45,867 nucleotides of DNA from Xanthomonas cucurbitae (lineage in GTDB: Bacteria > Pseudomonadota > Gammaproteobacteria > Xanthomonadales > Xanthomonadaceae): assembly GCF_002939885.1 (NCBI RefSeq), contig NZ_MDED01000015.1, positions 59,236 to 105,102 of the forward strand, in the 5' to 3' direction. The notes beneath the pieces are model-generated. The model did not search any database, had not been told where the DNA came from, and saw only the letters and a list, made by a program, of their open reading frames with translations. This document shows positions 1 to 45,867 of this stretch, one piece after another. The stretch's first letter is position 1, and each line of letters opens with the position of its first letter. The position numbers were made by a program, and so were the translations under genes.

Positions 1-2
1 CT

Positions 3-1217
3 GACGGCAGGCACTACCTGCGCGATACGCGTGGCCAATGGCGCGCTGGCGAGGACGTGGCGCACGGCACGCTCGCAGCGGAGCTGGATGCCACCCGCCA
101 ACAGCTGCAGCCCGCCCTGGCGCAGCACGCACAGGCGATGGCGCAGATGCCCCAACGGCAGCTTCCCACGGCGCAACAGCAGGATCAGGCCAATCTCCAG
201 GCGACCTATGCCGCCTACGGGGTTGCGCCCAATGCCACGACCGCAGCGGCCATCCAGCAGGCGCTACAACACACCCGCGATGCAAACGCCATCGACGCCT
301 CCACCACCTCGCTGGCGCTGGAGCGCGATGGGTCCGGCCATTACTCGGTGGACAGCCCGGTACGGCATTTGCGTCGCGATGCCGATGGCACGGTGCGGGT
401 TGCGGCAACCACCACCACCGAGGAGATCCGCGAGGCCGTAGACCAACTCCAGGCCCAGTCCCTGCAACCGGCCAAGGCGCACGCGGCGCCAACCGAACAC
501 GCCGCACCCGACCACACCCACTCACCGGACACCGCGCTACGCCCTGGCGACCGTGGCGTCGCGCTGCAGGATGCGCCACATCGCACGATGGTCATGCCCT
601 CCACACCATCGCCGGCAACAGCGCCCGAACGCAGCCAACCCGATCTGCATGCGCAACAGCAGCAACAAGCGCTGGAGCAACAACGCCAGCTGCAACTGCA
701 GCAGGATCAACAGCTGCTGTTGCAGGCCCGGCAATACCAGCAGGAGCAGGCACAGCGCGAGGAGGACGAGAACAGCCGCAAGGCGCAGCGCGACAAGGAG
801 CTGTCGGCCACCGCCGTCCAAGACGATGCGCACACACCGCCGCCAGGTCTACGCCCTTATAGCGATCCCGCGCATCCCAAGCATGCGCTGTATGCGGACG
901 TGCAAGAGCGGATGCAGAAGCAGGGCCACGATTTTTCGGAAGAGCGCCTGACTCAGATCACTGCGGCGCTGAACGAATCCTACTTCAAGCCCGGCTGGAA
1001 GGGCGAGTTCTATGTGGCGCGCGACACCGTGTTTGCGCTCAATTACGACCACCCGCTTGGCATCGCGCGCGTGCAGATGCACGAGGCGGCACCGTCGGTC
1101 CAGGCTTCGATGGAGGTGGCACAGGCCGGCGATCTGAAGCACGCGCAGATCAGTGAGTACATCGCCCAGAGCCGCCTGCAGGCGCAAGCACAGTCGCAGC
1201 CCGGCATGGGCATGTAA
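3..1217 (+). CDS. Putative type IV secretion effector (X-Tfe) with XVIPCD-like C-terminus, 5' partial
   Basis: The frame is open from the first bases of the window, so the start and the N-terminal toxin domain lie upstream. The last ~110 residues (about 849-1170) contain DPAHPKHALY, a following helical segment and VFALNYDHP, the pattern of the Xanthomonas VirD4-interacting conserved domain (XVIPCD) that directs antibacterial toxins into the X-T4SS. The protein ends in a short Gln-rich tail (QAQAQSQPGMGM), common in this class. A Gln-rich, probably coiled-coil stretch (about 640-800) precedes the domain. The first visible part (residues around TYAAYGVAPNATTAAAIQQAL) resembles the linker region seen in such effectors; I do not recognise a catalytic domain in it. 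A linked immunity gene would be expected but none is seen downstream; it may lie upstream. Family call is inference from motif recall. Confidence 0.7.
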   Translation, partial: DGRHYLRDTRGQWRAGEDVAHGTLAAELDATRQQLQPALAQHAQAMAQMPQRQLPTAQQQDQANLQATYAAYGVAPNATTAAAIQQALQHTRDANAIDASTTSLALERDGSGHYSVDSPVRHLRRDADGTVRVAATTTTEEIREAVDQLQAQSLQPAKAHAAPTEHAAPDHTHSPDTALRPGDRGVALQDAPHRTMVMPSTPSPATAPERSQPDLHAQQQQQALEQQRQLQLQQDQQLLLQARQYQQEQAQREEDENSRKAQRDKELSATAVQDDAHTPPPGLRPYSDPAHPKHALYADVQERMQKQGHDFSEERLTQITAALNESYFKPGWKGEFYVARDTVFALNYDHPLGIARVQMHEAAPSVQASMEVAQAGDLKHAQISEYIAQSRLQAQAQSQPGMGM

Positions 1218-1469
1218 GGCAGTCGGACGCACGGTCGTCTGCGCGCACAATGGCGCCAGCGTGCAGGAAGAAGCGGGAAGCCCTGTGCCAAGGCTCGATG
1301 AGCGGTGGTACTGGCCAAGTGCGGGGTGGTGGAGCGCATGCATGCCTGGAACAAGCCTGCACGCCGATTCGCCATGCGCGGCTGACCTGCGTTGCAGAGG
1401 CATGGGGATGGCTGGCCCAGACAAGACGACTCCTGCTGCGGTTGACTTTCAGAGCATGTGAAAAACCGC
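1218..1469. other. Intergenic gap between convergent genes
   Basis: This 252-bp stretch separates the effector gene from cysH, which run towards each other. I see no convincing coding frame and no strong hairpin with a T-run. Confidence 0.5.
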
Positions 1470-2195
1470 TCAAATGTCCTCGTGAATACCGCACTCGCGC
1501 TTGAGCCCGAAAAAGCGCGTGTCTTCCTCGCGCATGCCTGGCTCCCAACGGCGGGTGGTGTGGAAATCGCCGATGGAGACGTAGCCCTGCTCCCATAGCG
1601 GGTGGTAGGGCAGGTCGTGGGCCTGCAGGTATTGCCAGACGTCGCGGTCGGTCCAGTCGGCGATGGGGCTGATCTTGTAGCGGTCGCCGCGCTTCTGCAG
1701 GATCGGGGTCTGCGCACGGCCGCGCGACTGGCTGCGGCGCAGGCCGGTGAACCAGGTGCCTACGTTGAGCTCGTCCAGTGCGCGCCGCATCGGCTCGACC
1801 TTGCGCAGGTTGTTGTACTGATCGATGCCCACCATGCCCTGCTCCCACAGGCGTCCGTGGCGCGCTTCCATCCAGGCGCGGCTGACCAGCGGGCGATATA
1901 CCTTGAGGTTGAGCTTGAGCCGGTCGGTCAATGCATCGGCAAAGCGGTAGGTTTCCGGAAACAGGTAGCCGGTATCGATCAGGATGACCGGGATGCCTGG
2001 GCGCTGCTGGGACAATAGATGCAGCGTGACCGCCGATTGCGCACCGAAGCTGGACGACAGCGCCGCCTCTTGCGGCCCGTGCTGCAACGCCCAGGCCACG
2101 CGCTCGTCGGCGCGCAGGGGTTCCAGTTGCGCGTTGAGTGCATCCAGGTCGTCTAGCGCCGAAGCGCTGTTCGATGCGGCGGGCAGCGCAGTCAT
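1470..2195 (-). CDS. cysH: Phosphoadenylyl-sulfate (PAPS) reductase CysH
   Basis: Cytoplasmic thioredoxin-dependent enzyme that reduces PAPS to sulfite and adenosine 3',5'-bisphosphate. The 241-residue product has the PP-loop-like [10 protein letters not shown] near residue 50, the [14 protein letters not shown] segment, [11 protein letters not shown], and the catalytic-cysteine tail [10 protein letters not shown] at the extreme C-terminus. The paired Cys-Cys motifs that hold the 4Fe-4S cluster of APS-type reductases are absent, so PAPS should be the substrate, in line with the CysC kinase domain encoded at 6941-8917. The ATG overlaps the cysI stop (ATGA), pointing to translational coupling. 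Last gene of the leftward cysJIH operon. Confidence 0.95.
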
Positions 2196-3898
2196 GCAAG
2201 CAATTCCAGGTCGAGGTGACGGTGGGTGGGGTAGGGCGGCAACGCGATCAACGCGCTGCGATGCAGGAAGTCGCCGAAGCCTTCGTCGCGGGCCTGGTCG
2301 CGTTCTGTCGCATAGCGGGCCAGCAGCGGGTCGAGCGCGGCGAGGATCTCCGCTTCGGTGATGTTTTCGCGGTACAAGGTGTTGAGGCGTTGCCCACGTC
2401 GGTCGCCGCCCAGCATCAGGTTGTAGCGGCCGGGCGCCTTGCCCACCAGCGCGATCTCGGCCAGGTAGGGCCGTGAGCAACCGTTCGGGCAGCCGGACAG
2501 GCGCAGCACGATGGGCGTGTTGGCCAGGCCATGCCGTTCCAGTAGTGGCTGTAGCGCCGTGCTGAAGTCCGGCAGGTAGCGCTCGGCTTCGGCCATCGCC
2601 AGGCCGCAGGTGGGCAGTGCCACGCAGGCCATTGCGCCGCGTGCAAGCGCGGTGGCCGCATGGTTGCCGGCATCCAGCGCGTAGTGCGCGACCAGGGTAT
2701 CGATGCGCGTGCGCTGTTGCGCCGGTACACCGGCAATGACCAGGTTCTGGTTGGGCGTCATGCGGAACTGGCCCACCTGCAGCTGCGCGATGGCGCGCAG
2801 ACCGCTCAGGTGTGCGGCAGTGTCGGTGTCGGCGATGCGGCCGGCCGGTAGCGACAGGGTCAGGTGCCACAGGCCGTCTTCGCCCTCCACCCAGCCATAG
2901 CGGTCGCCGTTGTGGTCGAACGCAAACTGCTGCGCCGGTTGCAGGGCGAACCCGGCGCGGCGCTCGATCTCGGCCACGATGGTGCCCAGGCCGTGATCGT
3001 CGATGGTGTACTTGAAACGCGCCCGCTTGCGCACCGCGCGGTTGCCCAGGTCGCGCTGGGTGGTGACCACCGCGGTGGCGACATCCAGCAACTGCTCGCG
3101 GCTGACGAAGCCGATCACATTGGCCACGCGCGGCCAGGTGTCGGTATCGCCGTGGGTGGCACCCATGCCGCCGCCGATACTGACGTTGTAGCCGAGCAGT
3201 TCGCCCTCGCGCAGGATCGCGATGAAGCCCAGGTCGTTGGCGAACACGTCCACATCGTTGAGCGGCGGTGCGGCGAAGCCGATCTTGAACTTGCGCGGCA
3301 GATAGCGCTCGCCGTAGATCGGCTCGTCTTCGCTGCCGGAGCCGGACACGCGTTCTTCGTCCAGCCAGATTTCGTAATACGCACGCGTGTTGGGCAACAG
3401 ATGCTCGGACACGCGCGCCGCGTCGGCATACAGCGTGGCATGCGCCTGCGACAGCAGCGGGTTGGCCGCGACCTGCACATTGCGATTGACATCGCCGCAG
3501 GCGGCCAGGGTGTCGATCAAGGTGGCATTGATCGCCTGCATGGTGGCCTTGAGCTCGCGCTTGATCACCCCGTGGAACTGGAACGCCTGGCGGGTGGTGA
3601 TGCGCAGCGAGTGATTGGCGTAGCGCGTGGCGATGCCGTCCAGCGCCAGCCACTGGCTGGGCGAAATCACCCCGCCCGGCGTGCGCGTGCGGATCATGAA
3701 CTGATAGGCCGGTTCCAGCTTTTGCCGGCGCCGCTCGTCGCGAATATCGCGGTCATCCTGCTGGTAGCTGCCGTGGTACTTGATCAGCGTCTGATCGTCC
3801 TCGCGCAGCGCCCCGGTCACCGCATCGGCCAGGCTCTGTTCCAGCGACCCCCGCAGGCGACGGCTTTCGGATTTGATGTCTTCGACGGAGTGGCTCAT
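2192..3898 (-). CDS. cysI: Sulfite reductase (NADPH) hemoprotein beta subunit CysI
   Basis: Siroheme/4Fe-4S subunit that carries out the six-electron reduction of sulfite to sulfide with CysJ. The 568-residue product starts [17 protein letters not shown]. It carries [10 protein letters not shown] for siroheme contact, and the four cluster cysteines in [17 protein letters not shown] and [15 protein letters not shown]. The start is unusual: the bases just upstream of the ATG at 3898 are GATTCCC heptamers with no Shine-Dalgarno. Because that array has no stops, a GTG at 3991 could extend the protein by 31 residues. I chose 3898 because it matches the family N-terminus. The stop overlaps the cysH start; the gap to cysJ is 108 bp and filled by the heptamer element. 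Confidence 0.94.
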
Positions 3899-4004
3899 GG
3901 GAATCGGGAATCGGGAACGGGGAATCGTAGAAAGCGGCTTGGTCTGCCGGGAGAGTTCAGTTGCGGGCTGTACCGATTCCCGATTCCCCACTCCCGATTC
4001 CCGG
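3899..4004. repeat. GATTCCC heptamer inverted-repeat element A (cysJ-cysI gap)
   Basis: The left arm (3899-3927) is four imperfect GGGAATC units and the right arm (3974-4004) is four GATTCCC-type units in the opposite sense. About 46 bp lies between them, beginning after the left arm with AAAGCGGCTTGG. The whole can fold as a long hairpin. It fills the cysJ-cysI gap and abuts the cysI ATG. Elements B and C have the same architecture and similar loop edges. Confidence 0.8.
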
Positions 4005-4006
4005 CC

Positions 4007-5854
4007 TCAATAGACATCGCGCGCATACCGTCCCTCCACCTGCAGCTGGGTGAGATGGGCCGCCGCGGCTTCCGTATCCAGCGCGCCGTGGGTGCTGACG
4101 ATGTCCAGCAGTGCGGCGTGCACGTCTTTGCCCATGCCGATGGCGCCGCACACGTACACATGCGCGCCGCCTTGCAGCCAGGCATAGACCTCGGCGCCAC
4201 GCGCGCGCAGACGGTGCTGCACATAGACCTTTTCGCTGTGATCGCGCGAGAACGCCAGGTCCAGGGCATGCAGCTCGCCGCGCTGCAGGGCCTGCTGCCA
4301 CTCGGCCTGGTACAGGAAATCGGTGTTGAAGTGCTGGGCGCCGAAGAACAGCCAGTTGCGGCCGCTGGCACCGATTTCGGCGCGCTCCTGCACGAAGCCG
4401 CGGAAGGGCGCCACGCCGGTACCCGGGCCGATCATCAGGATGTCGCGGTCGATGCCGGCCGGCACGCGGAAGCGTGCGTTCGGCTCGATGTAGACCGGTG
4501 CGGTGTCGCCTTCGGCCAGCGCGGCGAGAAAGCCGCTGGCCGACCCCAGGTGCGCATGACCGTGGGCCTGGTAATGCAGCTCGTCCACGGCCAGATGCAC
4601 CTCCTCGCCCACACGCTTGCGGCTGGAGGCGATGGAGTACAGCCGTGGCGTGAGCGGGCGCAGGCTGCTCAGCAGGCTGGCGTGGTCCCAATCCGCCGGC
4701 CAGCGGCGCAGCACGTCGATCACCTGGTGATCGGCCAGCAGCGTCGCCAGGCCGGCGGTCTGGGTCGGGGCGAGCAGCGCCTGCAGCTCGGCGACACCGG
4801 CGCGCTCGGCATGTGCGGCAAGAAATGGCCGCGATAGCTTGGTCAGTTCACGCCGGTTGCCCAGCCAGTCGCGCAGGGCCAGGCTGTCTTCGCCGATGGT
4901 GACAATGGCATCGCCATCCAGTTGCAAGACGTCCAGCAGCGGGTCCACCAGGGCCGGCGGATTGCGATGGACGATGCCGAGCGCATCGCCGGGCTCGTAG
5001 CTCAGGCCACTGCCCTCCAACGAGAATTCCAGATGCCGCACGCGCTTGCCCGGTTGTGCGTAGACACCGAAGCCCGGTCCCTTGAAGTCGCGCCCGCTGA
5101 TGATCTGGTTTGCCAGCAGCTCGGCGCCGAACGGGCGCTGGTGCGACCAGACCGGGGCCGCAGGGCTGCTGCGCAGTGGCGTGATCGTGGCCGAGTGCGG
5201 GCCGCTCTTGAGCTGTTCGCGCGCGTGCTTGAGTGCCTGCGTGCGCCAGGGGGTGGCCACGCTGTCGATGTCCAGGTCGGCTTCGCCGCGCGGCTGCACG
5301 CGGCTGCCGCCCAGCTCGGCCAGGCGTTCATCGATGCGCCGCGCAATTCCGCAGAAGTCCGCATAGCTGGAATCGCCCAGGCCCAGCACCGCGTACTTGA
5401 GCTCGGGCAGCTTGGGGGCGCGGCGGCCGGTGAGCCATTCCACCAGGCCGATCGCATCGTCCGGCGGGTCGCCTTCGCCCTGGGTGCTGATGACCACGTA
5501 CAGCAGGCGTTCGCTGGCCAGCTCGCGGGTAGGGTAGGCATCGGCGCGCAGCAGCCGCACGGCCAGGCCCGCTGCCTCGGCGTCGGCGGCCAACTGCTCG
5601 GCCTGTCGGCGGGCATTGCCGGTCTGGCTGCCATACAGCACGGTCAGGCGCTGACTGTCCTGCGCCACTGCCTGCGGCTGCCCGCCCGGCAGCACCGCCA
5701 GCGCGCGCGGCGGCTGGCCCTGGGCCAGCCCGGCGGTGTAGCCGGACAGCCACCACAGCGACGCGGCATCCAGGCCGTCGACCAACCGCTCCAGCAGTGC
5801 CTTGCGCTCGTCGGGCAAGGGGCTGGGCGGTAGCGCGGAGCTGGCGGCAGTCAT
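4007..5854 (-). CDS. cysJ: Sulfite reductase (NADPH) flavoprotein alpha subunit CysJ
   Basis: Diflavin reductase passing electrons from NADPH through FAD and FMN to CysI. The 615-residue protein shows an N-terminal flavodoxin domain (residues ~65-210) with the FMN-binding YGSQTGNAR and STQGEGDPPDD, a connecting FAD domain with RLYSIASS, and an NADPH-binding region with IGPGTGVAPFRGF followed by the usual C-terminal aromatic end DVY. Length and domain order match standard CysJ. First gene of the leftward cysJIH operon, divergent from cysD. Confidence 0.95.
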   Translation of the reverse strand: MTAASSALPPSPLPDERKALLERLVDGLDAASLWWLSGYTAGLAQGQPPRALAVLPGGQPQAVAQDSQRLTVLYGSQTGNARRQAEQLAADAEAAGLAVRLLRADAYPTRELASERLLYVVISTQGEGDPPDDAIGLVEWLTGRRAPKLPELKYAVLGLGDSSYADFCGIARRIDERLAELGGSRVQPRGEADLDIDSVATPWRTQALKHAREQLKSGPHSATITPLRSSPAAPVWSHQRPFGAELLANQIISGRDFKGPGFGVYAQPGKRVRHLEFSLEGSGLSYEPGDALGIVHRNPPALVDPLLDVLQLDGDAIVTIGEDSLALRDWLGNRRELTKLSRPFLAAHAERAGVAELQALLAPTQTAGLATLLADHQVIDVLRRWPADWDHASLLSSLRPLTPRLYSIASSRKRVGEEVHLAVDELHYQAHGHAHLGSASGFLAALAEGDTAPVYIEPNARFRVPAGIDRDILMIGPGTGVAPFRGFVQERAEIGASGRNWLFFGAQHFNTDFLYQAEWQQALQRGELHALDLAFSRDHSEKVYVQHRLRARGAEVYAWLQGGAHVYVCGAIGMGKDVHAALLDIVSTHGALDTEAAAAHLTQLQVEGRYARDVY

Positions 5855-6032
5855 TCGGGTCCAGGGGCTTGGATGAGACCGACGATGTTAGGGATGCGTT
5901 GCGGCCGCCAGAAAGGAGCAGCCGTTATCGCGTTATGCCGGCCGCTTATTTCGGGCAGGCAGTCGCCCGGCACACACTGCGGCGCCTTGCCCTACCATCG
6001 GATGGCCCGCCACCGATGCCGACGCCATCCCG
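5855..6032. promoter_or_regulatory. Divergent control region for cysJIH and cysDNC
   Basis: This 178-bp region separates the start codons of cysJ and cysD and must hold both promoters. An AT-richer patch near 5925-5955 repeats GTTAT/TTAT motifs (GTTATCGCGTTATG, then CTTATTTCG) and could bind a LysR-type regulator such as CysB. I cannot define -35/-10 boxes securely. Confidence 0.4.
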
Positions 6033-6941
6033 ATGACCCTGCCACCGCTGTCCCACCTCGACCGGCTCGAAGCCGAAAGCATCCACATCCTGCGCGAAGT
6101 CGCCGCTGAATTCCGCGCACCAGTGATGCTGTATTCGGTCGGCAAGGACAGTTCGGTGCTGCTACATCTGCTGCTCAAGGCGTTCGCGCCGTCGCCGCCG
6201 CCGATTCCGCTGCTGCATGTGGACACGCGCTGGAAGTTCCGCGAGATGATTGCCTTCCGCGACCGCCGCGCGGCCGACACCGGCGTGGAGCTGCGCGTGC
6301 ACATCAACCCCGACGGCATCGCCCAGGACATCGGCCCGATCAGCCACGGTGCCGCCGTCCACACCGACATCATGAAGACCCAGGGCCTGAAGCAGGCGCT
6401 GGAGCAGGGCCGCTTCGATGCGGCGATCGGCGGGGCGCGGCGTGACGAGGAGAAGTCGCGCGCCAAGGAGCGGGTGTTCTCGTTCCGCAATGCGCGCCAT
6501 CGCTGGGACCCGAAGAACCAGCGCCCGGAGCTGTGGAATCTGTACAACGCACGCACCCGCCACGGCGAGAGCGTGCGCGTGTTCCCGCTGTCCAACTGGA
6601 CCGAGCTGGATATCTGGCTGTACATCTACCGCGAACAGATCCCTGTGGTGCAGTTGTATTTTGCCGCACCGCGCCCGGTGGTGGAGCGCGACGGCGCCTG
6701 GATCCTGGTCGACGACGCGCGCCTGCCGCTGCACCCTGGCGAAACCCCGCAGCTGCGCTCGGTCCGCTTCCGCACGCTGGGCTGCTACCCACTCACTGGC
6801 GCGATCGATTCCACCGCCGACACGCTGGAAGCGGTGATCGCCGAAATGCTGGTCAGCACCAGCTCCGAGCGCCAGGGCCGCATGATCGACCACGCACCGG
6901 GCGCCTCGATGGAACAGAAGAAGCTGGAGGGGTATTTTTGA
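6033..6941 (+). CDS. cysD: Sulfate adenylyltransferase subunit 2 CysD
   Basis: Catalytic subunit of ATP sulfurylase, forming APS and pyrophosphate from sulfate and ATP, driven by GTP hydrolysis on CysN. The 302-residue product begins [17 protein letters not shown] and contains the PP-loop motif [13 protein letters not shown] (about residues 38-50), [27 protein letters not shown] and the conserved end QKKLEGYF. Length is normal for the family. Its stop overlaps the cysNC start by one base (TGATG), so the two are translated as a coupled pair. Confidence 0.96.
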
Positions 6942-8917
6942 TGAGCCGGGAATCGGGAGTCGGGAATGGGGAATCGGAACAGCGGCTAGCCGCGAACGTC
7001 AAGACGGAGGAGGACGCCGTTGCGATTCCCGATTCCCGATTCCCGATTCCCGGCAGCATCGCTGCCTACCTCCAACAGCACGAATCCAAGCCGCTGCTGC
7101 GCTTCATCACCTGTGGCAGCGTGGACGATGGCAAGAGCACGCTGATCGGGCGGTTGCTGTACGACAGCAAGCGCTTGTTCGACGATCAATTGGCGGCGCT
7201 GGAAAGTGATAGCCGCCGCCATGGCACGCAGGGCGAGGGCATCGATTACGCCTTGCTGATGGACGGGCTGGCGGCCGAACGCGAGCAGGGCATCACCATC
7301 GATGTGGCCTACCGTTATTTCGATACCGACCGGCGCAAGTTCATCGTGGCCGATTGCCCTGGCCACGAGCAGTACACCCGCAACATGGCCACCGGTGCGT
7401 CCACCGCGGATGTGGCGGTGGTGCTGGTGGACGCTCGCAAGGGGGTGCTGACCCAGACCCGCCGGCATAGCTACATCGTGTCGCTGCTGGGCATCGGCCA
7501 CGTGGTGCTGGCGGTCAACAAGATGGATCTGGTGGACTACGACGCGCAGGTGTTCGCCCAGATTGCAGAAGGCTACAAAACGCTGGCCGCACAGCTGGGC
7601 ATCGCCGATGTGCAATGCATCCCGTTGTCGGCGCTGGCCGGCGAAAACCTGTCCGCCCCGTCCACCCGCATGCCGTGGTACCAGGGGCCGTCTCTGCTGC
7701 AGCATCTGGAGAGCGTGCAACTGGCGTCGCCAGAGGACGCCGGCAGCCTGCGTCTGCCGGTGCAATGGGTCAATCGACCCAATGCGCAGTTTCGCGGCTA
7801 CGCCGGCACCCTCGCGGCCGGGCAGGTACGGGTAGGCGATGCGGTGGTGGTGGTGCCCTCCGGGCGGCGCTCGCAGGTCGCCAGCGTGCTCGATGCCAAT
7901 GGCGCGGCGGATGCTGCACGTGCCGGTCAGGCGGTGACGCTGACCTTGTCCGACGAAATCGATATCAGCCGCGGCGACATCATCGCCGGTATCGACGATC
8001 CGCCCGAAGTGGCCGACCAGTTCGCCGCACATCTGTTGTGGATGGACGATGCCGCGCTGCTGCCGGGGCGCCCTTACTGGCTGAAGATTGGCGCACGCAC
8101 GGTCACCGCGAGCATCAGCGAGATCAAGCACAAGGTCGATGTGAATACCCAGGAGCGCCTGGCCGCCAAACGGCTGGAGCTCAATGAGGTGGGCTACTGC
8201 AATCTGTCGCTGGACGAGCCCATCGCGTTTACCCCGTATGCGCGCAATCGCGTGCTGGGCGGCTTCATCCTGATCGATCGGCAGACCCATGCCACCGTGG
8301 CTGCTGGCACGCTGGAGTTCGCGCTGCGCCGTGCCGGCAACGTGCATTGGCAGCATCTGGATGTGGACCGCAGTGCGCGGGCACGCATCAAGGGCCAGGC
8401 GCCGCGCGTGCTGTGGTTCACCGGCCTGTCCGGCGCCGGCAAGTCCAGCGTGGCCAACCTGGTCGACAAGCGCCTGCATGCGCTGGGCTATCACACCTTC
8501 ATCCTGGACGGCGACAACGTGCGCCACGGGCTCAACCGCGATCTGGGCTTCACTGACGAGGATCGCGTGGAAAACATCCGCCGGGTGGCCGAAGTCGCCC
8601 GGTTGATGGCCGATGCCGGGCTGATCGTGCTGGTCAGCTTCATCTCGCCGTTCCGCGCCGAGCGGCAACGGGCGCGCGAACGCTTCGAGGCGGGCGAGTT
8701 CGTCGAGGTGTTCGTCGATGTGCCGCTGGCGGTGGCCGAGGCACGCGACGTGAAGGGGCTATACCGCAAGGCCCGCGCCGGGCAGATTCCCAATTTCACC
8801 GGCATCGACTCGCCGTACGAGCCGCCCGAGGTGCCGGAAGTCCATCTTCACGCCGACGGTGAGAATGTAGCAGCGCTGGCGCGCCAGGTACTGGGGTATC
8901 TCGGGCTGGAGCGCTGA
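6941..8917 (+). CDS. cysNC: Bifunctional CysN/CysC: ATP sulfurylase GTPase subunit and APS kinase
   Basis: Fusion protein of 658 residues (NodQ-like). The N-terminal CysN half has the GTPase P-loop GSVDDGKST (59-67), DCPGHEQY and NKMDLVD, followed by EF-Tu-like beta domains. The C-terminal CysC half (from ~485) has GLSGAGKSS (495-503), [10 protein letters not shown] and FISPFRAER, whose Ser fits the APS kinase phosphoserine site. It makes PAPS from APS for CysH. The start is fixed by the TGATG overlap with cysD. The first ~35 residues are encoded by heptamer element B (they read [11 protein letters not shown], then [10 protein letters not shown]), an unusual N-terminal extension; no other ATG exists before the GTPase core. 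Confidence 0.95.
6946..7053. repeat. GATTCCC heptamer inverted-repeat element B, inside cysNC
   Basis: Left arm 6946-6977 (GGGAATC/GGGAGTC units) and right arm 7024-7053 (four perfect GATTCCC units) flank about 46 bp that starts CAGCGGCTAGC and ends GTTGC. The element lies wholly within the translated 5' end of cysNC without a stop codon. Its size (about 107 bp) matches element A. Confidence 0.85.
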
Positions 8918-9172
8918 GCGCGACGCATGCGGCAAAGCGGACAGTGACCAGGCAGTAGGCGGTACGCGTGATCGGTGGGCATCATGTACGCCATGATCGA
9001 GTTGCCGCTTGGGCTCGCTTGGCGCTGTAGCTATTGCGGAAGGCGTCACACTCGACAGCGCATCGTGGCGCCCGCGGCAAGGGTCGTTGGTCATGGTGCA
9101 AAGCGCGCCCTTTTTGTCAATTCATGGCGGCAAGGTCGGTAAACTTTCGCGGTACCCCGCCAGGATGCTCTG
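8918..9172. other. Intergenic gap upstream of the efflux operon
   Basis: This 255-bp gap between cysNC and the efflux adaptor gene should hold the efflux promoter. No clear operator, hairpin or coding frame is seen, and no TetR/MarR-type regulator gene is present. Confidence 0.4.
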
Positions 9173-10244
9173 ATGCTTGTTCTGCCCAGCGCGCGCGTCT
9201 GCGTTGCGCTTCTGTTGGCCGTATGGCTGTCCGGTTGTGCCCGTCAGGCGAGTGCGCCGGCGGTAGCCAAGCCCATCCCCGTGGTGGTGCAGCCGGTGGC
9301 GGTGCAACCCTGGAACTCCACCGTGCAATCCATCGCCACCGTGCGTGCGTGCGCGCGAGTCGGTGGCGCTCACCGCTGCGGTCAGCGATGTGGTCGAACA
9401 GGTTTATTTCGAGAGTGGCGATGAGGTCAAGGCCGGGCAGCTGCTGCTGCGCCTGCGCGGCAATTCGCAGCAGGCGGCGCTGACGGCCGCGCAGGCCACC
9501 TTCGAGGAAACCGACCAGCTGTACCGCCGCCAGTTGAGCCTGGTGAGCCAGCAACTGGTGGCCAAGTCCACGGTCGATACCCAGCGTGCGTTGCGTGATG
9601 CGGCGCAGGCGCGGGTGCAGCAGATGCGCGCGGAGATCATCGACCGCGAGGTGCGTGCGCCGTTTTCCGGCGTGCTGGGCATCCGCCAGATCAGCCCGGG
9701 CTCGTTGATTACCTCCAGTACGGTGATCGCCACGCTGGACGATGTGGCGCGCATGTACGTGGATTTCCAGGTGCCCGAATCACAATTCGGTCTGGTGCAA
9801 CTGGGCAACACGGTCAACGGCACCGCGGCGGCGTATCCGGGGGCGCGTTTCGAAGGCGAGGTGGCCGCGATCGATTCGCGGATCGATGAGACCACGCGTT
9901 CGGTGACGGTGCGGGCGGATTTCCCCAACGACGATCGCCGGCTGCGCCCGGGCATGCTGCTGGATGTGCGGTTGTACCAGCCCGCGCGGCAGGCGGTGGT
10001 GATTCCGGAAATCGCGGTGGTGCAGGTGGGGCGCGAATCCTATGTGTTCCGGGTCACGCCCGACAGCCGCGTGGAGCGCGCCGATGTGCGCCTGGGCGAG
10101 CGGCGCGATGGCAAGGTGGAAATCCTCGACGGCCTCAAGGCCGGTGAGCGCATCGTGGTGGATGGCACCGGCAAGCTGCGTCCGGGCCTGCAGGTCGCCG
10201 ACCAGCCCGCGCCCGCGCGGGCCACTCCGCAGGCTGCACGATGA
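9173..10244 (+). pseudogene. RND efflux adaptor (membrane fusion protein), frameshifted
   Basis: The first frame (from ATG 9173, AGGA at 9162-9165 upstream) encodes a lipoprotein signal with lipobox LSGC and continues to IATVRA. The rest of the adaptor (ARESVALTAAVSDVVEQVYFESGDEVKAG, through hairpin, barrel and membrane-proximal domains) is in another frame to 10244. The break falls in three tandem TGCG units (9342-9353). Removing one unit restores the reading TVRARESVAL, so this looks like a 4-bp duplication. The adaptor would normally be an inner-membrane-anchored periplasmic bridge between pump and outer-membrane channel. As written only a truncated ~80-residue lipoprotein is made from the natural start. 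Its stop overlaps the pump start (ATGA). Confidence 0.85.
9342..9353 (+). repeat. (TGCG)3 tract at the adaptor frameshift
   Basis: Three TGCG units sit exactly where the reading frame of the efflux adaptor changes. Two units would give an uninterrupted gene. Slippage during replication is the likely cause; sequencing error cannot be excluded. Confidence 0.75.
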
Positions 10245-12737
10245 AACTCTCTGACCTGTCCATTACCCGCCCGTTGATGGCGGTGGTGATGAGCCTGTTG
10301 CTGATCGTGCTGGGGGTGATGTCGTTCACCCGGCTCACCCTGCGCGAATTGCCGGCGATCGACCCGCCCATCGTATCGGTGGAGGTGGAATACACCGGCG
10401 CCTCGGCGGCAGTGGTGGAAAGCCGCATCACCCGGGTACTGGAAGACGCACTCGCCGGCATCGAGGGCATCGAGACCATCGAGGCGCGCAGCCGCAATGG
10501 GTCCTCCGACATCAGCATCGAGTTCGCACCCACCCGCGATGTGGAAGCGGCCGCCAACGACGTGCGCGATGCGGTGAGCCGGGTCTCCGACCGCATGCCC
10601 GACCAGGCGCGCCCACCGGAAATTTCCAAGGTCGAAGCCGACGCCGACCCCATCCTGTGGCTCAATATGAGCTCCAGCACGATGGACACGCTGCAGCTGT
10701 CCGATTACGCCGAACGTTATGTGGTGGATCGCTTCTCCAGCCTGGATGGCGTGGCGCAGGTGCGCATTGGTGGGCGTCAGCGCTATGCCATGCGCATCTG
10801 GCTGGACCGCGACCAGCTCGCCGCACGCGCGCTCACCGTGGCCGACGTGGAGGCGGCGCTGCAGAACGAAAACGTGGAGCTGCCGGCCGGCAGCATCGAA
10901 TCGGCGCAGCGCGACTTCACCCTGCGCGTGGAGCGCAGCTATCTCAAGCCGGAGGACTTCGCCAGGCTGCCGCTGAGCAAGGGCGAGGGCGGTTATGTCG
11001 TGCGGTTGGGTGACGTGGCCAGGGTGGAGCTCACCTCGGCCGAGCGGCGCGCGTATTTCCAGAGCAATGGCGTGCCCAACGTCGGCCTGGGCATCGTGCG
11101 CAATTCCACCGCTCCATCAATGGTTCGACGGGCGCATGCAGGCAGTGTCCGGAGCGTACGGCCGCTCGCTGGAACGCCATGTGCAACGCACCTGGGTCTT
11201 TGCGTTGCTGATGCTGCTGGCGCTGGGCGCCAGTGCATGGCTGATGGGCCTCATTCCCTCCGAGCTGGCACCGGTCGAGGACCGCGGCAATTTCCAGATC
11301 ATGATCGATGGCCCCGAGGGCGCCGGTTTTGATTACACCGTGGGGCAGATGCATCAGGTGGAAGACATCCTGCGTCCCTATGTTGGCCCGGACAAGCCCA
11401 TCGTGCGCGCCAATCCGCGCGTGCCCGGGGGCTTTGGCAGCAGCGAGGAAATGCACACCGGTCGCGTCAGCGTGTTTTTGCAGGACTGGCAGCAGCGCAC
11501 CCGCCCCACCACCGAAGTGGCCGACGAACTGCAGCAAAAGCTCAACGCGCTCAGCGGCGTGCGTGCGCGCACGCAGGTCAGCGGTGGCCTGGTACGTAGC
11601 CGCGGCCAGCCGTTCCAGTTGGTGCTGGGCGGGCCGGACTACGCCGAGATCGCGCAATGGCGCGATCGCATCCTGCAGCGCATGGAAGCCAATCCCGGCC
11701 TGGTCGGCCCGGACTCGGACTACAAGGAAACCCGCCCGCAGATGCGCGTCAACATCGACCGCCTGCGTGCGGCCGACCTGGGCGTGCCGGTGACCGCGAT
11801 CGGTGGCGCGCTGGAAGCGATGATGGGCTCGCGCCGCGTCACCACCTTCGTCGACAACGGCGAGGAATACGATGTGATGCTGCAGGCCGGGCGCGAAGGC
11901 CGCATGGCGCCGGAAGACCTCACCGCCATCCGCGTGCGCTCCACCCGTGGCGAGCTGATTCCGCTGTCCAACCTGGTGAGCTTGAGCGAAGTGGCCGAAG
12001 CCGGCACCTTGAACCGCTTCAATCGCCTGCGCGCGATCACCATTACCGCCGGCCTGGCGCCGGGCTACCCGCTGGGCGAGGCCATCGCCTGGGCGCAGCA
12101 GGCCGCGCGCGAAGAATTGCCCGAATATGCCCAGGTGGACTGGAAGGGCGAATCGCGCGAATACCAGCAATCCGGCAGTGCGGTGTTGCTGACCTTCGGC
12201 ATGGCCTTGCTGGTGGTGTACCTGGTGCTGGCGGCGCAGTTCGAAAGCTTTGCCCACCCGTTGGTCATCATGCTCACCGTGCCGTTGGCGGTGCTGGGTG
12301 CACTGGTCGGCCTGTGGCTCACCGGCGGTACGCTCAACCTCTTCAGCCAGATCGGCATCGTGATGCTGGTGGGCCTGGCGGCCAAGAACGGCATCCTGAT
12401 CGTGGAATTCGCCAATCAGCTGCGCGACGAAGGCCGCAGCGTGCACGCGGCCATCGTCGAATCGGCATCGGTGCGCCTGCGCCCGATCCTGATGACCTCC
12501 ATCGCCACCGTGGTCGGTGCGATCCCGTTGGTGGTGGCCGGTGGGCCCGGTTCGGCCAGCCGCGCCACCATCGGCGTGGTGGTGATCTTCGGTGTCTCGC
12601 TGTCCACGCTGCTGTCGCTGTACGTGGTGCCGGCGTTCTACAGCCTGATCGCGCCCTATACCAAATCGCCCGAAGCGTTGGCGCGTGAATTGGACGCGCT
12701 GGAGGCGACAACCCCATCGGTGGGCGGGCATGCGTAA
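10241..12737 (+). pseudogene. RND efflux permease with internal deletion and frameshift
   Basis: The first frame (10241 to about 11115) gives the N-terminus MKLSDLSITRPLMAVVMS, TM1 and the first periplasmic porter domain up to GIVRNST. The sequence then jumps to QWFDGRMQAVSGAYGRSLE in another frame and continues to the normal C-terminus at 12737, including TM7-TM12 (GIVMLVGLAAKNGILIVEF). About 290 plus 540 codons remain, against about 1,030 in the family, so roughly 200 codons covering TM2-TM6 are missing. That part includes the TM4 Asp-Asp proton relay. No functional pump can be made. The junction is near 11110-11120. Confidence 0.88.
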
Positions 12738-12839
12738 GCGGCGTGCGTGCCTGGCCTGGCGGTCGCGGTGACCGGTGCGCGCGTGACAGCCGTGCCGGTC
12801 TGTGGTCGACTCCGACGCTTGCCCTGACCGGAATCTCCC

Positions 12840-15515
12840 ATGCGTCGTCTCGTCTGCCTGCTCGCTCCTTCCGTCCTTGCACTGTGCTGTGGCGCCGCGC
12901 TGGCCCAGTCCGCCAGCGAACCGGTGCCCAACGGCCGGCTGCCGACCTGGGCGGTGCCCGAGCGCTACAGCCTGGCGCTGAAGATCGACCCGGACCAGGC
13001 GCAGTTCAGCGGCCGTAGCACCATCCGCGTGCAGCTCAAGCAGGCCTCCGATCACCTTTGGTTGCACGGCAAGGAGCTGAAGGTTAGCAAGGCCACGGTC
13101 ACGCCCGGCAAGGGCAAGGCCCTGACCGCGCGCTATGTGCAGGCCGATGCGCAGACCGGTGTGGCGCGGCTGGAATTCGGTCGCACGCTCCAGCCGCAGA
13201 CGCTCACCGTGGACATCACCTACAGCGCGCCGCTCAATCAGCAGCTGCAGGGCCTGTATCAAGTGAAGTACCAGGACAATGCCTATGCAATGACCCAGAT
13301 GGAACCGATCAGCGCGCGCTACGCATTTCCCGGTTTCGATGAGCCGGCATTCAAGACGCCGTTCGACATCAGCCTGACCGTGCCCAAGGACGACCAGGCG
13401 TTGGCCAATACCATCGCCATCTCGACCAAGCCGGCCGGCAAGGGCTGGAAGACAGTGACCTTCGCGCCCACCGTGCCGTTGCCCACCTACCTGGTGGCGT
13501 ACGCGGCCGGTCCGTGGGATGTGGTGGACGTACCGGCAATGCCGGCCACGCCGCAGCGGCCTGCGGCCACCCCGTTGCGCGGTATCGCGGCCAAGGGGCA
13601 GGGCCCGCGCATCACCCCCGCACTGGACCAGACGCCGGCAATCATCGCCGCGCTGGAGGAGTACTACGCCTTCGGCTATCCGTTCGACAAGCTCGACCTG
13701 GTGGCCGCCCCGGATTTCAGCGCCGGCGCGATGGAAAACCCCGGCTTCGTCACCTTCCGCGACTGGCTACTGTTGCTGGACAAGGACTCACCGGCGGTGA
13801 ACGTGCAGCGCTCCTTCAACACCAATGCGCACGAGCTGGCGCATCAATGGACTGGCGACACCGTGACCATGGAATGGTGGGACGACCTGTGGCTCAACGA
13901 GGCCTTCGCCACCTGGATGCAGCAGAAGATCACCATGCAGCTGCATCCGGAGTATCACGCCAACCTGGATCGCATCGGCGGCGCGCAGCACGCGATGGAT
14001 AACGACAGCCTGGTCAGCGCACGCAAGATCCGCCAACCGATCACCGGCAACGGCGATATCGAAACCGCCTTCGACGGCATCACCTACCAGAAGGGTGCGG
14101 CGGTGCTGGCGATGTTCGAAGCCTTTGTCGGCGAAGAGGTGTTCCGCGAGGGCATGCGCGCCTATATCGCCAGGCACACGTTTGCCAATGCAACCGCCGA
14201 CGACCTGGTCGATGCGATCGCCGCAGGCGCCGGCAAGGACGCGGCGTTCAAGGCCGCCTTCCGCAGTTTCCTCGACCAGCCGGGCGTGCCGTACCTGCAG
14301 ACCCAGGTGGCCCGCGCCGGTGGCAAGACCGTGGTCAACCTGCGGCAGCAGCGATATCTGCCGCTGGGCTCGACCGGATCGACCACACAGCAGTGGGGCG
14401 TGCCGGTGTGCGTGAAGTACGGCAAGGGCAACAACCAGGTCGGTACGGCCTGCCAATTGCTGGACAGCGCCAGCGGCAGCATCGTGCTGGAAGGGGCGGG
14501 CAAGAACACCTGGGTGTTCCCGAACGCGCGTGGTGCCGGCTATTACCGTTTCAGCCTGCCGAAGCAGCAGCTGGCCGCACTGGGCAAGCAGGTCGGCCAG
14601 CTCGATGACAGCGAGAAGCTCGCCTATGCCGATGCGATCGATGCGGCCTACCGCCATGGCGATGCCGACAGCGATGCGGTGCTGGCAGCGATCAAGCAGC
14701 TGGCGCCGTCTCCATCGGCCGATGTGTCCACCGCGCTGGTGGACCGCTTCGTGTGGATCTGGCAGTACCAGGCCAGCACCGACGCGCAACGCGGCGCATT
14801 GCGCAAGGTGGCCGAGCAGGCCTACCTGCCGCGCCTGCGTCAGTTGGGTTACACGCGGCGCAGCGGTGAATCGATCGACGACATCACGCTACGGAGTTCG
14901 TTGACCAGCCTGTTCGGCTTGCGCCTGCGCAGCCCCGAAGTACGCAAGGCCCTGCTTGCCCAGGGCGATGCCGTGCTGGCCGGCGGCAACGGTGCGCTGG
15001 ACTTTTCTGCGGCCAATCCCGACCTGCTCGGCAACGCACTGGCGGTGAGCGTGCAGGAACGTGGCGCCGCCGCGGTGGATGCCTTGATCGCGGCATTGCG
15101 CACGCATGCCGACCCGGCACAGCGCAACGCGATGATCGACGGGCTGGGCGCGGTGCAGGATCCGGCACTGCTCAAGCAGGTCCGGGATTTTGCACTCACT
15201 GATGCCATCAAGGTCGGCGAGATGAAGAGCCTGCTGCGCAGCGGCCATGACGAGCAGGCATCGCATGCGTCGATGTGGCCGTGGTTCACCGCAAATTTCG
15301 ACCGTATCGTGCAACGCAGCGGCTCGTTCGATGGTGGTGGCTTGCCTGGGCTGGGTGCGAGCGGCGGTTGCAGCAGCGCGGAAGCCGACCGCCTGGAGGC
15401 CTTCTTCAAGCCGCGCCTGACCAGCCTCAGCGGTGCCGATCGCGGCCTGGCTCAGGCCAGCGAGACCATCCGCCTGTGCGCTGCACTGCAACAGGCACAG
15501 ACCGCCAAGCGCTGA
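12840..15515 (+). CDS. Exported M1-family zinc aminopeptidase
   Basis: The 891-residue protein starts with a Sec signal (MRRLVCLLAPSVLALCCGAALAQ), so it works in the periplasm or outside. The M1 hallmarks are all present: GAMEN at about residue 296 for substrate N-terminus recognition, HELAH at 331-335 with E332 as general base, and the third zinc ligand E354 in WLNEAF. The N-terminal domain is the usual beta saddle and the C-terminal ~400 residues are the helical ERAP1_C-like domain. Likely trims N-terminal residues from peptides. It follows the broken efflux genes by 102 bp and appears to be a separate unit. Substrate preference cannot be read from sequence. Confidence 0.92.
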   Translation: MRRLVCLLAPSVLALCCGAALAQSASEPVPNGRLPTWAVPERYSLALKIDPDQAQFSGRSTIRVQLKQASDHLWLHGKELKVSKATVTPGKGKALTARYVQADAQTGVARLEFGRTLQPQTLTVDITYSAPLNQQLQGLYQVKYQDNAYAMTQMEPISARYAFPGFDEPAFKTPFDISLTVPKDDQALANTIAISTKPAGKGWKTVTFAPTVPLPTYLVAYAAGPWDVVDVPAMPATPQRPAATPLRGIAAKGQGPRITPALDQTPAIIAALEEYYAFGYPFDKLDLVAAPDFSAGAMENPGFVTFRDWLLLLDKDSPAVNVQRSFNTNAHELAHQWTGDTVTMEWWDDLWLNEAFATWMQQKITMQLHPEYHANLDRIGGAQHAMDNDSLVSARKIRQPITGNGDIETAFDGITYQKGAAVLAMFEAFVGEEVFREGMRAYIARHTFANATADDLVDAIAAGAGKDAAFKAAFRSFLDQPGVPYLQTQVARAGGKTVVNLRQQRYLPLGSTGSTTQQWGVPVCVKYGKGNNQVGTACQLLDSASGSIVLEGAGKNTWVFPNARGAGYYRFSLPKQQLAALGKQVGQLDDSEKLAYADAIDAAYRHGDADSDAVLAAIKQLAPSPSADVSTALVDRFVWIWQYQASTDAQRGALRKVAEQAYLPRLRQLGYTRRSGESIDDITLRSSLTSLFGLRLRSPEVRKALLAQGDAVLAGGNGALDFSAANPDLLGNALAVSVQERGAAAVDALIAALRTHADPAQRNAMIDGLGAVQDPALLKQVRDFALTDAIKVGEMKSLLRSGHDEQASHASMWPWFTANFDRIVQRSGSFDGGGLPGLGASGGCSSAEADRLEAFFKPRLTSLSGADRGLAQASETIRLCAALQQAQTAKR

Positions 15516-15993
15516 GGTTTCCAGATGCTACCGGCCCGCAGTGGTCCGATGGACACTGCCGGCGCTCATGCATGCGCACGCTTGGCTGCTGCTGTTGGCC
15601 GATGGCAGAGATTTGCGTCTGCAACGGCCTTCCAGTTGCAGCCGCTGCGCCATGTGCCGAACATCGGTACTTCTGAGGCTGCGCACGCAAGGATCCGGGC
15701 GATGGACGAGGCATCGCGCTCGCTGGATCGCCAGCGCTGGAAACAAGTAGCGGAGGCCGGCACGGTCGTACTTTGCTCGCTCTGTGGCCAATCACGCAGG
15801 CCGGTGGCGTATGCCCGGCCCTGGTGCCGCAGTACCGCGATGCGCGCGCGGGGATGCACTGGCTTACCATCGTCGCCACTGTACCTGCAGCGACGGCCCC
15901 GGCTGGCGCTGCGGGGGCGGTGAACGCAGTGCGCCTTCAACGGCCATACGGCCCAGGCGACACGGCAATGCACGCGAACTTCTGGATACCACG
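15516..15993. other. 478-bp stretch without a recognised gene
   Basis: Several open frames cross this stretch, as expected at this GC content, but none has a recognisable protein or a consistent start. The frame of the following methyltransferase stays open upstream to 15784. I saw no RNA gene or convincing terminator. Confidence 0.5.
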
Positions 15994-16905
15994 ATGACAC
16001 AGCACGATGGACGCGGCCCACGGCCGCCACGCGATGGCGGCAAGCCATCAGGCGGCCCGCACAATCCCTGGGGCCGCGCCGCGCCGCGCGCACCCGCGCC
16101 TAACCCGCTCGCGCAACGGGCGCCCGACGCCGGCCCGTCGGCAGCGCCGCCATCGGGCGGCAATGCACGCGAGCTGCGCCTGTACGGCATCAACGCCGTG
16201 CAGGCCGTGTTCAAGGCGCGCCCACAGGCGCTGCGCAAGCTCTATCTGAGCCAGGCGCGGATTCCGCAGTGCAAGGCCTTGCTGGCTTGGTGTGTGGCCC
16301 AGCGCATCGGCTACCGCGTGGTGGAGGAGGCCGACCTGAGCAAGCTCGCCGCCAGTGCGCACCACGAAGGCGTGGTGGCCGATGTGCTGCGCGTGCCACC
16401 GCAGCCGCTGCAGGAATGGCTGGCCGCGCTGCCGCCAGGTCCGGTGCTGGCGCTGTGGCTGGACGGCGTGGGCAACCCGCACAACTTCGGCGCGATCCTG
16501 CGCTCGTCGGCGCACTTCGGCGTGGCCGGCCTGCTGCTGCCGGCCGGCTCCACGCTGGGGTTGTCCGGCGCGGCGGCCCGCGTCGCCGAAGGGGGTGCCG
16601 AAGCGGTGCCGCTGGTGCAGTTGCCGGAGACTGCGCAGGCGCTGGCGCAGTTGCGGCACGCCGGGTTTGCAGTGGCGGCCACGCTCGTTGATGGCGGCCA
16701 GGACGTGTTCGCTGCCCGCCTGCCGCAACGCCTGGTGTACGTGATGGGGGCGGAAAGCGATGGAATGGACCGCCAGTTCGCGCGCGACTGCGATCTGCAG
16801 CTGTCCATCGGCGGCAGCGGCAAGGTCGAAAGCCTCAACGTGGCCTCGGCCACTGCGGTTTTCCAGGCCGCCTGGCGTGCCCGTGTGATGACTGGAGAGC
16901 TCTGA
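15994..16905 (+). CDS. SpoU/TrmH-family RNA 2'-O-methyltransferase
   Basis: This 303-residue product has a disordered Pro/Gly/Arg-rich N-terminus (residues 1-50). A substrate-binding domain follows (LRLYGINAVQAVFKARPQALRKLYL), then the knotted SPOUT fold with the three family motifs: WLDGVGNPHNFGAILRSSAHFGV, VYVMGAESDGM and SLNVASATAVFQAAW. It should add a methyl group from S-adenosylmethionine to a ribose 2'-OH of rRNA or tRNA; the target is not evident. I chose the ATG at 15994 because the residues encoded upstream are low-complexity and do not look like the family. Its stop overlaps the next start by one base (TGATG). Confidence 0.88.
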   Translation: MTQHDGRGPRPPRDGGKPSGGPHNPWGRAAPRAPAPNPLAQRAPDAGPSAAPPSGGNARELRLYGINAVQAVFKARPQALRKLYLSQARIPQCKALLAWCVAQRIGYRVVEEADLSKLAASAHHEGVVADVLRVPPQPLQEWLAALPPGPVLALWLDGVGNPHNFGAILRSSAHFGVAGLLLPAGSTLGLSGAAARVAEGGAEAVPLVQLPETAQALAQLRHAGFAVAATLVDGGQDVFAARLPQRLVYVMGAESDGMDRQFARDCDLQLSIGGSGKVESLNVASATAVFQAAWRARVMTGEL

Positions 16906-18416
16906 TGCGTCCATCTGCCTGGCTACTTGCTGCAACCTGCGTTGTCACCGGCAGCGCTGCTGCTGCCAAGGCGCCCACGCCTGCCGCGCCGCCGCAAGTG
17001 CACACCGACCACGGTGCGCTGCGCGGGCAGTGGCAGGACGATGGCAGCGCGGTGTTCCGCAAGATTCCGTTCGCCGCACCGCCGCTGGGCGCGTTGCGCT
17101 GGCGGTCACCGCAACCGGCCGCCGCATGGACGCAGGTGCGTGACGCCACCCAGGCCGCCACGCCGTGCGTGCAGCCTGCGCTGGGCTGGAACAACGCCAT
17201 GGCCAGCCGCGCCAGCGAAGACTGCCTGTATGTGGAAGTGCAGACGCCGCAGCTGCATCCGGCCACGCCGTTGCCGGTGTTCGTGTGGATCCATGGTGGC
17301 GCCAATGTGGCCGGTGGTGCGGACGGGCATCTACCGACCAACCTGGTTGCGCAGAATATGCTGGTGGTGACACTGCAATACCGGTTGGGCGTACTGGGTT
17401 TCCTGTCGTTGCCGGAGTTGCGCGATGGCGACAACGCGGCGGCCGGCAACTACGCCTTGCTCGACCAGATTGCGGCCTTGCGCTGGGTGCGCGACAACAT
17501 TGCGCAGTTCGGCGGCGACCCGGCGCGGCTCACCATTGCCGGGCAATCGGCCGGCGGCCAGGACGTGGGCCTGCTGATGCTCAGTCCACCTGCACGCGGG
17601 TTGTTTTCGGCCGCCATCGAACAGAGTGGCACCGCCGGCTTCGGCTTGCCGGCGCGTAGCCTGGAAGAAAATCGCGCGCTGGGCGTGAGCATCGCCAAGC
17701 GTGCCGGTATCGACGATCCGGCCACGCGCCTGGCGCAATTGCGTGCGCTGCCGGTGGACCAACTGCTCAAGGCCGGGCAGGGCGTGGATGTGCCGGCGCT
17801 GGACGACGATGGCTACATCTGGCTGCAGGCGGTTGTCGATGGGCGCGTGCTGCCGCGCGCGCCAGCCGAACTGTTGGCAAGCGGCGCGCAAGCCAAGGTG
17901 CCGCTGCTGATCGGTTACGTGGTGCAGGAACTCACCTATGGCGGCGAGCAGGGAGCGCAGGCACGGTTGCGCCGCGACTATCCGGATCGTGCCGATGCCG
18001 TGCTGCAGGCGCAGCGCGCGCGCGCAGAGCAGCGTGCGGCGCGGCAGGGCAATGCGGCGATGCAGCTGTCCACCGATCTCACGTTCCGCTGTCCGGCGTT
18101 GATCGTCGCCCAGCACCAGGCCGCACTGGGCGTACCGGTATGGCATTACGTCTTCGATACCGCCGCACCCGGCGCGCAGGTGACCCATAGCGCCGAATTG
18201 CCGTTCCTGTTCAAGGATCTGCCGATCGGACAGCCGCCGGTGAGTTTGCAGCGCTATTGGGCTGCCTTTGTGCAGCAAGGCAACCCCAATGCCAAGCAGT
18301 TGCCGGCCTGGCCGGCGTTTGCGCCCGGGCATGCGGCGCTGCATTTCGATGCGCGTGGAGTACAGCAGATCAGCGACGCGGCGCCAGACAGCTGCGCGGG
18401 CCTCGACTTGCCCTGA
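16905..18416 (+). CDS. Exported type-B carboxylesterase
   Basis: The 503-residue protein begins with a signal peptide (MRPSAWLLAATCVVTGSAAAA). It has the alpha/beta-hydrolase carboxylesterase signatures: GALRGQWQDDGSAVFRKIPFA near the mature N-terminus, SEDCLYVEV, the oxyanion-hole region VWIHGGA, and the nucleophile elbow GQSAGG with S215. H428 in VTHSAELPFLF fits the catalytic His; the acid is probably in VVQELTYGG. Substrate is unknown; an ester of plant cell-wall or host metabolites is plausible for a secreted enzyme. Start overlaps the methyltransferase stop by one base. Confidence 0.88.
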   Translation: MRPSAWLLAATCVVTGSAAAAKAPTPAAPPQVHTDHGALRGQWQDDGSAVFRKIPFAAPPLGALRWRSPQPAAAWTQVRDATQAATPCVQPALGWNNAMASRASEDCLYVEVQTPQLHPATPLPVFVWIHGGANVAGGADGHLPTNLVAQNMLVVTLQYRLGVLGFLSLPELRDGDNAAAGNYALLDQIAALRWVRDNIAQFGGDPARLTIAGQSAGGQDVGLLMLSPPARGLFSAAIEQSGTAGFGLPARSLEENRALGVSIAKRAGIDDPATRLAQLRALPVDQLLKAGQGVDVPALDDDGYIWLQAVVDGRVLPRAPAELLASGAQAKVPLLIGYVVQELTYGGEQGAQARLRRDYPDRADAVLQAQRARAEQRAARQGNAAMQLSTDLTFRCPALIVAQHQAALGVPVWHYVFDTAAPGAQVTHSAELPFLFKDLPIGQPPVSLQRYWAAFVQQGNPNAKQLPAWPAFAPGHAALHFDARGVQQISDAAPDSCAGLDLP

Positions 18417-18619
18417 AGCGACGGTCATCGTGACGGCAGTAGCAGCGTTGTGACCTGGCGGCGCGGGAGCTGTTGCCGCCCGCTCCGGCACACCCTGCGG
18501 CACCTAATGCGTGGCCTTGGTATATTGCAGCGGTATCTGCAGGCATGCGTTTACGCTTACAGCTCAGCCGCTCCGCAGCGGATGTTTAACTGCTGCCAGT
18601 GGCGCTGCAATCAGGCTGC

Positions 18620-18643
18620 AAAAAGTAAGACAAAAAAGTAAGA
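18620..18643 (+). repeat. Two direct 11-bp copies, 13-bp period
   Basis: AAAAAGTAAGA occurs at 18620-18630 and again at 18633-18643 in an otherwise GC-rich neighbourhood. Could be a regulator site or UP-like element; function unknown. Confidence 0.5.
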
Positions 18644-18682
18644 GCAGCCATGCCAAGTTGACGTGACCGCACGCACCTTTGC

Positions 18683-18692
18683 GCAACGTTGC
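18683..18692. promoter_or_regulatory. Candidate LacI-type operator GCAACGTTGC
   Basis: Ten-base perfect palindrome with the central CG typical of LacI/PurR-family operators, 250 bp upstream of the neprosin-like gene. It shares AACGTT with the palindrome at 22601-22612. A 10-mer palindrome can arise by chance, so this is tentative. Confidence 0.3.
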
Positions 18693-18942
18693 CTACCGTA
18701 CGCACAAGTGTCGTCGGACAGCAACTACAGAGTTGTATGGCATATCGCATTCTTCGCGTGCTGCATGTCACGCAACACGCAATTGCCCTTGTCCCTGCGA
18801 ACGCAACTACTAGTATCTGCACGCCTTCACGGCAGTCGTGCATATCCAGGTGAACATCGGTATGCCCTTGCATCGTGTTGGTGCTGTCTGCAGGCTGCGC
18901 CGCATGCAGGCCGCTTCTTTTCGGCGTACAGGGGAAACATCC

Positions 18943-20430
18943 ATGAGTTGTACTTTTACTCGGCCGATCGTGATCGGCCGTGCCTTGACCGCGCTCGCTG
19001 TTTGCGTATTGGCTCCGGCCAGCATCGCCGCCACGCTGTTGCCACCATCGATCTCTGCAACGCGCGACCGCGAGGTCGATGCCGTGATGCCGCCGCTGCT
19101 GCAAACGCCTGCAACCGCACGCGTCGCAGCCGTGCAACAGGACACCGTGTTGCTTACCGCAGCCTCGCGCGCGTTCCCGCAGGTCACGAGCGAATTCAAG
19201 CAGTTTCTTGACGCGCAGGCACAGCTTAGCTACGCCAGGCGCGGCGCGTCGGCCAAGGTCGCCAACCCCACCGCGTTCGCCGAGATGCAGCGTTATCTGT
19301 TCAATCGCTATAACGGAGTGACGGTCCTGCGCAGCGTGCATCAGGGCGGCAAGGTATTCGACTGTATTCCGCGCGAGCAGCAACCAGCACTGCGCGATGG
19401 CAGCCCACTGGTGGCACCACCCACCATGGATGCAGGCACCGGCGCATTGACTGCGACCGATACCGCACAGCGTTGCGATGCCGGGAGTGTGCCGCTTGAA
19501 CGGGTTGGCCTGTCGGACATGAGCAAGCATGCAGATCTGCGCAGCTTTCTGCGTGGCACCACGCCGCGTGCGATCGCACCCGCGCAGCAGGCTGCGACGG
19601 TATCGGCGGTACGGGATGTTTCGTTGGTGCAGCACTATCACTCCGTCGTCTATCTGGACACCGCCGGCTCGCCAGTGACCGGCGCCGGCGCTGACCTCAA
19701 TACCTGGGTGCCCGCAGTGGGCGACAACGATGCCCAGTCGATCAGCCAGATCTGGCTGGTTGGCAATAGCAGCGCAGGCCTGGCTCAGACCGTGGAAGCA
19801 GGCTGGCAGACCCAGCCGGCTGCAAATTGGGGCACGCGACCGTTGCTGTTCATCTATTCGACCCAGGACGGCTATGCCCACACGGGCTGTCACAATCTCG
19901 ACTGCGCCGACTTCGTGCAGGTCAGTACTGCCAACGTGCTTGGTGCCCCACCACCCAGTGGCTACAGCACCGCTGGCGGGGCGCAGGCGATGATGCGTGT
20001 GGAATTCCAGCGTAATGCCGATGGCTATTGGTGGTTCCGCTTGAACGGCGAATGGATCGGTTACTACAAGGCCGAGCTGTACGAAGGCGAGCTGGCCGAA
20101 GGAAGTTCAAAGATCTACATCTCTGCGGGGGGGGAGATCTCCACTTGGGATGGTCGCCCCAGCGCCCCGATGGGCAGTGGTCGTTTCGCTGCGGCCGGCT
20201 ATCGCCAGGCAGCCTTCCAGGCCAACCACTTCTATCGCGATGCGGAACTGGTGACTCACCCGGCGCAGCGCCTGTCGTCGATGAATGTGAAGCAACCTGC
20301 GTGCTATACGATGGCCATTGCAGGCTTTGCCTATCCGTTTGCCCTAGGCGCGGGCGTCACCCGCACCAGCCTGTCGCCGGAAATGAAGAACGGCGGTTTC
20401 TATTTCGGCGGACCTGGCTGCACGCGCTGA
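18943..20430 (+). CDS. Secreted neprosin-family (DUF239) putative glutamic peptidase
   Basis: The 495-residue product starts at an ATG with GGGGAAA 8 bp upstream and has a signal peptide ending near APASIAA. The C-terminal ~260 residues match the neprosin fold known from Nepenthes prolyl endopeptidase and plant DUF239 proteins: SQIWLVGNSSAGLAQTVEAGWQ, YSTQDGYAHTGCHNLDCADFVQ, WWFRLNGEWIGYYKAELYEG, and ISAGGEIS with MGSGRFAAAGYRQAAF. The two glutamates expected to form the active site are present (E285 in VEAGW and E398 in GGEI). Residues 30-210 likely form a propeptide or accessory domain. Eight consecutive Gs (20127-20134) sit at the E398 codon. It may degrade Pro-rich plant wall proteins in the apoplast; that is inference. 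Confidence 0.85.
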   Translation: MSCTFTRPIVIGRALTALAVCVLAPASIAATLLPPSISATRDREVDAVMPPLLQTPATARVAAVQQDTVLLTAASRAFPQVTSEFKQFLDAQAQLSYARRGASAKVANPTAFAEMQRYLFNRYNGVTVLRSVHQGGKVFDCIPREQQPALRDGSPLVAPPTMDAGTGALTATDTAQRCDAGSVPLERVGLSDMSKHADLRSFLRGTTPRAIAPAQQAATVSAVRDVSLVQHYHSVVYLDTAGSPVTGAGADLNTWVPAVGDNDAQSISQIWLVGNSSAGLAQTVEAGWQTQPAANWGTRPLLFIYSTQDGYAHTGCHNLDCADFVQVSTANVLGAPPPSGYSTAGGAQAMMRVEFQRNADGYWWFRLNGEWIGYYKAELYEGELAEGSSKIYISAGGEISTWDGRPSAPMGSGRFAAAGYRQAAFQANHFYRDAELVTHPAQRLSSMNVKQPACYTMAIAGFAYPFALGAGVTRTSLSPEMKNGGFYFGGPGCTR

Positions 20431-20436
20431 GTAGTG

Positions 20437-20467
20437 CGCCGCATGCACTGCGTCGGTGCATGCGGCG
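20437..20467 (+). terminator. Hairpin after the neprosin-like gene
   Basis: Perfect 12-bp stem (20437-20448 with 20456-20467) and a 7-nt loop, starting 6 bp after the stop. No T-run follows. Confidence 0.6.
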
Positions 20468-20523
20468 TGGCCGAGTCAATGGCTGCGATGCCGTGATGCG
20501 CTGACGGCATCGCATGCTGAAAT

Positions 20524-20554
20524 CGTGATCGCGTGCAAGGTACACGCGATCACG
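20524..20554. terminator. Hairpin between convergent genes
   Basis: A second perfect 12-bp stem (20524-20535 with 20543-20554, loop of 7 nt) followed by TTT on the plus strand. It sits 19 bp past the stop of the leftward GH97 gene, so it may serve both directions. Confidence 0.6.
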
Positions 20555-20573
20555 TTTCCGCAGCACGGCCTTG

Positions 20574-22538
20574 CTACTTTTTCTGCAGCCTGACCGCAGC
20601 GCCACCGCTTGCGGCCAGTGTCAGCTGCAAGGTGTCCTGGCGATTGAGCGTGCGTGTTTCGATATGGACATCGGTGGGTGATTGGCCGTCGGCATAGATC
20701 GTGGCGACCCAGTTGCCTTTGTCCAGAAACGACAGGGGCAGCGCTAGCGTACGCGCCTGCTCGTTGGTCATTGCGCCGATGTACCAGTCGGTGCCGCTAC
20801 GTCGCGCCAGTGCGATGTGTTCGCCGATGGCACCGTCCAGTGCGCGTGTTTCGTCCCAGCTGGCCGGCACATCGCGCAAGAATTGCGCAGCCGGCACGTT
20901 CTCGTACTGCTCCGGGCTGTCGGCTACCACCGCAAACGGGCTTTCATAAACCACATACATCGCCAGCTGCTGTGCACGGGTGGTCATCACCTGCGGGGCG
21001 ATGTGCTGCCACTTGAACTCGGACGGGCGCACATTACGGAAACCACCGGGCGTGTAGTCCATCGGCCCAAGCAGCATGCGCGTGAACGGCAGCGTGAGGT
21101 TGTGGGTGGCGGTGATGCGGGAGGTCCACTTGTTGTACTCGGCGCCCAGCACGCCCTCCTGGGTCAGGTAGTTAGGAAAAGTGCGGGTCAACCCGGTGGG
21201 ATGGTAAGCCCCATGCAGGTTCACCAGCAGCTTGTGCTCTGCAGCCTTGGCCAACAGACGATGGTAGAAATCCACCATCTGCTGGTCATCGCGGTCCATG
21301 AAGTCGACCTTGATGCCCTTGATGCCCAGTTGCTGGTACCACGCCAGCGCCTGATCCATCTGCGCATCGAGCGCGCGCCAGTGCGCCCACAACCACAGGC
21401 CCACGTTGCGCTCGCGCGCATAGGCCACCAGGCCTGGTAGGTCCAGTTGCTCCACCGGGCGGCGGATGTCGGCATCGGCGTTGTATTGGCCATCGCCGGT
21501 ACTGCCGTGAAACCAGCCGTCGTCGATCAGCATGTACTGCAGCTTCAACTGCTGGGCGTGATCGATGTAGCGCCGGATGGTGGCGGTGTTCATGCCCGGA
21601 TCGGCCACGCCGCTGGCCAGGTTGCCCGACCACCAGTCCCACGCCGACTTGCCCGCGCGCACCCAGCTCGCATCGAACGCCGGTGGTGGATTGAGCGCGG
21701 ACATCAGCGTGGATTCGATCAGGCTGGCCGGTGTGTCGCCCAACAGGATGACCCGCCATGGGGTTGCGAAATCGCGTCCCTTGGCATCGATGCGCACTGC
21801 CAGTGACGGGTCGTCCAGACGCGGCGACAACTTCGCCGAGACGCCCAGCCCGCCCTCGCTGCGCCCGGTGAGATACAGCCCCGCGTAGTCGCGCAGATTC
21901 GCCTCGCCGATCGCCAGCGTGGTGCCTTTCGCATCGGTCTGGCAGACCAGCGGAAGTTCGAGCAGATTGTGCGGCCGCAGTTTCGACGCAGCGATGGCGT
22001 CGTACTCGCCCTCGTGGCTGGTGCCGAAACGGCCCAGGTTCAAGGTCCAGCATGGGTAGTCGCGCGGGAACGCGAAACTGGTCAGTTCGTTGCGGATGCG
22101 CACCTGCCCGGCATCGGGCAAGACATAGCGCAGCGCGACGCCATCGTCGTAGGCACGCAATTCGATCGTCAGCGGCCGGCGTTGCGGGTCGGTCAGCTGC
22201 ACACGTAGTTGCCGATAGTGATCGCGCACCTGCCGCGTCTTGCCGACCTGCAGCGTGAAGCGGCTGTCGTGGGTGTCGATACTGCTGCCGGACACCGTCA
22301 TACCGCGACCGAGTTTATCGGCCCTGCCCAGGTCCAATCCGAGTGGCGCGTCGTCGAGCACCACGTTGTTGCGATACAGCACACGGTAACTGGGCACACC
22401 GCCGTCGCGTAGCGAGAATTCCACGCGCGTGCGTGCATCGGGCGACTGCACGTGCAGCGCTTGCGCGGCGGCGGGCACAGCGATCAGGCACAGCAGCGCG
22501 CAGGCCGCCGGTACTACGGACTGGATCAGGTTTCGCAT
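20574..22538 (-). CDS. Glycoside hydrolase family 97 alpha-glycosidase, exported
   Basis: The 654-residue protein has a signal peptide (ending VPAAAQA) and a strong ribosome site (AGGAGGAGGG) before the ATG. GH97 features run in order: an N-terminal beta-super-sandwich (~25-280), then a TIM barrel with SAWDWWSGN, LIDDGWFHG, GIKGIKVDFMDRDDQ, NLHGAYHPTGL and GVLGAEYNKW. D412 in KVDFMD and E467 in GAEYN fall where the retaining (alpha-galactosidase-type) members have nucleophile and acid/base; inverting SusB-type enzymes lack that Asp. A retaining alpha-galactosidase is therefore more likely than an alpha-glucosidase, but substrate is inferred. Divergent from the GH2 gene. Confidence 0.88.
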   Translation of the reverse strand: MRNLIQSVVPAACALLCLIAVPAAAQALHVQSPDARTRVEFSLRDGGVPSYRVLYRNNVVLDDAPLGLDLGRADKLGRGMTVSGSSIDTHDSRFTLQVGKTRQVRDHYRQLRVQLTDPQRRPLTIELRAYDDGVALRYVLPDAGQVRIRNELTSFAFPRDYPCWTLNLGRFGTSHEGEYDAIAASKLRPHNLLELPLVCQTDAKGTTLAIGEANLRDYAGLYLTGRSEGGLGVSAKLSPRLDDPSLAVRIDAKGRDFATPWRVILLGDTPASLIESTLMSALNPPPAFDASWVRAGKSAWDWWSGNLASGVADPGMNTATIRRYIDHAQQLKLQYMLIDDGWFHGSTGDGQYNADADIRRPVEQLDLPGLVAYARERNVGLWLWAHWRALDAQMDQALAWYQQLGIKGIKVDFMDRDDQQMVDFYHRLLAKAAEHKLLVNLHGAYHPTGLTRTFPNYLTQEGVLGAEYNKWTSRITATHNLTLPFTRMLLGPMDYTPGGFRNVRPSEFKWQHIAPQVMTTRAQQLAMYVVYESPFAVVADSPEQYENVPAAQFLRDVPASWDETRALDGAIGEHIALARRSGTDWYIGAMTNEQARTLALPLSFLDKGNWVATIYADGQSPTDVHIETRTLNRQDTLQLTLAASGGAAVRLQKK

Positions 22539-22754
22539 GAGTCCCTCCTCCTGGAAGCGTCAACCCTAACCCAGAACGGTTGTCGTCGATATCGCGCTGG
22601 GGTAACGTTACCTCGCACCATGGCCGCTGAAACAGGGGCGGCAGCCACGGGCGGCACCATTGCAGGGCATCGGCAAGACGGCGTTCGCCGCTCGCTGATC
22701 GCGTGGCAGCGGTGTGCACCGTTGCTTGGCAATAGAGCTTGGGAGAGGCCTCTA
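22539..22754. promoter_or_regulatory. Divergent promoter region for GH97 and GH2 genes
   Basis: This 216-bp region between opposing starts contains the perfect palindrome at 22601-22612 and the GH2 ribosome site GGGAGAGG (22741-22748). Both transcripts probably respond to the same sugar signal. Confidence 0.55.
22601..22612. promoter_or_regulatory. Candidate LacI-family operator GGTAACGTTACC
   Basis: Perfect 12-base palindrome with the central CG of LacI-family operators, placed between the divergent GH97 and GH2 genes. The window encodes a LacI-type regulator at 33395-34447 that is a candidate binder. Confidence 0.55.
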
Positions 22755-25700
22755 ATGCTGATGGTTCGCAATGCGCTCCGCCGTGGAGCGCTGTGGTTGC
22801 TGTGTGGTTGCATGGGCTGGGGTGCGGTACAGGCCGCACCGGTCGATGGACAACCACCCGGCCCGTACGATGTGCGCGTATTGACCGGCGGCATGGGGCT
22901 GACCAAGACGCTGGCGGCGCAGACACCATTGCTGGCCGCCGATGCGGACTGGAGCGTGTCCGGCTGGGTGCGGCCATCGCCTGCCATCAGCGGGCCGGCG
23001 TTGATTGCCGGGGTGGGCGATCCATCGGCCGCCGGGCGTTACTTCGCGATCGAACAGGGCAGGCTCGGCTTTGTGCAAGGGGGCGATGCGGTGCTGCGCA
23101 GCAGGCAGGCGTTGCCTGCGGGCGTGTGGACGCATGTGGCGGTGGTGGCGCGTGGTGGACGGCTGACCCTTTACGCCAATGGCCGCCAGGTTGCCAGCGG
23201 CAGCGTGCGTCAGGCCGCAGTTGCGCCGATGCTGGTCTTTGGTCCGCGCCAGCAACCGGCCGCCTACACGCAGCATTTCGGCGGCGAGATTGCCGGCTTC
23301 GCCGCGCATGCCGGCGCGCTGGAAGCCGCAGCCATCGTGCAGCAGGCGGCCAAGCGGCCGGAGTCGGCCTTGCAGCGTTTCGAGGAGGCATCGCCGGCGT
23401 GGCGTGTGCAGGTCAAGCAGATGACCGGCCAGGTCGCGCCACAGGCCGCCGCCACGTTGCCGCGCAGCGCCGCACCGTTTCCCGTGCCGGTGGCCAGGCC
23501 GGTCGTCGCGGCGCCCGTGCTGCAACCGCTGGACACCACTGCATGGCGCGTGGGTGGCTGGCAACTGGCGGCGGCCTCGGACCTCGGGAGCGCCACGGGT
23601 GCAGGCCTGTCGCGCGGCGATGAGGTGGCCGGCGTAGACACCTGGCATGTCGCCACGGTTCCAGGCACGGTGCTCACCACGCTGGTCGATCGCGGCGTGT
23701 ATCCGGATCCGGATATCGGCCTCAACAACATGGCCATTCCCGAATCCCTGAGCCGCCAGGACTGGTGGTACCGCAGTCGTTTCGATCTGCCTGCTGCCGC
23801 ACAGGGCAAGCGGTTGGAGCTGGTGTTCAACGGCATCAACTATGCCGGCGAGATCTGGGTCAACGGCGTCCAGCTCGGACGCACGCGCGGTGCCTTTGCG
23901 CGCGGGCGCTTCGATGTCAGCACGCAGCTCAGGCCTGGTCGCAATATCGTCGCGGTGCGCGTGTCGCCGCCGCCACATCCGGGCATCGCACACGAGCAGT
24001 CGATGGCCGCCGGGGTGGGCGAGAACGGCGGCATGCAGGCGCTGGACGGGCCCACCTTCATCGCCAGTGAGGGCTGGGACTGGATTCCGGCGGTGCGCGA
24101 TCGCAATGCCGGGCTGTGGCAGGACGTGCAGCTGCATGCGAGCGGCCCGCTGGCGATCGGCGATGTCCAGGTGGTGACCGCCGGTCTGGCAGCGGATCAC
24201 CGTCACGCCGAACTGGAGATCAACCTGCCGCTGCGCAACGACTCTGCCGCCGCAGTACAGGGCACGGTGCAGCTGGCATTAGGCGATATACACATCCAGC
24301 GCGAGGTGCGCGTGCCGGCCGGCGGCAGCACGCTAAAGCTGACCGCTGCCGATACGCCGCAGCTACGCATCGCCAATCCGCGGCTGTGGTGGCCCAACGG
24401 CTATGGCGAGCCGGCGCTGTACACCTTGCAGGTGGGGGTGGAAGTGGCGGGTGCGCAGTCGGACGCACAGCAGGTGCGTTTCGGCATTCGCCAGGTCAGC
24501 TACGAATTGTCGCTGTTCGATGAGGGCGGTGCGCTGCGGCGGGTGCTGGTGGATTTCAACCAGGCACGCCAACGCGGCGAGCGTATCGTGGATGTGCGTC
24601 ACGAGGCGATCCATGCCGTTCCCGGCGGCAATGCGCAATCGCTGTATCCCGGCGCGCTCGGCTCGCCGGCGGTGCAGCCGCTGGACGACACCACGCTGGC
24701 GCCGCACCTGGTGCTGCGCATGAACGGGGTGCGGATCGCGGTGAAGGGCGGCAATTGGGGCATGGACGATTGGCGCAAGCGGGTATCGCGCGAGCGCCTG
24801 GAGCCGTACTTCCGCCTGCAGCGCGAGGCGCATTTCAACGTGGTACGCAACTGGGTTGGGCAGAACACGCAAGCCAGCTTCTTCGACCTTGCCGACGAAT
24901 ACGGCATGCTGGTCCTTAACGATTTCTGGCAGTCCACGCAGAACTACAACGTGGAGCCGGCCGATGCGGCGTTGTTCCTGGACAACGCGGCCGAGGTCAT
25001 CCAGCGCTTCCGCAACCATCCTTCCATCGTGCTGTGGTTCGGTCGCAACGAGGGCGTGCCGGCTCCCATCCTCAATGAAGGGCTAGACAAGCTGGTTGCC
25101 GAACTGGACGGCACGCGCTGGTACACCGGCAGCTCCAACGAAATCAATCTGCAGAGCAGTGGGCCCTACAACTACCGCGAACCGACTGCCTACTTCACGG
25201 CGCTGGCGCAGGGGTTTTCGGTGGAAGTGGGAACGCCCTCGTTCTCCACACTCGAATCGTTCAAAGCCTCGGTTCCGACAGCGCCCGATCAGTGGCCGAT
25301 CGGCGATGTCTGGGCCTACCACGACTGGCATCAGTCCGGTAACGGCGATACCGCCAGTTTCATGCGTTCGCTGACCGATAAACTGGGTGCGCCGACCGGC
25401 CTGGAGGACTTCGAGCGCAAGGCGCAATTGCTCAACTACGAAACCCATCGCGCCATCTTCGAAGGCTTCAACGCGCAGCTGTGGACCAGGAACAGCGGGC
25501 GGTTGTTGTGGATGAGCCATCCGGCCTGGCCCAGCAACATGTGGCAGATCTACAGCCACGATTACGACACCCACGCGGCGTATTACGGTGTGCGCAACGC
25601 GGCCGAAATGTTGCATGTGCAGATGAACCTGCCAGGGCACGAGGTGGTGGTGAACAATGCCCCCACACCGGTTGCCAACCTGCGCGTGCGAGCAGAGATC

Positions 25701-26222
25701 TACTCGGCGCAAGGCGCGCTGCTGCAACAGCACGAACAAGCGCTGGACGCTGCAGCGGTGGCGGTGTCGGCACCGGTGCTGCAACTGGCGCCGGCGCTGC
25801 AGGCCACCGACGGATTGGGCTTCGTACGCCTGCAGCTACTGGACCACGATGGGCTGGTGCGGTCGCGCAACTTTTACTGGGTGGCGCGCGATGCGCAGGC
25901 CATGCGTGGTCTGGATGCACTGGCAACGGTGCCGGTGCAGATCGCTACCCGGCTCGACGACGCTGCCGAACCGGTGTTGCGCGCCAGCGTGCGCAATCGC
26001 TCGCCGCAGGTGGCATTGAATACCAAGCTGACGCTGGTCGATGCGCAAGGGCAGCGCATCCTGCCGGCGTACTACAGCGATAACTACCTGAGCCTGGTGC
26101 CCGGCGAACAGCGCGAGATCGAGATTCGCGGCCCGGCTGCCGCCGTCCTGCGCACTGCCCGGCTGCAGGTGCGCGGGTGGAACGTTGAACCTTCGACAGA
26201 CGCGGGCAACGGATCGCCGTAG
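22755..26222 (+). CDS. Exported GH2-family beta-glycosidase with N-terminal LamG-like domain
   Basis: The 1155-residue protein starts MLMVRNALRRGALW with a signal peptide ending VQA. Residues ~35-210 look like a concanavalin/LamG sandwich (GRLTLYANGRQVASGSV). After a linker comes the GH2 arrangement: sugar-binding domain (WWYRSRFDLP, GEIWVNGVQLGRTRGAF), immunoglobulin-like domain, TIM barrel with VLWFGRNEG, and C-terminal beta domains. E766 in GRNEG is the likely acid/base and E824 in FSVEVGTPS the likely nucleophile. The pattern, with DVWAYHDWH downstream, is closest to the beta-mannosidase/exo-glucosaminidase branch, including plant endo-beta-mannosidases. A role in trimming plant N-glycans or mannans is plausible. 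It lies 139 bp upstream of a TonB-dependent receptor in the same direction. Confidence 0.86.
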   Translation: MLMVRNALRRGALWLLCGCMGWGAVQAAPVDGQPPGPYDVRVLTGGMGLTKTLAAQTPLLAADADWSVSGWVRPSPAISGPALIAGVGDPSAAGRYFAIEQGRLGFVQGGDAVLRSRQALPAGVWTHVAVVARGGRLTLYANGRQVASGSVRQAAVAPMLVFGPRQQPAAYTQHFGGEIAGFAAHAGALEAAAIVQQAAKRPESALQRFEEASPAWRVQVKQMTGQVAPQAAATLPRSAAPFPVPVARPVVAAPVLQPLDTTAWRVGGWQLAAASDLGSATGAGLSRGDEVAGVDTWHVATVPGTVLTTLVDRGVYPDPDIGLNNMAIPESLSRQDWWYRSRFDLPAAAQGKRLELVFNGINYAGEIWVNGVQLGRTRGAFARGRFDVSTQLRPGRNIVAVRVSPPPHPGIAHEQSMAAGVGENGGMQALDGPTFIASEGWDWIPAVRDRNAGLWQDVQLHASGPLAIGDVQVVTAGLAADHRHAELEINLPLRNDSAAAVQGTVQLALGDIHIQREVRVPAGGSTLKLTAADTPQLRIANPRLWWPNGYGEPALYTLQVGVEVAGAQSDAQQVRFGIRQVSYELSLFDEGGALRRVLVDFNQARQRGERIVDVRHEAIHAVPGGNAQSLYPGALGSPAVQPLDDTTLAPHLVLRMNGVRIAVKGGNWGMDDWRKRVSRERLEPYFRLQREAHFNVVRNWVGQNTQASFFDLADEYGMLVLNDFWQSTQNYNVEPADAALFLDNAAEVIQRFRNHPSIVLWFGRNEGVPAPILNEGLDKLVAELDGTRWYTGSSNEINLQSSGPYNYREPTAYFTALAQGFSVEVGTPSFSTLESFKASVPTAPDQWPIGDVWAYHDWHQSGNGDTASFMRSLTDKLGAPTGLEDFERKAQLLNYETHRAIFEGFNAQLWTRNSGRLLWMSHPAWPSNMWQIYSHDYDTHAAYYGVRNAAEMLHVQMNLPGHEVVVNNAPTPVANLRVRAEIYSAQGALLQQHEQALDAAAVAVSAPVLQLAPALQATDGLGFVRLQLLDHDGLVRSRNFYWVARDAQAMRGLDALATVPVQIATRLDDAAEPVLRASVRNRSPQVALNTKLTLVDAQGQRILPAYYSDNYLSLVPGEQREIEIRGPAAAVLRTARLQVRGWNVEPSTDAGNGSP

Positions 26223-26241
26223 ATGCGTCTGCGAGCTGAAG

Positions 26242-26315
26242 TGCCGTGGCGTGCACGGCATTCGCACTGACCTGCCGTGCGGTAGGTCAGCCAACACCGC
26301 AGTGCCTTGGCACTG
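26242..26315 (+). other. Three tandem hairpins in the GH2-receptor gap
   Basis: Stem 1 pairs 26242-26248 with 26254-26260, stem 2 pairs 26267-26273 with 26284-26290, and stem 3 pairs 26300-26306 with 26309-26315. None is followed by a T-run. They may mark mRNA processing, partial termination or stabilisation between the two genes. Confidence 0.45.
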
Positions 26316-26361
26316 CCATTCGAAACGGTCGTGGATTTGTCGTCATCCCTGGGAGGGGACC

Positions 26362-29298
26362 ATGAACAAGCTGTCTCGCAGTACCCATCACACCCCATTG
26401 GCCGCCGCGCTGGCGGCGGCGCTTGCACTGGTGGCTGCACATGCTGCCGCGCAGGATGCGGGCACCGGCAACGGCGTCACCGAGCTGGACAAGATCCTGG
26501 TCAAGGGCGTGCGCGGCGCGCAGGCCGAGGCGATCGAGAACAAGCGCACCGCCGCGCAGATTATCGATTCGATCTCGGCTGAAGACATCGGCAAGCTGCC
26601 CGACGTCACCATCACCGACTCGCTGCAGCGGGTGCCGGGGGTGCAGATCCGGCGCTCGGCCGGCGAGGGCTCGCAGCTCAACATTCGTGGCATGCCGCAG
26701 GTGCAGACCACCATGAACGGCGAAATGTACCTGAGTGCCGGTGGCGGCGACCAGTACGGCCAGCCCAACATCGGCCGCGCGCAGCCGGATTTCGTCGACA
26801 TTCCGCCGACGCTGTTCAGCGGTGTGGATGTCATCAAGTCACCCACTGCCGCGGATCTGGATGGCGGCATCAGCGGCACCGTCTCGCTGAAGACCCGTCG
26901 CCCGTTCGAATTGCCGGAAGGCTGGACCTTCAGCGGCCAGGCCGAGGGGTCGTACGGCGATCGCGTGCAGGAACCCAATCAGCTGTATTCGGGGTTGGCC
27001 AGCTTCCGCACCGAGCGCTGGGGCGCGTTGCTGGCGGTGTCCTACTCCGATGCCACGCTGGAGAACAAGCACCCCAGCGTGTATTCCAATGGCGCGCAGA
27101 AGTCCACCGAGCAGAACGTGGGCTTCGACTTCAACGGCGACGGCCGCATCGGTAGCAACACCGATCCGTCCAACCTGCCGCGCGATTATTTCTACAACTG
27201 GGTGGCCACCGAGCTGGACAACCGCAGCACCGATCGCCAGCGTACCGGCATCAATGGCTCGTTCCAGTTCAATATCAACGACTCCTGGACGGTGCTGGCC
27301 GATGCGGCCTACACCAAGCTCGAAGATCACGATACCTCGGTGGCCGCGCAGCTGCATACCGGCTGGGCGACCAATCAGTTGCAGCCGGGATCGGTGGTCG
27401 ATCCCAACGGCGTGCTCGAGTACGGCCAATTCCGCTACAACCGCTTCCAGGCGCACTCCATGGCCGGCGTGGCTGATTCGGACGCGCTCAATACCAATCT
27501 GGAATTGCGCTACGACGACGGCGGCCCGTTCCGTGCCTCGTTCCGCTGGGTGCATGGCGATGCGCAGCGCACCTACGACGAAGCCCGCGCCGATGCGGTG
27601 GTGACGCGCGGCGACCGCATCACCCGCGCCGGTGGCGTCAGCCAATGGGCCAACGCCAACGGTTTGCCGGTGGTGGATGCCTCGGTGGATTTCCGCGGTA
27701 CCTATCCGGCGGTCAATCTTGGTACCGACGTGTCCAATCCGGACAACTGGCAGCTGATGTCCACCTGGGCACAGGGCAACAAGATCGAAGCCACGATGGA
27801 TGCGTTCCGCGCCGACGGCACGTTCGAGTTCGACGATGGCGTTGTTCGCGGCTTCCAGTTCGGCATCCGTTACGGCGAGCGCGATTTCAAACTGGACACC
27901 TATCGCTACCTGTCGCCGGTCTCCACCGCGTGTGCCGATCCGAACCGTTCGCTGTATTACTTCAAGGATCCGCTGATCGTCGACACCTGCAGCGGCGTGT
28001 CCGAGGCACGCCTGCTGCCATTCAATACCATCCCCGGCTATTGGGCCTACTTCAACGACTTCGATCCGCTCAAGGTCAACGGCCTGGGGCCGCAGGGGCT
28101 GCCGGCGATCAACCCGCAGGTGATGAAAGACCCGGTCGCCTATCTCAACAGCCTGTATCCGGGCAACGTGGCCTACCAGCAGGCCGCCGATTCCTATCAG
28201 GTCACCGAGAAGAGCAGCGCGGCGTACTTCCTCGCCAATCTGGAGGGTGGCATTGGTAGCCGCGTGCCGTGGACGGCCAATATCGGCGCGCGCATCGTGC
28301 AGACCAAGCTGGCGATCGATCAATACCTGAGCAGTGGCAATGTCTTTATCGGCAACGTCGAATGGAACGGCGTGAGTCCTGCGATCGGCACCAATCGCCT
28401 GAACCGGCAATACACCGACGTGTTGCCCAGTGCCAACCTGTCGCTGGACATCACCGACGCGCAGAAGCTGCGCTTTGCCTATAACAAGGCTGTGGCACGT
28501 CAGGACCTGCCCGATCTCGGTCGTGGCCTGGTGAGTTTCTACGCCGTCAACGGTACGCCGCCGCGCAATCCCGCATTGCCATCGGATGCGGTGCTGTTCC
28601 TCAATGGCCGCTCCGGCAATCCGGATCTGGATCCGTACCGCGCCACCAACTACAACGCCTCGTGGGAATGGTATTTCGCCGATGCCTCGCTGCTCAGCGT
28701 GGGTGCCTTCCTGATCGACGTGAAGTCCTTCCCCACCACCGTCACCAACATCGAGCCACTGCCCGATGCCGATGGCGTGGCACGCCTGGGCGGCCCGGTG
28801 GAGCGCATCGTCAATGGTGGTGGCGGCAAGATCAAGGGATTCGAGATCGGTTATCAGCAGGCCTTCGATTTCCTGCCAGGCTGGCTCAGCGGTTTCGGCA
28901 CCAACCTCAACTACACGTTCTCCGATGCCGACACCGACAACACCGATATCCAGGGAAATACACTGCCGATCGGCGATAATTCCAGGCACCAGGCCAACGC
29001 GGTGCTGTGGTATCAGAAAGACAGATTGCAGGCGCGTGTGGCCTATAACTGGCGCAGCAAGCGCTTCAGCCAGATCAATAGCGGCGCATGGGGCGACAAG
29101 CTGGCAATCTGGAACGACGACGTGGGCTACCTGGATGCGTCGCTCAGCTACGACGTCAACGATCACCTCACGCTGTACGCCCAGGCCACCAACCTGACCG
29201 GGCAAAGCGAGCGTCGTTACGCGCAGTGGAGCAACCACTACTACGACCAGAACATCTTCGAGCGTCGTTACTACGCTGGCCTACGCCTGCGTTTCTGA
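26362..29298 (+). CDS. TonB-dependent outer-membrane receptor
   Basis: The 978-residue protein starts at an ATG with GGGAGGGGA just upstream and has a signal peptide ending AAAQ. The plug domain follows: DKILVKGVRGAQ as the likely TonB-box region, then DSLQRVPGVQIRR and GSQLNIRGMPQVQTTMNGE. A beta-barrel fills the rest, closing with LRLRF and a C-terminal Phe. It resembles the large carbohydrate-type Xanthomonas receptors (oar/CUT-type) rather than siderophore receptors. With GH2 upstream and GH97 nearby it probably imports oligosaccharides released by these enzymes. Ligand is inferred from context. Confidence 0.9.
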   Translation: MNKLSRSTHHTPLAAALAAALALVAAHAAAQDAGTGNGVTELDKILVKGVRGAQAEAIENKRTAAQIIDSISAEDIGKLPDVTITDSLQRVPGVQIRRSAGEGSQLNIRGMPQVQTTMNGEMYLSAGGGDQYGQPNIGRAQPDFVDIPPTLFSGVDVIKSPTAADLDGGISGTVSLKTRRPFELPEGWTFSGQAEGSYGDRVQEPNQLYSGLASFRTERWGALLAVSYSDATLENKHPSVYSNGAQKSTEQNVGFDFNGDGRIGSNTDPSNLPRDYFYNWVATELDNRSTDRQRTGINGSFQFNINDSWTVLADAAYTKLEDHDTSVAAQLHTGWATNQLQPGSVVDPNGVLEYGQFRYNRFQAHSMAGVADSDALNTNLELRYDDGGPFRASFRWVHGDAQRTYDEARADAVVTRGDRITRAGGVSQWANANGLPVVDASVDFRGTYPAVNLGTDVSNPDNWQLMSTWAQGNKIEATMDAFRADGTFEFDDGVVRGFQFGIRYGERDFKLDTYRYLSPVSTACADPNRSLYYFKDPLIVDTCSGVSEARLLPFNTIPGYWAYFNDFDPLKVNGLGPQGLPAINPQVMKDPVAYLNSLYPGNVAYQQAADSYQVTEKSSAAYFLANLEGGIGSRVPWTANIGARIVQTKLAIDQYLSSGNVFIGNVEWNGVSPAIGTNRLNRQYTDVLPSANLSLDITDAQKLRFAYNKAVARQDLPDLGRGLVSFYAVNGTPPRNPALPSDAVLFLNGRSGNPDLDPYRATNYNASWEWYFADASLLSVGAFLIDVKSFPTTVTNIEPLPDADGVARLGGPVERIVNGGGGKIKGFEIGYQQAFDFLPGWLSGFGTNLNYTFSDADTDNTDIQGNTLPIGDNSRHQANAVLWYQKDRLQARVAYNWRSKRFSQINSGAWGDKLAIWNDDVGYLDASLSYDVNDHLTLYAQATNLTGQSERRYAQWSNHYYDQNIFERRYYAGLRLRF

Positions 29299-29312
29299 CC
29301 AGACCTGCCCTC

Positions 29313-29346
29313 GTGTGGCACGCCATTCTCGCGTGGCGTGCCACAC
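29313..29346 (+). terminator. Terminator-like hairpin after the receptor gene
   Basis: Perfect 13-bp stem (29313-29325 with 29334-29346) with an 8-nt loop, 15 bp after the stop. No T-run. Confidence 0.6.
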
Positions 29347-29372
29347 AGGCTCTACCGTGTGTCCTCTCCAAG

Positions 29373-29487
29373 TGGTGATTGCGCGTTCTTCCCGTCGCCG
29401 GTTGTCCGGCGCTGCAGTACGCCCGGCGTCAACGCCGGGTACCCTCCCATTCGGTCGCATCGTCGGGAAGCGATGCGACCGTTTTTT
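29373..29487 (+). ncRNA. Candidate small RNA with three stem-loops and C-rich linkers
   Basis: Three consecutive hairpins: CGCCGG/CCGGCG (29396-29411), CCCGGCG/CGCCGGG (29422-29439), and an 11-bp stem (29452-29462 with 29471-29481) followed by TTTTTT, a textbook intrinsic terminator. The linkers CUUCCC and ACCCUCCC are C-rich and complementary to Shine-Dalgarno sequences, as in the C-rich-loop sRNAs known from Xanthomonas. No coding frame ends here and the receptor gene already has its own hairpin. The 5' end is a guess. Confidence 0.45.
29452..29487 (+). terminator. Intrinsic terminator with six-T run
   Basis: 11-bp perfect GC-rich stem, 8-nt loop, then six T. The strongest intrinsic terminator in the window. 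Confidence 0.85.
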
Positions 29488-29987
29488 GTGCGGAATGGCA
29501 CGTCCGTTTGTGGCGTAATGCCCGCAGTCGAAATGTCGCCATGGACAGTCTCTGGATCTGTGTGCAAACGCAATGTTTGACGATTGCTTATGCCAGGTAT
29601 GCGGCGTAGTTTCCGCCTGGCGAACACGATCACCCGTTCGCAGGCACAGCATCGATGCTGCTCGCTCAATCGCTCCCTGGAGACACTCCGAACATTACGC
29701 AGGCTGCCGTCGCGAAGATAATGTCGTCGCGATATCCAGGCCTTCGACGCGTCTGAGGTGACAGGCAAGTTTTCAGGAATCGGCAGCCATCCCAGGCTGC
29801 GCGTTGTCCTGGGCGCTGCCGACATAACTTCCAGAAATTCTCTTCGGCCGTGCGTCGATGGAGCGTTTTCGGCCGGCCTCGGAAACGATCCGACGAGTGT
29901 TTTGAACGACAAGGCAAGGCTGCCGAAAGGACGCGCCGCAATCCAACGTTCGTACCAACCATCCGAAGATCAATAAAGGTGAAGGTC

Positions 29988-31670
29988 ATGACCAGGAAAG
30001 GCATTCGTCGCAATCTCAAGCGCTCGCTGGCGTTTTCGCTATTGGCAGTGAATCCGTTCGTGATCGGGGCGGTGGGCGCGCAAGCCCATGTCGACAATCC
30101 GTTCGTGGGTGCGAGCGGGTATGTCAATCCCGACTACGCCAAGAAGGTCGATGCATCGATTGCAAAGGTGAAAGGTGCGACGCTGAAGGCCCAGATGGGC
30201 GTGGTCAAGACCTATCCCACTGCGGTGTGGCTGGATCGCATTGCCGCGATCAGCGGCGGCTCCCAGAACGCCGGGCGGCTGGGGTTGCGCGGCCACCTGG
30301 ATGCGGCCTTGGCACAGAAAAAGCCCAATATGCCGATCACCGCCAGCTTCGTCATCTACAACCTGCCGGGCCGCGATTGTCATGCACTTGCTTCCAATGG
30401 CGAGCTGCCGCTGACGCCGGCAGCGCTGGACCGTTACAAGAAAGAGTATATCGACGTCATTGCCGCGATCTTCGCCGATCCGAAGTACAAGGATATCCGC
30501 ATCGTCAATGTGATCGAGCCGGACAGCTTGCCGAATCTGGTCACCAATTTGAACGACATGCGCTGCGCGCTGGCCAGCTCCATCGGTATTTACGAGGAGG
30601 GCATCAAATACGCCATCAACAAGCTGCATGCCGTTTCCAATACCTACAACTATCTGGATATCGGGCACTCCGGCTGGTTGGGTTGGGACAGTAATCGTGG
30701 TCCATCGATTTCGCTGTATACCCGGGTGGTGCAGGGCACCAGTTCTGGCCTTGCGAGCGTGGATGGGTTCGTCACCAATACCGCCAATACCACGCCGTTG
30801 AACGAACCGAATCTCCCCAATCCCGATTTGAGCATCAACGGGCAGCCGATCAAGTCGTCGAAATACTACGAATGGAACCCATATTTCGACGAGACCGATT
30901 TTACCCAGGCCTTGTACAATGGCTTCGTCAGCGCGGGCTGGCCCAGCACCATCGGCTTCATCATCGATACGGGCCGCAATGGTTGGGGTGGGCCGAATCG
31001 TCCGAGTGGCGCGTTCGGGAACGACGTCACCAGCTACGTCAATTCCGGCCGCATCGATCGCCGTCTGCATCGTGGCAACTGGTGCAATCAGAAGGGCGCC
31101 GGCATTGGCGAGCTGCCCACGGCGGCGCCGGGTCCGCATCTGGATGCCTACGCCTGGGTCAAGCCACCGGGCGAATCCGATGGTTCCAGCTCACTCATCG
31201 CGAACAACGAGGGCAAGGGCTTCGACCGCATGTGCGATCCCACCTACACCACGGCCGATGGCGTGTTGACCGGTGCCTTCCCCAGCGCACCGATCTCCGG
31301 CGCCTGGTTCCACAACCAATTCGTGGAGCTGGTGAACAATGCGTACCCGGTGATCGCCACGGCCAGTGCGGCAACAGTGCGGCCTGCGCCGATCGCAGTG
31401 CCTGAGGCAACGCGTGGTCTCATCGCCACCGTCGGCGATCGCCGCGTCAAGCTGAGTTGGTCGCCGGTGATCGGTGCGAGCAGCTACACGGTGCAGCGTC
31501 GCAGTGGTGCCGGCAGTGCGTTCACGACGGTGGCGTCCAATGTCGCTGGGGCTTCGTTCGTCGATCAGTGGGTCAATAATGTTGCCAGCTACGAGTATGT
31601 GGTCAGCGCCAACAATGCGGCAGGAATGGGTACGCCGTCGGCTGTGGTGCGCACCAAACCGAACAGGTGA
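29988..31670 (+). CDS. cbsA: Secreted GH6 cellobiohydrolase CbsA with C-terminal FN3 domain
   Basis: The 560-residue protein starts at an ATG preceded by AAAGGTGAAGG and has a signal peptide ending near GAVGAQA. The GH6 catalytic domain spans ~35-460 with YNLPGRDCHALASNGE (D130, catalytic acid), VIEPDSLPNLVTN (D179) and WVKPPGESDGSS (D398), matching the three key aspartates of the family. The C-terminal ~85 residues form a fibronectin type III domain (KLSWSPVIGASSYTVQRR). It should release cellobiose from cellulose chain ends after type II secretion. CbsA is known as a determinant of vascular pathogenesis in Xanthomonas and is intact here. It is followed by a strong hairpin. Confidence 0.92.
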   Translation: MTRKGIRRNLKRSLAFSLLAVNPFVIGAVGAQAHVDNPFVGASGYVNPDYAKKVDASIAKVKGATLKAQMGVVKTYPTAVWLDRIAAISGGSQNAGRLGLRGHLDAALAQKKPNMPITASFVIYNLPGRDCHALASNGELPLTPAALDRYKKEYIDVIAAIFADPKYKDIRIVNVIEPDSLPNLVTNLNDMRCALASSIGIYEEGIKYAINKLHAVSNTYNYLDIGHSGWLGWDSNRGPSISLYTRVVQGTSSGLASVDGFVTNTANTTPLNEPNLPNPDLSINGQPIKSSKYYEWNPYFDETDFTQALYNGFVSAGWPSTIGFIIDTGRNGWGGPNRPSGAFGNDVTSYVNSGRIDRRLHRGNWCNQKGAGIGELPTAAPGPHLDAYAWVKPPGESDGSSSLIANNEGKGFDRMCDPTYTTADGVLTGAFPSAPISGAWFHNQFVELVNNAYPVIATASAATVRPAPIAVPEATRGLIATVGDRRVKLSWSPVIGASSYTVQRRSGAGSAFTTVASNVAGASFVDQWVNNVASYEYVVSANNAAGMGTPSAVVRTKPNR

Positions 31671-32010
31671 TGCGATCGGCTGGCGCCGGCATGCCGGTGC
31701 CAGCCGATGTGCGTGGCAGCTTGTGACTCCTGCGGTATCGCTGCGCTGAACGCATGTCGCATGAAAACCGAGGGTGGCTACCTGGCCACCTGCCTGCCAT
31801 GGTTGCTTTCAGGTGACACGAAGTTACGTGCTGCAGAACGAAAATGACTGCATTACGGTTTCTGCACTCTGACGAATCTGTGCGCGCACGCAATGTTCGT
31901 CGCTGAGTGCCGGGCGTATGTTAGCGTGGCGGGCGCGACCATTGCCGCTCGTGTGACACGTGATTGATTGTGCGCATCGCCCATCAGGGTAAACCACTCC
32001 CCAGAATAGG
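31671..32010. other. 340-bp gap upstream of the small peptide gene
   Basis: Begins with the cbsA terminator and continues with AT-richer sequence and no recognised gene. A half CRP/Clp-like TGTGA lies at 31952-31956. The peptide-gene promoter is expected here but cannot be placed. Confidence 0.4.
31675..31708 (+). terminator. Long hairpin after cbsA
   Basis: Near-perfect 17-bp inverted repeat (31675-31691 with 31692-31708; one G-T pair), so it folds with a small opened loop. It starts 4 bp past the stop. No T-run. Confidence 0.7.
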
Positions 32011-32100
32011 ATGTCGCTCATGAAAATGCTGTTCTCGCTCAAGAACCTGCTCGCGTCCAACAAAAGCCTGAAGTCCTACTCCTGGTACATCTGGTACTGA
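32011..32100 (+). CDS. Candidate RiPP precursor peptide ending SYSWYIWY
   Basis: A 29-codon frame from ATG 32011, or 26 codons from ATG 32020. The second start is favoured because AGGA (32008-32011) lies 8 bp before it. The leader MKMLFSLKNLLASNKSLK is short, cationic and probably helical; the C-terminus SYSWYIWY has five aromatic residues and ends at the stop. Layout and size recall the cittilin precursor, whose C-terminal YIYY is crosslinked by a P450; here the last four are YIWY. A P450 gene begins 116 bp downstream on the same strand. Expected product: leader removal and P450-made aryl crosslinks between Trp/Tyr side chains. Real expression is unproven; a frame this short can occur by chance, but composition and context argue for a gene. 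Confidence 0.6.
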   Translation: MSLMKMLFSLKNLLASNKSLKSYSWYIWY

Positions 32101-32216
32101 CCGCGCTGACCAGGGCGGCCGAAAACGCCTTGTATCCAGCGTGCTATTGGTAGTGTTCGCCCGCGCGAGGTGAGTGTTTTGCCGGACGCGGGTGTTATCG
32201 AAGCCGAGTGATCTCC

Positions 32217-33257
32217 ATGTCTTTATCCAGTGCCGCTGAATGCGGCAGGCAGACTGTGTTCGCGCCGCGCCTGTTCGCGCTCCTGCGCGAGCACATGGGC
32301 AAGGAGATGTTTCGGCTGGACGGAGATACCGTTGGTGTTGCCGGGCCGACGCTGACACATCGGTTGCTCGATGCGCGTCCGGCGACCGAGGGCGAGCGGC
32401 CGACCTTCAAGCCGTTACAGGGGCGATCGATCGCCCGCACGCATGCCTCCAAACTGATGCAAGCCATCGGGCGCGATGTACGCGAGGCATTGAAGCGCCC
32501 CATCGCGGCAGATGTGGACCTGGCAGGCCCGTAGCCGCATGTGGGCCATGTGTACTTGCGCGATCTGTTGCTGGGTGGCGATCCACTGCGGTTACGCGTG
32601 TTGATGGACCGCACGCTGGAGCTGACTCCCAAGCTGACCTGGGCGGTCATCGCTGCCGGTGCGATCACGCCACTCAGCTTGCAGGCCAATGCGTCAGCGC
32701 TTGCGACATTCACTGCTGCTGCAGACGGCTACCAGGCGCGTCGCTTCGCGATGGGCTTGTATCGACGAACTGCCGTGCCGGTGTGCTTCACCATTTCCAC
32801 GCTGGTCGCCAATGCGCTTTGGCTGGGATCGCCCTTTGATCCTGGGAGTTCCAGCCGGAATATCGTCTACGAATCGCTACGCCTGTTGCCGCCCTCCTGG
32901 AATATCTTGCGCACTGCATCGCCGGAATATCCATTGCTCGATTCCCGCATCGGCGTGCAGGACGATGTGTTGGTCCTGCCCTTGTTGAGTCACCGCGATC
33001 CTGCGTTATGGGAATCTCCCGAGGTATTTCGTCCTGAGCGTTGGGACCAGCTGGATCCAGATGATCTGCCCGGCTATCTCCCGTTCGGTCATGCCTCGGA
33101 GCGTTGTTGGGGCAGGCACATGGTGATGCCCCTGGCCGAACAGTTGTTGGATAGGCTGCGCGCTCAGGGATTGGCTGTCAGCCCACGGCAACGCCGGGCG
33201 CAGGTACCGTTGGCAGGTTTGCTAGGTGTGTCAGAGGTTGACGTCGTGCGCCGTTAG
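32217..33257 (+). pseudogene. Short cytochrome P450 with one in-frame TAG
   Basis: One frame runs from ATG 32217 to 33257 (346 codons before the final stop) except for TAG at 32532-32534 after VDLAGP. Past it the frame resumes at once with PHVGHVYLRDLLLG. P450 features: the ExxR motif YESLR (E219, R222) and the heme loop PFGHASERCWGRH with C297 as heme ligand. It is shorter than the usual ~400 residues and the I-helix AGxxT motif is not seen, so the I-helix region is atypical. Next to the peptide gene at 32011-32100, a peptide-crosslinking P450 is the best guess. The single nonsense codon suggests recent inactivation, unless it is a sequence error or is suppressed; fragments could also be made from GTG 32541. 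Confidence 0.75.
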
Positions 33258-33394
33258 TGCAGGTTGCTTGGTTGCACGGTGACCGCGCTGCATCGGCAAA
33301 ATGGATGATCCCAACGGCGCTTCTGTCTGCCCGATGCGCCTGCGCGTGCAGCAGCCACGGTCACCTCAACGGCCAAAGGACGCGCGCCAATTCA

Positions 33395-34447
33395 TCAGCC
33401 TTTCGTTGGCGCAGCCGTCGAACCGCGCTTGACCACGGTGTATTTCATGATCTGGTGCACGCCGGCTGCGGCAACGCCCTTGCGCCGCTGGCGAATGGCG
33501 TCGGCCAGCAACGAGACGGCGGCGCGCCCCATCGCCGCCACCGGTTGATGCACGGTGGTGAGTTCGGGCCAGATGGTGGTGGCCACCGGCGTGTCGTCGA
33601 AACCGGCCACCGAGACGTCCTCGGGCACGCGCAGCCCCAGCCCGTGCGCAACCGCGACGGTGGCGGCGGCCATGTCGTCGTTGCTGCAAAAGATGGCGGT
33701 GGGTGGCTGCGGCCGGGCGAGCAGGCCGTGTGCAGCGATCAGGCCGGAGCGGTAGGTGAACAGGCCGTCTGCGATCAGTTCATCGACAATCGCCAGCCCT
33801 GCCGCCTGCAGGCTGTCGAGGTAGCCACTGGCACGCAATGCGCTGGGCGTGTGGTTCGGGTCGCCCTTGACCAGGGCGATGCGCCGGTGCCCGAGCTCGA
33901 TCAGGTGGCCCACGATGGCACGCGCAGCCTGGTAATCGTCGATGCGTACCGAACTGATCTGCGCCATCGGCGCGCCGCTGGCCACGGCCACCACGGGAAT
34001 GCCGCGTGCATCCAGCTCGGCAATGGTCTGGCGCGAATCGCACAGCGGCGGCGGCAGGATCACGCCATCCACGCCGGCCGCCAGCAGGCGCTCGGTGGCA
34101 GCGCGCTGGCTGCGGATGGCACCGCATTTTTCCACCAGCACCTGGCTGCCATTGAGGCTGCTCTGCTCGAGCAGCCCCAGCATGAATTGATTGAGATAGG
34201 CCGCGCTGGGGTTGCTGTACAACACGCCGATCCGCAGCAGGCCGCTGGTGCGCAACGAGCGGCCGGCCAGATTGGGCCGGTAGCCCAGTGCCTGCACCGA
34301 TGCTTCCACCCGTGCCCGCATGTCCTGGCCGACATGCGGGTGGCGGTTGATGACGCGCGAGGCGGTCATCGGCGACACCCCGGCGTGCTTGGCCACGTCC
34401 AGCAGGGTCGCCGCATTGTTCGCACTGCGTTGCCGCCTGGCCACCAT
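33395..34447 (-). CDS. LacI-family transcriptional regulator
   Basis: The 350-residue protein has an N-terminal LacI helix-turn-helix (TLLDVAKHAGVSPMTASRVINRHPHV, residues ~15-40), the hinge YRPNLAGRSLRTS and a periplasmic-binding-protein-like effector domain (RIGVLYSNPSAAYLNQF, GVDGVILPPPL, SVAGFDDTPVA, TTVHQPVAAMGRAA). It should repress genes until a sugar ligand binds. Possible targets are the palindromes at 22601-22612 and 18683-18692 in the glycosidase island. It lies 51 bp downstream of the M28 peptidase gene on the same strand. The effector sugar is unknown. Confidence 0.93.
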   Translation of the reverse strand: MVARRQRSANNAATLLDVAKHAGVSPMTASRVINRHPHVGQDMRARVEASVQALGYRPNLAGRSLRTSGLLRIGVLYSNPSAAYLNQFMLGLLEQSSLNGSQVLVEKCGAIRSQRAATERLLAAGVDGVILPPPLCDSRQTIAELDARGIPVVAVASGAPMAQISSVRIDDYQAARAIVGHLIELGHRRIALVKGDPNHTPSALRASGYLDSLQAAGLAIVDELIADGLFTYRSGLIAAHGLLARPQPPTAIFCSNDDMAAATVAVAHGLGLRVPEDVSVAGFDDTPVATTIWPELTTVHQPVAAMGRAAVSLLADAIRQRRKGVAAAGVHQIMKYTVVKRGSTAAPTKG

Positions 34448-34498
34448 GGTGTGTGCTCGTCCTGGAGTAGAAGCGCAAGCGTGCGACGCGGTGCCAGC

Positions 34499-35917
34499 TT
34501 ACTCGTTCGGCGGCTGCACGGCGCTGGCGCGGCTGCCGAAATTGCCATCGGCTTCGGCCGCCAGATACGCGAACACGGTGTAGGCGGCCACGTTCTGCGC
34601 AAGCGCTTTCGGGTCGATCTTGTCCAGGGTGTCGTCGGCGGTGTGGTGCAGGTCGAAGTAGTCGGTGCCATCCTGCGCCAGCCATCCCCAGGCGCCACCC
34701 TTGGCGGAAATCGGCCCGACATCCGGGCCGGGGCCGCCCTTGCTCGGCTCATACGCGATGCCCAGCGGCGCAAGCACGTCGGCGATCTGCTTGGTCGCTG
34801 CCCGCGAGTCCTCTGGCGCAGCCGCGCCGGTATTGAATGCATAGATGCGCCCGGCACCGAAGTCGCTCTCTGCGCCGATCTGATGCAGCGCCATGTCCTT
34901 GGCATCGTTGCCGTGCGCCGCGGCATACGCCTTGCCGCCGTACAAGCCCTGTTCTTCGTTGGCGAAGGCCACCACGCGGATGCTGCGCTTGGGCGCCTGC
35001 TTGAGTTGCCCGATCAGGTGGCCTGCCGCCATGGTGATCGCCACGCCGGCGCCGTCGTCGATCGCGCCGGTGCCCAGATCCCATGAATCCAGGTGCCCGC
35101 CGATCACCACCACTTCCTTGGGCTTGCTGCGGCCGGTGATCTCGCCGATCACGTTGTACGAAGTCGCGGTGCCGTCCCAGCCGCAATCCAGTGCCAGACG
35201 GATGCGTGTGGCACCCAAGGCAGCAAGGCGGGCGAGCTGGTTGGCATCGGGCACCGACAAGGCCGCTGCCGGCACCGGGGTGAGTCCTTCGTCGAACCGG
35301 GTGATGCCGGTATGCGGCACGCGGTGCGAATCGGTGCCGGCCGAGCGCATCACGAATCCAATCGCGCCCTTGCGGATCGCTTCCGACGGCCCCTTGCTGC
35401 GCACCGCGCCGCCATTGCCGTAATCCTTGCCGTCGCGCGCCTTGACCATCTGGTAGTCGACGAAGGCGATCTTGCCGGCCAGCGAGCCGGCAGGCGCGGC
35501 CTGCAACGCGGCAAGATTCTCAAAGCGCACCACCTCGCCTTCAACACTGCCGCCCGGGCTGCCGCCCAACGCGGTGATGGTCAGCGGTTGCGCGTGCGCG
35601 CCGAGCACGGCGGCGTGTTCGCTACGACGTTCCCACTTGGGAAAGGTCACCGGCTCGGTCCACACCTTGTCAAAGCCCAGCGACTGGAACTTGGCCTTGG
35701 CCCAGGCCACGGCACGCGGGTCTGCCTCGCTACCGGCGAGGCGAGGCCCCACCTCGGTGGTCAGCGATTGCACCACCGCAAAGCCGGTGTTGTCGGCCAG
35801 CGCCTGCTCGCGCAGCTGCGCGGCGGTGCGCAGTGCGCTGTCGGGGATGGTGGTCTGCGCAGCAAATGCGCACGAGCAGGCGAGCAGGGCGGAGATGGCA
35901 ACGGCGAGGCGACGCAT
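34499..35917 (-). CDS. Exported M28-family zinc peptidase with PA domain
   Basis: The 472-residue protein begins MRRLAVAISALLACSCAFAAQ, a signal peptide; I chose this ATG, with GGAG upstream, over a TTG 15 bp earlier. A protease-associated (PA) insert lies at ~115-245. The M28 co-catalytic zinc residues are visible in VVIGGHLDSWDLGTGAIDDGAGVA (His, Asp), FANEEQGLYGG (Glu-Glu), ESDFG and LHHTADDT (His). Likely an aminopeptidase or carboxypeptidase (plasma glutamate carboxypeptidase-like) in the periplasm or outside. Same strand as lacI, 51 bp upstream, and perhaps cotranscribed. Confidence 0.9.
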   Translation of the reverse strand: MRRLAVAISALLACSCAFAAQTTIPDSALRTAAQLREQALADNTGFAVVQSLTTEVGPRLAGSEADPRAVAWAKAKFQSLGFDKVWTEPVTFPKWERRSEHAAVLGAHAQPLTITALGGSPGGSVEGEVVRFENLAALQAAPAGSLAGKIAFVDYQMVKARDGKDYGNGGAVRSKGPSEAIRKGAIGFVMRSAGTDSHRVPHTGITRFDEGLTPVPAAALSVPDANQLARLAALGATRIRLALDCGWDGTATSYNVIGEITGRSKPKEVVVIGGHLDSWDLGTGAIDDGAGVAITMAAGHLIGQLKQAPKRSIRVVAFANEEQGLYGGKAYAAAHGNDAKDMALHQIGAESDFGAGRIYAFNTGAAAPEDSRAATKQIADVLAPLGIAYEPSKGGPGPDVGPISAKGGAWGWLAQDGTDYFDLHHTADDTLDKIDPKALAQNVAAYTVFAYLAAEADGNFGSRASAVQPPNE

Positions 35918-36028
35918 GCAGGGCGGCTCCAAAACGACAAGGCAGACCCCGAGCTTATCAGCGCAAGGTCCCCCGTCTGCGTGCGAAAGGTCATCCTTCT
36001 GCGCGAAGCGCGCAATGGATGCGCCTGG

Positions 36029-36460
36029 TCAGGGCGTGGTCGGCGGCTTGAGCGTGTCGTTCTTGAGCGAGTCGCGGATCTCGCGCAACAACAGCACTTC
36101 TTCGCTTGGGCCCTTGGGGGCGTCCGGCTTGCGATGGCTGAGGCGGTTAATCAGCTTGACCACCATGAAGATCGCAAACGCGACGATGACGAACTGCACA
36201 ACGGTGTTGATGAAGTCGCCATAGCCGACCACCACCGCCGGAATCTCCTTGCCGGCGGCATCCAGCTCGGCTGGCTTGAGTACCCATGCCAGCCGCGAAA
36301 AATCCACGTTGCCGATGGCCCAGCCGATTGGCGGCATGATGATTTTTTCGACAAGCGCGGTGACGATCTTGCCGAACGCCGCGCCGATGACCACACCGAC
36401 CGCAAGATCGATGACATTGCCGCGCATCGCGAATTGCTTGAACTCGCTGACCATTCCCAT
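36029..36460 (-). CDS. mscL: Large-conductance mechanosensitive channel MscL
   Basis: Inner-membrane pentameric channel that opens under membrane tension during hypo-osmotic shock. The 143-residue product starts [33 protein letters not shown], covering the N-terminal helix and TM1, and has a second TM segment ([22 protein letters not shown]). The cytoplasmic bundle ends [14 protein letters not shown]. Length is typical. Stands alone between the M28 peptidase and FAH-family genes, all on the minus strand. Confidence 0.96.
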
Positions 36461-36522
36461 AAGTGTTCTCCAGATGCAGTTGCGGACCCACTGCCGCTAT
36501 GCCGAGCGTAGCCCGGCCGATG

Positions 36523-37236
36523 TCAGCCGGCGATGATGCCGTGGCGTTCGGCCACGTTTTCCAGGCGCGCACTGAAGTGATCGCCCGGCAGCAACGGGCC
36601 GACGCCGGCCGGGGTGCCCATGAAGATCAGATCGCCCGCGCGCAAGGCGTAGAGCTTGGACAACTCGTGCAGGATTTCTGGCACGTTCCAGATCATCTGG
36701 TCCAGCAGCGACTGCTGGCGCACCTGTCCATTGATCTCCAGCGACAGGTTCAATGCCTCCAGTGCACCCACTTCGCCGGCATGCACCAACTCGCTGATGG
36801 GTGCGGAATGGTCGAAGCCCTTGGCCGTATCCCACGGCAGCCCCTTGGCCTTGGCAGCGGCCTGCAGATCGCGCCGGGTCAGGTCCAGGCCCACGCCATA
36901 GCCGTAGATCAGCGCCTCGGCCTGGTCCAGCGGCAATAGCCCGGCAGGCGCATCGCTGCCCAGCGCCACCACTAGCTCCACTTCGTGATGTAGCTCCTTG
37001 GTGCCGGGCGGGTAGGGGATGTGGTCGCCATGACCGACCACGATGGCGTCGGCAGGCTTCATGAAGAAGGTCGGCTGCCCGCGTTCGGCCTTGGAGGCCG
37101 GCGCGCTGGCGCCCATCTCACGCGCGTGGTCGGCGAAGTTGCGGCCGACACAATAGATGCGGTGCACCGGAAACGTCCCGCCGCCGACTACCGGAATGCG
37201 CGGAACATCGGTGGGGGGAATCACATCGTGGGTCAT
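36523..37236 (-). CDS. Fumarylacetoacetate hydrolase (FAH) family protein
   Basis: The 237-residue cytoplasmic protein has the FAH-family core: RIYCVGRNFADHAREMG, PTFFMKPADAIV, the metal-binding HHEVELVVALG (Glu-x-Glu), GYGVGLDLTRRDLQ, KGFDHSAP and LIFMGTPAGVGPLLPGD. Single-domain members of this size hydrolyse C-C bonds of acylpyruvates or related diketo acids, for example fumarylpyruvate, or decarboxylate oxaloacetate. Substrate cannot be assigned and no aromatic-degradation genes are adjacent. Spaced 62 bp from mscL. Confidence 0.88.
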   Translation of the reverse strand: MTHDVIPPTDVPRIPVVGGGTFPVHRIYCVGRNFADHAREMGASAPASKAERGQPTFFMKPADAIVVGHGDHIPYPPGTKELHHEVELVVALGSDAPAGLLPLDQAEALIYGYGVGLDLTRRDLQAAAKAKGLPWDTAKGFDHSAPISELVHAGEVGALEALNLSLEINGQVRQQSLLDQMIWNVPEILHELSKLYALRAGDLIFMGTPAGVGPLLPGDHFSARLENVAERHGIIAG

Positions 37237-37458
37237 GCGCGCATCCTCGGAACGGGACGCGTGAGTCTAGCCGCTACGCCGTGCAACACGGAACCTTCAC
37301 TGCTGAAACGCGGGACGCATCATCGGCCCACTTCGCGCCATTGGGTTGGTCAGGCTGCGGCCAAACGCAAATAGGCATGTGCAAAGACATGCCGATCGAT
37401 CATGCAGCGCGACAGCCCGGCTCCAGGCGCGGCCGGAACGCAGCGCTAGCGCTGGTGC

Positions 37459-37734
37459 TCAGTGCGACAACGGCAACGCGGGCTTGCGCACCACGCGGTA
37501 CTCGGCCTCGACCACGCGCGCCTGCGGCGACGGACGGCGGTTGGCCTTGCTCAACAGCTTCCAGGCGATGCCGCCCAGGATCATCGCCGCGCCAACGAAC
37601 ACGCTGAAGAAGATCAGCACTGCCAGGATAGCCAGTCCAGCAAGGCCCGCCGCAATGCGCACCAACGGATGGCGCGGCTTGCGTGGCGCAAACAGGTGAT
37701 GGAGATTGCCGAATTGGAACAGACGTGCAGACAT
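37459..37734 (-). CDS. Small hypothetical membrane protein
   Basis: The 91-residue product starts MSARLFQFGNLHHLFAPRKPRHP. I preferred this ATG to one 27 bp upstream, which adds only a Pro/Ala stretch. It has one long hydrophobic region (residues ~30-65, AAGLAGLAILAVLIFFSVFVGAAMILGG) that could be one or two membrane spans, and a basic tail (VVEAEYRVVRKPALPLSH). I do not recognise the family. No neighbour suggests a role. Confidence 0.65.
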   Translation of the reverse strand: MSARLFQFGNLHHLFAPRKPRHPLVRIAAGLAGLAILAVLIFFSVFVGAAMILGGIAWKLLSKANRRPSPQARVVEAEYRVVRKPALPLSH

Positions 37735-37987
37735 GGCGGTGGGCTGCCGGGCAGGAAACAAGGGCGCAGTATCGTTGCGGTTTCATGTCATTGAGTGAAA
37801 ACTTCGTTAATTCAACACGCGTTTTGTTAAATGCATCACGCTGGGTGTGCTAACCGACGTCTACCGTGAGCATCCATTGGCTTGGCTGCTGCCGGGCTAT
37901 CGGCACCGAGCCGCTGCCAGCCTTGCGCAGGCGTGGCAGGACGCGCATGCCACAATCGGCGGCCCGTTCCCGACTCCGCCGTGGCCC

Positions 37988-38329
37988 ATGCCCTCGTCCT
38001 CACCCACCACGCTCGCCCGCCTGGCGCAGATTCCCGATGCCGGATTCCTGGAGGTGGAAGCGACCTGGGAGCAGGCCAGCGAATCGCTGGTGCTGTACCG
38101 CGAGGGTGCGCAGGTACGTGCCTGGTTGAACGTCTGCCCGCATGCCGGCCGGCGGCTGGACTGGGCGCCAGGCCAGTTCCTCAAGACCAAGGAAGGGCAT
38201 CTGGTCTGCGCCGCACATGGGGCCGCCTTCGAACTGACTGCCGGGGAGTGCATCAGCGGTCCCTGCCGCGGCCAATCGCTGGTGGCGGTGCCGGTGCGCG
38301 TCGATGGCGAACAGGTGGTGCTGGGATAA
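37988..38329 (+). CDS. Small Rieske [2Fe-2S] domain protein
   Basis: The 113-residue protein starts at ATG 37988; the frame stays open upstream to 37847 but that part is not Rieske-like. Cluster ligands are C50-x-H52 (CPHAGRR) and C74-x2-H77 (CAAHGAAF), followed by a typical GPCRG segment. It resembles stand-alone ferredoxin components or NirD-like subunits of oxygenases and reductases. The partner is unknown; no oxygenase is adjacent. Convergent with the permease gene. Confidence 0.85.
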   Translation: MPSSSPTTLARLAQIPDAGFLEVEATWEQASESLVLYREGAQVRAWLNVCPHAGRRLDWAPGQFLKTKEGHLVCAAHGAAFELTAGECISGPCRGQSLVAVPVRVDGEQVVLG

Positions 38330-38424
38330 CTGCGGTCGATAGCGCGGCAGTACAGCGAGCAGGTGCGGACGGAAGTCAGCTTCGAGCGGATGGCGCACCC
38401 GATACGCCGCACCGCGCCTGCGCC

Positions 38425-40287
38425 CTAGCGTGCGGCCCACCAGAACATCAGGTTGATGACCGACACCATCACCACGATGTAGATCAGCGACAGCGGTGCG
38501 CCCACGCGCCATAGCTCGCGCGGCTGATAGTTGGCCGGGCCGGCCACCATCGAGATCACCGGGTTGGAGGCGGTCATCAGGTTGTTCGACGCCGACAACG
38601 CCACGATCAGCGCGAACGCCGTGGGATTGCCGTTGGCCGCCAATGCCAGGTTCACCGCAATCGGCACCATCACGATGGTCGCCCCGACATGGCTGATGAC
38701 CAGCGAAAACGCGGTGGTCAGCAGTGCCAGGCTGATTTCCAGTGCCCACACCGGAATGCCTTCGGGCAGGCGATCGATGGTGTGGCCGGCTACCCAGGCG
38801 GCAGTGCCACTGCTGTCCATTGCCCAGCCCAGCGGAATCAGCCCGGCCATCATGAAGATGGTCTTCCAGTTGATCGAGGCATAGGCCTCGTCCATGCGCA
38901 GCACGCCGCTGACCAGCATGCAGGCCACCCCGGTCATCAGCGTCAGCGCCACTGGCAGGCGCGAGGTCAGCGCGATCAGGAAGGTGAAGGCGAAGATCGC
39001 CATGGCGATCTTGAACTTGTGCGGGCGCTGCTCGCCTTTCGGGAAGTCGGTCACCGGCACGAAATCGCGGCTTTCCGCCGCCTGCGCCAGATCCTGCCAG
39101 ATGCTGTGGAACACCAGCATGTCGCCGGCCCGCAGCGGCACCTTGCGCACGTCCTCGCGGATGACCTGCTTGTCGCGGTTGATCGCCAGCAGGCTGATGC
39201 CGGACTGCTTGCGCAGCCGCAGTTCGCCAGCGCTCTTGCCGATCAACCGCGAGTTGGGCGGGATCACCGCTTCGGAAATGCCGGCAAGGCTCGGGTTGAA
39301 CAGGTCGCCCAAGTTGCGCAGCCGCGAGGACATGCGCAGGAAGTGGTTCTGTGCAAAGTCGGCCACGTCCTGGCGCTGGCCCATCGCCCCCAGCACGCTG
39401 CCGACCCAGATGCGCATGTCCGCCGGCGGTGCCAGACGGGTGTCGTTGCCGGTCTTCAGCGCCAGCAATAGCGGCGCATCGTGCAAGGCCTCGGCTTCGC
39501 CCAGGGTCATGCCGACCAGCGGGCTTTCGGCGGTGACGATGAGTTCGAACACATCGCCATCGATGCCGTAGGTCTTGGCGAAGTAGCTTTCGGTCCGCGA
39601 GGGGGTAACGCCTTCGTTAATCAGGCGCTCCTCCTCGATCAGCTTGCGATCGCCATAGAAGCGGAAATACAGCAGCGCGGCGATCAGCAAGGCCAGACCG
39701 ATCGGCAGCGGCGCGAACATCGTCAGCGGCTCGATGCTGGCCATGCCCGAGGGCAGGTTGTTGTTGGCCGACACCAGCAGGTCGTTGAGCAGGATCAATG
39801 GCGAATTGCCCACCATGGTGAGCGCACCGCCCATCACGATGGCTGCGGCGATCGGCAACAACAAGCGCTGCAGGGTGAGCCCGGTGCGCGCGGCCAGCCG
39901 CGAGGCCACCGGCAGGTACAAGGCCATCACCGAGGGGTTTTGCATGAATGACGAGTTCAAGCCGGAGATGGCCAGCGTCATCATCATCAGCCGCTGCTCG
40001 CTGCCGTGCGAGCGCCGCAGCAGCCAGCTGGCCAGCCGGTTCAGCGCGCCGGTACGCTCCAGCCCCGCACCAAGGATGGTGGTGGCGATGATGCTCATCA
40101 CCGCATTACCGGAAAAACCGCCGAACAATTCTTCCGGCGCCACCAGCCCGGTCACGCCTAGCACCACCAGCACGATCAACGCCACCACATCGGCACGGAT
40201 GCGCTCGAACAGAAACATCGCCATCGTGAAACCAACCAGCCCGAGGACGAGCTTCATATCGTTGGTCAGCGTCAGCGCGGTGTCCAT
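38425..40287 (-). CDS. SLC13/DASS-type anion permease with two RCK_C domains
   Basis: The 620-residue inner-membrane protein has about 10-12 TM segments split by a cytoplasmic insert (~205-385). The insert contains two TrkA-C/RCK_C-like domains (FELIVTAESPLVGMTLGEAEAL and AVIPPNSRLIGKSAGELRLR). Conserved transport segments include NAVMSIIATTILGAGLERTG, SSFMQNPSVMALYLPV, GNSPLILLNDLL near residue 160 and SASNNLMTASNPVI near the end. Such proteins import sulfate, dicarboxylates or similar anions with Na+ or H+. The region before the ATG at 40287 is the left arm of heptamer element C, so no Shine-Dalgarno is visible. Confidence 0.9.
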   Translation of the reverse strand: MDTALTLTNDMKLVLGLVGFTMAMFLFERIRADVVALIVLVVLGVTGLVAPEELFGGFSGNAVMSIIATTILGAGLERTGALNRLASWLLRRSHGSEQRLMMMTLAISGLNSSFMQNPSVMALYLPVASRLAARTGLTLQRLLLPIAAAIVMGGALTMVGNSPLILLNDLLVSANNNLPSGMASIEPLTMFAPLPIGLALLIAALLYFRFYGDRKLIEEERLINEGVTPSRTESYFAKTYGIDGDVFELIVTAESPLVGMTLGEAEALHDAPLLLALKTGNDTRLAPPADMRIWVGSVLGAMGQRQDVADFAQNHFLRMSSRLRNLGDLFNPSLAGISEAVIPPNSRLIGKSAGELRLRKQSGISLLAINRDKQVIREDVRKVPLRAGDMLVFHSIWQDLAQAAESRDFVPVTDFPKGEQRPHKFKIAMAIFAFTFLIALTSRLPVALTLMTGVACMLVSGVLRMDEAYASINWKTIFMMAGLIPLGWAMDSSGTAAWVAGHTIDRLPEGIPVWALEISLALLTTAFSLVISHVGATIVMVPIAVNLALAANGNPTAFALIVALSASNNLMTASNPVISMVAGPANYQPRELWRVGAPLSLIYIVVMVSVINLMFWWAAR

Positions 40288-40289
40288 TG

Positions 40290-40417
40290 GGGGCTGGGAA
40301 TGGGGAGTCGGGAATGGGGAATGGGGAAAAGCGGGTAAGGCCGAGGCAAGCAGGCGCTATCCGGATGCCGAAGGCAGTTGCTCTTGCGATTCCCGATTCC
40401 CGATTCCCGATTCCCGG
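40290..40417. repeat. GATTCCC heptamer inverted-repeat element C (trmB end to permease start)
   Basis: Left arm 40290-40327 (degenerate GGGAATG/GGGAGTC units) and right arm 40388-40417 (four perfect GATTCCC units). The central ~60 bp begins AAAAGCGGGTAAGG and ends CTCTTGC, resembling the loops of A and B. The right arm is translated as the TrmB C-terminus, the trmB stop lies in the loop, and the left arm occupies the permease ribosome-site position. Confidence 0.8.
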
Positions 40418-41142
40418 TCATACAGCAGATCCCACACGCCATGCCCAAGCTTCTGGCCGCGGGTTTCGAAGTGGGTCTGCGGGCGCCAGGCGGGGCGCTC
40501 GACGTGGCCGCGCGGGCCGGCGCGGTTGACCAGGCCGGAGGTGGCGTCTAGCACGTCCCACATCTGTTCGGCGTAGTCGGCCCAGTCGGTGGCTGCATGC
40601 AGGCGGCCGCCATCGCGTAGCTTGCGCACCAGCAACTGCGCAAATGCCGGCTGGATCAGGCGGCGCTTGTTGTGGCGCTTTTTGTGCCACGGGTCCGGGA
40701 AGTAGATGCGCACTTCATCCAGCGCGCCATCGGCGATCTCATGTTCCAGCACTTCCACCGCGTCATGGTGATACAGGCGCACATGCGTGCTGCCGTCTTC
40801 GTCCAGCGCGTTGAGCAGGCGTCCCACGCCGGGCGCATGTACCTCGATGCCGATGTAGTCGCGGCTGGGATCGTGCTGGGCCGCAAAGCGCAAGGCGGCG
40901 CCGTTGCCGAAACCGATCTCCAGCACCTTGGGCGCGTCGCTCCCGAATGCCGCATCCAGATCGCGCGGCGCGCCGGTGTAGTCCAGCCCAAACCGCGGCC
41001 ACAGCTCGTCGAAGGCGCGCTGCTGCGCGGGGGTGAAACGGCCCTGGCGCAATACGAAGCTGCGCACCTGGCGGCGGCCCTCTTCGATGGTGAAGGGTTT
41101 GGGCGGCATCTTGGCGCCGTCGCTGGTAAACGGGTCGGTCAT
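40357..41142 (-). CDS. trmB: tRNA (guanine-N7)-methyltransferase TrmB
   Basis: SAM-dependent enzyme that methylates G46 of tRNA. The 261-residue protein has the class I methyltransferase motif [12 protein letters not shown] (about 73-84), [15 protein letters not shown], and the TrmB signature [17 protein letters not shown], then [14 protein letters not shown] and the family C-terminus [19 protein letters not shown]. The last ~20 residues ([18 protein letters not shown]) are an added tail from heptamer element C, beyond the usual family end. Only the tail is odd; the catalytic core is complete. Confidence 0.95.
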
Positions 41143-41428
41143 GAAAGGTCGGTCACGTCAGCAAACACATGCCCCACGCGTGCGCGGCAACCACATCGCG
41201 CCCCACACAGAAGCTGAAAAAAGCCCCTTTCCCACCGGGACGAGGAGGCACGGCCTGCGCGCCGTGGGCGCGCAGGCCGGGGAGCGCCCGCGACGCCGGC
41301 GCGCAGAGCGGGGGTGAGGGGACGGGCGAAGCAGCGCCGGATCTGCTCACCGCAGGCAGTCGCGCGGCCGCTGCCTGGCGGTTGCGCACTGCAGACGGTC
41401 GAACGCACGGCGCCAGCAAACCCCCCGC
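41143..41428. other. GC-rich intergenic gap with strong hairpin
   Basis: This 286-bp stretch lies between thiG and trmB, both on the minus strand. It contains a 13-bp perfect stem (41251-41263 with 41267-41279; 3-nt loop) and, about 25 bp to its left, an A-run (T-run on the minus strand, near 41219-41224). It could end thiSG transcription, but hairpin and T-run are too far apart for a standard intrinsic terminator. No gene is seen. Confidence 0.45.
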
Positions 41429-42223
41429 TCATCCAATCACGCCATCCACCGGGCTCGACGCCGAGGCATAGCGCTTGCGCGGAATCCGCCCGGCCAGGAA
41501 CGCCTCGCGGCCGGCTTCGATCGCCTTGCGCATCGCGCTGGCCATCAGGATCGGATCGCGCGCGCCGGCAATGGCGGTGTTCATCAGCACGCCGTCGCAG
41601 CCCAGCTCCATCGCAATGGCCGCATCGGAAGCGGTGCCCACGCCGGCATCGACGATGATCGGCACCTTGGCGTTCTCGATGATTTCCAGCAGGTTGTACT
41701 TGTTCTGGATGCCCAGGCCCGAGCCGATCGGCGCGGCCAGCGGCATCACCGCCACGCAGCCGATCTCTTCCAGCCGCTTGGCCAGGATCGGGTCGTCGGA
41801 GGTGTAGACCATCACCTCGAAACCATCGGCCACCAGTTGTTCGGCAGCCTTGAGCGTCTGCACCACGTCCGGGTACAGCGTCTTCTCGTCGCCCAGCACT
41901 TCCAGCTTGGTGAGGTTGTGGCCATCCAGCAGCTCGCGCGCCAGTCGGCAGGTACGCACCGCATCATCGGCGGTGTAGCAGCCAGCGGTGTTGGGCAACA
42001 GCGTGTAGCGATCCGGCGGCAGCACATCGAGCAGGCTGGGCGCGTTGGGGTCCTGGCCGATGTTCACGCGGCGGATTGCCACGGTCACGATCTCGGAGGC
42101 AGCGGCCTCGGTGGCCAAGCGGGTTTCGTCCAGATCCTTGAACTTGCCGGTGCCGGTGAGCAGGCGCGAACGGTAGCGTTTGCCGGCGATCAGCAACGCG
42201 TCGGAGGGGGCGGGAGTGGTCAT
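41429..42223 (-). CDS. thiG: Thiazole synthase ThiG
   Basis: Forms the thiazole phosphate ring of thiamine from 1-deoxy-xylulose 5-phosphate, dehydroglycine and sulfur carried on ThiS thiocarboxylate. The 264-residue TIM-barrel protein starts [28 protein letters not shown]. It shows [33 protein letters not shown], and the phosphate-binding end [31 protein letters not shown]. Length is normal. It lies 49 bp downstream of thiS in the same direction. Confidence 0.96.
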
Positions 42224-42272
42224 GGGGCAATTATCACCCATCACGCGCGGGTGCGTTGGCCTGCATGACGCA

Positions 42273-42473
42273 TCAACCGCCGCCCAATGCGTGTACGATT
42301 TCCACCATGTCGCCTTCGTGCAGGACATGCTCGGCATGCTGCCCGCGCGACACGATTTCGCCATTGACCTCCACCGCCACGCGCCGTTGTGCCAAACCTT
42401 CCTGGTCCAGCAATGCGGCCAGCGGCAGGTTGTCGGGCAGCGTGCGCAGGCTGCCGTTGAGTTGGATGTTCAT
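42273..42473 (-). CDS. thiS: Sulfur carrier protein ThiS
   Basis: The 66-residue ubiquitin-like protein starts [22 protein letters not shown] and has [12 protein letters not shown] and the C-terminal Gly-Gly (HALGGG) that is activated and converted to a thiocarboxylate as sulfur donor for ThiG. Upstream gene of a thiS-thiG pair; other thi genes are not in the window. No TPP riboswitch pattern is seen before it. Confidence 0.95.
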
Positions 42474-42626
42474 GGCCTCATTGTCGCATCGCGTGCCGTC
42501 CGGGCGCGCGTTTTGCGTTATGCGGCACTGCAGCGTGAGCGCAGCCGGCGGGGGTGAAACCATTGCCATTCGCCTGCGTACGTGCGCAGGCCGGTCCGGT
42601 CCCACTCACTCCAAGCAGGCACTTCC

Positions 42627-44444
42627 ATGGCTTCAACATTTCGCCCGATCCGCTCCCTGATGGCGGTCGCCATCGCCATCGCGGCCACTCCGGCCATGGC
42701 CGAGTCGGCCTTCGACCGGACCGTGTTCTTCGGTGACAGCCTTACCGACAGCGGTTATTACAACCCGCTGTTGCCGGCTGCCTCGCGCGCGGTCACCGGC
42801 AAGTTCACCACCAACCCGGGCTGGGTGTGGGCCGAATACGTGGCCGATCATTTCGGCACCAACGCCGCTCCCAACGGCAACGGCCAGATCGGCGACAACT
42901 ATGCCGCCGGCGGCGCGCGCATCCAGGCCAGTTCGGTCAGCGCGCTGGGCGCCGCGCCGTCGGTGACCAGCCAGATCAACACCTACCTCACCGCCAACGG
43001 TGGCCGCGCCGACCCGAATGCGCTCTACACCGTGTGGGGCGGCGCCAACGACCTGCTGGCTGCGGCCACCGTGCCGGCCCAGGCGCAGGCCATCATCGGT
43101 AGCGCCGTCACCGCCCAGGTGGGTGCCGTGGCCACCTTGCAGAATGCCGGCGCGCGCTACGTCATGGTGCCGACCATTCCGGATGTGGGCCTCACCCCGC
43201 GCTTCCGCGCTGGTGGCGCTGTCGGAATGGCGCAGGGCACCGGCGCTGCCACCGCCTACAACACCGCCTTGTTCAACGGCCTGCGGTCGGCCGGCCTGCG
43301 GGTGATTCCGGTCGATACCTTCCACATCCTGCAGGAAATCGTCGCCACGCCGGGCACGTTCGGCTTCAGCAACGTCACCAGCACCGCCTGCAACCCGGCC
43401 CTGGCGCTGCCGGCCTGCAACCCGACCAGCCTGGTCGCTGCCAACGCACAGAATACCTATGTGTTCGCCGACAGCATCCACCCGACCACCGCCGTGCACC
43501 AGATCCTGGGTGAGTACGCGATCTCGTTGCTGGAGGCCCCGCGTCTGCAGCAGGTGCTGACCCATTCCGCGCAGGCCGGCGGCCGCGCGCGCGCCGACCA
43601 GGTGGCCTGGCATCTGGATGGCAAGCCGGATGCCGATGGCCTGCGCTGGTGGGGCAGCGTGCGCGGCGACATGCAGCGCTACGACCATGCCGACCTGTAC
43701 GACGGCATGGCCCCGGCCGGCCTGTTCGGCGTGGACTGGACCGCAGGCGACCTGGTGTTCGGTGGCTTTGCCGGTTTCGGCCGCATGGACGCCGATTTCG
43801 GTAACCGCAACGGCAGCTTCAAGCAGGACGACACCACCCTGGGCGGCTTCTTCGGCTGGTACACCGGCCCGGTGTGGGTCAACGCCCAGGTCAGCTACAG
43901 CTGGCTGAGCTACGACTTGGACCGCGAAGTGCAGCTTGGGCCGGCCACCCGCGTACACAGCGGCTCGCCGGACGGCAGCAACCTCACCGCCGCGCTCAAC
44001 GCCGGGTATTCGCTGGGCGAAGGCAACGTCAAGTACGGCCCGGTTGCCGGCCTGACCTGGCAGAAGATCAAGCTCGACGGTTACACCGAAAGCAACGACA
44101 GCGCCACCGCGCTGGGTTACGCCAACCAGGACATCGACTCGCTGGTCGGCCGCGTCGGCTTCCAGGTGCGTCTGGACGGCGCGGCGGTCAAGCCGTACCT
44201 GCAGGCGACCTACGACCACGAGTTCAAGGACGGCGGCGAAGCCAGCGCCTGGCTGCAGTCGATGCCGGAGTTCGGCATGTACACCGTTCCTGGCCAGAAC
44301 TTCGACCGCAACTACGCCACCGTGGTGCTGGGCGCGCGTACCGGCCTGTGGGGCCTGCAGAGCAACATCGGCCTGAGCACCACGACCGCCCAGCGCGATG
44401 CCCGCGATGCCACCTTGTTCGTGAACTTCAGCGGCGCATTCTGA
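42627..44444 (+). CDS. GDSL esterase/lipase autotransporter (EstA-like)
   Basis: The 605-residue protein has a signal peptide (MASTFRPIRSLMAVAIAIAATPAMA), then an SGNH/GDSL hydrolase passenger. The passenger has GDSLTDSGYY (nucleophile Ser), the NYAAGGARI block, VWGGANDLL (oxyanion Asn) and the catalytic DSIHPTTAVH. The C-terminal ~275 residues are an autotransporter beta-barrel ending LFVNFSGAF with the terminal Phe. The passenger should be displayed on the cell surface as an esterase or lipase, as described for EstA/EstE-type proteins of Pseudomonas and Xanthomonas. Divergent from thiS. Confidence 0.93.
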   Translation: MASTFRPIRSLMAVAIAIAATPAMAESAFDRTVFFGDSLTDSGYYNPLLPAASRAVTGKFTTNPGWVWAEYVADHFGTNAAPNGNGQIGDNYAAGGARIQASSVSALGAAPSVTSQINTYLTANGGRADPNALYTVWGGANDLLAAATVPAQAQAIIGSAVTAQVGAVATLQNAGARYVMVPTIPDVGLTPRFRAGGAVGMAQGTGAATAYNTALFNGLRSAGLRVIPVDTFHILQEIVATPGTFGFSNVTSTACNPALALPACNPTSLVAANAQNTYVFADSIHPTTAVHQILGEYAISLLEAPRLQQVLTHSAQAGGRARADQVAWHLDGKPDADGLRWWGSVRGDMQRYDHADLYDGMAPAGLFGVDWTAGDLVFGGFAGFGRMDADFGNRNGSFKQDDTTLGGFFGWYTGPVWVNAQVSYSWLSYDLDREVQLGPATRVHSGSPDGSNLTAALNAGYSLGEGNVKYGPVAGLTWQKIKLDGYTESNDSATALGYANQDIDSLVGRVGFQVRLDGAAVKPYLQATYDHEFKDGGEASAWLQSMPEFGMYTVPGQNFDRNYATVVLGARTGLWGLQSNIGLSTTTAQRDARDATLFVNFSGAF

Positions 44445-44479
44445 TCCACACCCCGTAGACCACGCAGCACCCGCAAGAC

Positions 44480-44508
44480 ACGAGGGCCGGGCAACCGGCC
44501 CTCGTTGT
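44480..44508 (+). terminator. Terminator after the autotransporter gene
   Basis: Perfect 11-bp stem (44480-44490 with 44495-44505), GCAA tetraloop, followed by TGT; 35 bp past the stop. Confidence 0.75.
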
Positions 44509-44660
44509 AGGTGGAATCCGGGAGCACTGATCCCGGCCGCACACGGCGAGATGCGGCCCGGCCCGGCCCGGCGCTGGCTGTGGCCAGGCAGGCGCATCAC
44601 TGCATCTCACGCGCACATTGCGCCCGATGCCCGCACCCGCCTAAACTCTGCCCACGCCAC

Positions 44661-44734
44661 GCGGGCGTAGCTCAATGGTAGAGCTGTAGCTTCCCAAGCT
44701 ACTGACGAGGGTTCGATTCCCTTCGCCCGCTCCA
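44661..44734 (+). tRNA. tRNA-Gly (anticodon CCC), CCA encoded
   Basis: The acceptor stem GCGGGCG (44661-44667) pairs with CGCCCGC (44724-44730), discriminator T, then CCA. D-arm AGCTCAATGGTAGAGCT, anticodon stem GTAGC/GCTAC with loop TTCCCAA giving anticodon CCC, and T-loop GGTTCGATTCC are all intact. It reads GGG glycine codons. The integrase gene that follows within about 100 bp suggests that its 3' half is an integration site. Confidence 0.95.
44708..44734 (+). other. Probable attachment site in the 3' end of tRNA-Gly
   Basis: The T-arm and acceptor 3' end are the usual crossover site for tyrosine recombinases encoded just downstream of a tRNA. The matching copy at the far end of the element would lie outside the window, so this is inference from position. 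Confidence 0.45.
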
Positions 44735-44814
44735 GTCTTGCGAAGTTCCGCGCTAAGCTCTTGATTGTGCTGACTATTTCGCCTGACTGAAGACCGCCTT
44801 GAACGACCTCCCAA

Positions 44815-44836
44815 GGTATCGTTTGAGGTATCGTTT
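44815..44836 (+). repeat. Direct repeats just before the integrase start
   Basis: GGTATCGTTT occurs at 44815-44824 and again at 44827-44836, 12 bp apart. They could be integrase arm-type sites or part of the recombination region next to the tRNA. Confidence 0.5.
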
Positions 44837-45780
44837 TGCCAAAGCCCCTCTTGCTGCATCGGCCGTCAGGCCTCTACGTGCGCTTCTTGGTTCCTGTTGA
44901 TTTGCGGGGGCAGGTCGGCTCGCGTTTTTTGGTTCGTCCTCTCCATCTTCGCCCCGGCGATACTGCGCGTCTGGTGTCTGCCTACATGGGGATGGCACTA
45001 TCAAACGCGTTCCAAGCGTTGAGGCAGGGGAAGCCGGTGGATCTGGACGAAGTGCTGCGGCGCATCCGAGAGCAAGGACTGCGCGAACTCACATTGACCG
45101 ATGTGACGCTGCCTAATGGCACGCGTCTGGGCAAGGCCCAGATCGACACGCCCGAGGACGCAGCGCTGTTTGCTGAGTTGTTGCGTGAGCCTGCCACCGA
45201 GCTTGCCGCACCTGCCAAGCCAAGCGGGTGGCGCACCGGGAAGGCCAAGGCGTCTGGCCCGCTGCTGTCCAAAGCGATTGCTGATCACTTGGGGGACTCG
45301 GGTCGCGCGAAGCTCCACAGCAAGACAGTGCTTGAAAGCCGCCACTCATTGCGTTTGTTTGCTGGTGCCGTGGGGCAAGATCTCGCGGTGTCCGAATTGA
45401 CGGCAGACCATGTGCGGGCATTTTTCGATGTCGTGCGGTGGTGGCCATCGAATGCGACCAAACGCGCACCCTACAAGGGCCTTGCCGTCATGGATGTAGT
45501 GGCGCTTGCCCGAGCCCATCAAGTTCCAGAGCCTGCTGCCTGGACCGTTGCCAAGCACCGGCAGCGCTTGTCGGTGTTCTTGGTGTCGCTGGTGTCGGCA
45601 GGGCTTTTGGCGAGCAATCCATTGGCGGGTATCCGGGCGATTTCGACGCCTGACGCAGACGACACGGGCGAGCCCTTCACCGACGACCAGTTGAAGGCCA
45701 TCTTCGATCCGGTGGCGTTTCCTGCATGGGCCAAGAAGTATCCGCACAGATGGTTCGGTCCGATGCTTGGGCTTTACTCA
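44836..45780 (+). pseudogene. Tyrosine-recombinase integrase, interrupted by an insertion sequence
   Basis: The frame starts at a TTG (44836) with GAGG about 8 bp upstream; an in-frame TGA at 44824 excludes an earlier start. The product begins MPKPLLLHRPSGLYVRFLVP, a phage-integrase N-terminus. It continues through a core-binding/SAM-like domain (SKAIADHLGDSGRAKLHSKTV, then KHRQRLSVFLVSLVSAGLLASNP) and stops being integrase-like after WFGPMLGLYS. The next bases are an IS end (45781 on), so the catalytic domain with Arg-His-Arg-Tyr is separated or lost. The integrated element is probably immobile by its own integrase. Confidence 0.8.
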
Positions 45781-45867
45781 GAGGGTGTTTACATAATTAA
45801 CCAGTCAGCCGCGCCAGCAGCAATCGCGCTTGAGCCAGCCATACCCACGCCTCGGCCACCTTGGGCA
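45781..45867 (-). mobile_element. Insertion sequence end (partial), interrupting the integrase
   Basis: The break starts GAGGGTGTTT at 45781, probably the IS terminal repeat. The leftward frame inside it encodes a transposase C-terminus. The rest lies beyond the window, so the family and target duplication cannot be determined; the C-terminus is reminiscent of IS5-like transposases. Confidence 0.7.
45797..45867 (-). CDS. Transposase C-terminal fragment
   Basis: Reading leftward, the window edge encodes PKVAEAWVWLAQARLLLARLTG and a TAA at 45797-45799, 16 bp from the IS end. The helical, Ala/Leu-rich ending fits the tail of an IS5-type DDE transposase. Only about 22 residues are visible, so the family call is weak. 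Confidence 0.55.
   Translation of the reverse strand, partial: PKVAEAWVWLAQARLLLARLTG

What the first reader, a model, noticed from the sequence alone, without database searches (positions are those of the whole stretch)
32011..33257. Candidate P450-crosslinked RiPP locus: tiny aromatic precursor plus P450
Seen: a 26-29 residue ORF ending SYSWYIWY with a well-spaced AGGA, followed 116 bp later on the same strand by a short P450 with ExxR and Cys heme loop. Known: cittilin (C-terminal YIYY) and biarylitides are made from tiny precursors by a dedicated P450 that joins aromatic side chains. Inferred: YIWY is a Trp-containing variant core, giving a Tyr/Trp-crosslinked tetrapeptide or a longer core. 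No methyltransferase or protease is adjacent, so it would be a minimal two-gene system. It sits in a virulence-related island next to cbsA, and known cittilin bears on CsrA/RsmA regulation, so a signalling or regulatory role is conceivable.
Basis: partly seen in the sequence, partly recalled or inferred. Interest (0 to 1): 0.88.

Follow-up and report, generated by a model that had tools for sequence, protein, structure and literature searches.

The report
Broken tryptorubin-type peptide gene pair
A Xanthomonas bacterium carries a known kind of two-gene recipe for a tiny peptide that would be knitted into rings, but the gene for the enzyme predicted to knit it is interrupted by a stop codon here, so this strain likely does not make it, and in several relatives the same pair is damaged or missing.

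Summary
The small ORF and the P450 are real, but the family is not cittilin/biarylitide. The 26-residue precursor (32020-32100) scores 48.6 bits (cut-off 33) against NCBIfam 'tryptorubin family RiPP precursor' and has the KSLK leader motif and xWxxWx core (SWYIWY) of atropopeptides (PMC11450843). Its P450 relatives in 80 named loci (best 80 of 118) all have such a precursor just upstream, 77 by strict pattern and 3 by eye; one is Amycolatopsis xylanica, the amyxirubin source. Xanthomonas atropopeptide clusters are already published. In this genome the P450 frame is cut by TAG at 32532-32534, so the peptide is probably not matured. Of 11 genus genomes (35 searched) with the precursor, 8 have an open P450 and 3 a disrupted one; 2 more keep P450 remnants. 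The pair sits in a fixed slot beside cbsA; all four presence/absence combinations occur. New here: recurrent decay with one deletion scar, a conserved hairpin between the genes, and an M28 peptidase that stays when the pair is absent, which weakens a published protease association. A disabled new member of a known kind.

The parts
32008..32011 (+). AGGA ribosome-binding site of the precursor gene
   Evidence: read directly; 8 nt before ATG 32020
32020..32100 (+). atropopeptide precursor gene, 26 aa: MKMLFSLKNLLASNKSLKSYSWYIWY (29 aa if started at 32011)
   Evidence: NF038372 48.6 bits against cut-off 33; in 11 of 35 genus genomes
32062..32073 (+). KSLK leader motif
   Evidence: read directly; motif defined in PMC11450843
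32080..32097 (+). predicted core hexapeptide SWYIWY (xWxxWx)
   Evidence: pattern of PMC11450843; SWYIWY is the core of 3 of the 77 strictly matched precursors of 80 named loci
32159..32193 (+). conserved hairpin between precursor and P450, 7 bp + 3x3 internal loop + 5 bp
   Evidence: present at the locus in 10 of 35 genus genomes; 22 of 35 columns invariant against 9 of 81 in the rest of the spacer
32217..32534 (+). N-terminal piece of the P450 frame, 105 codons, ended by TAG 32532-32534
   Evidence: homology
32535..33257 (+). C-terminal piece of the P450 frame with ExxR 32871-32882 and Cys loop 33084-33116
   Evidence: Pfam PF00067 3e-13; one search gives 1 TAG inside the full-length match
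29850..31670 (+). GH6 gene taken to be cbsA, left neighbour (context)
   Evidence: PF01341 E 6.4e-102
33395..34447 (-). LacI-type regulator, right neighbour fixed across most of the genus (context)
   Evidence: family name recalled from sequence, not from a family search
34499..35932 (-). M28-type aminopeptidase, fixed neighbour present with or without the pair (context)
   Evidence: 32 of 35 genomes; family name recalled from sequence, not from a family search

Best explanation
The locus is a two-gene atropopeptide (tryptorubin-family) pair of Xanthomonas in which the precursor gene is intact, while the P450 predicted to crosslink its SWYIWY core is cut by an in-frame stop codon, so this strain likely makes no mature peptide. 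Where the P450 is open, the leader with its KSLK motif would bind the P450, which would join the aromatic side chains of the core (established for Streptomyces relatives, inferred here), and a general cellular protease would trim the leader. The pair is inferred to be ancestral in this chromosomal slot, under purifying selection, and lost or disabled many times. The hairpin between the genes probably sets how much P450 is made relative to precursor (inferred).
For: Precursor model hit. Of 80 named loci kept (best 80 of 118 relatives), 80 have a related precursor upstream: 77 match the strict pattern, 3 are variants read by eye. 419 P450 homologues at E <= 1e-5 among the 7996 candidates scored. 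TAG in frame. State in 35 genomes: 8 open with precursor, 3 disrupted with precursor, 2 remnants, 22 without (4 of these 22 have only distant P450 matches, 29-36%). Pairwise dN/dS of G000 against the open P450s G006, G034, G026, G032 is 0.099-0.129, as among open copies, so the break is probably recent. TBDR, cbsA, LacI and M28 beside it have no stops in this genome, which speaks against a poor assembly. One deletion scar in G005.
Against: No product, expression or enzyme data. The stop could be a sequencing error in a 181-contig draft; a near-identical open copy exists (P0002, 5 other residue differences by eye). The P450 and flank trees disagree for G026, so some copies may have moved by recombination rather than descended in place. 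In cbsA-only genomes G013, G017 and G025 only short matches and no clear scar were seen. No CitB or P450Blt sequence was put in a tree.
Confidence: 0.87

Rival explanations
1. The stop codon is a sequencing or assembly error and the strain makes the crosslinked peptide.
For: Draft assembly of 181 contigs; dN/dS of the broken P450 is as low as that of open ones; a near-identical open copy exists.
Against: Four neighbouring genes have no such break in the same contig; other genomes also show disrupted copies.
Confidence: 0.12
2. It is a cittilin- or biarylitide-type pair with a YIWY or WYIWY core.
For: Also a tiny aromatic precursor plus one P450.
Against: Tryptorubin-family model above cut-off; KSLK and xWxxWx present; the P450's relatives carry atropopeptide precursors; biarylitide precursors are five residues (PMC13417212, start of abstract in the listing).
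Confidence: 0.02
3. The precursor peptide has its own function as a linear peptide, so losing the P450 does not matter.
For: 3 of 11 precursor-bearing genomes keep an unbroken precursor beside a disrupted P450.
Against: None of the 11 precursors was without P450 sequence beside it; recent breakage explains it; G014 kept part of the P450 but has no precursor match.
Confidence: 0.04
4. The pair is a passenger of the cbsA presence/absence polymorphism and travels with it.
For: Adjacent to cbsA in 8 of 11 precursor-bearing genomes; PMC7673761 reports that cbsA moved with varying lengths of adjacent sequence (passage).
Against: All four combinations occur; Fisher p 0.14 over 30 genomes and no signal in independent pairs; the pair is in the same slot without cbsA in G024, G033 and G008.
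Confidence: 0.1

Closest known systems
Tryptorubin A/B, amyxirubin and other atropopeptides of Actinomycetota (PMC11450843, PMC12352619)
   Same: Two genes; KSLK leader; xWxxWx hexapeptide core; P450 of the same family, e.g. the A. xylanica locus L104 is 58% identical (best segment) to the query P0001.
   Different: Plant-associated Gram-negative host, P450 disrupted, extra hairpin between the genes, core begins with Ser. SWYIWY also occurs at two Streptomyces loci (L084, L085), so the core is not unique.
[quoted passage not shown]
   Same: Xanthomonas is named as a main host in the first paper; XavA's core WGLYM equals the tail of the X. vasicola core at L036.
   Different: The crosslinks reported there (5 of the 7 precursors) were made by a Streptomyces P450; the paper says no atropopeptide had been reported from Pseudomonadota.
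Cittilin (CitA/CitB) and biarylitides (P450Blt)
   Same: Works alike: one P450 joins aromatic side chains of a ribosomal peptide (partly recalled).
   Different: Different precursor families; not a member.

Membership tests
atropopeptides (tryptorubin family) | KSLK (or RSLK, ESLK, KSRK, KPLK, PSLK) leader motif | tested here: met
   KSLK at residues 15-18 of 26; definition read in PMC11450843
atropopeptides (tryptorubin family) | core xWxxxx with Trp at position 2 | tested here: met
   SWYIWY; xWxxWx subtype as in 76 of the 77 strictly matched of 80 loci
atropopeptides (tryptorubin family) | precursor scores above NCBIfam NF038372 cut-off | tested here: met
   48.6 bits, cut-off 33
atropopeptides (tryptorubin family) | adjacent P450 of the atropopeptide-modifying family | tested here: met
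   no NCBIfam P450 model covers it (best is ApyO, 62-75 bits for four relatives against cut-off 525)
atropopeptides (tryptorubin family) | P450 reading frame open in this genome | tested here: not met
   TAG 32532-32534; open in 8 of 11 precursor-bearing genus genomes. This makes it a predicted inactive locus of the family.
atropopeptides (tryptorubin family) | crosslinked peptide product | not testable with these tools
   needs mass spectrometry
biarylitides | five-residue precursor | tested here: not met
   precursor is 26 aa; definition from the start of the abstract of PMC13417212
biarylitides | P450 grouping with P450Blt | tested here: inconclusive
   8U2M (P450Blt) is not among the 60 PDB sequences shown of 131; no tree with it was made
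cittilins | core ending YIYY or similar (recalled) | tested here: not met
   sequence ends SWYIWY
cittilins | P450 grouping with CitB | not tested
   CitB sequence not obtained

The most novel reading that the evidence does not exclude
The atropopeptide pair is an ancestral Xanthomonas trait that is switched off again and again as lineages change niche: loss and P450 knock-out are adaptive, in the same slot where gain and loss of cbsA changes vascular lifestyle, which would make the slot a two-part lifestyle cassette whose peptide acts inside the plant.
Probability: 0.12. Interest if true: 0.65.

Novelty: new member of a known kind. Interest (0 to 1): 0.34.

Why it matters
PMC12352619 (2025, section 6 read) says no atropopeptide had been reported from Pseudomonadota, and the biological role of the family is open. 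Xanthomonas gives a ready natural experiment: related genomes with the pair open, disabled, reduced to a remnant, or deleted, in one fixed slot. The data also caution that the published protease association in Xanthomonas may reflect a fixed neighbour gene, and add a conserved hairpin worth testing as an expression control.

Tried and rejected
Rejected: cittilin/biarylitide membership (and the membership test). Rejected: linkage of the pair with cbsA, Fisher p 0.14 over 30 genomes and no signal in independent pairs. Not claimed: covariation support for the hairpin; pairing is 98.1% against 31-45% for slid versions, but 41 of 500 shuffles reach the covariation score, 468 of 500 reach the number of pairs changed on both sides, and 6 of 7 outer pairs never vary. 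Folding alone is uneven: in 8 of 10 genomes 0-7 of 300 shuffles fold as well, but 22 in G007 and 51 in G033. Its support is position, near-uniqueness and sequence conservation. A smaller 5' hairpin (31979-31990) is only a lead. No Rfam match in 31600-33400; no sigma-70-like promoter found there (region to 33500). The AlphaFold model of P0001 is middling (mean pLDDT 70) and matches P450 structures at TM about 0.5: P450 fold, nothing finer. PMC10885120 gave only reference-list passages. Rows left out: G008's shorter P450 piece and the G030 remnant from the P450 tree; G009, G018, G019, G028 and G029 from the flank tree (no complete slot). L012 (E 0.65) is taken as a chance match.

Full report
What is there. 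The peptide ORF and the P450-like region exist at the stated place. The plausible precursor is 26 aa from ATG 32020, with AGGA at 32008-32011. It matches NCBIfam NF038372, tryptorubin family RiPP precursor, at 48.6 bits (cut-off 33), from residue 4 of the 29-aa reading. It carries KSLK and ends in SWYIWY.

What family. PMC11450843 (outline, section 5 parts 1-2 of 4 and passages read) defines atropopeptides by KSLK-like leader motifs and an xWxxxx core modified by a dedicated P450, and names Xanthomonas among the main hosts. A scan of named genomes with a P450 alignment found 118 relatives and kept the best 80 as loci. All 80 hold a precursor upstream: 77 by a strict pattern (KSLK-type motif, then xW core, stop), plus L108, L083 and L103 as variants read by eye; L103 has no SLK. 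Cores of the 77: AWYIWY 23, AWYLWY 20, AWYFWY 14, AWYHWY 5, SWYIWY 3, others 12. So both parts of the window locus belong with this family. That tryptorubin A itself has the core AWYIWY is recalled, not from a call.

The P450 is cut. In frame with ATG 32217 a TAG stands at 32532-32534, and the genome search reports 1 TAG inside the match. The N-terminal piece lacks ExxR and the heme Cys; the C-terminal piece lacks about 105 residues. Listed relatives are 313-390 aa, mostly near 346, and a near-identical open copy exists (P0002). Breakage looks recent: dN/dS against four open copies is 0.099-0.129, like that among open copies.

Recurrent decay. Of 35 genus genomes, 11 hold the precursor. With it, the P450 is open in 8 (G006, G007, G024, G026, G031, G032, G033, G034) and disrupted in 3: G000 by a stop; G023 by a frame break near codon 13, which may still allow a late start; G008 by a frameshift, in a contig where neighbouring genes are also broken. 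G014 and G030 keep only P450 remnants. In G005 the spacer after cbsA still matches part of the region upstream of the precursor in relatives and then the region after their P450: a deletion scar of about 1.45 kb; G013, G017 and G025 show only short matches and no clear scar. On a tree of LacI+M28+mscL (32 rows) trace/no trace needs 7 changes and open/not open 6; if only losses are allowed I count 12 events by eye on that tree.

The slot. TBDR - [cbsA] - [pair] - LacI - M28 - mscL. Over the 35: cbsA and pair with precursor 8; cbsA plus P450 fragment 1; cbsA alone 6; pair alone 3; P450 remnant alone 1; neither 11; slot incomplete or absent 5. Six of these genomes have a GH6 gene away from the slot (G008, G009, G021, G027, G030, G033), and G011 a second copy. 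In two named genomes (L037, L038) the pair sits beside LacI-M28-mscL (72-82% identity) but with another left flank, so the position is probably ancestral in the genus. PMC7673761 (passages read) describes repeated gain and loss of cbsA and its effect on vascular lifestyle; the word P450 does not occur in its main text. Association of pair and cbsA in the slot is not significant (Fisher p 0.14, 30 genomes).

Protease. PMC11450843 reports frequent association of proteases with atropopeptide P450s in Xanthomonas. Here an M28-type peptidase lies two genes downstream. It is found in 32 of 35 genomes and beside LacI in all 17 flank-tree genomes without any trace of the pair (in G027 the M28 frame is split). 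It therefore looks like a fixed neighbour rather than part of the pathway. Whether it is the protease they counted was not checked.

Hairpin. A 35-nt stem-loop (32159-32193) lies 20-24 nt before the P450 ATG in 10 genomes. The pattern occurs at the locus in those 10 of 35 genomes, with 1 extra shorter hit in G026; the reversed-pattern control gives 4 hits over the 35. 22 of 35 columns are invariant against 9 of 81 in the rest of the spacer. It is absent by this pattern in G024, F10 and NCPPB 1128, so it is not a general family feature. The role (setting P450 dose) is inferred.

Selection and movement. P450 dN/dS is 0.086-0.197 in 65 of 66 pairs; G033-G008 is 0.42. G026 groups with G034/G006 in the P450 tree but with the G033 side in the flank trees, which suggests recombination.

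Novelty. PMC12352619 (section 6 and passages read) tested seven Pseudomonadota precursors with a Streptomyces P450, five of them modified, and says no atropopeptide was reported from that phylum. Searches for print links of Xanthomonas with atropopeptides, cbsA and P450 RiPPs (listings only beyond the papers named) showed no paper that I could see joining this pair to the cbsA slot; the library holds open-licence papers only.

Noticed in passing
window 32159-32193; same place in 10 genus genomes: Conserved GC-rich hairpin between precursor and P450, nearly unique to the locus, no Rfam match.
   Followed up: partly
window 31979-31990: Small hairpin GCCC-ATCA-GGGC, or CCC-GAAA-GGG in relatives, about 30 nt upstream of the precursor ATG.
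   Followed up: no
L010 and L036 (X. vasicola), P0007: The P450 heme loop reads FGPAAERCWARH instead of FGHASERCWGRH, together with the divergent core SWGLYM; enzyme and core may have changed together.
   Followed up: no
L116 (G026): The P450 groups with G034/G006 while flanking genes group elsewhere: probable within-genus recombination at the slot.
   Followed up: partly
L141 (G011): cbsA is split by about 1 kb of extra sequence after codon 59, and a block of about 6 kb lies between a LacI remnant and LacI; a second GH6 copy is elsewhere.
   Followed up: no
L129 (G005) cbsA-LacI spacer: Deletion scar that keeps part of the upstream region of the lost precursor gene.
   Followed up: yes
window 26839-29238 (-) and 30039-31139 (-): Long open frames antisense to the TBDR and cbsA genes; probably a high-GC codon effect, not genes.
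   Followed up: no
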